NCBI RefSeq assembly: GCF_019649055.1
Contig: NW_026570224.1
Coordinates: forward strand, 930,001-994,000
Direction of reading: 5' to 3'
Origin: Paramacrobiotus metropolitanus
Taxonomy: Eukaryota > Tardigrada > Eutardigrada > Parachela > Macrobiotidae
DNA length: 64,000 bases
The stretch's first letter is position 1. Each line of letters opens with the position of its first letter. Below are positions 1 through 64,000 of the stretch, piece by piece. The notes beneath the pieces were generated by a model. It searched no databases. It was not told the DNA's origin and was given only the letters and a program-made list of their open reading frames with translations. The translations under genes and the position numbers were made by a program.

Positions 1-69
1 TGGGCAACAATACGGATCAACAAAGAGGTATCAGCAGATTTTCCCCGTACAGCTTGTGATGTTTCATAA

Positions 70-210
70 TTTGTAGTAAAGCAGATTAAGCGTAGGGAGC
101 TAGTAAGTATGTGGTTCCATTGGTCCGGAATTTTTTTCACTGGATTTGCTTTCATTGCTGGTATTGTATTTATATGCGTTTTAGTTAACGTTGTGGTCAC
201 GAAAATCTGA
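70..210 (+). CDS. possible terminal exon or 33-residue one-helix peptide
   Basis: The frame is open from 70 to a TGA at 208-210. From the ATG at 109 it encodes 33 residues, of which about 25 are hydrophobic (FFTGFAFIAGIVFICVLVNV), ending in a short basic tail. A TTGTAG at 71-76 could be a splice acceptor, which would make this the last exon of a gene lying left of the window and give it a C-terminal membrane anchor. It could also be a chance ORF. No family was recognised. Confidence 0.25.
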   Translation, partial: FVVKQIKRRELVSMWFHWSGIFFTGFAFIAGIVFICVLVNVVVTKI

Positions 211-415
211 GATTAGTTCAGCTCACCTGCATTACTGCATGCACCGTGGAAGACTACCGACACAGCCGCTTACTATTATATTACGTGTACCAGGCCGTTT
301 ATTATAAACCTTGTTAGTTAATCTGTTATGTTAGATCTATTCTTACTAGAATTTCTATCGAATAAAAAACGGTAAAGGGTAAAAGTTTAAATCCCTGTTA
401 ACGCAAAAATCCCAA

Positions 416-907
416 ATGATGCTCCTGGTTGCAAGTGCTATGTTCCTCCTCTGCTGTGGATTCACTGCAGGAAAAGATTCCAGCGAGGAATTATCTGATA
501 AATGCGTAAGTATTTACGACTGGAGCTGCCACCGAGGCACCCGCTAACTGAAACGTTAATTAAGAAAAAGCAAATACGTGATTGCATGTAAATGCCAGTA
601 ACCGGTAACGGCAATTCGGGATATTCAAAACTACTTCTACCCAGACTGCTAATTACGAAAAGCACACAGAATGTTAATTATTCATCCTGAATCACAGGCA
701 ATGTGCATGCCCGGTACACGATGCGTCTATAAATCTGGGCGACCGGCTTGTCGCGCAGTGACGCACCCCGGAAGTTGCCCTCCTCCGCGTGGAGCAGAGC
801 AAGGCTGCTTTGCAACCTGCAAGGATGATGCTGATTGTGGCGTGAATTATAAATGCTGCAGTAAACGGTGTGGAGGTAGAGCCTGCAAAAAGGCTGTTCT
901 TTATTAA
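416..907 (+). CDS. small secreted WAP (four-disulfide-core) domain protein
   Basis: Two exons: 416-505 and 698-907, joined by a GTAAGT...ACAG intron in phase 0, giving about 99 residues. Exon 1 encodes a signal peptide (MMLLVASAMFLLCCGFTAG). Exon 2 holds a WAP-like core, with the order PGSCP...GCFATC..DADC...YKCC...CGGRAC, preceded by an extra cysteine-rich segment (CMPGTRC). Eight cysteines fit the four-disulfide-core pattern in which a CC pair sits near the end. WAP proteins are secreted and often act as serine protease inhibitors or antimicrobial factors; which applies here cannot be read from the sequence. The gene is convergent with POMT1. Confidence 0.8.
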
Positions 908-1039
908 ACCAAAAACACACTGCTGCAACGTGGCTCCTGCGTCAGTATTATCCATAACCGGAAACTGGGCCATTACGTGTCTGCTATTTTAGCTCACCCT
1001 GCCTGTTCTTTCTGTACCATCTTATGTATATGTTAGTTC

Positions 1040-1045
1040 TTTATT
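1040..1045 (-). other. candidate poly(A) signal of POMT1
   Basis: TTTATT on the plus strand reads AATAAA on the minus strand, about 225 bases past the POMT1 stop. It lies inside the predicted 3' UTR of the convergent WAP gene. Confidence 0.35.
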
Positions 1046-1203
1046 CTGTCGGTACTAATCTATTAAAAACACCGATTAAAAGCGAAATCCAAGCAGGTAT
1101 GATATATAACTGTCTCTTAGTCCCGCCGCAAGGTGCACCGGAAAATGTGGTTCAACACTTTTTACAACTCAACAGAAAACAAGTGAAAACAAGTCGAAAT
1201 TTG

Positions 1204-1226
1204 AATAAAATCTTATTAACAATAAA
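1204..1226 (+). other. candidate poly(A) signals of the WAP gene
   Basis: AATAAA occurs at 1204-1209 and again at 1221-1226, about 300 bases after the WAP stop codon. Confidence 0.4.
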
Positions 1227-1267
1227 ATCTAAAACATAATTTCCATAAAAAGGATAGCCGGCATTTC

Positions 1268-4200
1268 TCACGAATTTCTAATTATAAAATTCCAAGATTC
1301 CCTCCACTCCAGACCATGCAGCTCACTCGCACTTAATTCATCGAAGCCGTAAGTAATAGGCACAAAACGAACGAATGTGTAGATTACAGACATAATCCAC
1401 ACCGCAACCAGAGCCTGAACGGTTTTCGCCAAATACTCTCTGAAAACATCAGTAAAAATGAGTCAACTTCTCAAAGCAGTTCGTTTGCGCGCATCCGGGC
1501 TCACTTGTTTCTACACAAATCCATGATTTCCCCCATAAAGCCTCCGAGCAGTAAAAACTTGAAACCCAAAGCCGGATAGTAGTGATGGAAAAACAGGGTA
1601 CGGTCCGTAAAGAAATATGGCAGCCAATTCACAACAAATCCGCCAAGTGCCACTTCAGCTGCAAAGCACACGCGAATCCACTGGATGTGATGATTTGGAA
1701 AAATTTCGGGGAATCTCATTCGGACCAGCACAACGAGGCTAAGTGCGACGACTGTTACCAGAAGGGCACAAGCGCCAGTGTGCCAAACAACGACATTTCC
1801 AAGTTGATAAATTTGCCTCTGAAACACGAACGCCATTTCAGCAATTCCGTAAAGTAACGAGAAATTACCATGCAAATAAAACGTATTGCAAAAAATAAAC
1901 CCAAACAAAACTCAACAAAATGAATAAAAAACGACTGCAGAACGGCGAAGAATTATCGTAAATATGTAGCTGTTGTAAGTCAAGTACATATTTAGCGCTT
2001 GACTTACATTACTGCCTTTCTGGGCCCAGAAAGCCACACCGTTATCGTTCATAATCCAGTCAAAAGGTTTAGATCCATAAACATGCTCCTCCACTGTGTC
2101 TCTAGATAAACCTAGCATGCTCCATTGGAGTTCCCAAAACTTCTTCCACAACGATAAATCGGTGGCTTTGTCAGGGATAAACTCATCTTTAAGCAAGGCG
2201 GCTTCACGTTCTTTCTGTCCCGAGTGAGCTAAGGAATACAGAATACTAAGACGGTAAGTAGTCACAAAGAAACTTCCAACAAAAATGGGCCCAACAACAA
2301 AAACTCAACTTAATTTATCTATTACCCACAGCAGCACCTTCCCATACTGCTGTTATGATATTAAGCAGTGCGCAGTTTTCGTACCTGTGCTGTAGCGGTG
2401 CTCTTCCACTGTCCACAAAGACAGCGTAAATTTGCTTAACTGAACGCTACTAACAACTTCGAACTGGTTGAATGCCCATGGCGGAAGTTGCTGTCCAGAA
2501 ATGCTTAACGTGGTCTTGGAATTGACGTGAATTAACTGAACGTTCGTTTGTATCGCATGCCAGTAGCGATCTTCCGCTTCCTGGTTGATAATTTTCTATA
2601 CAACGCGAACAACATGGTAATCGTAAACACCATATCCAGATCGCAGGCATTTTTTCCAACGTTCTTACCACTTCCCAGAGCTCTTCAGCCGGCATAGTTA
2701 TATTGTAGTCAATATAGCATGACACTTCCTGACACTCCGGAGATATTGGAGCCGCAACATCATGGCTACAAGTTAGTCAACAAATTCGACTTAAAACCAC
2801 GGAGGTTTCAGCAGCAAACGCCCAAACCAATACTAACCTGTTGAGCAGACGCCCGGTCACGCCATGCACCAACTGAACAACAGCCCCATCTCTGACATGC
2901 TCCGGTGGCGATTCAACCTCCAAAATGGTCTTGTTGGGATGTTTAATAATCCACCAGTTATTGACGTCTTTGAAGGAATAGCATGTCACTTGTTGCTGGT
3001 GAGAGCTACCTCGTCCGTCATCATAACGCAGAGGATACACCTCTTTATGTGAGTGCAGCCAGCAAGCATTATCCTGTACACCGGCATGATTGCGTAGGGT
3101 AATCTGCGATCCGTAGGCCACATTGTACGGCTGACCCCGGGAGATCGCCGCTAATCCTCCCTAAAAATTCATAAATTACAATAATTATGTCAACTACAGA
3201 TTTAGAGAGCTTTTTTAATATTTTTCAAGAATCTCTATAAGTTCAATTTTATATTTGTTTTACTTGTTAGATGAATTAGTGATCAAATTCGTTATAAGAT
3301 GTAGCAGTACCCAGCGTCGAAAAATAAAAAACCATTGAATGCTGAACGAAATTCAGTAAACAATGACGGCATATCTGATGAGAACGGCGTGCTTTGCAAA
3401 AACTTCTGATAACCTCGAAGATAACTACGTTGCAACCTATTCTGGCAGTACAAACCTCAAGGCTAGCTTGGAATCGCGTGGACATCATGGTATCATACGG
3501 TCCAGCTTTCGTGATAACCGTCAAATGAATCAAAAACGATCCCACATACACTGCCACCGGAACGAATATCACAATCAGCACACAGTATATAAAATATTCT
3601 ACGAGCCGTTTCGCGCTGATGCTCAAATCGTCCAACACTTTCCAATAATGTCGAAAGATAATCCACGTAAACCATAGCAAAGATGGAAAAGAAACATATT
3701 TTGTACTAATGGCCAATCCCATAAATAGTCCCACCAACAAACCCCACAACACACTGCTTCCGGATAGAGGGCGAGACTGCACAAATCTGAGAATGCAGAA
3801 AAGAGATGATAAAAGTAAGGCAAGATTCACCGAGTCTGTCATGACGAAACGAGATCCCGTGATGAGAGCGCCATCCAGGAGAAAACACACACCGCTGATG
3901 GTGGCAGCCAACTGGGAATATCCCAGATTCCGTACTATGCAATACGATAAAGGCACCAAGAGAGTTCCAAAAAGACACGGAATGAAACGCAGCACCCATA
4001 TTGGTGTTTCCGGTGAATATGCATCTCCTAAAAAGAGGGGAACTAATTAAATCCCCGTTCTCCAAAAATCATCACTCATCGGTAAGTATAATAACAACAA
4101 TAATAACAAAATAATAAAAACAACTAAACAACCCAAACAATAAAAAAGCATCGAAAACATTAATCACACAGTATTACAATAACTATAATTGTTAACACAA

Positions 4201-4830
4201 ACTTATCATAGGATGATGCCAGATACAATATGACGATGCTAATCAACATTACAAACTTCCATCTGGCGGATAACGGAATTGTTACGGAAATCATCGGGAA
4301 ATGTGCCAATATTAATATAATACACAGATTATCTTGTAGATATTTATAAATATCTATAGTTAATAATCTCAAAAACAAATTTATAATGTGATAAGCTTAA
4401 TATCTACAGGAAAATAAAAACAGATCTTGTTACCAATTTTAGCAAAGGTTTCGTTTTGAGCACTGTAATTGGCAAGGTATGCAGCGCCAGCAATCAGCTG
4501 TTTGGCGAACGGTGGATTGGAGTCGAAAAAGAATATTCCATTGACGTACATGTGCACAAAGCGCGAATAGAAGAGCTCGTCGAACCTTCAAGCATTTTAC
4601 ATGTTCATTCTGTAATGTAACAAAACAGTTCGAACCCGGGAGACTTACACCACCACATTGGGATAGCCCAACCGCCAAAAGCGCGTCACAGCTGATAACA
4701 CTGTCAAAATCCATAGCGGCCAGTCCACAGCTGCTTCACCGCGGGCTGCGTGGGACGCATCGTTTTTACTACTAGTCCCAGCCCAATTTTTCTCCGCCTT
4801 TATCAGCGGCTTCTTCGAAAGAAAATCCAT
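1268..4830 (-). CDS. POMT1: protein O-mannosyltransferase 1
   Basis: Nine exons on the minus strand: 4649-4830, 4434-4585, 3456-4027, 2838-3160, 2669-2765, 2385-2595, 2008-2228, 1505-1818 and 1268-1439. Phases agree throughout and the product is 747 residues. The enzyme transfers mannose from dolichol-phosphate mannose to Ser/Thr in the ER, working as a complex with POMT2. The N-terminal multi-helix PMT domain carries the conserved acidic pair (VVFDE, D63/E64). A MIR region starts near 303 ([20 protein letters not shown]). The string [20 protein letters not shown] is typical of POMT1 rather than POMT2. The C-terminal helices end at [18 protein letters not shown]. The last exon is easily missed, because reading straight on from exon 8 hits a stop after LCRNK; the GTGAGC donor there restores the family C-terminus. 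Confidence 0.95.
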
Positions 4831-6046
4831 GGGACTAACGTATAATCATCTACGAAGTTCCCATCATTCGGCAAAATCTCATTAGATGAACCGTGATGCA
4901 CCGATGCTGTTAGTGTTCACTGCATCAACAAAGAACCTAGGGTTGAAATCACAATTTCAAACATTTCACATTTCAAGCTTCAAATCAAATCATTTCAAAT
5001 TCAAACGAGGGTCCGTTTGAAATGTGATTTGAAATGACTTGAAATGTGAAAATTTGAAATTATGAAACCACCTGAAATGCGTTTGAAACGATTTGAAATG
5101 GAAAAAAATTTCCTTTAAAGTGTTATTTAATTACTTTTGAGTGGAGAAAACCATGAAATCTGCTTAAAAGTTCTTACAATAAAGTGAAATTGTTGATAAA
5201 ATCTGTGAAAAAACTGTTATTGTTAACCATTTAGTTAATATCCCTGTTTATACCAGGAAAAATTTTTCGAAATATCCGAATAAAAAATTAATAAAACAAT
5301 TCATTTTTAAATTTCAAATTTCAAATCATTTCATTTCAAATCAATTTCATTTCAAATCATTTCAAAAACGGCCAAAAGTCGTTTGAATTTCAACCCTAAA
5401 AGAACCAGAGTACCTCTCCCGAGGAAGAATCACCAGCTTACATGCGTAACAGATGATAACACTTTATAGAAATCTACAGATAAAAAAATACCGTAGTTAT
5501 TCCACCGTAACAAATGCACAAAGCATATAGTAATATGTCGTAACTTCGAAGTTTCCAAGATGAACAATAAACTCATACATAAACAGTTAACTGGTCGCCT
5601 GAGTGGTCGGGTCTGTGTTTCAGGAAGTTTAGCAGACTGCTGAAAAGTACTGTACGAGTACGAAACTACGAATACATGGACTTCGACCTGCGGCATCGCT
5701 TACCGTAGGCGGTTACCGTAGGGGCTTACCTGGTTAGGCTAAATCCCTTCCGGTCAAGATAACAGTTTTACGTACGTATCAGATCGTTTTATTAGAAAAA
5801 AAACTATGAAGCTAGGACATATGGTAGCTAATTGATTCACAAGATCTGCAATTAAATGTTGTTAGGTGGTCGAAGTACGAGTATCAATTTTATTTATGTG
5901 ATTCAGCTGGTTTAGCAGTTAGAACTTGGAACCAAAATTAATAATTACTAGTATTAGCAAGTTCCAACCGAGAGCGGCAACGAGCAACATCACAGAGACC
6001 GTTAGACTCAAAAGATATTCTGACGAACTTGCATTTTCGAAAGCAA
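4831..6046. other. POMT1 promoter side and ESF1 3' flank
   Basis: This holds the POMT1 upstream region and the MITE. After the MITE come about 640 bases with nothing coding. TTTATT at 5889-5894 (AATAAA on the minus strand) is a likely ESF1 poly(A) signal, about 155 bases past the stop. Confidence 0.6.
4930..5406. mobile_element. hAT-like MITE with 8-bp target site duplication
   Basis: A 461-bp AT-rich element at 4938-5398 has perfect 12-bp terminal inverted repeats: TAGGGTTGAAAT at 4938-4949 and its complement at 5387-5398. It is flanked by a perfect 8-bp direct repeat, AAAGAACC, at 4930-4937 and 5399-5406. The interior is a patchwork of TTTGAAATG/CATTTCAAA words in both orientations and contains no ORF. 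An 8-bp duplication and TAGGG-type ends are typical of hAT elements. It lies between POMT1 and ESF1. Confidence 0.85.
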
Positions 6047-9000
6047 CTATTTTTTCTTCCCACCATTAAATTTAGCTTTAACGCTTTTCGCAAGAGATGA
6101 CAGATCCGGTCGAAGCTTCGGCTGATCACTTTTCGCCGAAGCCATAACACCCCGCTCCTTTGCAGTCTCTTTTCTCTTCAGTTTCTCTTGGATAACAGTT
6201 TCCATCGCCTTGGTTTTCTTGAAAGATGGATCAGAAATGTCAATATTAAAATCTTTCGAGTTAAACAACGCTTTGAATCGAGGATCTTGGAGGTCCATGA
6301 TAAAGTCATCAGATGGTCCTTCCGTAAGAACGGTCTTCGACTTTTTTAACAATTTTCTTCGCTTTCTCTTTTGTGCTTTCGTATCCTTAGCATCCACCAG
6401 AAGCTTCTTTAAATTAAAGTGCCGACTACTATCCTTCTCTCCCATAAGGAGCTCCAAACTCGCGGCAGGTAAAGACTTCTCTATCGAAACGTCAGAACCA
6501 TCTTCGGAGTCCACTGCTCGTTTGGCCCCTATTAACATACAATAATTTACTGTGAAATGTGAATGTCGCATGGCACAGTACTGACAGCAGCGCTCACTTC
6601 ACGATTAATTCATCTGATGCTGAGTCGCTTCTTTTATTACTGTATTAGTAATTTTGGTCTAGTGCAGCCTCAGTGTACAGGGCTCCCGTGGCGTTGCTAG
6701 AGTGATTCGCCACGGTTTTTTTAACGTAAATAACTAAAATTCTATTCAACCGGTTCAAAAATTTTTAAATACTCAGTAAAAAGTACATGAATTACTTTTT
6801 TGGACTGTGAATTTGAGAACAGCTTAATCAACAACACACAAGACTCATAGTAAAAGAAGCAACTCAAGTAAACTAACATAGAACCGGACAATAATAACTC
6901 GTGCACATTTTGTACCGCTGTTACCATCAGTGTAATGTTATGGCGATCAGAAGCGGACCTGGACCTCTTGCAATCCTGTTGCATCCATATAAGTAATAAA
7001 CTAAAATAACTACTCCTACCTTTCAGATCTTGCTTTGTTGCTTCATCTTGCGAACTCTGTTCAGAATCCTCTTCAGATGATCCTTCTAAATCGTCGCTGC
7101 CCTCGTCGTTCCACGCAGTTTCTAAATCCGGTGATTCACTCTGCTTGCGACTTCGCTTCTTGGCTTTTCTCTTTTCTTTCTGTTTCTCTAGCATCTTCTC
7201 AAAAGGTGTCATCTTCGCTACTGAATCCTGTTTTTGCTTAATCTTCAGTTGTTCCTTAGCAGTTGTCTCGACGTCAGGTTCCCAATGGGCTTCCATGTCG
7301 ATATCCTCTTCGTCGCTAACCGCCAAACCGGTGTTTTTGTTGTCTATTTGGTTCAGTAACGAGCGGTATTTGGCTATAGATGCCGGGTCTTTATTAGACA
7401 CTACGGAACGTGTGTCAGCCAGTTCGGTCGCTTCATCCTCTGCTTCATCCTCTTCTTCAGATGAAGAGGACGCCAGATACGCCTACAATGGAAGCATATG
7501 AAGGAAGAATAAAAAACAAATACGCGGTGAACAAAGCTATCTTTAATTATGTCACAACAATTTAGAAATGATCAGAACAGTAAGCGATGGCCAATATGAG
7601 TCTACACCGTACTATTTTTGTATAATTATGGTAGAGAAACAAAATACTGTAACACAAGAAATAAATTCTGTAAAACTTTAGCAGTTCATTGCGTGCGCGT
7701 AAAAAAAGGATCAATTAGATTCTTTTTTCCCTGTTACGAAATATTGTATTAAATTTGTTACCTGCAAGTCATCCACTTTTTCCCACTCATTAGCTGTCAA
7801 AGGTTTTCTGTCTCTAGAAGTTTCGTCCCACGAACATCTTACACGGGACTGTTGCAACGCGGAAATTACGAATTCACTGGGTTTATAATTAGCGGGCAAG
7901 CTGGTAACTTTACTCTTCGGTTCATGATCAAACTCCATTTCATCAGGAATAAAGCGCAGATCGAGCGCGGCCGATGAATTCTCATACTCCAACCCATCAC
8001 ATTCTTCGTAAATTTTATTAGCCGTTTCCGATGAATCACACTCAACAACTGCATAATAATACTTCAGACGGTTTAGCTGATACTTCCGTAATTTTTCATT
8101 CGCAACAGCTGTATCTAAAAAATTCGAGACAATTAATGCACATCCAAACTGGAAACGCAAGCTCAATTAACGAAACAAAAAATACTGGTAAGCATATTTC
8201 TTCTTTCTAACTCACCTTCAGTGTCTTCCTCCACAGCATCCTCTTCTTCATCATCCTGGCTTCTAGCAGAATCTTTCAATTCCATTGGGCCACTGTGTTC
8301 TTCCGCTTTCATGCGCTGCAGTCCAAACTCCGAAGGATAAATGGCAACCGATTTAATTACTCCTTGAATCGGTTTGAAGGAGTTCAAAACCATAAAAATA
8401 TCTTCAGCGCGGATACTGTCCCAGTCAATGTTAACGAGGCCCAGTCGCCTTGTAATTTCACTGGTATCTGGGGCGTCGGCGCTCATTTCGGCCCATGGAT
8501 GTTCAATTTCCCCTGTCTCCGCAACCTCGGATTCAGATTCATCGTCCGATTCGTCCGAACTGCTGGAAAGGTTACCGATACCACGAGAAAAATCGCGCTG
8601 TAGATCGTCTTCCTCAGAGTCCGATGATCCAGATTCAGGTGCGCCTATTTTATAAACCATGGATTAAAATGCTGCAAAAATTATCCTTATCAAATTTCGA
8701 TTACGACTACAACAGCTGCAGTGTAAATGCACAACCCACAACCGGAGTATTGTTTAAGTAATTTCGTAATTATCATAAAATTCCAATTCAACGAATCGGG
8801 TCAAATTTGCAAGGTGAGAGTTTCAAATGTGAATGAAAAGCTACTCACCGGCATCTTGGGGAAACTGAGATCCAGGCAAATGAAACCGTTCATCGCGGAC
8901 CACACCAGCTTTCTTCGAGTTATCCGTTTTCGTTCTAACATTACTACTTTTTTCTTCATTTTTCCGTTTATCATTTAACTGGTAAAACTTTTCCAGATTA

Positions 9001-9302
9001 TCCGACGATGCAAAATTGACAGGTCGACCCCGCCTATCCACCGTATGTTTCTGATTAAATCGTGTATCCGTAAACATAGTCTGGAATCGGGGATCAATCC
9101 GCACTTTCTTCTCTTCTTTTGGAATTCCTCGAAATCGAGGGTCCGTGGCAATTCTTGAAAATCGTTCATCCTTCAGAATATGATCCTGATCACTTACCGC
9201 TTGATGCTCTTTCGCCTGGATTTTCTTCCTCTTGCTGAACCTATTGCTCCTCTCATGAGTTGAGCCCGCTTTTTTTTTGGGTGCCGATGGGGTCTTCGCC
9301 AT
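6047..9302 (-). CDS. ESF1: ESF1 pre-rRNA processing protein homologue
   Basis: Five exons on the minus strand: 8849-9302, 8216-8644, 7762-8114, 7020-7482 and 6047-6528. Phases agree and the product is 726 residues. ESF1 is a nucleolar factor needed for early pre-rRNA cleavages in 18S rRNA maturation. The N-terminus has a basic stretch and the paired DPRF motifs (DPRFRGIPKEEKKVRIDPRF). Acidic serine-rich tracts follow, then the central ESF1 domain (LGLVNIDWDSIRAEDIFMVL and KLRKYQLNRLKYYYAVVECD). The NUC153 motif lies near 648-675 (DPRFKALFNSKDFNIDISDP), and a lysine-rich tail ends at a TAG. Human ESF1 is longer (about 850), yeast shorter (about 630). The last intron, 491 bases, is the longest. 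Confidence 0.95.
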
Positions 9303-10559
9303 TCTGTAACAGTCTGTCAGCCTGTGAAATTGTATAGCCCTTCGGATTTAAAAAGAGCTATGATCCTCTAAAATTCACTATCAGTGAAAAAACCAAACTA
9401 TTCAGGCACTCGTAAGAACTTCAGTCAAAAAGTGAAAATCCAAAAAGACAAAACTTCCGATATTTTCCGTTTTCCGGTTTTCCCTTCCAATGTTAAAATG
9501 TGGATTTTGGCATTTTACCATTTTGCTCGTATATCGGGCCACCATACAGTGATGCGAATGCGAAAACTCAGGGCGTGCTGCTGGCGATAAATGTTTTTGA
9601 TGCTGCCGGCGGAAATTAAAAATTCATGACGTCACTGAACGATTGTGATTGGCTAGCCTTTTTCGTCCCGTTTGGAATCATGTCTTGCTCGGCAGCATGG
9701 CTCTGGCAAGCAGCTTGTGATGTTGCCAAAAACTTAAAATTTTGGCAACATCGTTTTGAGGTGTGCGGGGACGCTGGGGGTTGTTGCCGAACATGTCCGA
9801 AATTCAGATTGTGTTTGTGTCATTGCTCACCTACTACCGTCTTGCAATTACGAATATCGCCGTTTGAATTTACAACTTTACCGTGCAGGTTCCTTTGGAT
9901 TTTCTCATACGCACAGGGTTTTTTTAAGTAGAATTGCCTGCTTCTACAAAATTGAAGCTGCTTTGAAAAAGCTGGGCGTATATTGAATTAACGCTGCAAC
10001 TTGAAATTTGCACTCAAACGGCAGCTTGTTTTCGCATTCCCGTCAGTACTTACTGTATCGTACTGTTTGCATTTTTGCAAAGGCGATTGTGCTGTACGAA
10101 TCGTGGGCAACTACTGACCGCCCCCAAATGGCATTTTGATACTTCCGAACTGATGTGAAAATTTCCTTGCGCGCATGGAAGTGGACTTACGGTTAGTGGA
10201 GACAGCTCAGAGTACCGGAAACTGAGTGCCCCGAGTGCTCAGACTTGAAATTATTTGCCACGATATGCAACGCTTTTGTTTAAATTTTCCATCTCGATTG
10301 ATCACAGGTATCTTGCTAATGTTTTATTATCAATTTACAGGGAACAGTGTTCCAACCTGAACAAAATTTAAGTGTTATCTCAGCTTATCTGTTACAAACT
10401 CCGGCATTTTGCTTCAGTATTCTCTTATTATTACATATCTGCATGACCCCATGAACGCGACCGGAAGAAGTGCTCGTACCTCGTACTGACGTAATATCTA
10501 TATTAATAGTACAGTATTACGTGCCACATGATTCCAGGCGTTACCTGTTTGTCAGGAGT
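9303..10559. other. gene-free ESF1 upstream region
   Basis: About 1.25 kb in which no coding exon was recognised on either strand. The few open frames, such as 9626-9931, show no family motif or splice-consistent structure. It presumably includes the ESF1 promoter. Confidence 0.5.
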
Positions 10560-11495
10560 TAAAACCCGCTATGGCGTTCTAGCACTTACTACTTACTTTC
10601 ACATTCTTGCTTTTTCCATTCACACTCCACCTCGCTTGGGTTAACAAATTTGCGCAGATGGTGCGTATCCATGGACCATGGGTATGCTGCGCAACAGGTG
10701 TTCGGCGCCAATGATCCCAATGATCAATGCCGCCATTTCCGGTTGAAGGTGGTGAAAATAACACACCGTCCAGGCCGCAGCAGTCGGCAGCATTGACCGC
10801 AAACTCTTCCCAGTTGGCCACATGATCCAACACCTCCAATCACAGAAGTGACAGAACCATGGCGAATTCCTCGGGACGCTGGATAGAGATATCTCCCACT
10901 AAAGTGCAAAGATAAGCCGGACCTTTTCCGGTCGAATGCATTTCTTTCCAATGGGCTTTGCAATCTACACGATAAAGAATGTGCTGTTCTCTTGATTTAG
11001 TCTTGAATGAGTTTTACTTTTTACATGAATTTTACTGTTCTTTTGCAGGGATTTCTTTACTTACAATAATTATTAACCATAGGCCCTGAAAAATTCGTCG
11101 GCTATGTTGTGACGTAAAGAAGGACATTCAAAAATCATCGCACCTCAAATACCGATAACTGTTATGTGCACGGCCACTGGCCAGAATGACAGAATCAGGC
11201 TTAATTTTATTACCTCTATAATTTCCGGAACCATATCAACTCAGGTAATATCGGCACCGTATTCCTTAAGCGGCTCTGAAACGAATCCAGCGCCACACCC
11301 AATATTGATGATCTCCGCACCACGCAGGGGATTTGTATCCGGCAGAGGCTTCAGGGCAACATATTAATTTTGCTATACTTCTATACATTCAAAATCATCG
11401 AAATCCGGCAATGGTTATATCTCTGCAGCAAGACAAAGTTGCCTTCAGGATCCCACCGCTGCTGCGATAACTTAGTCCAGTGTGTCATTTCGCGC
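10560..11495 (-). pseudogene. COQ3/UbiG-like ubiquinone O-methyltransferase pseudogene
   Basis: Read on the minus strand, fragments of a COQ3-type methyltransferase appear in the correct order but in different frames. First comes HWTKLSQQRWDPEGNFVLLQ (near 11400-11490). Next is the SAM motif I region INIGCGAGFVSEPL..YGADIT (near 11250-11330), followed by an in-frame TGA and then VDMVPEIIE. Then EVLDHVANWEEFAVNAAD (near 10790-10840) is followed, in a shifted frame, by LRPGR.VIFTTFNRK, and in yet another frame by AALIIGIIGAEHLLRSIP. VNPSEVECEWKKQEC comes last. At least two frameshifts and three stops (after GADIT, after RCDDF and before LEVLDHV) rule out a working gene by any simple intron model. 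COQ3 performs both O-methylations of ubiquinone synthesis in mitochondria. A functional copy is expected elsewhere in the genome. Confidence 0.85.
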
Positions 11496-12880
11496 TGGTC
11501 AATAGTAATGTCCTAGTTTGTCGTATCTATACTTTAGTATAGTAGTCCTTAATACTCCTTTCCGTTAATTATAACCAGGGAAAAATATACGTAAGTAGTT
11601 CCGCACAAATTCGCCATGGAGTCATCAGCCATCCCACAAAAAATTCCAGAAGAGCGCCTTGCATAGCCTATAGGCGAAACTTTCCTTATTACTTTGTCTT
11701 TGCACGAGAAATTTAGAAAGGAAATAGTAAAATGTGCATTATATATGTGACTTTCTGGTACGTTATACGAGTAGTTCTAGAACTGCTTGTATATGACCGT
11801 ACTCTGTATATATTAATGTAAGCTACAAAAGTTGGCCAGTAGCCCTAGAGTATTTTTGTCTTACCAAACCGGTCAAACTTACCATTAATTGTCGAGTATG
11901 CGTGAGTAAAACACAGGACTGCAAATCCTGAACATACGTTCCAAAAAACAAAATTCATCCCGGCTAAACAAAAGCTACGCATCAAACCAAATAATTATCG
12001 TGAGTCGTGACCGCCGACAGGTTACAAGTTTGAATGCTTACTTTACTTGTAGAACTTTCTATCAGTTATTTCAGACGACTGCCGTAAAGATAGAAAAGAA
12101 GCTAACATTTTAAATTTTGACTACCCAGTAGACCGGAAGACCGGTGAAAATGTGTTTTGTACATAATTGCATGCTACACGATTGACCGCTCATACCAGGT
12201 CAGCTGGGTTAGGTTCGCCGGAACGCCCGGAAGTCACTGGCCAAGGGTCGCTATTAAACCGACATCTGCTACAGGTACGAGTATATTGCAGTTGACAATT
12301 TCTGATACACGGATCTGCTGTTTTCGAGAAAAGTTTTAGAAACAGGATCGCTCGATACAAACGTTCATTACATTGCTAAAACACGACAAGCTGTAGCAGT
12401 CTATTTGCATTATTTGGCTGAAATAATTTGCCATGTTGCCCTTATCCGTATTATGAGTACGATCAAGGGACAGTATAGTTCTGACTTCGCAATTTTAAGC
12501 AAATTTCGCATTAGCTTTGTAATAAAATTTGCGCTAATTATAACAGTTTGAGAGTACAAAGTGTTACTTACATAAAGAGTTTAGTCATCCAATGCATTAA
12601 TGCACTTCTATACAATATTTCACAAGCTAGAAAGTTATCACAAAGCTACGAAAAATCTACGAAGCTTCTTTGCTAACCGAATATCTGAAGTACGAATACT
12701 ACTGCACGATTTGCTGGCTAATTAAAAGCCGAAATTTTTTTACCAGTTAGTGACCTTAGTTCTTTAAAGTTCGAATTGATCATTTCGGAAACTGAGATAC
12801 ATGAACCAGTAACCACAAAGTTGTTTCTATGGTGCCGCGCCACAGAAAATTAAGTAATATTATCAACAGAAATTACTGTC

Positions 12881-12943
12881 AAGCGTCGAGTTATCAACCA
12901 ATTACTCTATCAACCAATCAACCAAGCGTCGAGTTATCAACCA
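12881..12943. repeat. 20-bp direct repeat pair
   Basis: AAGCGTCGAGTTATCAACCA occurs exactly at 12881-12900 and 12924-12943, separated by further ATCAACCA-like words. Confidence 0.85.
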
Positions 12944-12946
12944 ACC

Positions 12947-12979
12947 CTCGTACTCCTAGTCTAGGACTAGGAGTACGAG
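12947..12979. repeat. perfect 15-bp inverted repeat (hairpin)
   Basis: CTCGTACTCCTAGTC at 12947-12961 is the exact reverse complement of 12965-12979, separated by a 3-base loop. Partial copies of the arm (ACTCCTAG) follow at about 12981-13000. Confidence 0.9.
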
Positions 12980-13766
12980 AAACTCCTAGGGTACTCCTAG
13001 AGTAACGGGAAACAGCATGTTAGGAAACGGGAAGCAGCATGATGTATAATAGTTGTCACTTTATACGGTTTACAAAAATAATAAAATTTACGCTTTAACT
13101 GGACCAATTACAAAATAATAATAGCTATCCAGAAAACTTCCATAAAATTTCAAATTCAAGGTATATTACTACTTGGGGCCTTTCTTAACAAGTGGACCTG
13201 TAGAGCACAGCATATTGAATAGCAGTAAAAGTAAAAATTATAGTACTAGGCGTTCGATGTAAAAAGTTAAAAAATATTTTTCTACCTTCCTGCTGTGACA
13301 TCTGTTCTAGCCAGCATCTGGATGGTTAAGATCGTAAACGATAGGCTGACAGATTCTGTTAACATCATATGTAATTATATTTCCGGACACATTACATATA
13401 CAGACTGTACATGCACCGATTGTACGACAATCGAATGTAGTTGTGATACGAATTACAAGTTTTATTCATAATATCCTATAGGCTTTAGAGTTTAGCAGTT
13501 CAACGAGTTTATATTTTATTACCCTGATGATATTTTTATCAGCACCTCGGGCCTTTCAGAATGCAGAATTTTCAGATATGTAATGCAATATAAAAACCGG
13601 CATTTATTCTCCAAAACCCCGTTCCCAACGACGTCTTCTTGTCATGGTTGTATGAATTTGTGTCATAGTGCTCTGCGCTTGAAGCTACCTTGATTTTGAG
13701 ATCAGTTCCCGAAAAGACATGACCTGGAACTGGTACTCGTAGCCCTTTCACATAACCGAATGCAAT

Positions 13767-14463
13767 ATGGATGGCCACCATGAAATGAGTGAATTAACCG
13801 CGGATTTTCTCACGCTCCAAGCGCAAAAATATCTTCCGAAGTTTTTGATTTCCTTGAGTACATGGCCATGGTTCACTATAGGCTGTGCAAGTGCGAGTTT
13901 AGCGGTGATCATCGATAAATTTGCTTTCCGAGGTATGCCAGGACCCATAGATGTGCGGCTTACAATACCAACTACAAACAAATACATTTACTACACCGCA
14001 GGACTCAGAATGCATGTTTTCCATAGTGTAAGTGATCACAGTGCCATATTAACACGTACTCGCCGGTTTTAAATTAACATTATACATACTTTATATTTTA
14101 TTGCTTGTTGTGGTTGCAGTTAGCACTGATGGCAATACCGCCCTTTCATCCTCATATTAATGGCGTAGGTATTGTGCAAGAATAGAAATGCTCTGACCAC
14201 TAATGTCGCTGTCAAATTACTTTTACGCTATGGTGTTTTTGTGTGACAAGCAAACCTAATTTAACCTATAAATCCAACGATAAGTTCAATTTTGTGCTTT
14301 AGGCATGATGTTCACGGCTGGAATGGCATTATACTCTGGATCGTGTTATGCATTTTGTTGGTCAAATAATGAGCGACTGAAAAAACTGCAACCTTTCGGG
14401 ACGTACTGCTTTCTGGCCGGCTGGGCTATACTGACGTTATCCAGGTTTTTGTCTTTTTCGTAA
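13767..14463 (+). CDS. TMEM256/UPF0382-like membrane protein, copy A
   Basis: Three exons: 13767-14027, 14120-14168 and 14303-14463, giving 156 residues. The family pattern is visible: a loop (TTNKYIYYTAGLRMHVFHS), then LALMAIPPFHPHINGVGMMF, then TAGMALYSGSCYAFCWSNN, and a final helix (PFGTYCFLAGWAILTLS). TMEM256 proteins are small four-helix membrane proteins of unknown biochemical role, detected in mitochondria and exosomes in vertebrates. Compared with the usual 113 or so residues, this copy has about 40 extra N-terminal residues, and its GAYGAHAFK motif has diverged (IIDKFAFR). The intron phases (0, then 1) match copy B. Confidence 0.75.
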
Positions 14464-14848
14464 TGTTCCTAACTGTAAGCTCTTGTGACGATCGGGAATC
14501 TTTCGAATCAAGCACAAGTTGCCATTACCAGCTGGTACATAACGGATTTTTGCGCGATTAAATTCAAATCGAAATGTGCAAGATCCACTTGAAACAAACT
14601 GCTTTAAATGGTAACATTCGAAGTTCTGCATTTTCACATTTAGTAGCGCAAAAGCTGATTATATTAATCAAATTTACAAGTGACGATAAAAGCAAAATGA
14701 AAGAGTAGAGCACATTGTCATCTGTGGAAAAGAACGATTCACATAGCAGTGTTCAGCCCGTCCAGTTTCTTGTATTCATGCTTGTAAAAAACAGAAAGTG
14801 ATGATGCAGGGATCTCTGCTAGTCCGACACACCGATCGAGCCATAAAA
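14464..14848. other. spacer between convergent TMEM256-like genes
   Basis: 385 bases between the two stop codons. It must hold both 3' UTRs. No clear AATAAA was seen on either strand; an ATTAAA variant lies near 14557 on the plus strand. Confidence 0.4.
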
Positions 14849-15802
14849 TTAGAAAATCAAACTAAGCCAAGCAAGGATCAAACAGATTCCACCATAAGGT
14901 GCCATTTGTCGAAGCGTCTGACTTTGAGCCAAGGAATATCCATAACACGAACCACAGAAGCCCAGCATTCCCAGTGTGAACAACAGTCCTAAACAACGAG
15001 CAAAATAGCAAATCAGATCCTGCGCCTATTTAGAGCATCTCCGCCGTACGAGAACAGTCTTTTAACCGGTAAATAAAAAACGGTACTAATATTTGTAAGA
15101 AGTATGAAATAAGTATAAAAATATCGTCTTGGTGTCCTTAAATAATCGAATATCACAGAGAATACGATTTTCACTACAATCATCAAAATCCGATCACATA
15201 AGTATAAAAATTACGAGAACTCTGCCATCATCACGAGAACTCCGTTATTTTTGTACTGCTAAACAGTAAACAGTACAGCTACGTTATACGATGCCCATGT
15301 CCACGGCCCATGAGTACGAAACTAAAAAATTTTACAAAAGGAAGGGAAAACCTAACCACATTAAGGTGAAGTAACTGAACTGATAGTGTAATCTGAGGCT
15401 TAGAATCCCTCTTGTAACTTGTTAGACAACGTCACAAGGCTCACAACTACTGTTACCTGTCACTTTCGGATGACGAGAGAACGGTGCCAAACCCAGGGCT
15501 ACCTGCAGGAAGACTGGATTAACATCACACCATTCAAACAGAACTTTCCTAATGACAAGCGAAGTTCGCAACAATTATCCGGACTTAATCATCCAACTGC
15601 AAGGCAAAAATTCATAGTGCATGCAATGCATAACACTTACGCTGTGAATTAAATGATATCGGTTCCCGGTTTCAAACACCTCCCGTGCCTCCGGTGTGGA
15701 AGGTTTGAAAGCATGTGCTCCGTAAGCACCAAGAATGACTGCAGCAGCACCAGAAACGCCAGCTAACTGAACGAAAAATCGGGCAGCAGGAGGGATCATC
15801 AT
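14849..15802 (-). CDS. TMEM256: TMEM256/UPF0382-like membrane protein, copy B
   Basis: Three exons on the minus strand: 15641-15802, 15457-15502 and 14849-14988, giving 115 residues, the usual family length. The sequence is canonical: LAGVSGAAAVILGAYGAHAF, then FETGNRYHLIHSVALGLAPF, then LLFTLGMLGFCGSCYGYSLA, and a last helix ICLILAWLSLIF. I chose the ATG at 15802 because it leaves a standard-length N-terminus. The frame stays open about 47 codons further upstream without another ATG, so an upstream coding exon is possible. It is tail to tail with copy A and has the same intron positions and phases. It is more conserved than copy A. Confidence 0.88.
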
Positions 15803-17372
15803 CGTGCTCCAACTGGGTCCGCCGACTGCAGTAGTCTGTGTTGGCCACTGGGTTTTGCCCAAACTTCCTTTTGCGACGGGACCCTTAGGGTTAGGTTTGC
15901 CCTGGTCCGACTCGGTGGTAACCCAGGAAAACACGTAATTCAAGGCTTTTTCGCACCCTCTTGAATTTGTTCAGTGCCAGGTATGGCCATAGTCACGGCA
16001 GAAACTCAACCGCAGCTCAATGCGAGACCCAGGTTTACCCCAGGTTTACCCCAGGTTTACCCCTAAATGAAACGCAGGCTATACGGAAAGCGGATCACTT
16101 ACGAGAATGGACAATTATTAGGAAAAAATCAGGACCGTTTTTTCCGTATGGTTTATCTTGCATGCGCAGTACTTTTTGCCGACCCTGGTAATTCTGCTAC
16201 GTTTACGGTTTACCGTTTATGGGTTCAATCTTCAATGGAATCAATAATGCACGAAATACTTGCTGCTTTCAAGTTATTAAACGCAGTTTTGTTTTGATTT
16301 GCTCCTATTGGTTGCGGCTGGTGGATGGATCTTCTGATAAAACAGCGACGGCCAATCACAATTGCAATGTTTTCTGGTTGATGATTGATCTGTCATCAAA
16401 GGTGTTTGACATTTTGTTTTTTTCCTAAAAGCAAGTTTACCTTAGCAAAAACTTAAAAATAAAGCGCGAATTAAATTTAAATAAAGTGGGATTCGCAATT
16501 TTTTCGCAGTAGATAATCGGTATTTGGTACATTTAATGGCAATGTCCGCGGGTGATCTAGTTTCTGAGATTTTGATCGAATCTTGCATGCAGCGTGCCCT
16601 GAATTGTCGACCACCCTTATACGTCATCGCCGTTCTCATAATCAGCTGTAGCCTGCAAGGCTGTGAGTTGTGAACCACGAGGGACCGGAAATGCATTGAA
16701 TTGGAACCCGACTAAACCTTTCAAGGGCAAGGCCGCAAGCATTCTGCCAAACTCCACACTGCAGTTTAATTCTTGGCCACTGTGGTTCCAGTATTCACGG
16801 TATCACCTACTGTGTGGGACAAAAACATTTGGATCCAGTTGAGTTGCATCAGTAAGCTGCAGGATTCTAATACAGTATTAAGAGTTTTGATAAACGGTTT
16901 AGTTTTGATTTACTAGTACCAGTGATTAGCCTGCCATTAGCAGCTATGCACCAGCTGATAGCTTTCCAATGACGACTTTTACGTCATTCTCTCTCTGGTG
17001 CTAACAAGAAGCCAAGAAGGATCGATTTTTTCATCTAGCTTTTTCCCGCCAAATTTGCTTAATCGATGAAATAGCTTGGCTTGTCATTAGTCGCTGTTGT
17101 TTTACAGCAGGAAACAGATCGTTGGGAAGGAGCAGGGTCTTTCTGTCACTTGCTTTTGGGCTTTGGCCCTTCGGCCTTTGCTCGCATATCTGAAAATGCT
17201 CTTCGTTGCTTATTTGGCTCTTCCTTTTAACCGTGTCGTTGTGCATATGAGCTCCGCCGTTTGAAAAAAAAACATTTCTTTGGAAGCTTTCCGTTACAAA
17301 CAGCAACGCTTTATCCATTAATTTTGTTGTTTCGCAGGCCGATTGCCAAAAGCGTGCGTCCAAGTTGACATT
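15803..17372. other. gene-free region with short tandem repeat
   Basis: The upstream regions of TMEM256 copy B (minus) and SFXN5 (plus) meet here. No exon was recognised. Three perfect copies of the 11-mer AGGTTTACCCC lie at 16031-16063. Confidence 0.5.
16031..16063 (+). repeat. 3 x 11-bp tandem repeat
   Basis: The unit AGGTTTACCCC is repeated three times without change. Confidence 0.9.
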
Positions 17373-19413
17373 ATGCCGTCTCGACAGCCCAGCTCGGTGG
17401 GAGTGGAAACCATTGCTGTGCCATCGCCCAACGACAGCTCGACAGTTGTTCCGGTACGTCCCGCTTTCGGTGCATGGCCAATGTTCCAGTTAGGCAAATC
17501 GCGCTACAACTTGGACACGTATACGGGACGAGTGTGCCATTTCTTTAATATCATTGATCCCCGCACGTTGCTTACATCGGATACCAAGTTGCAACAGTGT
17601 CGGCAGCTGCTAGAGAATTATAAAAATGGCACCTTACCGCCCGGAATCACAGATCAGGACTTGTGGGAAGCACAGAAAGTGGTGCAGGCCATTATTCATC
17701 CGGATACTGGGGAGAAAATACCTATGGTTGGTATTTTTGTGCACGGTTTGACGTACTGCAGTATTAATAATTAAATTATTGAAAAGTTCCGAAGTTCACG
17801 TTCTTTAATTGAAATGTGAATTTTGTTCTTTTCAGCCGTTTCGCATGTCCGGCTATGTTCCTTTCGGTGAGTCTGATCCATTCTCGTTTGTGCGCTTTTG
17901 GTACTTATTAACGATAATTCTACTCGAATAATAATTTAAAAATGGCTGAAATTGTCCTGTGTACGGTTTTTTGTGTACGGCTAGCGTTGTTCGGCGATTC
18001 AATAGGTAGCATTCATCGGGATTCGGCAGTATGTTCTTCATCGACATTCGACAACACTGTACATTATGCAGTGCACAACTGCTTGAAAATTTACCGTAGT
18101 TTTTATTCAGTATTATATCGTTTATGATTATGTGATGAATTTAAGTACTGCAATAATTTTAATAGCAGGAAACGAAACTTGAGTTGCTTGTGTGATTTAA
18201 GAATACGAGTTACTCAGTATACATACCACTTTCTCCGTGCTCGCAACAGAACTGCTGCTGAAATACGTGAAATTAACATGGAAGGGATTCCTGGTGTTGA
18301 ATTTGTGTCAGTGACTGTTTCGTGTTTTAGGTTCACCGATCGTGGCAGGCCTGTTACTGCCTAATCCATCCCTTGGCTCTATAATTTTCTGGCAATGGCT
18401 TAATCAGAGCCATAATGCCTGTGTAAATTATTGCAACAGGAACGCTACTCGACCGACCCCTTTCAGCAAATTTATTGAAGGATATTTGGGTACGTTTAAC
18501 ATGTCAGTGCTGTCACTAATATCATAGCTTATCTTGTGGTAAATTAGGTTTACATACATAGCGTGGAGTACTGTGGAGTAAGGATCATGAATAGTGATAT
18601 AAATTTAATAACGGAAATATATTTGGGTATCGGGTATCATCTGTTTTGGTCGTCTGTCATGACGTTTGGAATGTTTGCAAACTTTCCTCACAGTTTCCAT
18701 TATGCCGACAGGCCATGTGTTTCTGACTACCCGGATGGTGAGATCTTGGGGTTTATAAAATTTAATGTGTTCCGGTCGATGGAGCGTGCGCATAATTTTG
18801 TAGTAATGATTAATCACTAACTAAATATTATGTGTGTATGACGATAGTCGGAAATGATGTTTACTACGATTTGATCCTGTGTTGCTCATCTGCAGGCGCA
18901 GTAACCACAGCAGTGGGTGTTGCCGTGGGATTAAACCAGTTAATCAGCCGCGCGACCAGTATGCCACCGGCCACACGTGCCCTCATCCAAAAATTTGTTC
19001 CATTTCCGGCTGTGGCTTTTGCTAATGTGTGCAATGTCTTTTTAATGCGTCGCCAGGAATTAAATACTGGCATCGAGGTCCACGATAAAGCCCATAATGT
19101 TGTTGGTATCTCCAAAATCGCGGCATTTGATGCCATTAAGGATACAGCGCTGACCCGTATAGTCCTACCCGCTCCCATCCTGACCATCCCTCCGGCGATA
19201 ATGGCCGCATTGGAGAAAACTCCCCTTTTTAAGCGTTATCCCAGAAGCTATTTGCCTATTAATGCTACGTTAGGGGCCCTGGCGTTTGGCTTAGCACTTC
19301 CGCTAGCCATAGGGCTGTTCCCGCAGGAGTCGACTATTCACAGAAATAAACTGGAGAAGGAATTACAGGATAAGACAAGCGATGAATTTCTGTTCTACAA
19401 TAAAGGGCTATGA
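17373..19413 (+). CDS. SFXN5: sideroflexin-5-like mitochondrial carrier
   Basis: Four exons: 17373-17726, 17836-17866, 18331-18489 and 18896-19413, giving 353 residues. Sideroflexins are inner-membrane mitochondrial proteins. SFXN1/3 carry serine, and SFXN5 has been linked to citrate transport. Family blocks are [20 protein letters not shown] near the N-terminus, the HPDTGEKI motif ending exon 1, [40 protein letters not shown], and [27 protein letters not shown] after HPDTGEK and the C-terminal YNKGL favour SFXN5 over SFXN1-3. Exon 2 is only 31 bases and the first donor is a weak GTTGGT, so automatic prediction may miss this join. Confidence 0.92.
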
Positions 19414-22400
19414 GTCCGTAAGTATTCTTTCCGATTCTCAATTCTGGTAGTACCTAATGGTAAGTTACCCTTTTTTAGGTGTGTATTCGCCAGTAATCGA
19501 GACTTACCATGTTGCTTTTGCAGTGTGTGGTCTGAATGACTGGGACCAGGAAGGTTGAGTGGATGATATTGGAGTGAATTTCTTCCCAGTGGGTGCAGTG
19601 CATTTATGAAAGACTGCTAAGCGGTTAAATTTACCTTACTTCATACTGATTTAGGTTTTTGGAAAATGTAGTCACGTTATTTATTTTGTTTATTCCTACT
19701 GTAGTTTTAAATTCCGACTTTGGTTACATTTTCGTGGCGATTCAGTGCTGATATAAATATAATTACTGCTTATATGGTGAGTGTTGACTGTGTTTATTGT
19801 CAACGGTGTACCCTATGGCTATTGAAGATAGCCAGAAACGTGCTGGGAAATGCTTTTGCATGTTGTGATAATAAATAATAAGTTCCTGCTAAGGACAATC
19901 AGAACATGTGTCTGTTATCCATCTGGTGAGCTTGCTTACATTTTTGCATATCCTTGGCTTTATGCTTGCCGTTGTAAATGGTAGACACAGTGACTTTTGA
20001 ACTGGAAATGCGGGACTTAACCATTAGAAATTTTTAGCCAAAAAGAAAATTGTTATAGTACTAACGATAAATCTTTCTTTAAATTAAGTATTAATTTAAA
20101 GCAGTTATGTACCAACTCTAACAATAAGGAAAGATCCATTAATTATCACCACACGGATCGACCCACAAATTTTCGATACGTACTAGTACACAGTGTACAG
20201 TAGTCTACGTATTAATGTTGTAAGTACGTAGTACTTTATTAAGTTATTAGCCATGGTCCAACAACCAAGCACCTTACAACTGATTGCAAACTGAATGGCA
20301 TTTTTTGAGAATTAGCGGAGCACCGTAAGAGAAAAAATTGTCGTGAGTCAGCATACGACCGCAAGCGCTGATCGCTATTTTTAGATGCCGGCAGCCGCAA
20401 GAACTGGTTTTTGGCACTAGTTAAAATTAAATCAAAACCTTAAGTTATACAATCGCATAAGTAGACCGACCGTGATTAGATGTAGAAACTTTTCAGCAGA
20501 CTTCTTACTACTGCACTCCGTAGCTACTTCGCAGCACACGCGCACGCTCATGGCTTCCACATCCGGCGGTTATGTAACTGCTGTTTCGCTAATTGACTGC
20601 GTGGTTGGAAACTAGAAATCGCAGCAAATTCTTACTGGCTGCAATTGTCGTCTTATAATAAATGGACGATTGCATACATGAATAACATGATATAGTTAAA
20701 AAATAAGTAGCAATATAACAGATACTGTTGGCATAAGAATGTGTATTTGCAGACCTGTAGAAGTTTAGAATGTTAACTAATGCTCGGAAATCTCAATACA
20801 ATAAGTGAATTTATTGGGCAATAGCCGCCATAACAACACAAATGCAAGCGCGGGCACACTACTTTACAGTTAAAATTTAAACGTTAAAAAAACAAAAAAA
20901 AACTTTAGAATACAACACAATAGAATACAATAAGTTATTGTTAATCATGCCGGTACAGTACTAGAAATCTATTGAGTTTAGCACCCTCATTGCACAATTT
21001 GTAATACGTATCTTATCTCTATTATTTTTATTTGTAAAATTGTAGTAATTCTCGAAACAACACCAGACAACACCTGGGCAGTGGCCATGCTTCCGGTGAC
21101 TCGGAGTTCAACCTTAAATCGGTACAGTCATATTACAAAATGACAATTTTTCCTTTTTGAGTAACAACTACCCGAGTAGCAAGTAACTGTTGTCGGCATA
21201 TCTTTATGGAGGCCGTACTCATAGACTACTGTACTGTACAAAGTGATTATTAATTAAGTGACTGCTTTTGTTTACAAGTAGCTTGCTAATAGGAAAACCA
21301 GTGGAAAAATCAGGTTAAAAAGTACAGTACGCGTACGCCGTACAATAATATTATACAGTACGTAATTATTATTAAGATATTTATTACGTACTGTAGTCCA
21401 CCGTTATCGTAATCAAGATCAGTCTTTTTATCCATGTTTCCAGTTTGATTGAGAAGAGAATATGTACGAAAATTAATATGACAGTACCAATAATATGGGA
21501 ACATTAAATTGCCTTCACCTTATTCGAAACGAACTGACGAGGGTCGATAATTATTATTAATAATGGCCTAATTGTAAGCATAATAAATAAAGGTCAAACA
21601 GCATCAAAATTGACAAATACCATGCGACATCAGGTAAACAGGTACAATGCTTACCAGCCATGGATACATTACGTACTTTGTTTACCGCAGTATTGTTCAC
21701 CTGACAATTGTAGTTCACGAGTAGGAATTGTGGGCAGAATCCGCAGTTTGTTTGTTACGAATCCTATGATGGCGAACGATGGTCAGACACGAACGTGCAG
21801 TGCAATGCATGCTCGACGTAACGTGACTCAAGTGCTTAATTTTTCGCTCTTGGGGACATTCCTGGATTATTTCCTTGTACGATCGATTGCTTTCCGCAAA
21901 GCATTCGATCGCTATTCGGCATCCGTATCTTTTGCGCATTGTACAAATAGAATGGCAACAATCTACCATGGCGTTCTCTGGACATTAGTCATAATTCATC
22001 TTAAAATGCAAGAGTACATGTAAATGATGTGATATAGTACGGTATTAGTGCCGTACTTACGCGCCGCTAACCGATTTACAAAGATGAGTAAAGATTGGGG
22101 AATGTTAATAATTACTTACTATTAATTTATAAGACTCGTATTAATGATCTAATTATTGTGGTCTACGGGACTTAGAGTTAAAGGGTTGCCGGTACCCCGG
22201 TATCGTGTAAGCACATTTGCAGTAGAATACTAGAAGTGGTTTCCGAATGGCCATTGGCCAGTTAACAAACATAAGCAGAGCACAGGTAGCACGGGGAATT
22301 AAATCGAAGCGACATCACGTGTCAACAGATATGTCTATATAGTTTGCAAAATTCGCAACTTCAGTGATTAAGTCTGCTGGGTCAAAACTAGTACAGTTCC

Positions 22401-23659
22401 GTTCGCATTATGTCATAGTGGTAAAAGGCCCGTAAAACAATCCAAATACTACATGTATTATGTATCCAAATATAGATATGTATAACACAGTTGTTATTAT
22501 ATATAGACATTATTGTATTTTATATTTTATGTATGTACAATGTGCATTACAATTATTTTATACAGTATATATACCGTATTTTCTGCCGCAGTATTTAACT
22601 ACATGCTGAAGTCCAACTTTTCACTTTACAGAAATTCCGAATTTCCGATCAACTGAATGCTAGCATTCTTGACGGGCATGAAAATGAAATCCGCCTAACA
22701 TACCAAGTCACAAACGTCAAAAGGCAAGCATGCGATCATATCAGCCGTATCTGGCCTTTCGACGTCGTCCCTGAACAGTGAAATCCAACACTAGCCATCT
22801 TGAGGTAGCGCACACATTCGCAGTCTATTTCCGGTTAATATGAACATCGTATCGCATCCTTTGCAGATTGCTTATTTTCCTGACGTTTAGATCTGGTCAA
22901 CGTTATAAATCATTTTCCTTATACCGTGCCAATGTGTTAACCAGACTGACGGCCTCTGACGGTCTGACCTGTTCGCCATCAAATTTGAAGAAATATACAG
23001 CCGGTTGCGATCGATAAAACCAGGGCAGGACTTCTCAGATCTGCTGTTTCCAGCAGCAGACTCGCGTTGTGAAACTGATCTGTCATGGTGCATTTTTAAT
23101 TTTGAACGGGATCATGTCGTTTGCTGTTTATAGCCTGCGCAGTCTACGGCGCTGTGGATTCGGATTGCTTTAATGTTTTGCTACGCAGCACAATCATGTA
23201 TACACTACACATTTTCGAACGGTAAGTATTTCTCCCGGTCTCTCACACATGCTTACACTACGATTACGCAACAATCGGACCGCATCAAAAACATTTTAAT
23301 ACCAGACACAAGAAAATGCCATCTACCATACCGAGAAAACTGTAATGTACGGTAAAAAAATACCCAACGTTCAACAGCGCTGTCCACTTATTCAGGAAAA
23401 GCGACAGTAAGGGTAGACAAATATTTCATACAATTGAAAAGATACACCATAAAAATTAATACAGGTACAAAATAACAAGCAGCGAATGACTCAGACATAT
23501 TCAGTTCTGAGATTCTCCAGAGTATAAACTATATTATTAGGATACACAAGGAAAAACTATCCACTTCTGTCCCAAGAAAAGAGTACATTAAACCAGACTA
23601 TTCCGAACAATTACGTATGGCCACGCGACGACACTCTTCTGCAAGTCAGAAACGCACAC
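19414..23659. other. 4.2-kb gene-free region
   Basis: No exon with recognisable homology or consistent splicing was seen on either strand. The longest open frame (21610-22023, plus) shows no family features and looks like chance. The sequence is AT-rich with many GTAC-centred palindromes, for example around 20163-20230 and 21315-21370. Confidence 0.5.
19870..19875 (+). other. candidate poly(A) signal of SFXN5
   Basis: AATAAA about 455 bases after the stop codon. Confidence 0.35.
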
Positions 23660-24325
23660 TTACAGCGTCTTCGGACCCTCCAATTCCTTTTTGGACATGA
23701 AGAAGCTGACAAGGAAGAGAATTCCGTTCAACAGAGCGATGGCGCCTGCGGCAACGCGAACCGCCTCTTCGTTCGCGTACATCAGGGGTCGGTTATTGTT
23801 ATCGCCATCCCATTTCCACTTCTCGGTCATCACAATCTCCACGATCCCGGCAGCAATCAGCATCAGGGCCAACAGCATGTTCATCACGTTTTCAACCGTG
23901 GTGGCCTTCGGAACAATCATGGCGGATGTGGTGTGGAACAGGTATGCGATGAGGACAATTGCCAGTACGGTCAGAACGGCAGAGTGCGCACACAGAAAGT
24001 ACACCTCACCGACAAGGAACAGCTCCCGCAAGTAGCTCAACGTGACTACATCATTCCGCCAGAGTTCCGGTCTGTTATTCATGTATTCGGCATTATAACG
24101 GGGAGCGTCCGCCGTCTCCGTGATGCGCATTTCCTGTCGGCGTGATGCTACCAGACCCATGGCCACCGCGGCCAGGATGAACTCCAACAACTTCAGGATG
24201 CCGGGGATTTTCCCCAGATAGTTGCTGTTGAATCCCGGTGTACTGGTGATGGTGGCATTCACGGAATTCGTGGAGGATCCTTTCGTGATAGAATAGTTCA
24301 GGGTTTTCGTCGTCGTGGTCACCAT
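23660..24325 (-). CDS. four-helix membrane protein, MARVEL-like
   Basis: Intronless, 221 residues, ATG at 24325. Four hydrophobic segments are visible: GILKLLEFILAAVAMGLVAS, a second around LFLVGEVYFLCAHSAVLTVL running into AIVLIAYLF, a third NMLLALMLIAAGIVEIVM, and a fourth AGAIALLNGILFLVSFFMS. The first helix opens with KLLEFILAAVA, a spacing typical of MARVEL-domain proteins (MAL, CMTM, synaptogyrin). The N-terminus is Ser/Thr-rich and there is no signal peptide. The role would be membrane trafficking or apposition; this is inference from topology only. The upstream ~200 bases contain purine/pyrimidine tracts but no clear TATA box. Confidence 0.75.
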   Translation of the reverse strand: MVTTTTKTLNYSITKGSSTNSVNATITSTPGFNSNYLGKIPGILKLLEFILAAVAMGLVASRRQEMRITETADAPRYNAEYMNNRPELWRNDVVTLSYLRELFLVGEVYFLCAHSAVLTVLAIVLIAYLFHTTSAMIVPKATTVENVMNMLLALMLIAAGIVEIVMTEKWKWDGDNNNRPLMYANEEAVRVAAGAIALLNGILFLVSFFMSKKELEGPKTL

Positions 24326-26466
24326 TTTAGCGATTAAAGGTCACTGGAATCAAGAGAAAATTCCGATGCGAATTTTAAAATACAGCCGGTATGCAGTGAT
24401 GCACAGTTCAACAAAGTCAAATCGCACTGCTGCACTCGTTACTACTAAAACCGCTACGCGCTTGCTGTCTGAAAATCTAGATGTGAATAAATTCCTAGCG
24501 TGCTTTGAAGCTTTCTCTCTCTCACTCATCCAGTGTTAAGCTCTCTTGCCGCGCATTTATGTCAAACCGGTTTGGCCTGTTCTCTCTGAGTCACCGCCTT
24601 GCACGGGGAAACCCCATCTAACGGCCAATGTGAATGTTCGGTTACTCCCTCCATCGTACGAAAGAGGCGCACTGGCTCAGCACGGTTTATGCCGAAGACT
24701 GCCCACAGTGCATGCCATTTCGCCATCACTTTTATGAGTTTTATCGCTAAATTCGGGAATGCTTTCGTTCCGGGATTAGCTCGAAATCAGTTTTACCGGC
24801 AGAATTCCTCGAAATTGTAAAATAGATCCGCGAGGCATGGCGAGTCATTGGCGACTGTAGTGGTACACCGTACACCTAACAATACCGTGTTAAAGAAATC
24901 TAATCTGTAGGTAAATCTTTATGTACCGTAGCTAGATTAGAAAGAAAGTCATTAGATAAGTTATGCCGGCTTCATCAATAATTATTATAAAGGTGCAGCA
25001 GTGATTCACCGCACGATCACAAAAGAACCCGCAATAAATGCGCAATGATACTCATTTATTATAATAGTAACAATACTTGTAATCACGTGAATAATGAGGT
25101 ATAATAGCTATAGTGCAACAAAAAAAACAGTATTTATAATGTTATGATTTTACGTGCCAATTGCGATATACCGTAGTCAGCACTGCGATAGGTTACAGTC
25201 CCGTCTAACTTCTCAGGACGGGGGGAGCGACCTCGCGCCAGATGCAAACGAACTAAAATTTTTTTAAATAACCTAGAAAAATTGCTTAAAACCCATCTAT
25301 GTTCCCGCGTTTGCACCAGCTCTTTCCATGCCGTTTTCCTGTTTTCATCCGGAAGGGGGAGTGAAGCCTCTTCCCCAAGACGGACCTGCTTCGAATACTT
25401 CTCTCAAGATCAGAAATACCGGATGTTCTGCATTCTGCAATAATCGGTCTATCTGATAACTGCACGCCTTACCACCCCTTGATTAGAATATCGCGAAGTA
25501 CGACTTACTGTAATTATGACGATGAGTAATAGTACTAACGATAAATACTAATGTATAGATATCTAATATTACATTTTACATGTCTAATGTATCATGCTAA
25601 TAGCTCTCCTAAGCTATGTGACTATGTCTACAAGTACATTTGTTTGTAAAAATGATCAAACAATTTATTATACTGTACTATGCGTTGCAAACTTGCACGT
25701 ATTGTTCAGTCCATAACTGTTAAGACGCCTACCGTATGGATTGTTTTTTTGACAGTTCCAAACTGTGCAATAAATGTATGGTTCCAAATTTTCAAGTATG
25801 TAATCCAGATATGCCAGCATTCTACCACAGACCAATAATACTACTTTGCTGTGATTCTGATTTCTACTCTAAACCAGATGGAAAACTTGTTTCTGTAAGT
25901 TGTTTACTGGTACGGCATAACGTTATTCGATCCCATTGCCACTATAAATACCGAGACAAACACTGAAAAAAATAATTAAAACGCACATACAGAACTTCTA
26001 ATCGTATTACGAAGGCGGATCAATTTACAGCAATTTTTAATATAACGGGCCAGACACGGAACAAGCGACATTTTAATGCAACGCTTATCGTTACAATACT
26101 ACAGCACCTGCAAAAGGTGCATTCGTTTAGCCCAGCGAAATAAAGCCCCACTACCAAACGGACAAAAAGAATAACAAGTCAACAATAAACTGAAAATATA
26201 CAAGGTAAACAGTCTTAGAGACAAACTATAGTACTGTACTTTATGGACACAAAAATTTTATAACGTATTTCAACAATCATTACCACAGCAGAATGTGGCC
26301 CTGCGCTTCCTATCCTTGTTTCGTTGGAGCTCTAGGGAATAAAAGACTAGCATGAGTACAAATGTACAAACTCCTTATAACTTCGGCCCATGGGCGCTAC
26401 AAAGTATCCAACGATAAGAAACACTATGTCGCCACTACTAACATTATGAGTTAATTAAGTGCACTA
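24326..26466. other. gene-free region
   Basis: About 2.1 kb covering the upstream side of the MARVEL-like gene and the 3' flank of fibrillarin. No exon was recognised. Confidence 0.5.
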
Positions 26467-28071
26467 TCAAAAATCACTTGCAAATGTCCACCAAACCGAC
26501 CTGTAGATTCCAGATACTACCGCATGGTCACGTTCGTACGGTTCGAGGGTGATCTGTTCAAGCGGTTTAACTTTTTCACTCTGTAGCTTTTTAACTTCTT
26601 CCGCAAAGACCGCTTCCGGTTTGGCTGTGCTGTCAATGCAGTTGGCCTTGATCGATATGACGACATGACCACCGTTTTTCAGGTAGTGATGGGCGTTAAG
26701 TGCCACAATACGTGCTTGATCTGGTTGGGCAACATCCGCAAATATCGTGTCCACCATATCAACGATCATCCGATACTTGTGAGGATGCCGGGCATCCTCG
26801 ATTATGGGTACCACATTCGTCCGCTTTTTGGCAACATTGATCAGGTCTCGGCCGGAACGATGGGAAAATTCAACAGCATAAACCAAACCTTCCTACAATA
26901 AATTATTTATTGTTGTTAAAAATTCAAATTTAGTTATTATGTAATTGAACAAATTTATTATTATGAAATAAACTTAATTTACCATCACTACCATGGCAAA
27001 CGCAAGAACAAGGATATAAAACTGAGCAAATGCCAAACGCAGTACGGTCGCTTTCTACGAAACTTCAAATAATACGCGTATACAAGTGTTACCAATACGT
27101 AGCAGCAAGCTTCAAACACTTCGCAAAAATATCTACCTACCGGGCCAACAATATCAGCTACATGGGAAACAGTAGTCCCGGATGCCGCTCCGAGATATAG
27201 GACTTTGCTTTTTGGTTTGATCCAAATATTTTCAATTCCAGCCATGATAGCTGCTCCAAGCTTGGAGCGGAAAGGATTCCAGATTCGATATTCTGTTTTC
27301 GTTCCTTCCGCACCCTGTGAAAAACCTTTCCTAAACGCTGTTATAAGTAGATGAAACTACGTCGGCTTACATCAACACTGATACGTTTCTCGCCATACAC
27401 GGAATCACCAGGTGTAGTGTTGATAGTACACAGCGCGTCTTCTTTGCCCCGGGAAATGAAAATTCCTGGATGCCGATGGGGTTCCACAATGACATTTTTG
27501 CCTCCTTTCATGCCTGCACCACCACCACGGCCACCGCCACCTAGAAATAACTTCATTCCACTATCGCATATTTTATCGCACATTTTTAACGAGATATTTC
27601 AAATTTTATTGGTACTCCGTAGTCAGAAATCGTCAACCCCTAATTCCAGCATGCAACCAGCGCTTCGAGGTATACCAGGATTTTAAAAGTGTTTGCCTTT
27701 ACGATTAGCAGAAGCTGACAACCAGCATTCTCCATTTCAAGGTTCCATAAAGCGCAAAGACCACTTACGTCCACCTCGACCGCGGGGACCTCCGCGACCT
27801 CCACCGCGGTCCCCGCCACGGCCGCCGCGAAATCCACCGCGACCGCGATCACCAAAGCCCCCGCGGCCACCACCAAATCCTCCTCGTCCGCCTCGATCAC
27901 CTCCCCGACCCGCTTTAAATCCTCCACCACGATCGCCGCCTCGAAATCCTCCGCCGCCACCACGAAACCCTCCACCGCGTCCGCCGCCGCGGTCTGGTCC
28001 TGTAATTGAAAACGCATTGGTTTGCCACAGGTCTTAAAGGGTACTGATTTCCACGTACTGTCGAATCCCAT
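26467..28071 (-). CDS. FBL: fibrillarin, box C/D snoRNP 2'-O-methyltransferase
   Basis: Five exons on the minus strand: 28059-28071, 27769-27999, 27371-27540, 27141-27314 and 26467-26892, giving 337 residues. Fibrillarin methylates rRNA 2'-hydroxyls guided by box C/D snoRNAs in the nucleolus. Exon 1 encodes only MGFD plus one base. A 59-base intron then leads into a glycine-arginine-rich domain ([12 protein letters not shown]-type repeats, about residues 5-90). The methyltransferase follows, with [20 protein letters not shown], the SAM-binding [17 protein letters not shown] (176 onward), [14 protein letters not shown] and [10 protein letters not shown]. Without the mini-intron the frame runs into a false, non-GAR N-terminus, so the splice is needed. 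Human fibrillarin is 321 residues. Confidence 0.96.
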
Positions 28072-29022
28072 TTTGGACTTCTTAATTAAACTGATGACTT
28101 CCGAATAAATAGCGCACAGATACTTAAACTAATTCTGAGCAACACCAACAAGTAGCAAAAAAAGATCGTGAATGCTGCTGCACTTCTATTGGAAAGATTT
28201 ATCATTAACAATTTTAAGAATTAAGATTTTGCTTTTTTTGTTACAACACCGATTTTCGGATGAATCGTGCCGGCAGTATGTAAAACCGTTCGTGACGAAA
28301 CGCTCGCTTCATAATAATGCTTAAATTGCACGAATGCACGCGCAGTACATACTTGACTAGGTACGCTACTTGCGGTATAAACCGATTAATAAGTACTATT
28401 AAGTAGTTTGTGAGACATCAGCTTTTTTGCGAAAGGTCGAGCCCAGCTTCCTTTGCAACCTGCATATTCCGAAATCTAAAAAACTGCAAAAACTTTTGAT
28501 TTGCATTTTCTTTTGGATTTATTGAAGCTTTTGATTTCTGTATGGTCATTGGTTAGTAACCGGCTGCTACTAACAGTCTTCTAACAGGGAACCGGAAATT
28601 CAACATCCTCTTCTTTTTATTCCAACTTTCTTGTCCGTTGCAGACGCAATATGTATGTATAGATTACAAGATCTGTGCAGAATGTAGTAACGATAAGTAA
28701 CACGTATAGCCATAGAACAAAACGAATCTATTTATGTGACAATACGTAGAAAGGGAAAAGAAGTCCTGTAGCAATAATGGAAACTATCTCAATAACGTTT
28801 AAACTCAAAACAAACAAAAGAAAAGAATTAAGTAACGGTGCCGCATACGCACACCATCCAACAAGAACTCGACAGAAAATTGATCTGAAAAGCTGCAACA
28901 AAATAGCACAGTCTGTGGAAAGCAATACGAATGGGACGTCAAAATTCTAAAAGCCAATTAAAAACTTGTGTCGGTTATTGACACTAAATTCACAAAATTA
29001 TTATTAAACAAAATCTGACCAC
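28072..29022. other. fibrillarin upstream region and 3' flank of the ALKBH4-type gene
   Basis: About 950 bases with no recognised exon. It should contain the fibrillarin promoter. Confidence 0.5.
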
Positions 29023-31697
29023 TCAGAGACTTCCGCCGCTTTTGACAACCTTCCCTTGAAAAGTATGGGCAATACTAAGCATCTTCTTTCCTACGGCCTC
29101 GCGTGCACCGCCTTCTTTAAAAATGTCGCTTAATTCGCGAAACACCATCATGATCTGCTTTTCGTGGACATCCGCTGACAATACCGAATAGTTCCAATCG
29201 CGGCGTACTTCATCGGTAACGATTAGTAGTGATCGCCGCGGGATTTGTACTCGAACAGGTCGATACACCTCCTTCCGTTCCCATTTCCGTGGAGAAAACG
29301 TCAACACCGTATCTGCCAGTATACTGAAGATCACTACGCGGTTACCCCACATCCACTCATCCTCCACACGGGACTGTACAGATGACATCCTGTCGCTGGT
29401 CAGTTCCCAGTTGGACACAGCCACACACTGAAAACCATCTAATTCTTTCCATCGGCTAAAGCGGCCTAGCAAGAGCTGAGCAAAATGGGGTAATCCTGTA
29501 AAGTTCTGCAGATTAACACGCTGTCGTTGATAGTTAACCGAAGGTCCGTAGTCTTGGCGCCGGCATCCTGATCCGCCGTCCATCCACATGCGAGCATTGA
29601 TACATTTAGTCAGGTCGCGTTCCTCATCACCGGTTAAAAACTCCGGCCAAAATGACAATTTAGCTGAAAATTCAAGATATAACCACTAGAACTACATACC
29701 ACGAATCTAAAGTACACAGACAAATACCACAATACCGGAACGGTCAACTAATACACAGCTCTTAAAGACTTACACAACTGTAATGGCTCGCCTGCGTCAT
29801 ATCGATGTCGTGGATGCAATATTCTGGCAAACTCAAAATCCAGCTGATAAGCCATGTTGCACGTCATGCAATGGTCATATACCATAGCATTGGCGGGAAC
29901 CGTAACATTGGTAGCGGCCGGAAGACGATGTTTCCAGGCCGGAAGATTCCGACACAGATCACACCGACTGCCACCCTTGCAGGAGCATGGCTTAACGAAA
30001 TTATCATAAAAATCAGAGATAGCAGCCTCCTGCCCGTTCTCATTTCGGACAACATGATGGTATTTCGGAGAGACGCTCGGTATTTCCACAGATGCTAGAT
30101 CGGCCATGGTTGTCAGGTAACTGGCACACGTTTTCTCCATAGATTCTTCCGTAACGCTTTCGGATTGAGCCGCACGTCGTGCTCGTTGGGCGGCACGCCT
30201 CTCCATTCTTGGTTGTACACTTTTGCCCAGCAGACCAAGTAACTGCTGCGATAAGTCCTTTGGATGAGATCGATTAACAAGGCCAGTGGAACCAGTCCAC
30301 TGGAACGTTTCGGCCTTAACATCCGCTTTTACACAAGTATCACTATCCAATGATATCCTCGAATCTGCCGACAATCCAACTGACTGCAAGAAATCGTCCG
30401 TGAGTATTTTCATATCCACGGGGCCAAGAGATTTTTCTAGCGGTGGTAGAGATAAAATTTTTCGAATCTCTTGGATTTTCCCATCAGGCGGCCCGTCGAT
30501 AAATAACGCAGAGGGAGGAATTACAGTATCGGTTGAGATGGCAACCTGCAACTGCATAGTCTGTTCGCATAACGATTCTGTCAGATTAATATCTTCCTGA
30601 TCTTGTTGGGACTGCCGCGCCTTCCGTTCGACGGCCAATTCTTCTTGGAAAGTTTCAATGCTGGATGCTTGAATACCCTTGGTATTTATGTTCTCGCGGA
30701 AAGCCGCCGCTTCGTGACAGATGGCTTCGATAGTCTGTGTAGCTGAACGCAGATCGGTGGACAGTTCTTCGGAACAGTTTTCGAACAAGTGATCCAAACG
30801 TGCTTTGCGCTCTTCCTTCGTGAGAATGCGGTTGACGGGTTGACCGTTAAAGGGTGCTGCAGTAGGCCGTGCAGGGACCTTTTTTGCTGGATTGGCAGCA
30901 CGTCCGGCTTTACTCATTGTAAGCCGTTTCCGTCGAGATTTGTTTCGACGATTTGGCTGCAATCATAACAGTGTTTTTCAAATAAATTTAAATACGGTCA
31001 TAGACTCGTAGATATTCTTTAAACCCCTTGGTTTTGTCTACCACCTCACGCAGCCGTTCAAAACCCATAAAAATAAGCATCGGGAAAACTTGAACACAAC
31101 CTACTATTAAATTATTAATATTTTGAAGTGTCCGATCGAAAACTGCAAACTGGATAGATGCAGTAAGAGTAAAACGACACTTAATATTACAAGTTACATG
31201 CGCAAAATAAAGCCATTTATCTTTATAAACATACGCTTTTTAGGATAGAGTACCAAAGGTAAAACAAAAACCTCGTGCATAATGAAAAGCCAAAAGACAA
31301 CGCAATGTCGCAATCATACCTTGGGTTTTTTAATGGCAGGTGATTTGCTGGCATTGATTTCTGATGCTTTCGACGAAACCGGCGGCCGGCCGCGCCTTTT
31401 GGCTGGTACAGGTTCGGGAACTTTGAATTCTGCTTTGGTAGCAGCGGCCGAGTCCTGCTCCTTCGGAGCTGCATTATCTCCTGCGGGGCGAGCAAAGGAA
31501 GCACCCAGCTGCCACGACATGGGCTCTGGTTGGCTATCCTCCGAATCATCAACCATCTCGTTTGTCGACACACCGCTCTGCAGAAGAAGGGTGTCGTTGT
31601 TGGATGCCGGTCCATTGTCTGTCCACATAGATTCGGTTGCAGAAGGTTCAGAATTATTTCGAGTCTGCAACGCAAAATCACTAAACAACAATGCCAT
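29023..31697 (-). CDS. AT-hook/charged N-terminus joined to ALKBH4-type domain (likely pseudoenzyme)
   Basis: Three exons on the minus strand: 31320-31697, 29774-30956 and 29023-29663, giving 733 residues. Exon 1 is Ser/Pro-rich with an AT-hook (PAKRRGRPPV, near 100). Exon 2 begins basic, then has a helical charged region (KARLDHLFENCSEELSTDL...), faintly like the kinetochore protein DSN1 though I cannot establish that. It ends with CSCKGGSRCDLC at 450-461, matching the ALKBH4 N-terminal cysteine motif. Exon 3 matches the ALKBH4 dioxygenase (CRRQDYGPSVNYQRQRV, FTGLPHF, EDEWMWGNRV, ending LSIAHTFQGKVV). The Fe(II) ligands HxD...H of the family are replaced by R619, E621 and Y679, and the first Arg of the RxxxxFR stretch by Q690. 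ALKBH4 demethylates actin K84me1 and has DNA and RNA roles; enzymatic activity here is doubtful. Homology of the C-terminal part is firm, and the meaning of the N-terminal part is open. Confidence 0.8.
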
Positions 31698-31949
31698 ATT
31701 TATTTAGCAGAGCGGTTATTGATTCGAGTAAACCAATTCCAAATTTCAGTTCATTCTTTTCTGCCTAATCTGAGTAGAGTAGATGAAAAATTTCTTGATT
31801 AATTATCTTTTTGATGTTTCAGTTTCGACAGAAAATTATTTGCCATCGCAAAGCATAAACTGACAACCGGCAGCAAACAAGCGCTCTCGAGCCATATTTT
31901 CCTGTATCATTTTTTGTTACACTTCAAATCTCCCGGTTAACCATCCATT

Positions 31950-32213
31950 TCAGAAATAGTTTAAATACTGCATTTCTTTACATGAGTAAGATTGATTGAT
32001 TATAATGTTGCTAAAATTATAAAAGAAGCCGAAAACAGCGGCACAGCCGAACACTAATGGTAAGTAATTAAAATAAGAAACAGACGGTGACACTTGACAG
32101 TACCGATCCACAGACGACACCAAGCTATCAAAAAGGCCCAAAACGCCCAGCCGACTTACAGATTCTGGCAAATGAGATCCGGATACCTGGGCCTGAATTC
32201 CAGGTTCCTCCAT
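31950..32213 (-). CDS. hypothetical small one-helix protein
   Basis: The ATG at 32213 opens 87 residues (start MEEPGIQAQVSGSHLPESVS), with a hydrophobic stretch (YLPLVFGCAAVFGFFYNFSN) near the middle, ending about 250 bases from the start of the ALKBH4-type gene on the same strand. No family was recognised. It may be a real small membrane protein, the first exon of a longer one, or a chance ORF. Confidence 0.3.
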   Translation of the reverse strand: MEEPGIQAQVSGSHLPESVSRLGVLGLFDSLVSSVDRYCQVSPSVSYFNYLPLVFGCAAVFGFFYNFSNIIINQSYSCKEMQYLNYF

Positions 32214-32979
32214 GTTGAAGTTTAACAATTAGAATTTAGAATGCTGAAATGTCCCCTCCAACCTAATGGATAACGTAAAGCCCGAATATATCACGGTTAA
32301 CTGCACCTGACAGGCGAAACCGGATCAGTCACCACTCACAATCAGCAGTAATAAATATGGTTGCCGTCCAGTGCGCACTGCGCCAGCAGCCGTCAGCGCT
32401 CACAGTGCGTCAAGGGAATGTTTTAAACTTTCAAAGATGTCGACGGTGGGTTAACCGAGGTTATCAGGTGAGGTTGACAAAGTTTAAGCATTCACGCAAA
32501 AAGATATTTTGCTACCACGCTGCCTTATCAAAAATGACAATGGATTCATTGTACTGCATCCCGAATCACGACAACATCACTGCAGCGGTTGCTACCCGTA
32601 GTTCACGAAAAACGCATAAGTACTCGCATCGGTTTGGGTGGATCCAATCTATAGCTAAACACTCAACAGCAGACTGGTACAGTATGTGCGCCGTCAGTCA
32701 GTTCTACTTACTACTTAAGCAAAAGTCAGGACCCTTAAAACTTAAACACGGTAACTGATTAGTCACTGCATGGTAGTCAACCCCATCGATTACCTATATA
32801 AGCGCTAACGATCGATTTAAAATTAAAGGTTTTCAGGATAAAAACCGAAACTCGAAACAAAAAGGAAAAATCGACGTACAGTGTACAGTACCGAACATCG
32901 TCCGATAAAAAGTCCCAAATCACTAAATCAGTGAAGTCATTCGAAACTTTCGCTCCGCAGCATACAGTCCCATACGCAT

Positions 32980-33990
32980 CGTTCACCCCTTGGTAAGCCG
33001 TTTAGGGCAAATTTCTCTCTGATTGACGGTTGTCCGACAGTCGACAACTAGATCCATGGTAAAGGGGGAGAATGCGGACTTGGGATAGCACGTGGCCTTA
33101 TCGCGCCAACAGTGCGAGGTGGAGTAGCGACTGGAAAGGCCGAACAGGATAAAGCAACTAAATGTACTCTGTAGGCCGTAAGTACCAGAACATCGTCCAG
33201 GATCGGACATTCGGACTACCTGTCAGCGCTTTGGGCTTCGAAACTCTAGGACTAAATGCACCAGAAGCTACTGTACCCACCTGATCACGGAAATGGGTAG
33301 AAGAGTACGACAAGAAACCGGCGAGGCACGAGCTGTGACGAGCAACGGTATATCCAGGCCAGTGTATCAGCATAGAAATCCAGCGCGGGAGGGAAGCGCC
33401 GGGAACGCATCTTTCGTTCAGGGAGCAGCTCAACCGGGAGCAAATTTAGAGATTGTTCTCTGTTCTTAGACCTCGTGCGACTGTTGTTTGCTGACTCTGT
33501 GTACTGCTGTGTTATTCATCGTCACTATATACGCCTTATCGCTAAATCGCTGGCAAATTTAAGTAGTACAAGTTATGAAGTTATTGAACACTTACAAGTA
33601 CTGTAACGGCGTGTGCCCTATCAAGTATCAACTAATGCCGGCCTCTCGCGAACAGAGTCGCAGCGCTTTTTCAAAAGGAACCCCTTTGAAAATGTGGTAA
33701 AGTGCCCGGTTATGTTTATTTGCACCGCACAGAAAGACCGGAAGCGATCCCTTGGTGACAATATTAGCGGTGTCCGGTTGACCAAGTACACCAATTTGAG
33801 CAACACACGGCGTCCCTGGGTATCAAAGTGGACTACCCACGGGTGAAACGAAACTTTTTTTCCGGCGGAAGTTGTATCTCGCGTTGACGTCCTCGAACGG
33901 GACAAAGATTGCACATGTAAATGTTGGCAGACGAAAACTGTTTCGGTTGTGGAACTTAGACAGTCATCCACAATCCACATCAACTGCCAT
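32980..33990 (-). pseudogene. unassigned, possibly degraded coding region
   Basis: GC-richer than its surroundings, with protein-like but interrupted frames on the minus strand. One frame near 33620-33930 reads TPCVAQIGVLGQPDTANIVT followed by LPVFLCGANKHN and PFEKALRLCSREAGIS, interrupted upstream by one TGA. Another near 33290-33430 reads KMRSRRFPPALDFYADTLAW before a stop. A third near 33000-33150 reads CWRDKATCYPKSAFSPFTMD. No family was recognised and no splice-consistent model was found, so it may be a decayed gene, unusual exons, or a coincidence. Confidence 0.25.
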
Positions 33991-34125
33991 CATGATCAGT
34001 TTAATTTCGACACGATCGCGACCGTCGTCCACCACGTTGCAACACTGACAGGGAGAGCCATTATGCACAATCCGCAGACAACTTACGAATGACATCGTAA
34101 ATGATTTCTGCAAATCGTATCAAGT

Positions 34126-35220
34126 CTACACCCGCGTAGCTAAAACCATGTTCGATCGTTTCCGCTCTTCGACCTTTGCTCGCCATTTAACCGCCGCATA
34201 AACCACGCTGTGAGGATATCCATGGTCTTTCGCTTGTTGAAGCATTTTACTCAGCGGAAGGCTATCCTGTCTGGTGCCTTCCTGATGGGTTACCGCTGAG
34301 GCTGTCACGACCACACTGGTGTCACTGGGCTCTGTTGTCACTCTATCCGGATATTTTCGTCTAAGCCAGTCATCCGTCCCCAGTATCCCCACCAATACTA
34401 AAATGCAGATGAATATTCCAATCAGTGGATAGAACCAGCGCAGAGGATCTTTGACTTTAAGAACTGTGCTCGTGGTGTCGTTGCCACTCTCCCCTACTGC
34501 CACGCACGTGTAATTCCCGGCGTCAGCATACTCGACCGAATCGAAAATGATTAATCCACTGGGCTGCTGTTTGTTGTTCCGTTGGACTCGGGAATTATTT
34601 GCCGGAAAAGCTACGTTATCCAATGACCATAGCAAGGTCACATTTGGAGTGCCGCTTTCGATGCATTCGATTGTGGTGGGATCGCCTCGATCAACACGGA
34701 TCACTTTTGCCATCTGTAGCACAAATGGTACGAGTTTCAGCGCGACCCTGTCCGACATTGTAACACCACTAGCAAACTGCACATCGCATTCGTAGATCCC
34801 GGCATGATTGTAGCCCGCTGCGTGGATCGTCAGTGTTAGGTCGCCGTTCTCGCGCTTGGAGTAATTGGGGCCGTTTGTATCCAGGAGTGTCATTGTGTGA
34901 TTCAGACTCCCAAAAGGGCTGTACCTCCATACCACGTCTTGAACAGGCGATGTCTGAAGTAACTGACACGAAATATTCAGTGGCTTCCCGTTAGCCCGAA
35001 AGGTTACCATTGGTGGGCATTGCAAAGGCCTAATCGTCTCTTCGCGCGCTTTCGGTTGCAGTATGTTGGCGGTTCCGGCTTGTAATTTAAGCACTTCCCC
35101 ATTGTTACTATCAGTAACCTTTGGTGGTAAAAAGCCATCCGTAACAGGAAAACTGTCCACGATGTGGCACAAATTTAAAAATAGTGGCACAAAATGGATT
35201 TTGACAGAGTGCAGATTCAT
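34126..35220 (-). CDS. basigin/neuroplastin-like Ig membrane protein, copy A
   Basis: Intronless, 364 residues, ATG at 35220. There is a signal peptide (about 1-24) and a spacer. Ig domain 1 follows (C85, W98, C145 in GIYECDV), then Ig domain 2 (C186, W199, C239 in DAGNYTCVAV). The single helix at about 261-281 (RWFYPLIGIFICILVLVGIL) is followed by a short basic cytoplasmic tail. The WxYP(L/F)xG start of the helix after two Ig domains resembles basigin, embigin and neuroplastin, chaperones of monocarboxylate transporters, though the glutamate typical of their helix is absent. Several NxS/T sites suggest glycosylation. A similar gene with the same membrane segment lies at 45.6 kb on the other strand. 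Confidence 0.8.
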   Translation of the reverse strand: MNLHSVKIHFVPLFLNLCHIVDSFPVTDGFLPPKVTDSNNGEVLKLQAGTANILQPKAREETIRPLQCPPMVTFRANGKPLNISCQLLQTSPVQDVVWRYSPFGSLNHTMTLLDTNGPNYSKRENGDLTLTIHAAGYNHAGIYECDVQFASGVTMSDRVALKLVPFVLQMAKVIRVDRGDPTTIECIESGTPNVTLLWSLDNVAFPANNSRVQRNNKQQPSGLIIFDSVEYADAGNYTCVAVGESGNDTTSTVLKVKDPLRWFYPLIGIFICILVLVGILGTDDWLRRKYPDRVTTEPSDTSVVVTASAVTHQEGTRQDSLPLSKMLQQAKDHGYPHSVVYAAVKWRAKVEERKRSNMVLATRV

Positions 35221-38110
35221 TCAGCCTCAAATCTTTTGAACGAAGTAGTTACCCCTGGAGTGGAAATCAAGTATTGATTAAGAAAGTCTTATTTTCAACT
35301 TCGTTGACAAACTGATACGCAGGTATCACAGGTAGAATTTGGTTTATAAGGAACAGTTAAAAAATATTGTAAAAAGTTCGAAAATTAACCACTTTCAGAC
35401 AGATTAATTTTGCCCTCTTGCTCACGTTCACCCCTGTTTGCACGCTGCTGCTGTTTACCGTGAACTTCGGTTTTACAGCACACGTCGTAACAAGGATATT
35501 TAAATTAGAAGTGATTATTTTTATTCCACGCATGCTTTTTCAGTGTTTTTGTAACGGCAGTTGTTGATTAAGTTATGGTGCTTAACTCAATCCACCGGAT
35601 TAAACCAATTACCGTAGTACGTATCAAATCAAGCCCTGACCTAGCAACAATACCTGCAGTCACTTATCTATTTATTTTTACATCGTTTTTTTTCTTAGAA
35701 ATTCTTATTTACGTACGTAAGTATGATTGTGTATAATTATTGCACAAAGGTAAGTACAGTACTACTCGTATGCATGCACATAAACTATATACTTCGAAAA
35801 AAAGGTAAACATTAATTTTTACCATTAGTAAACGTTGTACGGAAGTATGCAAGTTCATGAATTTTTTATATGCGAAAATAAAGCGTGAAGCCCGCCATGA
35901 AAAGCTGCACGTCCTACATTTAATATACGGAAAACGGGGTTCGATTGCCGAAGACAGTCGTATACGAACGAATGTTATGTTTCTTTAAGGAATTAGACCA
36001 ATTCGATTTAGTGGTTAAATAATATTATCTGTCGCCGCGTTTGTTACAGCTTACGAAATTGTCAAGCGTATATTTAACGAAGTTTACTTTCGTTTGTATA
36101 AAACTATGCGACACAGCAGCGATAAGGCTAATATTGAAACAACCTATAAAAACTGTTTACGTTTTGTTACGCGAGCAAACGAAACTAAACTAACGCTCGG
36201 ACAGCTATACGCCAAGATTTACTGCATGTCGCGTAATAACCCAAAATTCAATAAGGCGGCACAGCACCACCGCACAGGATAGAATAAAAATAACACATAA
36301 AACCGAAGTCTCGAAACGGAGATTTTTTTTATTGCTACTTCACTATGCTTTGTTGGGCATTGTAATTTTTGCGTTTAGTCTTTACCAACTTTAATTTCTC
36401 TAAAAGATGTGAACTATGCAATCGCGCCTCTGGAATGCGCACACCTTTTCCGAGGCATTCGTTTTTATGTTACTGAGAAATCCTGTAGTATCATTAAATA
36501 CCCCCTGCAGTATACAGTACTTACTCGCGCGATTGGGTTACGGAGTGACAATTATAACTAATCTACAAATCGTGAGTTCTCCACCCAGTGATGGTTTGAC
36601 GCGAAGAAGCTAGACATGAACCTACGTTTTGGTAACTAATTAAGCTTTATTTGGCGCTAATTTTGACATATATATCCTTTATTTTCTGTTAATTATTAGT
36701 GAGAATCAGTAGTGAGAATTATTGATAGTGATTATTATTAGTTTTATTAATTATTAGTGAGAATTATGTTTTAGTTTTTATTTTTTGTTGATTATTAGCG
36801 AGAATACTGCAGAAAACTGCCAAGTTAGATACTTCAAAGTTAACAGATCTTAGCTATTAATTAGTTATTTGTAATTGTACCGCATGTTCTTATTATCATA
36901 ATTACTGTTTTAATGCTTGGGGCTACTGTTTTATCGCCTTGTCACGCCACACGTGATTCACGAAAAAAAAACAATTAAATGGAACAGTTAAAAACAAGAT
37001 TACTGCATAATTAATTATCGAAACCAGTACTTACTCTCAGTTTTTCCAAAAGTCGATAAAGTACATAACAAATATTATCTACGATAGCCAATACATTGTA
37101 TCTATCATTAACTTTTCCGCGGTTGTAAGTAAAATATTTTTATCGACTGTTCCCGCCCAGTTCCGAAATGCAGACGAATGAGTACGCATACCGGTCGAAC
37201 TGAACTGGACACGGCATTACGTTCCAGGATACGTAGCTTGCTTCTGCCGTTCTGCGCTCGCCGGTATTCATATACTGTACGTACTGTATAAGTTTATCAT
37301 CTGTTTCTCTAATAAGACTTCGGAGATTCACTTTGCCACTTATTCTTCTTGCGTAACGTCCTTTCGTGCAGTATGGGAAATGATATCTTACGCCTAAATT
37401 TGTTCTAATGCAGTAAATTAATATATTTAATGGATACTGACAGACGGTTTTCGAGACGTTTTACAAAATTCAGTAACAATCCAGCGCGGTGTATTTCGGT
37501 GTGGAACAGGATGTACATTGAGAATAGTTTTCTGCGTCGGTCTATGATTAGTTATGGATTTTGGTAATCGACATGGGATCGTTTTAACTATCAGAATAGT
37601 TCTTTTTTGCCAGGTAAGCGTAATAAGGCGCTTTCGGTCAGGAATGTTGTCGCTAGCGCGCGTAAAGTTTTGCATTTCGCCTTGCAAGAACAATCATTTT
37701 CTTGCTCCATAGGTTAATTTTGTTGCCTTCTACGCTTCCGGTGTGACTCCGCATTCCGCATGCGAAAGAAATGGTCGCAATGAGGTATTCCCATGATTTC
37801 TTCACCACAATCTATATATACACCATTCTGCATTCTACGTTTATGGAAACTTAATAATATTAATTTAAATGAGTTACTCGTATGAAGTACATATGTGCGC
37901 CGCCGGTAAAAGCGGCAGTAAGCAATAAATTATCACTGAACATCAATGCCGACTTACGACTTCTGAAATTGTGAAAGCGTCGGTTGTAGCCTACTTGATA
38001 CGAGTACAATTACTGTATGCAAGCCCTCGGCTCGTATAACAACCTCAGGATGGTGTCTAATTGACTTGCACGTTTTAAAAAATGCTGGATGTCATTTTTA
38101 ATTACCACAG
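35221..38110. other. non-coding stretch, probably including the undiscovered TIKI first exon
   Basis: About 2.9 kb. TIKI needs an upstream signal-peptide exon ending in phase 0, and none could be picked with confidence. Imperfect repeats of TTATTAGTGAGAAT lie at about 36690-36800. No other exon was recognised. Confidence 0.4.
36690..36805 (+). repeat. imperfect TTATTAGTGAGAAT repeats
   Basis: Three or four diverged copies of a roughly 14-base AT-rich word (ATTATTAGTGAGAAT, AGTAGTGAGAATTATT, GATTATTAGCGAGAAT). Confidence 0.6.
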
Positions 38111-41100
38111 CGATCGGAGAAGAACTCTTTCTTATGGACTGTGGATAAAATTGCACCGGAAGTTGATGGATCTCTCGATCAGGCGAGACGTCCGGCGCGG
38201 CCAGCTGTGGCCCGATCATACTTTTTTGGCACCATACATGTGCCGTACAGCAAGGTCTGGGATCATGTGTCAAGAGCCAGCAAGCAGGCTTTTCACGAGG
38301 CTGACCATGTGATATTTGAACTGGATCTAACTAATCCCGGCACCGTAAAGGCGTTGAGTAGTTGTCAAATGTTGCCAAACGGTGCGGAGCTGTCAAGCCT
38401 TTTACCTGGTGATCTCTATAGTCGCCTGAAAAAACATTTGGATTACATAGAGAATATGATGCCAATATGGATGACAGATAATCGGCAGGGTAAGTAATAT
38501 GGATCTTTCTAAGCCCTAAACAAACCTCGGCTTATTTTATAACTTTTGTTTGTTCTTTTGTTGCTGGAATGTTTCTAGCACTATAAAAGTAGCGCGAGAT
38601 TGGATGAAACTCGATAAATTACTGCCATCAGCAAAATTTGAATAGATTTTTCATGAAGTTATGCATTGTGTAATTAACAGCAGGTTTCGAATAATTATTA
38701 CAATTTAGGTGCCTCTTGTTGCAGTATCATTTGCGATTCGCAAATACTTTAATTTTCTCGGCATAAAGTTGTTTAGCTTTTTTGTTTTCGTTTCAAGTTA
38801 GATCACGTATTAGCAAGCTGCGAAGCTGATACAGCTTTATAAATAATTAAATATCAAGCCGAAATGTCAAACTACTTATACATCTTTGTGTACTGCTACA
38901 AAATTATCGCCGACTCTGGGCATCATGCCGCGTGCGTCAGTTGCCTATATTTTCAAAGGTCGCGGTCTCTATGCGGAATATCTATTCAACGCGATAACGA
39001 ATAACTGGCAGAGAAAGCGTCCTGTCTGGATAATGTTGATGATCAATTCGTTGACGGAGAGCGATATTAAATCGCGTGGTATTCCGGTGCTGGATTTGTA
39101 TTTGGCACAAGAAGCGGCACGATTACAAAAGTTTACCGGTGCAGTGGAACACGTGGAAGAACAATGTCTGCCGTTAAACAGCATGAATCTGTCGCAGGTA
39201 AAAAGGTGTCTGAAGTGGGCACCGGTTTGCTAGAATACTCATTTCACGCAAACTAATAAGAGTACACGAGTGCAGAGTAAAGACTGCACGATTGTTAATG
39301 AATGGCGGACAGGCGTCCTTTACCTGTTGTGCTTTCTTAAGGCCGCACTTTTGTCGAAAGTCCCGCTGGTTTCGTAAATGATTAGACAATAATTCATCGG
39401 CTGCTCTAATACACACCGTCCCAGCGCACAAAGCATCTGGTGGGTGATCAAATCTTGTCTTCCGATTTTGTTATCTCTTGTGATTAGGGCGCGAGCCTGT
39501 AAAGCACTCTGTTGTTCTAAGGATAATACACACATCACAGGACACCGTAATCCGGTCAATATGAAATCCTTATTTTTTGTCGGTTACAACTGCGTCCAAC
39601 AGTGCCGACGCGATGCCCTTCATCAATTGTCGGAACTGTGAATGCTCGGTAAAACATCGTAAATACGCGCGAGCGCACATGCACAGAACACACCAGAGTG
39701 CCTCACGAGGCAATGAAGCACTCGTAACTTCCTAAAACCTTTATGTTAAAATTAAATGTATTAGACAAAATTAATCAGGGTTTCATGCTTTTTTACATTT
39801 TAGATGAGGTGGCATTCAAGGAGAATTAATTGTACAGCCAGTGATAGTATATTATGTTTGCGTCGGGATGTATTAATTTTGCTGTTTATAACTTTGTAGC
39901 AGCTTATGTTTGCTGTTGTCTGGTGTCGTAGTATGCATTGGTTACTGCTCGATTAGACCTTTTGATGATGCTGCTCGATTATACCTTTTGATTTTTATAT
40001 GCTTACAGTTTTTAATTTAATGATGTTTTAATAACTGAGCAGTTCTGTTTATACGTATTTTTCGAAGCCCGATGCAGGGAACTTATCGTACGGTAGTTAA
40101 TTACGTACACAGGAGGTGCATGAATCTGCCCCTGTTTGATTAGCGAGTGACCTTTGTAAAGGCATACCTTTTCAAAAGTAGGTATAAGGATGCCGTGGTT
40201 ATACAGACAGGCATCGCTGGTATGTATATCAAGTTTCCATAAATATGCTCGTGCGGACGTGCACGATCATTACCGAATGTTATGGAAGCGCTACTTAATG
40301 TATTTGCACAGATATTGAAAATGTCCAATCTCGCCGGTTTAGTAGACATTTAGAATCGACTTCAAAAGAGCAGGCACTTTGCTGCTGCTGGCTTGAATGT
40401 ATGAGCAAACATTCATTGTCAAGAGATTCCCACTGAATAACAAATTCTGGTGTGACTTGTGTACTGCTGCATAGTTAACCTTCCTTGTTTTCGTGCTGAT
40501 AAAAGCTTGCCTCACGTATATTTCTACATAATTTACTATATTACTAGTGTGTCCTGCAAAATAGCAATGACCTTTGGTTTGGCTAGGTGGAATGTTATAT
40601 TATGGATAAATACACTACAAAGTGCGCGCAATATAACCAACCTTTATGACATTATGCTCTCAACGGAGGCGTTTTTTAAGTGTGGCTTTCTAGTGGTGTA
40701 GCTGTATGGCAAAAACTGGTTCCATAAACTAACGATTTCCTATAAATATACAACACTTAAAAAAATCGTAACTTTATCTTGGGTGCTATTTTGACTGCGA
40801 ATTCGCTCAGGTCTTTAGTGCATATAATACGATAAAAATCGCAAAAATTTCCTATTCACCTGTATTAACATGCTTTGTTTGTTTTAATGTTTACTGTCGT
40901 GTTCAATGAAATTGCCGCTGAAAGAAATCTTTACTTTAGACAGCCGCTATAGATGACCTGTCAGTGGAAATTACTAGCAGTGACTGATAGACCTTTACAA
41001 TATCCAGCTATGGAACGTGCGGTTTCCTTAATGGTAGCGAGTTGCACTTAAAATTAGACTTCATGTTGAATACTTCCCAACTACGGGCCGATTGACAGCT

Positions 41101-44100
41101 TAATACGTGACTGCTTGAGTAATTTAGGAAGAAATTGCCGACTGCCCTACTGCTAGTTTGAACGGAATTAATTACGACGGAAATGTTGCTAGTGGAAGAC
41201 GGAACAATTTTTCGCTCGTGTAGATGCCGTATTTTATTATGGGATTCTTGGTAGCTGTGTGCCGGCTTAGCACATGGTTTTGTACGTATCTGGCAATTTA
41301 AAAAATTGTCAAAAATGTTTTATCTACATAAAATGATGTCTTTAATCAATACGGAGCTGCAGCGCAAATTGGAACGTACTCATTTGTTTACGTCGCCGGT
41401 TTTACATCGGTGCCGACTATTTGATTATATACGTTTTATTATTGTTTTGGTAATGTAGTACGTGTTCTGTTAATGTGAAGTTGCGTATATTCGAAGATAG
41501 TAAAAATTTGCTTAATAAATGTTTTTCAGTCGAATAAGAGATGTCTAAATTTTGTATTAAAATTTTGCACAACAGAAGGAGACGGAACGCAGTGCGCTTC
41601 TACCACCCGCGGAGCAGCCAACGCCTTACCGTTTAATGGACATTCAGTGATGTGCCCAATGGGCAGTCGAATTCATGCTGCTGCTGGCATTAAAAATATA
41701 ATCACACTCGTACCGGCATTCATTGTCCTGTTTTACTGGACTCATATTACTCGGATCGCCGATAATTTTCATCGTTTTGTACTGTATTAGAAAAGGCCTC
41801 TTTGATTGATCAATAGGTGGGCACAATGAAAGCTAATTCTGAGGGCTTTTAAATCTAAGCGTATCTTATTATTGACGATTGGGAAACTGGATCAGCTCGT
41901 GTCAGACAACAGCGACAATACGCTATCGATTACCAAACGATCAAAAGGATTTTGTAAACTACAGAGCAGCCGTTTTGTTGAATGATATTATAGATTGAAT
42001 GGCGTGGTCGGACATTCTGTTCTGTCATTTTATAAGAATGTGTGAGTGAAATATTATTCTAACACACCAACATAATTTCATATTCTATAAGCTCAAAATT
42101 TCAGAGGAGACTGCTGAATGAGTGATTATGCATGTGGCTACTGTTGACAGATTTGATCTTTGTAATGCCTATCATCAATTCAGCACCCTACCATAATATG
42201 AAATTTTGGTTAGAACAAAATGGCTGCAAATAGGTTTTTGATATTTGCAGATTTTATCTGTTTCTTTTTAAAACATGCTGTTTCAAGCTTTTAATCCAGA
42301 AAATGGAATGTCTTGGTATCGATGTCACTTTAATACGATGCATATTTCTCTTGCAGGTTGTATTTGCCCTGAATAGTTCACTTCATCAGCATGAAAGTAT
42401 ACGAGCCGGGAATGCCACGCAATTGCAAGCTGTACCGATAACATCGACAGACGATCTCATACATCATTATAATTGTGGTGATTTGGATGCTGTGATTTTT
42501 AAAAGGGATTCTTCTCAGGTCGGTTTTGTAATTGTAATCTGTATAAATTTAGTTTGGCTGCCGGTATTTTTGGCACCTTAACTTCTTCCACTGTGGAATT
42601 ACAAAAGCAGCAATAATTCAAAAATTTCCTGTCCAAATTTAAAAAATTCGTTTTAGAAGCCTTTGTTCCGCTTTTCACTTTAGCTGACATGGACTTTTGG
42701 TTGTGACTGAGATTCTAGCATTACCGGTATTTGATCAGCTAAATTTTTCTACAGATACTTCGATATGTACAGAATTTATTAGATCATCGTTTTGAACTGC
42801 TGAGATTCCATATTATGATATATTTAAAAAAAGCTTTCGATATTGCTGTAACCAGTGCGTAAAGTACTTCAGTGTTCGACAGATAATCGCGGTATTGTTG
42901 TATACAGATATCGCCGATAACCTGGGAAGCAAAGGATTTACAAGGAGCACAGATAGATGAATATTTTCAGAGAGAATTAATTCAGAAGCGGAACAGAAGG
43001 ATGGCCAAGCGAGTGATAGAATTACTGGAAACATATCCGAAAAGAAAGTTTTTCTTCGCATTTGGTGCAGGTACGGAAGGAAAAATTTTAAATCTGAACC
43101 GACGTTCACTTTTAGCAAATCTGACGCAGTGATATTTCATTTCAGTATGGCAAATCTCGCATTATAATTACTGTTAACAAGATTATAAACGGTGTTTATT
43201 TTATGAACGCCGCATAAGTTTTAATGGAACCGATATTCGGTCTGAATGTGCATCTGAATGGATAGATTAATTAATTACTTTAACAGTTGTAACTGGGAAT
43301 GTTTTGTGCAGGGCACTTCTTGGGCAACTACTCGATTATTCACTACATGAAGGAAATGGGCTACAATGTGACCCATCTAGCAGTAAATCATCAAATTAAA
43401 AGGTACTTGATTGGCCGATCAAGCATTTAGCATGAATTTGTTCAAGACGATTGCTTTCAATTTGGCCAAGTTGTGTATTATATGCATGTATTAACTGCAG
43501 TCGCAGGAAGAATCGCCAGCGCAATTCCGTCCATCAAAGATCGTCTGAGAGGGACATTTACATCTCCCAACTGGCATACTGGCACACCAATGAGAAGTCC
43601 CTACAGGAAACGGAGGAGCACATTCTCCATAATCTACGCTCGGATTACGTAGAGGATCGGGGAGAGTACAAGCGACCCAGAGGCCACCGGAAACCGGCCC
43701 CACGGTTTAATGCCGATAATATTCAGCTGGCCAAGCGCCGAACCACCACCATACTACCGCCTAACAGACATTTCAATCAGCTGTGGATCACCGATGAGGA
43801 ATCTTCGTAAGGCTTTCCTTGTTGGTTTTAGAACTTTATAAGCATTGTTCGTTTACATTACCATGTTTGTAATATCTTCGTATCTCTTACGATACTGTCT
43901 TCGAAAGAAACATACATTCAACTAAATTATAACTACTAAATCGACAGCTGGTTGCCGTAATTTGTCGGTCTACAAATTGGTTGAAAGTTAAACCCGCATC
44001 TAGGTGGCGATTTTAATACCTAGAGTAATATAGATTTGATATATACCTAAATTATGTAGCAGCAGTATAATTATGAAAGCAATTTAATTGAGAAATCAAA

Positions 44101-44470
44101 TATAACCTGGCATAGTTGTAGACCGAACAGTAAAAGTCTGCAGAAACATAGTATCAGTGAAAACGCATATTCAGTGGTGATATGGCAGAAACTCGATCGT
44201 ATCACGCGTGTGTTGTGGCATTATAGCATTCAAAACGTACCGCTTCTGAAAAGTTGATGTTTCTGTTTTTATACCAGAAATCCACAGAAGCCCAATGCTA
44301 CCGTGCAATCCGGTCATGCCGTCCGAGAACCCAGTATTCACTCCAGATTTTGGGATATTCCCAACTCAGCTCGTGGAATTAAACCAAAGAATTCCTCTTA
44401 TGCATTGCAATTTCATTTTTTATTAACAAATGTATATTTATTTATGACGCTGAAATACAGTGCTCGTTAA
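38111..44470 (+). CDS. TRABD2: TIKI/TRABD2 Wnt-inactivating metalloprotease (5' end missing)
   Basis: Seven exons found: 38111-38489, 38959-39197, 42357-42518, 42908-43070, 43312-43402, 43501-43806 and 44278-44470, giving 510 residues in agreed phase. The signal-peptide exon upstream was not located. TIKI proteins are membrane-anchored metalloproteases that clip the N-terminus of Wnt ligands. Family blocks are [26 protein letters not shown] with the GTIH histidine, [85 protein letters not shown] and [10 protein letters not shown]. Exon 6 can be read straight into a TAA, but a GTAAGG donor just before it splices to an exon ending in a hydrophobic stretch ([18 protein letters not shown]), matching the family's C-terminal anchor. 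The 3.2-kb third intron is the largest in the window. Confidence 0.92.
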
Positions 44471-44488
44471 AAATACAGTGCTCGTTAA
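44453..44488 (+). repeat. perfect 18-bp tandem duplication over the TIKI stop codon
   Basis: AAATACAGTGCTCGTTAA occurs at 44453-44470 and again directly at 44471-44488. The first copy supplies the TIKI stop codon. Confidence 0.9.
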
Positions 44489-45637
44489 GATTTAATTAGG
44501 TTTTACAAAAAGATTTTTGCTTCGAAATTTCCAGAGGAGATTGCTATGATTGTGTCAAGTGTGCACTGTAATTCATGCAGAATGTATTTCTATCTATTGC
44601 ACAAAATAAGCTTGCGCAGTTAATATAGAACTGCGAAATGCTATAGAATTCTCTTAGAGATTTACAAAAGGTCATGCAACAAATGCTTAACCTTGCACAA
44701 TTTCTAAGACACTGAAGTAATTAGTTAGCTACCTAAGTAACTATGTGGATTGCGGAGAACGAACAGAAAAATTAGAATGTCAGTGCTATACAGATTCCAA
44801 CAGATCGAGGCCCACTTTTCTAATTTGCATAGTGTTCTCGAATCCAAATCTGAATACGTACTATGACCAAAATAAATAGCACCAACAACTACGGTAGCTG
44901 AATTAATATAATGTTTTGATGTTTAGTTTAAAACAGCAAAGAAATTCAGAGTTTGTTTTTTTTAAAATTCGTTCACGATGTTACCATCCGCGGCAGCAAT
45001 CAAATTTCGATAGCTATCAGGTCAAAGAACTGCAGTGAATCACTGGGTAAGTCGTGACAAACCTTTTTGTCTTTTGTTAGCCACGCTTATTCATGCTCCT
45101 AGTGTACACTTTAATATCGCCGCACCGGAAGTTCTCATGGTGCAGTTGTGCAACTGGATGTTTAATATGCGCCAGAATTCTGTGATGTATACAGTACTAC
45201 TTACAATTTTCAAATTTTAACGCATACATTGGTTTCGGAGCAGAAAACTGTGATATCAAAAACAGTTGTTACGATGTCTAGTTTAATGCACTTGTTAGTG
45301 TACTGAATTAAAATCCGCACAAGTTTTCAGTCAGTAGAAAAATTAATGTACGGACTCGCACTTTGAATTTCGTCAGTGGATGTTGCACTGCAATTCCACC
45401 CAGCTGCAGACATTTTTGACACCCACAAACGCTGCATGTTTTTGGATGTTACATTTTTTGGCGTTTGGGATCAACGATGCATCATGGTCGCAATTTAAAA
45501 GGATTTTACGCATATTGCGCTGGAAGATTGAATGAGTAAGGTTTCCCCCTTTGACAATCACAGTTCACGAATTCCCATATTTTGAAACTGCCTTATCTCC
45601 ATTTGATAATTGATACTAGGTGGTATTGATCGTCAAA
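44489..45637. other. TIKI 3' flank and upstream of Ig copy B
   Basis: About 1.1 kb with no recognised exon besides the TIKI poly(A) candidate. Confidence 0.5.
44871..44876 (+). other. candidate poly(A) signal of TIKI
   Basis: AATAAA about 400 bases after the stop codon. Confidence 0.35.
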
Positions 45638-46588
45638 ATGAATACCACAATATTTTCATCAGTGTCGCAGTATTTGTTGCTGATATGCATACTACAACTT
45701 TCCTTCCTGATTAACGAATACGGAGCGGTAAAATGCCCGTCTGCGCACACATTTCGCCTTGGGCACAACCCAACTACCACTATTGTTTGTGCTGGCCAAT
45801 CTTCCTACTCGTATCTCGCAAATGTAACATGGAAATTTACAAGGTTCAGTACAGCTAACTTTCCGGAAGACGAAATAATTATTTCTCCATCACACCGGTA
45901 TCAGGTGCAAATTGACGGTGATAGCACTATGCTGACCATTCGCAATCCGGCGTGGGCGGATGTCGGACACTACAGGATTGTCTTAAATGAAACGGACGAA
46001 GCCGTAGTGGAGCTACAAGCCCTGCCTTGGATTTTTATCCATCCGGCCAACGGTATACACTTCTACGCGGGCACCGATCACGTCGAGATCGAGTGCCTGC
46101 AGGCGGCACCGCTACCAAATGTGACCTTTTCGTGGTTGCGCGATGGAGAAATTATGAACGAGTTTTCTCATCCACAGATTGGATTTTCGTCGAATGCCCA
46201 AAACAACACCAATGCAAAACTGATATTTGGCACGGTGGATTACTTGGATAGAGCGTTGTACACCTGCGTTGTGAGTGGTCAATATGGCAATGACACTGCA
46301 AACTTGCTGCTGCGCGTGCGCAGTCCCCGATGTTGGCTGTATCCGTTTACCGGATGCTTCGGTTTGCTTTTTATACTGGCAGTCATACTTGGCATTGATG
46401 AGTGGCGAAAGAAACGATCGAGAAACCGGGAGCAGGATGATTTGAAAGAGGTTTTTGCTGGAGGAAACCAAGTACGCGAAGGAGATGTGAAGAATTTTCC
46501 AGAGATTGTGGCGGTAAATGTGCCACCGAAAGGCGAACCTTCGTTTATTTCTTACAAGGCTCTTCAAGATCGCGAAATTCATGACTGA
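45638..46588 (+). CDS. basigin/neuroplastin-like Ig membrane protein, copy B
   Basis: Intronless, 316 residues. I start at the ATG at 45638, the first in frame, directly before a signal peptide (QYLLLICILQLSFLI). Ig domain 1 has C51 and W65, but the usual DxGxYxC ends as ADVGHYRIV, so its second cysteine is missing and the disulfide cannot form. Ig domain 2 is intact (C153, W166, C210 in ALYTCVV). The helix at about 232-252 (CWLYPFTGCFGLLFILAVIL) resembles copy A, and the following GIDEWRKKRSR parallels GTDDWLRRK in copy A. The cytoplasmic tail is about 60 residues. The shared helix and absence of introns argue for common descent with copy A. Confidence 0.78.
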   Translation: MNTTIFSSVSQYLLLICILQLSFLINEYGAVKCPSAHTFRLGHNPTTTIVCAGQSSYSYLANVTWKFTRFSTANFPEDEIIISPSHRYQVQIDGDSTMLTIRNPAWADVGHYRIVLNETDEAVVELQALPWIFIHPANGIHFYAGTDHVEIECLQAAPLPNVTFSWLRDGEIMNEFSHPQIGFSSNAQNNTNAKLIFGTVDYLDRALYTCVVSGQYGNDTANLLLRVRSPRCWLYPFTGCFGLLFILAVILGIDEWRKKRSRNREQDDLKEVFAGGNQVREGDVKNFPEIVAVNVPPKGEPSFISYKALQDREIHD

Positions 46589-48178
46589 TCGTGATTCTTG
46601 AATTTCGGAGAAGAATGTTGAATTTCGGACTAAATGATTGTTGATTTCTTATAAAACCTCGTCCTGTATTTTCTTCTTCATAAAAAAATCTGGGAAGTTC
46701 TATATATAAGGCACTTAATATTTCTTAAATAATTTTTTCCTTACGCTTCGAATGTTGAAATAATTATGCCTAATTAGTTGCTGATGTGCAGCAGCGGCCA
46801 TATGTGATCGATCATCGATTTACAGCACAACAGCGTGATTTCACATCAGAGTGTGGGTATAAATTTCTCATGACTTCGAAGGGTTCTGGGGTTCTGCGCT
46901 AATCAATGACCTTTGCATTTCCAAACACCTACTCGTAACCCTGCATTATAATGAATGATTAAATGTATTTAATCACAGTTAATTGTGGGTGCACATCCCT
47001 CCCATTTTGGGTTTATGGCCGTTTGTCGGCTATCATTGGTTTGTTGGGTGGCCTTGTTTCCTCAGAATCGGAGATTCTGAGATGCTTGCTCCTTGATTGA
47101 GAGTTGTGTGCTTTGTTGAAATCATTTACTGCAGTTTTGGCAAGGGAAATTTTTCTCCCTCCCGCCCATTCCCATTGCATTGTTGTTGTTTAACTAAACT
47201 AGTTTGCTGCATTATAATGCTAAATAAATCTGACTTGCAAACTGAACTACTGAACTACTATAATGATTACTGTTTAAACATCAACTTCCTAGTATCCTGT
47301 GAAGTAAACCAAAGGTTGATTCAGGAGGTGCTGGGAAAGTGATGTTGAAGTACCGAAACTGACTGCAGAAACTACAACAAGAACGTGGTCTCGCGTTTTG
47401 TAATTTTTAAATAAGCGCGATCATGTTTTTATCAGGAAATGTGATGCGTAAATCATAACCGCTTTACGAAAAATACCGAAGAAATAATTATTACAAGGAA
47501 AAATACCGAAGAAATACATACTGCAAATACATCTCTGTACACATCGCATACACCGAATAACACGGAGTCGATCACTCGAAACTGAATAGGAAGGTGAATG
47601 TGACTGTAAATTTCTTTTATACCTTATAAAACACAGCAGTTTTGTATGAGTTCCGTTGGTATTGGAAACCTTGTAATGACGAAGATCTGCATAAATTCAG
47701 AATACATGTGCGATTCATAGATGTTTCGTCGGTCCACTTATCGCGTGTGTGTGATCGCATTAATTGATTACAGTAATTTCAGTAAAATGCCAAAATACGT
47801 TATGGACAACCTTTGATGTATGACGTTAGTCAAATTCTGTGGTGCCTTTTTATGTGTTTGATAAGACACTATTATCTTATTTCCTTAAATCAGGCATTGT
47901 GAGTTAAAGCAATTTTACGTTAAGTACATAATTCTGCCAGTACAAGTACAGATAGATCGGAAATAGGCGGTCCAGCGCTATTTGGTCACACCACCTCAGC
48001 TTAAAACCCAAATTAGTGACCTCATATTCGTTTTTGGTTGTCCGCGGATGAGGTTATTTAATAGCGCATACCGCCTGCACATTTTGCACATTTGGTGTAC
48101 GGTTCTCCGAAAATTTTGATTCTCAACTTGTCTCCTTATTGTGCAAAAAAGTCATACAAATAAGGATACTTTCTTAAC
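46589..48178. other. gene-free region with a short direct repeat
   Basis: No exon was recognised. GAAAAATACCGAAGAAATA occurs at 47468-47486 and at 47498-47516, a 30-base period. Confidence 0.5.
47468..47516 (+). repeat. 19-bp direct repeat pair
   Basis: Two exact copies of GAAAAATACCGAAGAAATA, 30 bases apart start to start. Confidence 0.85.
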
Positions 48179-49521
48179 ATGGGCAATCCTGTAGGCGATT
48201 ATCCTGCGGCGCCAGGTCCGTATCCAGCAGGTACGAATTACTACTTACCTATAATATCATAATATTATTGCCGCTTTGAGTTCGGCGTGTTTAATTACTG
48301 ACATTAAACTGAATAATTACAAACTCGTACGTATATGCATTTGCATTCTTGGAGTTGCAAATAAATTGTACTAACATGTGTGTGGTAAAAAAAATATTAA
48401 ATAAAAAACTTTGAGAATTTCACCCCTCAAGAACCGAAAAGAATTTTCATATGATTTCGAACATGTGTTTGAAACTCCACAGGCCAGCAAATGCCGCCCC
48501 CTCCTCCGGCATATCCGTATCCACCACCCAACAGCTATCAACATGGAGCCCCTGTTAGCACCGTCATCATAACGTCACCGGGAGTTTGTTTGAGCCAGTA
48601 TCCTACACAATTGGAGTAAGTTCGCATTTTCGTACGAGAGTTCAATTAAAATTCTAGTACGTAACTACAGGAAGCAGGGTCATCGTTTTTTTGCGAACGC
48701 AGGCTCAGCGTTTTGTCCTTTGTAACTACCAACACTCCAATGGTTAACAGACTTTGAGTTTTCGAAAAGTGTTAATCAAAAAAGCATTTTTGAAAGCATT
48801 TATCCAGTAACTTTTTTAATTTTGATTTAGTTATTTGTGTAAAGTCGCGCGCATGAAAACGATAATTTAAAAGTTTTTTTCCTTGAAGAGCGCATCTGGT
48901 GTGATCTATGCGTCGGTCGTTTTACAGGTGTCCAAACTGTCGGCAACATGTTGTAACGACAACTGAATTCGAAAATGGTGGATTAACTTATGCGCTAATG
49001 GGACTTTTATGTTTGTTCGGTAAGTTATATGTGTATCAGATCAGCTGGTTTTTTTAAAATTTTTGCCCTGATATGCGCTGCTACTGCACTTTTGGTTCTG
49101 CTTCTACTTGTATTATACATATCTATCTGTATACGCTTATGGTTAGGTTAATTTTAAACCTTAGTTCAACTTGCCGGTTATATCCTTCCTGCATTTTTAT
49201 TTTTTTGAATTGTAGGATGCTGGCTCGGATGTTGCCTGATTCCCACATGGTGCGTACAGATAATTGGTTTTTGAGTCAGTTTGACAATATGCATTACTAA
49301 CTGGTTTCGCTACATATTTTATGGTTAAGATTGATTGATAATTAATGAAATTAAAGCAACAGTAAAGTGTTTTGTTGGTGCTTTCTTACAATTAATAATA
49401 CTTATTAGTTATTACCAATAAATAGGTATGTTGCGTGTGTTACAGTGTGGATGAATGCAAAGACGTCCTCCATACTTGTCCGAACTGCAAAGTCTTTGTG
49501 GGGCGCTACAAGAGAATTTAA
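48179..49521 (+). CDS. LITAF-domain protein, copy 1
   Basis: Five exons: 48179-48230, 48483-48615, 48928-49019, 49216-49249 and 49446-49521, giving 128 residues. LITAF/SIMPLE proteins are zinc-binding monotopic membrane proteins of late endosomes and lysosomes. A proline-rich N-terminus (PPPPPAYPYPPPNSYQHGAP) is followed by the LITAF domain: first zinc half CPNCRQHVVT, hydrophobic insert LTYALMGLLCLFGCWLGCCL, then IPTC, and second zinc half DVLHTCPNCKVFVGRYKR. All consensus cysteines are present. The 34-base exon 4 splits the conserved GCWLGCCLIP segment. Confidence 0.92.
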
Positions 49522-51387
49522 TTTCAAGGCGAACTATATTGTATTTTCTTATCTCTGCCGATTAGGACACAATAGAACAATTAATGGCAGCTAATCTGTG
49601 AGTTAGTCATATTACTCAAACTGGATTTCTTTGTTGTGGCGGTGCATGTATTTGCTTTATCAGAATAGCTGATTATTGTAAAACACATGATGCTAGTAGC
49701 AATATCTGCATATTCTTGATGGATCGAAATTGGAACGATATGCTTGTTCAGACAAAAAAGTATTCTTGTAGGGTTTTAATATTCATGTTGTACAACCGAA
49801 TATCGACCAAAGTAAATTGAATACGGTATAGACATCACACAGGACATTAATAGCCTAACAATGAAAGGTCAAGCGCGCGATGCCTCAATAAGAGTTCAGT
49901 ACATTACCTGCAGGATGAAGATCACGCAGAATGTGCTCTCCACTTCTTTCGGTGTTTCAAGGCTTATTGTTGCGCTGGAACACATTTACTGGAAAGACAA
50001 AAAACTGCGCAGAAAAATTGAACCTTTTTTCTTTTTCCGGCAATTTGTTTCTTTTTGCTGGACTTCTTCTTAATCCTGTAATTTAGCTGTCTGTGCATAT
50101 TTGAACTTTCTTATCCCGCTTCTGCAATTACGCAAACAAATAGCGTGTATTATAACCAACTGGGTATGTTGAATGTTCGTTGTAACTTCGCTGGAAATGT
50201 CGAAAACGCAGCAACAGCCAAGCCAGACTGATTATGCTATCGTGTTTGAAGTAACTTTTCCAGTTAATGCCATGGCCAGGCGACAAAAAAGATGGAAAAA
50301 AAAGGTAAAAACCATAACGTCAGTATTATGTTCCAACAAAAACTATCTGGAAAAAATAAAAAAAAATTTCAGTGTGCGTCTTTGCCGCCGGATAACGTTG
50401 TAATAATAATCTTGTAGCCAATTTCTATGCGGCTGGTTTGTTGGCGCGTCCAGCCATTTCGTAAATTTTATAAATTGAATAATAGCATTAATAACATTAT
50501 AATTACCACGACAAAGTTTCTCTTGATTGCCATAACCGTACCCTAGATGTGATACCGTCGCTATAGTTCCTTGGCATACTTTGTTTTTGAAATTTATTTT
50601 TGAAGCAGTATTCGTGAATTTGTTATAAGATTAAGTACTGAAAGTAATATACATATTGGCATATATTCTGGGTAAAGGATGCACCGTCACCTAGTGAATC
50701 GGAGTTTTAGAAATCAGATCTAGATATAATAGTTTATAGTTGCTTAATTGATGAAATGAAATAATAAACCAAACGACTCACCGCTTCTTTGTTACGTTGC
50801 ATATATTTCGTGATTTCATATCGTTGCAGTGTCAATAATTGCCGTATCAGTCCACATTAACCGATAACCTTGTCATGTTCTGATCAGGCTTAAAGTAACC
50901 CTATCGCACATTATCGACACTTCCATCACGTTCCATGTTAGAAATGCGTAAGCAAATACAACAATTCCCTTACGTACGACCGGTACAGTTAAAAGTTTCC
51001 TCGCTAATAGAACTTCTGTGCAGTAGATTTTCAGCTTGTGCGGAAATTAGGTACTTCTACGTTGACCAAAGTTTTTAGGAATAATCTAACGCAGACGGTT
51101 GGTAAATTTTTCATATGGTTTTTTTTTGCTGTTGTACGCAAAATAAGTAATATTCGAGTATTAGTAATTTACCAAGCATATATATATTAATTTGGTGGGC
51201 TTGCCAAGACGTTAAGTTCTCCTTGCGCGTATGCAGTGCGTAGCATTCCTGTTATTCTACTCGACACTTCATTGTTTAAATTTCGCATAATAATGTACCG
51301 TTCAAAAGCGGCACGATATTGAGTTGTCATCTTGCCGGAGGTAGAAAGCTCGAACTTTGAAAGTCTTTTCCAGAAATTTCATAAGCC
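49522..51387. other. spacer between the two LITAF genes
   Basis: About 1.9 kb. Open frames at 49861-50073 and 50173-50403 carry no recognised motif. No extra LITAF exon was found. Confidence 0.45.
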
Positions 51388-52476
51388 ATGGATCCTCAAA
51401 ATGGGAATTTCGAAAAATCAGGCCTGCCTGCAGCTGTTAACCCAGAAAATCCAGGCGGTAAGTGTATACGTATTGTAAAGAAAATTAATGAAAACCCACG
51501 ATTTTAATGGTGGCATCTATATAGGACTACGGTAATGGTATTGGTAACCGCAGTACATATACAGTGACAAAAATGCACAAATTTCTAAAAATGTTCGTTA
51601 GGTCAACACGTTCCTCCACCTCCTCCTTACACACCATACGTCGGTCAGCCTGGCGTAGCGCTAGCGTCGCATACCACAACGGTGGTGGTTACAGGGCCCA
51701 CCAGTGCCGATCCATCGGTTGTCCATTTCATCCTGGGACCGGAGCCCTCCCAAGGAGTGTAAGTTGAACTGTGCGAGTACAATCAGGATGCGGTCTACTG
51801 TGCGTATACCACAGAGTTTTTAAGCATACGTTTCTTTCATATCTGCTGCTTTTATGGAGATTTTTTTGCAGATGCCCTTGTTGTGGACAATTCATTGTGA
51901 CCCGTATAAATCACGAATTAGGTAGTCACGCTTACACCTGGATGGCGATTTTTTGCATTTTGGGTAAGCTAGAGTAGGTGTTAATTTTTTACAACCTTTG
52001 CAATGCGTTGGAGCGTTACGCGCTTCGACTTCGAACTACATACAGTACTTTCGCAAAATACACTTGAACTAACGCATACGTAACAATAAGTATTTAAAAA
52101 ACCGTTCAGATCCAAAAACTGTAATTAATGCACTAGTTTTAAGTAACAACCCGTCTTGGTTCTAGGTGGTGTACTGTGTTTCTGGATTCCATTGGTGTAA
52201 GTGCTACCATTCAAAGTAATATCTTACATTAGAATACACCGAGAGTTGTTAGTGTACGATACATAAATTTGGCATACTCTCTACTTACGATTATTAGTAT
52301 AGTATAATACAGTTCTATAAACTTTTACAGTGATTTATTCCAGAATGCAACTAGGCATGTGCAGAATTAACCTTGCATATCTATATTTACATATTAATTA
52401 CAGAGTGGATTCCATGCAAGATGTCTTGCACTACTGCCCAAACTGTAACACCCTTTTGGGACGGTTTACCCGTTAA
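51388..52476 (+). CDS. LITAF-domain protein, copy 2 (altered core)
   Basis: Five exons: 51388-51457, 51602-51758, 51872-51963, 52166-52196 and 52404-52476, giving 140 residues. Intron positions and phases (1, 2, 1, 2) are the same as in copy 1, so the two are tandem duplicates. A proline-rich N-terminus (HVPPPPPYTPYVGQPG) is followed by the zinc half CPCCGQFIVTRIN, a hydrophobic segment (YTWMAIFCILGGVLCFWIPL) and the zinc half DVLHYCPNCNTLLGRFTR. In the middle the family GCWLGCCLIPxC is changed to GGVLCFWIPLV, losing several conserved cysteines while the outer CxxC pairs stay. Membrane attachment may therefore differ. Confidence 0.88.
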
Positions 52477-53653
52477 AGACATTATTCCATCTAACTATAC
52501 TGTACGTCTATATGCAATGGAACTTGTCCATGCGAGCCGTACCTTGTCCAGGAAACATATACAGAGTCTCTGTACTGAGGAACTGAATTTTCTGTCCTGG
52601 ACTCGCTCAAAAGATTGGACATTGTGTTATTTGACATAAATAAGTTCTTTAGTACAAATAAAAAATTTTTGCTAAGATTGCTTATTCAAAAACTCGTCTA
52701 GCGCTGAAATCTGGTTGCTCCCGTATTCTTACCCTCTGTCTTGGGCGATATAATTGTTGACAGTGAGAATTTTGAAGGAGATTCTTCTAAATATAACGCG
52801 ATTGCTTCTTTGACGTTTGACGCGCCTAAAAGGTTTTTCGTAGATTCTCATAATTCATTATACATAACCACAATTACAGATACATGGGAACATACGTGGT
52901 ACCTCATTAAAAGTCCAGCTTTAAAATAAGCAGCTTTAAATGGTAGATTAATTTTGACAATGCGCTGCGGACCATCAAAAAAGTGGAGCTGCTATAACCG
53001 TGTGCTATAACCGTGAGCTACATGGAAATACGTATTTTTGTGCACAGTATGTAGACTAATATTCAACAGATTTGATAATAAATTTGATACCAGTATCCGT
53101 ACAGCACACGTTTGCACAAGTACCTGCGCGGTTCATTCTTCCGGTAGACAAAGGGCTTGCGCTCGTTAAATTTCCCTGACTGATCCTATTCGTTGCTGCA
53201 GTACAATTTTGCCTTCCGTTAGCATTTTTACTGGTGTTTAGTCAGTGATTCTTGACGGCTTCGTTTATGACCAATGACTAATAAGCTTGTTCAATGAGCG
53301 GACGAGAAGGGTGAAGTCGAGCACTTTTAAATACGACCTATGCCCTTTCAGATTTGTTACTTCTGTGTTCATTTTAAGAAATTTTGCGTTATTTTACATG
53401 GTGATCTGATGTTCAGTTTGTGCATATCCACGTTATTAATCTGCGTTCTTCGCCCAGTTTCTTTTTTCTTTTCAGTGTTTTTCTGATAAACAGCTGTCGT
53501 GTGCAGATTGCACTGGAAACTACCAAGAGTCCGTTCTCCTTACAAGATTATTACTGCATATATATCATTACGTACATGAAGGTTACCGTAGGAGTCGTAA
53601 AAGTCGGCATGTTAAGCAGGAGTTTTTATGATAATTAACTATGAACGAACACA
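52477..53653. other. LITAF copy 2 3' flank and Wnt upstream region
   Basis: Nothing coding was recognised beyond the poly(A) candidate; the Wnt promoter presumably lies here. Confidence 0.5.
52657..52662 (+). other. candidate poly(A) signal of LITAF copy 2
   Basis: AATAAA about 180 bases after the stop codon. Confidence 0.4.
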
Positions 53654-56600
53654 ATGTCCCCAGGAAACTCTGTCAGCGCAAAGTGGCATATTTTACCTGT
53701 TTTTACAATACTGTTCATCTTTTTTGTCCATCCACATTGTTCCACTGGAGCATTGGCGACTTGGATGTAAGTATAATATTCTGTAAAACAGAATAGGATA
53801 TTTTTTTCGCTCTAAAGTCTGTAATTTAACTGGCTATTTATGCAGCCAATCACGGTAGCATATCTTTTCTCTTTCATTGCTTTTGTTAGTTTAATAAATA
53901 TGCAGTGCTTTTGTTTCTCATTAGTTAATCGAAATTAATAATTATCCAGTCAGTAACTCTTTCTTGTCCATAACATACTCAAAATACGTGATTTGCGCAA
54001 CCGATGCGGAGACAAATATGCGTGATGACCTTTATAACGATAGCATGACTACTTTAAGTGCTTCTACAGTACAAGCAGTTTCTAAATGAAAAACGACACG
54101 CGGTTTATTTTTTAGAAAATTTAGATTGCGTGGTTTGCAGGCATATCGGCATTGCCGGATCCAGCCTATACCAAGCTCCTGATTTTGTACTAAATCCCCA
54201 GATTCACAGTGATACTCAAAATACACCGGATACTGCCTGGTGCAGTACCATCCCCGGTCTGGTTGATCACCAGCTTGTGCTTTGCCGGCGCACTCCCATT
54301 GTTTTCGCTCAAGTATCCAGTGCCGCCAAATTGGCCATTATGGAATGCCAGAATCAGTTTCGTCATGACCTTTGGAATTGTACCACCACTAATGATCATA
54401 CCGTCTTTGGAAAAGTGGCTGTTAAGGGTAAGTAATCCACTATGTAATAATAACCTTTGACGAATTGTACAACATATGAGAAGTTTAATGGGCAGTCGTT
54501 TTCTCTGAGGTGTGTCACGATCCACGGCGTTTAATTTTTCTAATATGTACATAAGCATGCAGTTATTCAAAAATTAAGCTCTGAGCGACAACTTTCGTTC
54601 CCGCCATACAGTTATCCGAAAATTCTTTATACCGCGTCTATAAATATATTTTAAAATTGTGTTCATTGGATAATATCCAGGTTAAAATTTTTTTGTTGGC
54701 TTGTTCGAGAATCCAGATTAGACTTTACATGGTATCACGGAGAACTATGTAGAGATTATTCTTACATCCGACCTCATTGTACGCTTTTCGCCGGTTATAT
54801 CAGTTTGGGAAACCACCGGTCGACTTCTGTTTCAGGCAACAGGGAAACGGCCTTCATTGCGGCCATCTCCAGTGCCGCCGTGGTCCACGCGGTAGTCCGC
54901 GCCTGCAGTTCCGGTAATTTAACGGACTGCTCATGTGATATGCGCCGTGAAGGCCAGCGTGATAATGTTAACGGATGGAAATGGAGCGGCTGCTCGGACA
55001 ACGTGGAGTTTGGCATGGAATTTTCGCGTCTCTTCAACGACGCTCCGGAAGACATTAAGCGTCATGATTCCCGCAGTATACGGGATGTTATGCACTTGCA
55101 CAACAAAGCAGCTGGACGAATGGTATGCGACGTCTGTAGTCATGTGTCAACAGGGACTTTGGCACAGTTTGTTTAATTGCACGCGTTAACACAAACGCAG
55201 ATTTCAACCGTGTTGACAGCTGCTAACTCAGACATGTGTGCAATGGGACGACACAACACCGTCGAGAGCGTATGCGACCTGTTGGGTTAGCGCCTGCCTT
55301 AACACTTTCTGCAGCAGTGACCTCCAATGAATTTTTGACGTTTATTGATTTAAGGGACCAGTTTGCAGACGGCAGAGTGTACCCCGCAGTTTAAACTGAA
55401 CGGCATAGCATAACAGCTTTTATGGACTAGAAACGTCCATTTTCGGGGTTGAAATGTCTAGGCGTAAAATCTGGCACTAGATAGGAACTGCGCCACCATA
55501 ATGTTTTATGACCGGCAGCTTTTCTTAAATCCTAACCGAAAGCGGCGCTGTAGCTGGTGTTGCGGAGATGCAGACCGCTGATGCTTGTCCATTTCAAGTT
55601 GACACGACTTACACCGACAATGGAAATTTTACAAATTCCCTTGCAATGAATTTCAATCCAACAAATGAAATTTACAGTGCTCACTGACGCGTCTAATATT
55701 TTCCAAACGCAGACGTGTGCGCACCAGTCAGCCAAAGACTAAAGTGGACATAGCACAGCGATCCCCGCGTCATAGTATTTATCCTCGATTACCAGTAGGC
55801 GTACTTATTGCATCGAAATCAAAATTCACGATTGTAGTACTATGAATTATTTTGAATGCTTCAAAAGTTCCACAACAAAGTTTCTATAAACAAACTATTG
55901 CATTTCATACGGAAGATATATAAATATGTGAAGCATTTCTAACACCAGAAAAGATAACTCCTGTTCCTTATGATTCGTGAACATCCAGGATCAAAACGTT
56001 TGGATTTGACTGACATCTGATAATGTGTTGGCAGGAAACTGCGAACGAAAGCTAGTTTTCTCTACAGTAAGCATTCAAAGTAGAACGTTTACCTTGTCGC
56101 AAATACCCAATATCCGGTCTTGTTTCCGAATAATGTGACGACATATTTAACGTAACAAATCCATTTTAATGACGTAACATTGTAACAAATTCATTTTAAT
56201 GACGTTCAAGGTAGCTAAAATATGTGTTCAGAAGAACACTGTACGAGTATTATAATAAACTGCTTGGCTTTCACGGCTTGCGCGTGGCCAGGACAGGACA
56301 TACATGCATATGCTTTTGCAATATGTACATCGAATTTTGGGCTATGTCTTTCGCAGTTATATGAGCATTGGTCTTCCACTAGCATTCCTACGGTTAGGAT
56401 AATGGTCTGAAACCAGGCGACTCTCAGACAATGAACTCATAATCAATTGACTTGTTTTTCTCTTTTAACAATAGCGGTTAAAGCAGGATACGACCTTTTT
56501 ACGACTAATGTCTAATAGTAATTTGTCCTCAGACGATCTCACAAATACGCTACTTGATCGTAAAAATTCCCCGCCATCTAATTCGTTAAGAAAACCGCGT

Positions 56601-57826
56601 TTCTCGCAAAGTTTTATGCGACCATAATTATAGCATACGTTGGGGCATTTTATAGAACTCGTGTCTTACTGCGTGTCTTTTGCTTTGACTGTTGCTTTGT
56701 TTGCAGGCCGTTCAGAGATCCATGAAAATACAATGCCGGTGCCACGGAGTTAGTGGAAGTTGCGAGGTTTGTAAATGTCCAATACAAACGATCAACTGTT
56801 TTTATATTTTTTAGCTGCGAATAAACATTTATTTCGTTCATGATCAGTTTAAATGACAATATGTTTTGCCGTTTATTTCTGCAATAGATGAAAACTTGCT
56901 GGAATACTGTTCAGAACTTCCATGTTGTTGGTTCGGCACTAAAAAAGAAATACTCGCGCGCAGTGTGGATTGCAAAAAAATCTATAAGCAAGTTGAAGCG
57001 GAGGGAGATGAAGAGCAAACGAAAACCAATTCGAAAGGATGACTTGGTATACATTGATAAATCACCGGATTACTGCAGAGCGAACAGAAAGCGAGGTACC
57101 TTGCATCAGCCGTAGTACTATCTGTACAGTCCTGCAACGTAACCAGAATATTATTTTTTGAGTACATTCAAGAGATTGGCGATATCGAACGGAAGCGAAA
57201 GTGTATTATTAGCTGCCATTTACGGTCAGCTTTGGGTAGTATCGTTTTGTTTAAAAGATTAGTGGTCTAGAAATACGAGTAGTAACAAAAGAACGAGTCT
57301 GCTCTAACAAATTTACACGTTGAAGAAACAATAAAATCGTTATTAATAGCAATGCAATACCCAAAGCAATCTTGTCTTTCTTTTTGTCTTTTTGTCGTCT
57401 TGTCTTTTTGCAGAATCGTTATAAATAATGTTGCAGGTATTCCTGGAACGACAGGTAGAATATGCAATAGTTCCGTTGCGGCTTCCAACAGCTGCAAAAG
57501 AATGTGCTGTGGACGAGGTCACTACACAAAAGGTGAGAACCAAATTTCGTGATACTCTAAAATACCTTGCACGATTGTACATATTTACTGTGGTACTTAG
57601 TTTACATTGCTCCTATCAGTATTTAGCGCTTTGTCTAAAAAACTTTCAAAAAGTACTACGCAGTCATAGATAATGAATACTCGTACATGATGTATTTATC
57701 ACTAACAAAAAATTTAATTTATTAGTTGTGTGGCGCAAGGATCGCTGCAAGTGCAAATTCATATGGTGTTGCAACGTCCAGTGCGAAGTCTGCCAAAAAC
57801 GATACGAAATCAATTATTGTCGCTAA
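53654..57826 (+). CDS. Wnt16: Wnt ligand, Wnt16-like
   Basis: Seven exons: 53654-53766, 54141-54427, 54836-55122, 56707-56766, 56888-57095, 57437-57532 and 57726-57826, giving 383 residues in consistent phase. Secreted lipid-modified signalling ligand. Exon 1 encodes a signal peptide (LPVFTILFIFFVHPHC); I chose the ATG at 53654 because the earlier ATG at 53641 is in a different frame. Family blocks are CQNQFRHDLWNCTT, the RETAFIAAISSAAVVHAV helix, KWSGCSDNVEFGMEFSRLF, the palmitoleoylation loop CRCHGVSGSCEMKTCW, and the C-terminal cysteine array ending CKFIWCCNVQCEVC. RKDDLVYIDKSPDYC followed by GIPGTTGRICN resembles Wnt16 more than Wnt4, but the subfamily needs a tree. Intron 3 is 1.6 kb. 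Confidence 0.95.
56152..56204 (+). repeat. direct repeat pair within Wnt intron 3
   Basis: GTAACAAATYCATTTTAATG, followed by ACGT, occurs twice with one difference, about 30 bases apart, starting near 56152 and 56181. Confidence 0.75.
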
Positions 57827-58770
57827 GTTTGAAGTTTTAATGCTGGAGCTTCCGACGCCGCTAACATCACATACTACAAATATAACCAGACATAAGCATG
57901 GGGATTCTGCTCACCCTACAGACACCACGAGAGTCGGAAAAGGCAAGCTAGGAATATTGCATGCGTCTTTCAGGTCATCGCTATCTGTTGGAATCAGTAT
58001 TGTTGTTGAAATATGGATCTGATTGTCTGATCGTGAGCGGTATACCGCTTTTCAGAACCCACTAGTAACGTTATTTTGGTCTAGCGTTGTAGTTCTTTTG
58101 CATTAAACAGCCGGGCTTTCGCAGTGCAGTTAATTTACTCATTGTTTTCCGTTTGGTATAATTTTGTCATTTTAAGCGACTGCAAGGATACAATCATATA
58201 AATACATTTTTGCAGTCCTTAGATTTTGAGAAATTTGCAGCTGTTAATGTGTTATTTTTCAATCTTAATTATGAATTGATCATGCGCGGGATGAATGCAA
58301 CAGGTGATTAAGTAAACAAAAGCATAAACGAACTGCGCATATGTACGAGCTTGTCCGGTAATTTCTGTCGTAAAGGTACAGATAGCACATAATATAAATA
58401 TTTAGCGCGAAGTTTGCGCTATAGCGATTGCCACTACACTACGTTTGGCCTAACACGCAAATTTGTGTTTTTCGCTGTATTGAACCGGCAGAAATTACCG
58501 GACAAGCTTGTACAGTGTACAATTACATATGCACGTTTAAACATGTACTCGTACTTCTAGTCTTCCACACATGATCTCGTACACTACAGTTATCGCTACG
58601 TTACTGTACCTACATAGTACATACTACCGAGTACAATACATAGCTGGAGCCTGGGCAAGTGAAAGCCCTCTGCTTGTCCAATGGCTGCATTGAGTTGTTT
58701 ATTCCGATCAAAAGCGATTCTAATGGAGACGGAATAACAAAAAGTTTTCAAGGCTGAACTGAACATAATT
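57827..58770. other. region between convergent Wnt and MTG2 genes
   Basis: Holds the inverted-repeat element at 58343-58513. TTTATT at 58698-58703 (AATAAA on the minus strand) is the likely MTG2 poly(A) signal, about 70 bases past the stop. Confidence 0.55.
58343..58513. mobile_element. 171-bp inverted-repeat element, MITE-like
   Basis: The 25-base ends, 58343-58367 and 58489-58513, are reverse complements with a single mismatch (core AGCTTGTCCGGTAATTTCTG). The interior has no ORF. The ends lie inside GTAC, so a TA target duplication of Tc1/mariner type is possible but cannot be told apart from the palindrome. Confidence 0.75.
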
Positions 58771-61025
58771 TCAAAGGATCACTTTATTGTCGTTCGACTG
58801 TTCACTATCTTTTTCTACGTTTTCCGTCGTGATATCTTTGTGATGTTCGTCATACAGTTTCCTGAAATGGATCAACAAGGATGTGACATTAATGCCTTTC
58901 TTCGCGGAAATAGGGAACACCGGAAGGTCGACTCTGGACTGCAGTTCGGATAAATTTGCCTGAGCTTCAGGGAGATCGATCTTATTCCCGACAATAGCAC
59001 AAGGTCGATCGGCCAGTCCTGGACTGTACATGTCAAGTTCGTAACGGAGATGTTCCAACTGCAGCCAGGGCTCCGGCTGGGACAGATCAATGACGTACAT
59101 GAGACATACACAGCGCTCGATGTGCCGTAGAAACTCTAAGCCCAGACCGCGATTCTTGTGAGCATCGGGAATAATACCCGGGAGGTCAGCGATCGCCAGA
59201 CTTGTGCGGTCTTCGTACTCAATGATTCCGACGTGGGCATGTAGGGTAGTAAAGGGATAGCTTGCGACTTTAGGTCTGGCTCGACTCAGTGCACTTAGTA
59301 ATGTCGATTTGCCCGCGTTAGGAAATCCCACCTAAACAACAACGATCTGATGAAATGGTATCATAAGTTCATAACAGAAAGTCATAGCATAAATGGCCAT
59401 GCAAATATTGCAACCCGGGAACAAGAAACCAAACATACAGACGTAAATTTATCAAAGTTAGCAAAGTTTGGATATCGATAATAACCAACCTCTTTCATTA
59501 TGAATAACCGAAAGCACAGCTAAAACTCGGACAATCAAAACAACAAAATCATGGCGGTACTCAAACTCTTGCAAGCAAGTCATCGAAGAATTCTAACGTA
59601 AGCTACCAGGAAACGATTCAGTTTTGTCTATGAAAAGCAAACAAAAATAAGAATAATATGTAAACCAACAATCAGACAGCTAGTACTACATGTATGTCAA
59701 ATCATGTCATGCAGGAGACATTTATCACAAACTAAAAGCGGCACGAGGAGACAGACGCACTTACCAGACCGGCATGGGCGATAACTCTCATTTCCACGGT
59801 TAATTTCTTCACTTCTCCCATACCACCCACTTCGCGCACAACAGGCGCCCGTACTTCGTTACTCAGGAAGAAAGCGTTCCCTTTACCACCGGCTCCACCG
59901 CGGGCGGCTAAGAATTTAGCCTCATTCTGCTTCAGCTCCGTCAAAATAGTTCCATTCGTATCACGAAAAAAAGTTCCAACTGGCACTTTTACGATCAAAT
60001 GGTCGGCATTACGACCGTTACAGTTCTTACTGCGCCCCTTTTCGCCCGCTTTAGCGGCAATATTCAGCCGCAAATGATTGAGGCTGTTCAAATTGGTGTC
60101 CGCTACGGAAGAAAACAAACAGCAAAATCAGTTTTTAAACAAACTCAAGGAAAACACTACGAAATAAACAAAATAAGTTAAATTAAACTGACCATATCAT
60201 CATTATGTCAAAGTAACAGCAGCTCTGTAAATTATTAATGTCAATGTCACTTCTAATCCCTCTCACAAAACCAAATTTCCACTTGATCAGTAGTAGTGTA
60301 AGTGGTTTAGTAGCCGGACAATAGTCAATGCACCAAAGGGTTTTTTATTACTTCAAAAATGAGCAGCGACCAAACGCAGACCTGTTGACAAGTTAATGTC
60401 GCTGTAAATTATCATTCGTCTTTTATAACCAAGCAAACGTTTTTTAACCAAGCAGTCCCACTCTCTTAAAAATCACACAAAAAGTAGATTGATAAAACAA
60501 ATTGTATAAAATGCCCCATAACTGCAAGACTGTACTTATACGTGGGTCTGTTACCTTCAAATATCACATGTCCCCCATTTCCCCCATCGCCACCATCAGG
60601 TCCCGCATATTCTGTCATCGGAAGCGATAAGAACGAACACATTCCGTCTCCGCCTTGGCCTGCAGCAACTCTCACCTCGAGCCAGTCGATAAAATTTTCG
60701 GCCTGCAATATATACTTTCATCGTTTCATTGGGATAAGACAGAAGCAAAGGTAAGCAGGCTAAAGTATCTTCTCGGATATTCGCATTACGTTAACGGTTA
60801 ATAAAGAGTTGTTTCGTTTATTACCTCATGGCTTCGTTTGGTTTTATTCCGCTTCAATGGGCGCGGTGTCGTCTGCTCAGGATCCACGGATGTCGAAACC
60901 GAACGGCAAATAGCTGCATTTAAAATTGCTTTATTGCTGGAGAAGGCTTCGGAGAGATTCCGGACAAAAGAACTTTCAGAACGGAAAGCTCGATAACAGA
61001 TAGAGTAGCAGAATTTTGTCAACAT
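58771..61025 (-). CDS. MTG2: mitochondrial ribosome-associated Obg GTPase
   Basis: Four exons on the minus strand: 60825-61025, 60555-60702, 59765-60102 and 58771-59331, giving 415 residues. MTG2 (GTPBP5/ObgH1) assists late assembly of the mitochondrial large ribosomal subunit. Exon 1 is a basic, Ser/Arg-rich presequence, as expected for mitochondrial import. The Obg fold covers about 68-225 (VAAGQGGDGMCSFL, GPDGGDGGNGGHVIFE, KVPVGTFFRD, FLAARGGAGGKGNAFF). The G domain starts at 230: G1 GFPNAGKS 231-238, switch I FTTLHAHVG, G3 DLPG 278-281, G4 NKID 345-348 and G5 SAKK 371-374. The start is the first ATG in frame. It is head to head with SLC25A1. Confidence 0.96.
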
Positions 61026-61678
61026 GCTGAACACGCGGATGCGCCGATTCGCCTATTGTAAGATAACTGCAATTTTATTGCATTTTTCAATAATAATATC
61101 CACAGGCAGGGGTAACAATCTTTTTAGTTTTCAGAACTAGAAGCGCAAAAATCCGAAAATTCGAGGAAGAAATGAGAAATCGCAGAAGTTTTAAGCAGCA
61201 CTGCGTGACTGCAGTAAACGTGACTCCAGTAAACTGTTTCTATTCCGCAAAAATATTTTTCAAAATTGCCATCCGGTGGCGAACATAATTACTTTATTCT
61301 AAAACTGCCATCCGCCCTAGACATGCAGCTACAGCGTCCCTTCGTGTTTGCGTCATCGCGGAAGCGATACAGAAGCATGCGAGTGCGATGGGCGTTTGGA
61401 ATGAGCTTATTGCATCAGTCAGCTGTTTTTCTAGCAAACAAATGGTCAGATCTTCAAAGGAATTTGTTTTTTTAGCACAAGAACTGATTTACATTTCCGT
61501 TATAATTAAACTAAAAATAAAATAGTATACTGTTTAAAATGCTTGCTGCTTAGCTATATTTGATGTGTGCTATCATACCATCGGACCATCGGTATATACA
61601 ACGGGATTGTGTCTCATAATCGGCTGCCCACGTGCTAAAGAGTGAAGAGCAGTGGAGCTGTCGATTGTGCTTATAGTT
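61026..61678. promoter_or_regulatory. shared upstream region of MTG2 and SLC25A1
   Basis: 653 bases separate the two divergent start codons, so both promoters must lie here or be shared. No TATA box at a convincing position was seen. Confidence 0.5.
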
Positions 61679-63233
61679 ATGGCAGAAGAAATCGATCTTA
61701 TTCCCAGCGCTCCCGATTTGTTGCGTCGACAAGGAGATATCTCGCGGAGTTTTCCGAAAACCAACTCTCCACTTCGTGGAGTAGCCGCAGGTATCAGAAG
61801 TTGTGTATTTTGTTTGTACAAGCGTATTGATACTGCAAGCATCAAGCTGAAACATGTCCGGCTTAACATGCTGATCTTATGTTGAGATTTAAATTACTCG
61901 TATTTAATTTGTAGGAGCTATTACGGGGATGATAGAAATGTCTATAAATTTTCCCACCGATTTTGTCAAAACGCAGCTACAACTGGATGAGAAGTCTGTG
62001 ACACGTAGGTATTCATACGTTTCTCCATCTTTCGATACCATATCTGTTATCTGGTTCGTTTAGCAGTGATTCTGAAGTTCTTGCAGATACACCGGCCCTA
62101 TTGACGTTGTTAGTAAAACTGTTCAAGCCCACGGTGTGCGCGGGTTGTATCGTGGTCTGAACGTTGCTATTTGGAATCCGAAGACAGCGGTACGGTTTGG
62201 TGCGTTTGAGCAGCTGAAGAGCCTGCTGGCGGATGGTAATGGGAATTTATCCCCTCATGCATTACTGTTCTGTGGTTTCGCCGCCGGGATTTGTGAAGCT
62301 GTGCTGGCCACAACCCCCACAGAAAGCATTAAAGTCAAATTTATCCATGATCAGCATTCTCCCGTCAGGAGGTATACTGGACTGTTCCAAGGCATTCGCC
62401 AGATTATTCGGGAATACGGTATGGATGATAGAATCAGTTGCTTTAACGTCGGCACATTCATCCGTTGGAATTTAAGGAACTAAAAGTTTGTTATGATTAT
62501 TTTTAAAACCGTGAGTCTTGTCTGTAAGACTACTTTTTTCTTTTTGATTAATCACGAATAGCGGTTCTACGTAAGAAATTTATTTTTCAACAGTGCTACC
62601 GTTGCCATTAGAAATGCAGGAAGGTTTTCTTATGTAAGTGTCTGCGCCTTTTTGAGAAGGTTGTTTTGTTGCAATACTTGCATGCAGACATAAATAAGCG
62701 TTCTATCTGCATTTAATTTTGATTTTTAAAGGGATCCGGGGAATTTACCAGGGTGTCGTTCCTACCGTTATGAAATCCAGCACCAGCCAGGGAACGCGAT
62801 TCTTTGTTGTGGAGTCTTTGAAAGACTGGCGGAAGCGATCAACCGGGAAACCCGCCAGTAAACCGCTGATCGCACTCTTTGGAGCTCTCGGCGGTGCGGC
62901 GTCTGTTGTTCTTAATTCCCCATTTGATGCTGTAAAATCCCGTATGCAAAGTTTGAATTCCTGCAAATATCGAAATACCGTGGATTGTTTTTATCGGATG
63001 TGGAAACAAGAAGGCTTACTAGTGTAAGTTTTTTTATACCATTTTCAGACCGCGAAATTACGGAATCTGAGACTTAATCAACTGAAATTCGGTGCCTTTT
63101 TTCAGCATTTTTGAATTTTGTTTTCAGATTTTATAGAGGTACCATCCCTCGTTTAGTACGAGTGCCAACGGAAGTTGCCATTGTGTTTACGGTCTACGAC
63201 ATCATTATCAACGCCATGAATCATATATTTTAA
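61679..63233 (+). CDS. SLC25A1: mitochondrial tricarboxylate (citrate) carrier
   Basis: Five exons: 61679-61790, 61915-62008, 62087-62418, 62732-63023 and 63128-63233, giving 311 residues, the same length as the human protein. It exchanges mitochondrial citrate for cytosolic malate, supplying acetyl-CoA for lipid synthesis. Three carrier repeats are visible, each with the Px[DE]xx[KR] signature: PTDFVK, PTESIK and PFDAVK. Other blocks are RGLYRGLNVAIWNPKTAVRF, RGIYQGVVPTVMKSSTSQGT and FYRGTIPRLVRVPTEVAIVF. Reading on past the exon 3 donor gives a false C-terminus; the GTATGG donor joins EYG to GIRGIYQG. Confidence 0.95.
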
Positions 63234-64000
63234 TGCAGCGCTAGATTGTGCCTACGCAATTACATGGTTGTCTGTGATTTTAAAAAGGTGGATCATGATG
63301 CACATACCGACATACGTGCCGAAGTTTGCAGATAATGGAACGAATGATTTTTTAAAATAATATATGTACTTTGTGTTTAAATTTTCCCTAAACAATTTGA
63401 GTGGAATTATCATTATGATTATTTGAATTTAAAAGGGTGTTTAAAATGCTTCAGACTGGTTTAATAGTCAAAATATCTGCAACTGAATTTAAAATTATTC
63501 GGCAATTCTGCACCGGTTCGGTAAAGGATGCACTGATAAAACGATTCCGTAGTGAAGTGAATTATTTAGTGAATTTAGTAAGACTAAGTACTACTAAGTA
63601 CTTACGAAGGAAATCCATGATGGCTCGATGATTGCGACATCACGTCTTACGCAGCTCTGTTAGTAAACATAACCCGAAGTGATCGACCACGCCTCTTCCC
63701 GTACTTCTCGTAGACTTCACAACGCAACAGTCGCTCATTCAGAGAACAGATCTGTTTCCAACCAATCAGACCACCGTCTGGTAAAGACCGCTGAGAGAGG
63801 AAATTTTATTTCACAATGAACTCAACAGTGCGCCGATTTTTCTATGTATTCCTAAAATGTGGAAATTGCCGTCGCGGTGGAAAAAATTGACACAGTTCCA
63901 AATTCCTAAACGTACCAACTCTGTATATCTTTGGTGTGTTTGTTGTGATATTTTGCCGCTACGAATTCTTTTCTAAACGGTAACTTTGAGACTAATGATG
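63234..64000. other. SLC25A1 3' flank to window end
   Basis: No exon was recognised. A short open start at about 63817 (plus strand, MNSTVRRFFYVFLKCGNC) may be the first exon of a gene beyond the window, but nothing supports it further. Confidence 0.35.

Follow-up and report, generated by a model that had tools for sequence, protein, structure and literature searches.

A predicted catalytically inactive paralogue of ALKBH4 with an AT-hook-like motif in the genome of the tardigrade Paramacrobiotus metropolitanus

The stretch of DNA analyzed here (the window) comprises 64,000 nt of Paramacrobiotus metropolitanus contig NW_026570224.1 (positions 930,001 to 994,000). Encoded on its reverse strand is a gene for a protein with a long N-terminal extension, a cysteine cluster and a C-terminal ALKBH4-type domain (Table 1). 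When the gene was rebuilt, the borders of the last exon proved exact, with a TTTTCAG acceptor before position 29663 and a stop codon that ends at 29023. The preliminary description of this locus had reported an open frame for that exon, and we find that all 731 codons of the rebuilt gene are open. Exon 3 is contained in a 404-aa open reading frame, the longest of the 46 frames of at least 120 aa listed in the window. The gene model with an extra first exon (model A) has introns of 522, 363 and 110 bases, all three of which have GT-AG borders. Starting translation at 31697 instead gives exactly the residue numbers reported previously (R619, E621, Y679 and Q690), and those of model A are lower by two (R617, E619, Y677 and Q688). 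Model A numbers are used throughout; the choice of start has no effect on the dioxygenase domain. Directly downstream and on the same strand is a gene for fibrillarin (26467-28128, with PF01269 at 26467-26892), in which a Gly/Arg-rich exon was recognized by eye.

Table 1. Exons, motifs and active-site positions of the ALKBH4-like gene (window coordinates; NMAD-1A residues for comparison).
Feature	Position	Strand	Basis or remark
Possible first coding exon of model A (MEEPGIQAQ), uncertain	32187..32213	-	In-frame ATG, GT donor, in-frame join to the acceptor at 31664
Alternative start codon	31697	-	Gives a 733-residue protein and the numbering of the preliminary description
Exon 2 (model A), N-terminal extension	31320..31664	-	Open frame between a TTGCAG acceptor and a GTATGA donor
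AT-hook-like motif KRRGRPP, aa 98-104	31380..31400	-	One RGRP core; absent from the intact copy
Exon 3, remainder of N-terminal extension, Cys cluster, start of ALKBH4 domain	29774..30956	-	394 open codons
Basic patch KSRRKR, aa 130-135, nuclear-localisation-like	30924..30941	-	Missing from the intact copy
CxCx5CxxC cluster, aa 448-459	29952..29987	-	4/4 Cys, spaced as in the intact copy and in NMAD-1
Exon 4, dioxygenase core of ALKBH4 type with replaced catalytic residues, followed by the C-terminal domain	29023..29663	-	HMMER, alignments
L606 at the 2OG-binding Tyr (Y173)	29401..29403	-	Three-way alignment
R617 in place of H184, the first metal His	29368..29370	-	Three-way alignment
E619 at the metal Asp (D186)	29362..29364	-	Three-way alignment
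E621 in place of M188, the methyl-base sandwich residue (the intact copy has Thr)	29356..29358	-	Three-way alignment
I630 in place of S197, a 2OG contact	29329..29331	-	Three-way alignment
Y677 in place of H239, the distal metal His	29188..29190	-	Three-way alignment
Q688 in place of R250, the first 2OG Arg	29155..29157	-	Three-way alignment
R694, equivalent to the second 2OG Arg (R256)	29137..29139	-	Three-way alignment; sole one of seven retained

The assignment of exon 4 to the ALKBH4 family, made previously from the letters of the exon, agrees with searches against the PDB. The best match to a query consisting of exon 4 plus 7 codons of intron is NMAD-1 of C. elegans (E 1e-30). With the upstream cysteine cluster added to exon 4, NMAD-1 is matched at E 4e-34 (positions 20-291 of the 305-residue chain). 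NMAD-1 is an ALKBH4-type 6mA demethylase with a solved active site (PMC10815869). We used the structures 8HBB/8HB2 for comparison and fixed the numbering by means of the crystal mutations E109K/Q112K/Q114K, which place K at the expected positions. The homology extends over the cysteine cluster, the dioxygenase core and the C-terminal domain, with identity at 60 of 183 aligned core residues. Motifs common to NMAD-1, the window protein and an intact ALKBH4 encoded elsewhere in the same genome include QDYGP, VN, W.WG, P.RSL and RE. The Pfam AlkB model did not match the window protein and matched the intact copy only barely (E 0.036). An AlphaFold model of the exon alone, made from the single sequence and no alignment, has a mean pLDDT of 41.

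The active site was compared in a three-way alignment of NMAD-1, the intact copy and the window protein. The preliminary description had read the HxD pair as RVE, the distal His as Tyr and the first Arg that binds 2-oxoglutarate (2OG) as Gln, and each of these readings was recovered. HMMER sets R-V-E on H-Q-D of NMAD-1, Y677 lies on the distal His and Q688 on R250. Thus, where NMAD-1 and other ALKBH4 proteins have H, D and H, the metal triad HxD...H is absent from the window protein (R617, E619 and Y677), and only one of the four non-metal 2OG contacts (Tyr-173, Ser-197, Arg-250 and Arg-256) is retained. Altogether, 6 of 7 metal and 2OG contacts are altered, as is M188, which is replaced by Glu. 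The predicted loss of chemistry is therefore supported by more replacements than were originally claimed. In the NMAD-1A study, several alanine substitutions at metal and 2OG residues abolished activity, with the exception of R256A. M188 is thought to sandwich the methylated base, and M188D/M188E caused a dramatic loss of activity, for which the authors blame weaker base binding (PMC10815869). We consider this domain very probably a dead enzyme.

Tyr and Glu can bind metals, and it is conceivable that the domain holds a metal via Glu619/Tyr677 or works by some other chemistry or mode of action. The second 2OG Arg (R256) is retained. The family motif is written as Hx(D/E) (PMC10815869), and a change from Asp to Glu would not by itself preclude activity. 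However, the replacements extend to both His ligands as well as to the Tyr, the Ser and the first Arg, and the alanine substitutions in NMAD-1A were inactivating at such positions. Thus, an unusual metal site is highly improbable.

No intact His-x-Asp or distal His was placed elsewhere in the domain by either HMMER or the three-way alignment. We also considered a different exon that might restore the site. A protein search of the whole assembly (169.8 Mb, 533 contigs) at E<=10 returned three matches, none of which is an alternative exon at this locus, and this candidate was rejected, although gaps could hide such an exon. Repair by RNA editing was rejected as well. A-to-I editing could yield an Arg codon only from the CAG of Q688, and could not repair the CGT and TAT codons.

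The three genome-wide matches correspond to exon 4 itself and to both exons of one other gene, which encodes the intact ALKBH4. Thus, the second, intact gene that the preliminary description had proposed to look for does exist (G000:C2:1401932-1402699). It encodes a protein of 341 aa in two exons, separated by a 141-base intron after codon 166, and matches the exon 4 protein at E 1e-30. All seven metal and 2OG residues are retained. The two copies are 36-37% identical (77 of 209 core residues) and have the same spacing in the cysteine cluster. The intact copy, unlike its relative, lacks both the AT-hook and the basic patch, and the two genes have no intron position in common among those mapped. 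Given that an intact ALKBH4 is encoded elsewhere in the genome, the window gene represents a paralogue and not the loss of the enzyme. By sequence comparison, it is a diverged paralogue of ALKBH4 and a predicted pseudoenzyme; ALKBH4 activity may still be present in the animal. The intron of the intact copy, which falls between RRKQ and DYGP, is absent from the paralogue; this would fit either an origin by retroposition or intron turnover.

General loss of ligands from the AlkB proteins of this animal was considered and rejected, as two other PF13532 relatives retain HxD and the distal His when inspected by eye. One is an ALKBH1-type fragment (C8) with I-H-Q-D and a distal His in ...DFHAGMRV, and the other an ALKBH8-type fragment (C2) with A-H-V-D and AWKHG (both placed by eye). 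A single fragment of each type was identified by PDB search. Among the four AlkB relatives seen, ligand loss is peculiar to the window gene. The genome search with PF13532 gave three matches and missed both ALKBH4 copies, and its list of AlkB relatives is thus incomplete. For relatives of the paralogue in other genomes, pattern searches gave 13 matches in genome contigs and 230 in viral contigs, and none of either set was confirmed.

Catalytic residues are normally the last to change. There are 183 ungapped columns in the three-way alignment, and NMAD-1 and the intact copy are identical at 81 of them. The window protein retains 43 of the 81, distributed as one of 7 catalytic columns versus 42 of the 74 others (Fisher p 0.047). 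Adding a provisional vertebrate ALKBH4 sequence leaves 62 columns that are invariant in three intact proteins; the paralogue retains 34 of these and has lost 6 of the 7 catalytic ones (hypergeometric p 0.028). The statistics are modest, and they suggest that the replacements cluster at the active site.

The gene could be a redundant copy that is being eroded under relaxed constraint, or an assembly artefact. The seven separate changes in the active site are unlikely to be read errors. Decay would account for the lost active-site residues and for a fast rate of evolution, and if its onset were recent stop codons would not yet be seen. Under LG, the branch of the paralogue (1.26) is about three times as long as that of its sister (0.40), and private changes relative to NMAD-1 number 38 in the paralogue versus 17 in the intact copy (p 0.006). 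These values fit relaxed constraint as well as new function. However, the copies differ at 46, 35 and 72% of 209 codons at codon positions 1, 2 and 3, respectively, and of 33 four-fold sites in codon families common to both, 26 differ, which amounts to saturation. When neutral evolution was roughly simulated, a frame of 731 codons stayed free of stops in 0 of 200 runs at 0.1 substitutions per site and in 1 of 200 at 0.05. Given the open frame and the saturated silent sites, we infer that selection acted on the frame during most of the period after the two copies diverged. Support for the conservation claimed in the preliminary description comes from the open frame and from the saturated divergence between the two copies of one genome. 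The saturation dates the split and not the loss of the active site, and an enzyme that died late would look alike. Thus, the paralogue is probably not a pseudogene; we consider it very likely that the gene is functional, and decay or artefact improbable. In a tree of four sequences, the two copies were joined in 74% (LG) and 81% (WAG) of bootstraps, with an AU value of 0.24 for one rival topology. An older split of the copies may also be compatible with this tree, which does not fix the age of the duplication.

NMAD-1A has 291 aa, compared with 731 aa in the paralogue, which carries an N-terminal extension of about 440 residues with the AT-hook-like motif and the basic patch. The extension had no significant match in Pfam or the PDB; a search of aa 1-518 against the PDB at E<=10 gave five matches, the best at 0.74, which we take to be chance. 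Disorder-promoting residues make up 59% of the first 455 residues versus 46% of the remainder. KRRGRPP has an RGRP core flanked by basic residues, and we take it to be an AT-hook core in line with the usual definition of the motif. The motif predicts DNA binding, and Pfam listed no AT-hook for the window protein. In shuffles of the protein, RGRP arose in 1.2% and an RGRP directly preceded by K/R in 0.3%. We presume that KSRRKR is a nuclear localisation signal. Exon 3 matched only itself in the genome at E<=1; the same search missed the cysteine cluster of the intact copy, which indicates that short matches escape it.

The cysteine cluster corresponds to a region described as a 'hypothetical zinc finger domain' in NMAD-1A, where it raised activity and aided nucleosome binding, and the C-terminal domain of NMAD-1A was vital for nucleosome binding (PMC10815869). 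A C-terminal stretch ending in FQG is present in both the window protein and the intact copy.

A binding or scaffold role was proposed for this gene in the preliminary description. The idea fits the retention of the cysteine cluster and the presence of AT-hook-like and basic motifs in the extension; the role itself is one that we infer. Our preferred reading, to which we give a probability of roughly 0.47 and hence slightly less than even odds, is that the protein is a non-catalytic adaptor derived from ALKBH4 and tethered to chromatin. The basic patch would mediate entry into the nucleus, where the AT-hook would grip AT-rich DNA and the cysteine cluster and C-terminal domain would grip nucleosomes. 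The dead ALKBH4 fold could then act as a platform for protein docking, either by recruiting ALKBH4 partners or by barring active ALKBH4 from certain chromatin. The former metal site may have become an Arg-Glu-Tyr arrangement that keeps the fold together without a metal.

By analogy with the human protein, the ALKBH4 fold may provide a surface on which partners dock independently of any chemistry. Two-hybrid screens with human ALKBH4 found transcription-associated partners, and a screen with the H169A/D171A mutant found a very similar set, from which EIF3C was lost and in which ENL was weak (PMC3493508). That study also states that the partners were not verifiable by pull-down or co-immunoprecipitation, and the authors rely on co-localisation (PMC3493508). 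The docking analogy is therefore weak.

A natural parallel is Epe1, a putative demethylase of the JmjC type in fission yeast, in which an iron ligand was lost and the role in chromatin is non-enzymatic. Epe1 has a natural His to Tyr change in its iron triad and acts non-enzymatically against heterochromatin, and the Tyr itself matters; JARID2 is named as a more extreme mimic whose role is structural (PMC7192584). JmjC proteins belong to a different oxygenase subfamily, so the likeness is one of mode of action and not of kinship. In its most specific form, which we regard as unlikely, the proposal would be that an ALKBH4 copy has become a stable protein that is bound to chromatin and antagonizes the active enzyme. 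An Arg-Glu-Tyr ionic lock would keep the fold metal-free and the AT-hook and nuclear signal would anchor it on DNA. The protein would then be the counterpart of Epe1/JARID2 within the AlkB family.

A dead paralogue could also plausibly work as a reader or decoy, with a pocket that binds the methylated substrate of ALKBH4 (6mA DNA or methyl-lysine) and shields the mark from the active sister. The AT-hook would put such a protein on DNA, and Flip2 still has one aromatic residue (F128Y) and two basic ones (H130R and K132R), with Gln at K129 and K131. However, R117 of Flip1 is replaced by Cys, and the pocket itself is altered (M188E, Y173L and S197I), the first of these changes being among those that strongly reduced the activity of NMAD-1A (PMC10815869). 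Because the base pocket is altered too, we consider a reader or decoy distinctly less likely than the adaptor, and unlikely overall.

Alternatively, the dead copy may pair with intact ALKBH4 and regulate its activity, in the manner of a prozyme. Both copies are encoded in one genome, and dead paralogues that activate their partners are known in trypanosomatids (PMC5201418, PMC3663545). NMAD-1A, in contrast, is mainly a monomer in solution and offers no known interface for reuse (PMC10815869), which makes a partner role for the paralogue less likely. Such pairing would also leave the large extension with its DNA-binding-type motifs unexplained, and it seems improbable.

Several substrates, including 6mA DNA and methylated actin, have been credited to ALKBH4. 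If the adaptor reading is true, this animal has a natural ALKBH4 minus its chemistry, with much of the scaffold kept, in addition to an intact copy, and the two jobs would be separated within one organism. In the open literature searched, ALKBH4 was never found together with tardigrades or with AT-hooks. ALKBH4 was also absent among the matches listed for literature on paralogs, catalytic residues and pseudoenzymes. The main text of the P. metropolitanus transcriptome paper contains no mention of ALKBH, AlkB or dioxygenase (PMC11191345).

The window also encodes two proteins with Ig domains (Pfam Ig families), at 34126-35220 (-) and 45620-46588 (+). These are long open frames on opposite strands, about 10 kb apart, and their products are 29% identical over 238 aligned columns. 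By eye, both resemble basigin/neuroplastin and have an acidic G.D[DE]W motif after a membrane-like segment. Also present is a gene for a TraB-family protein (PF01963; TIKI-like by eye) at 38102-39233 (+), about 15 kb from a Wnt gene (PF00110) at 54058-55176 (+). TIKI proteins are proteases that cleave Wnt.
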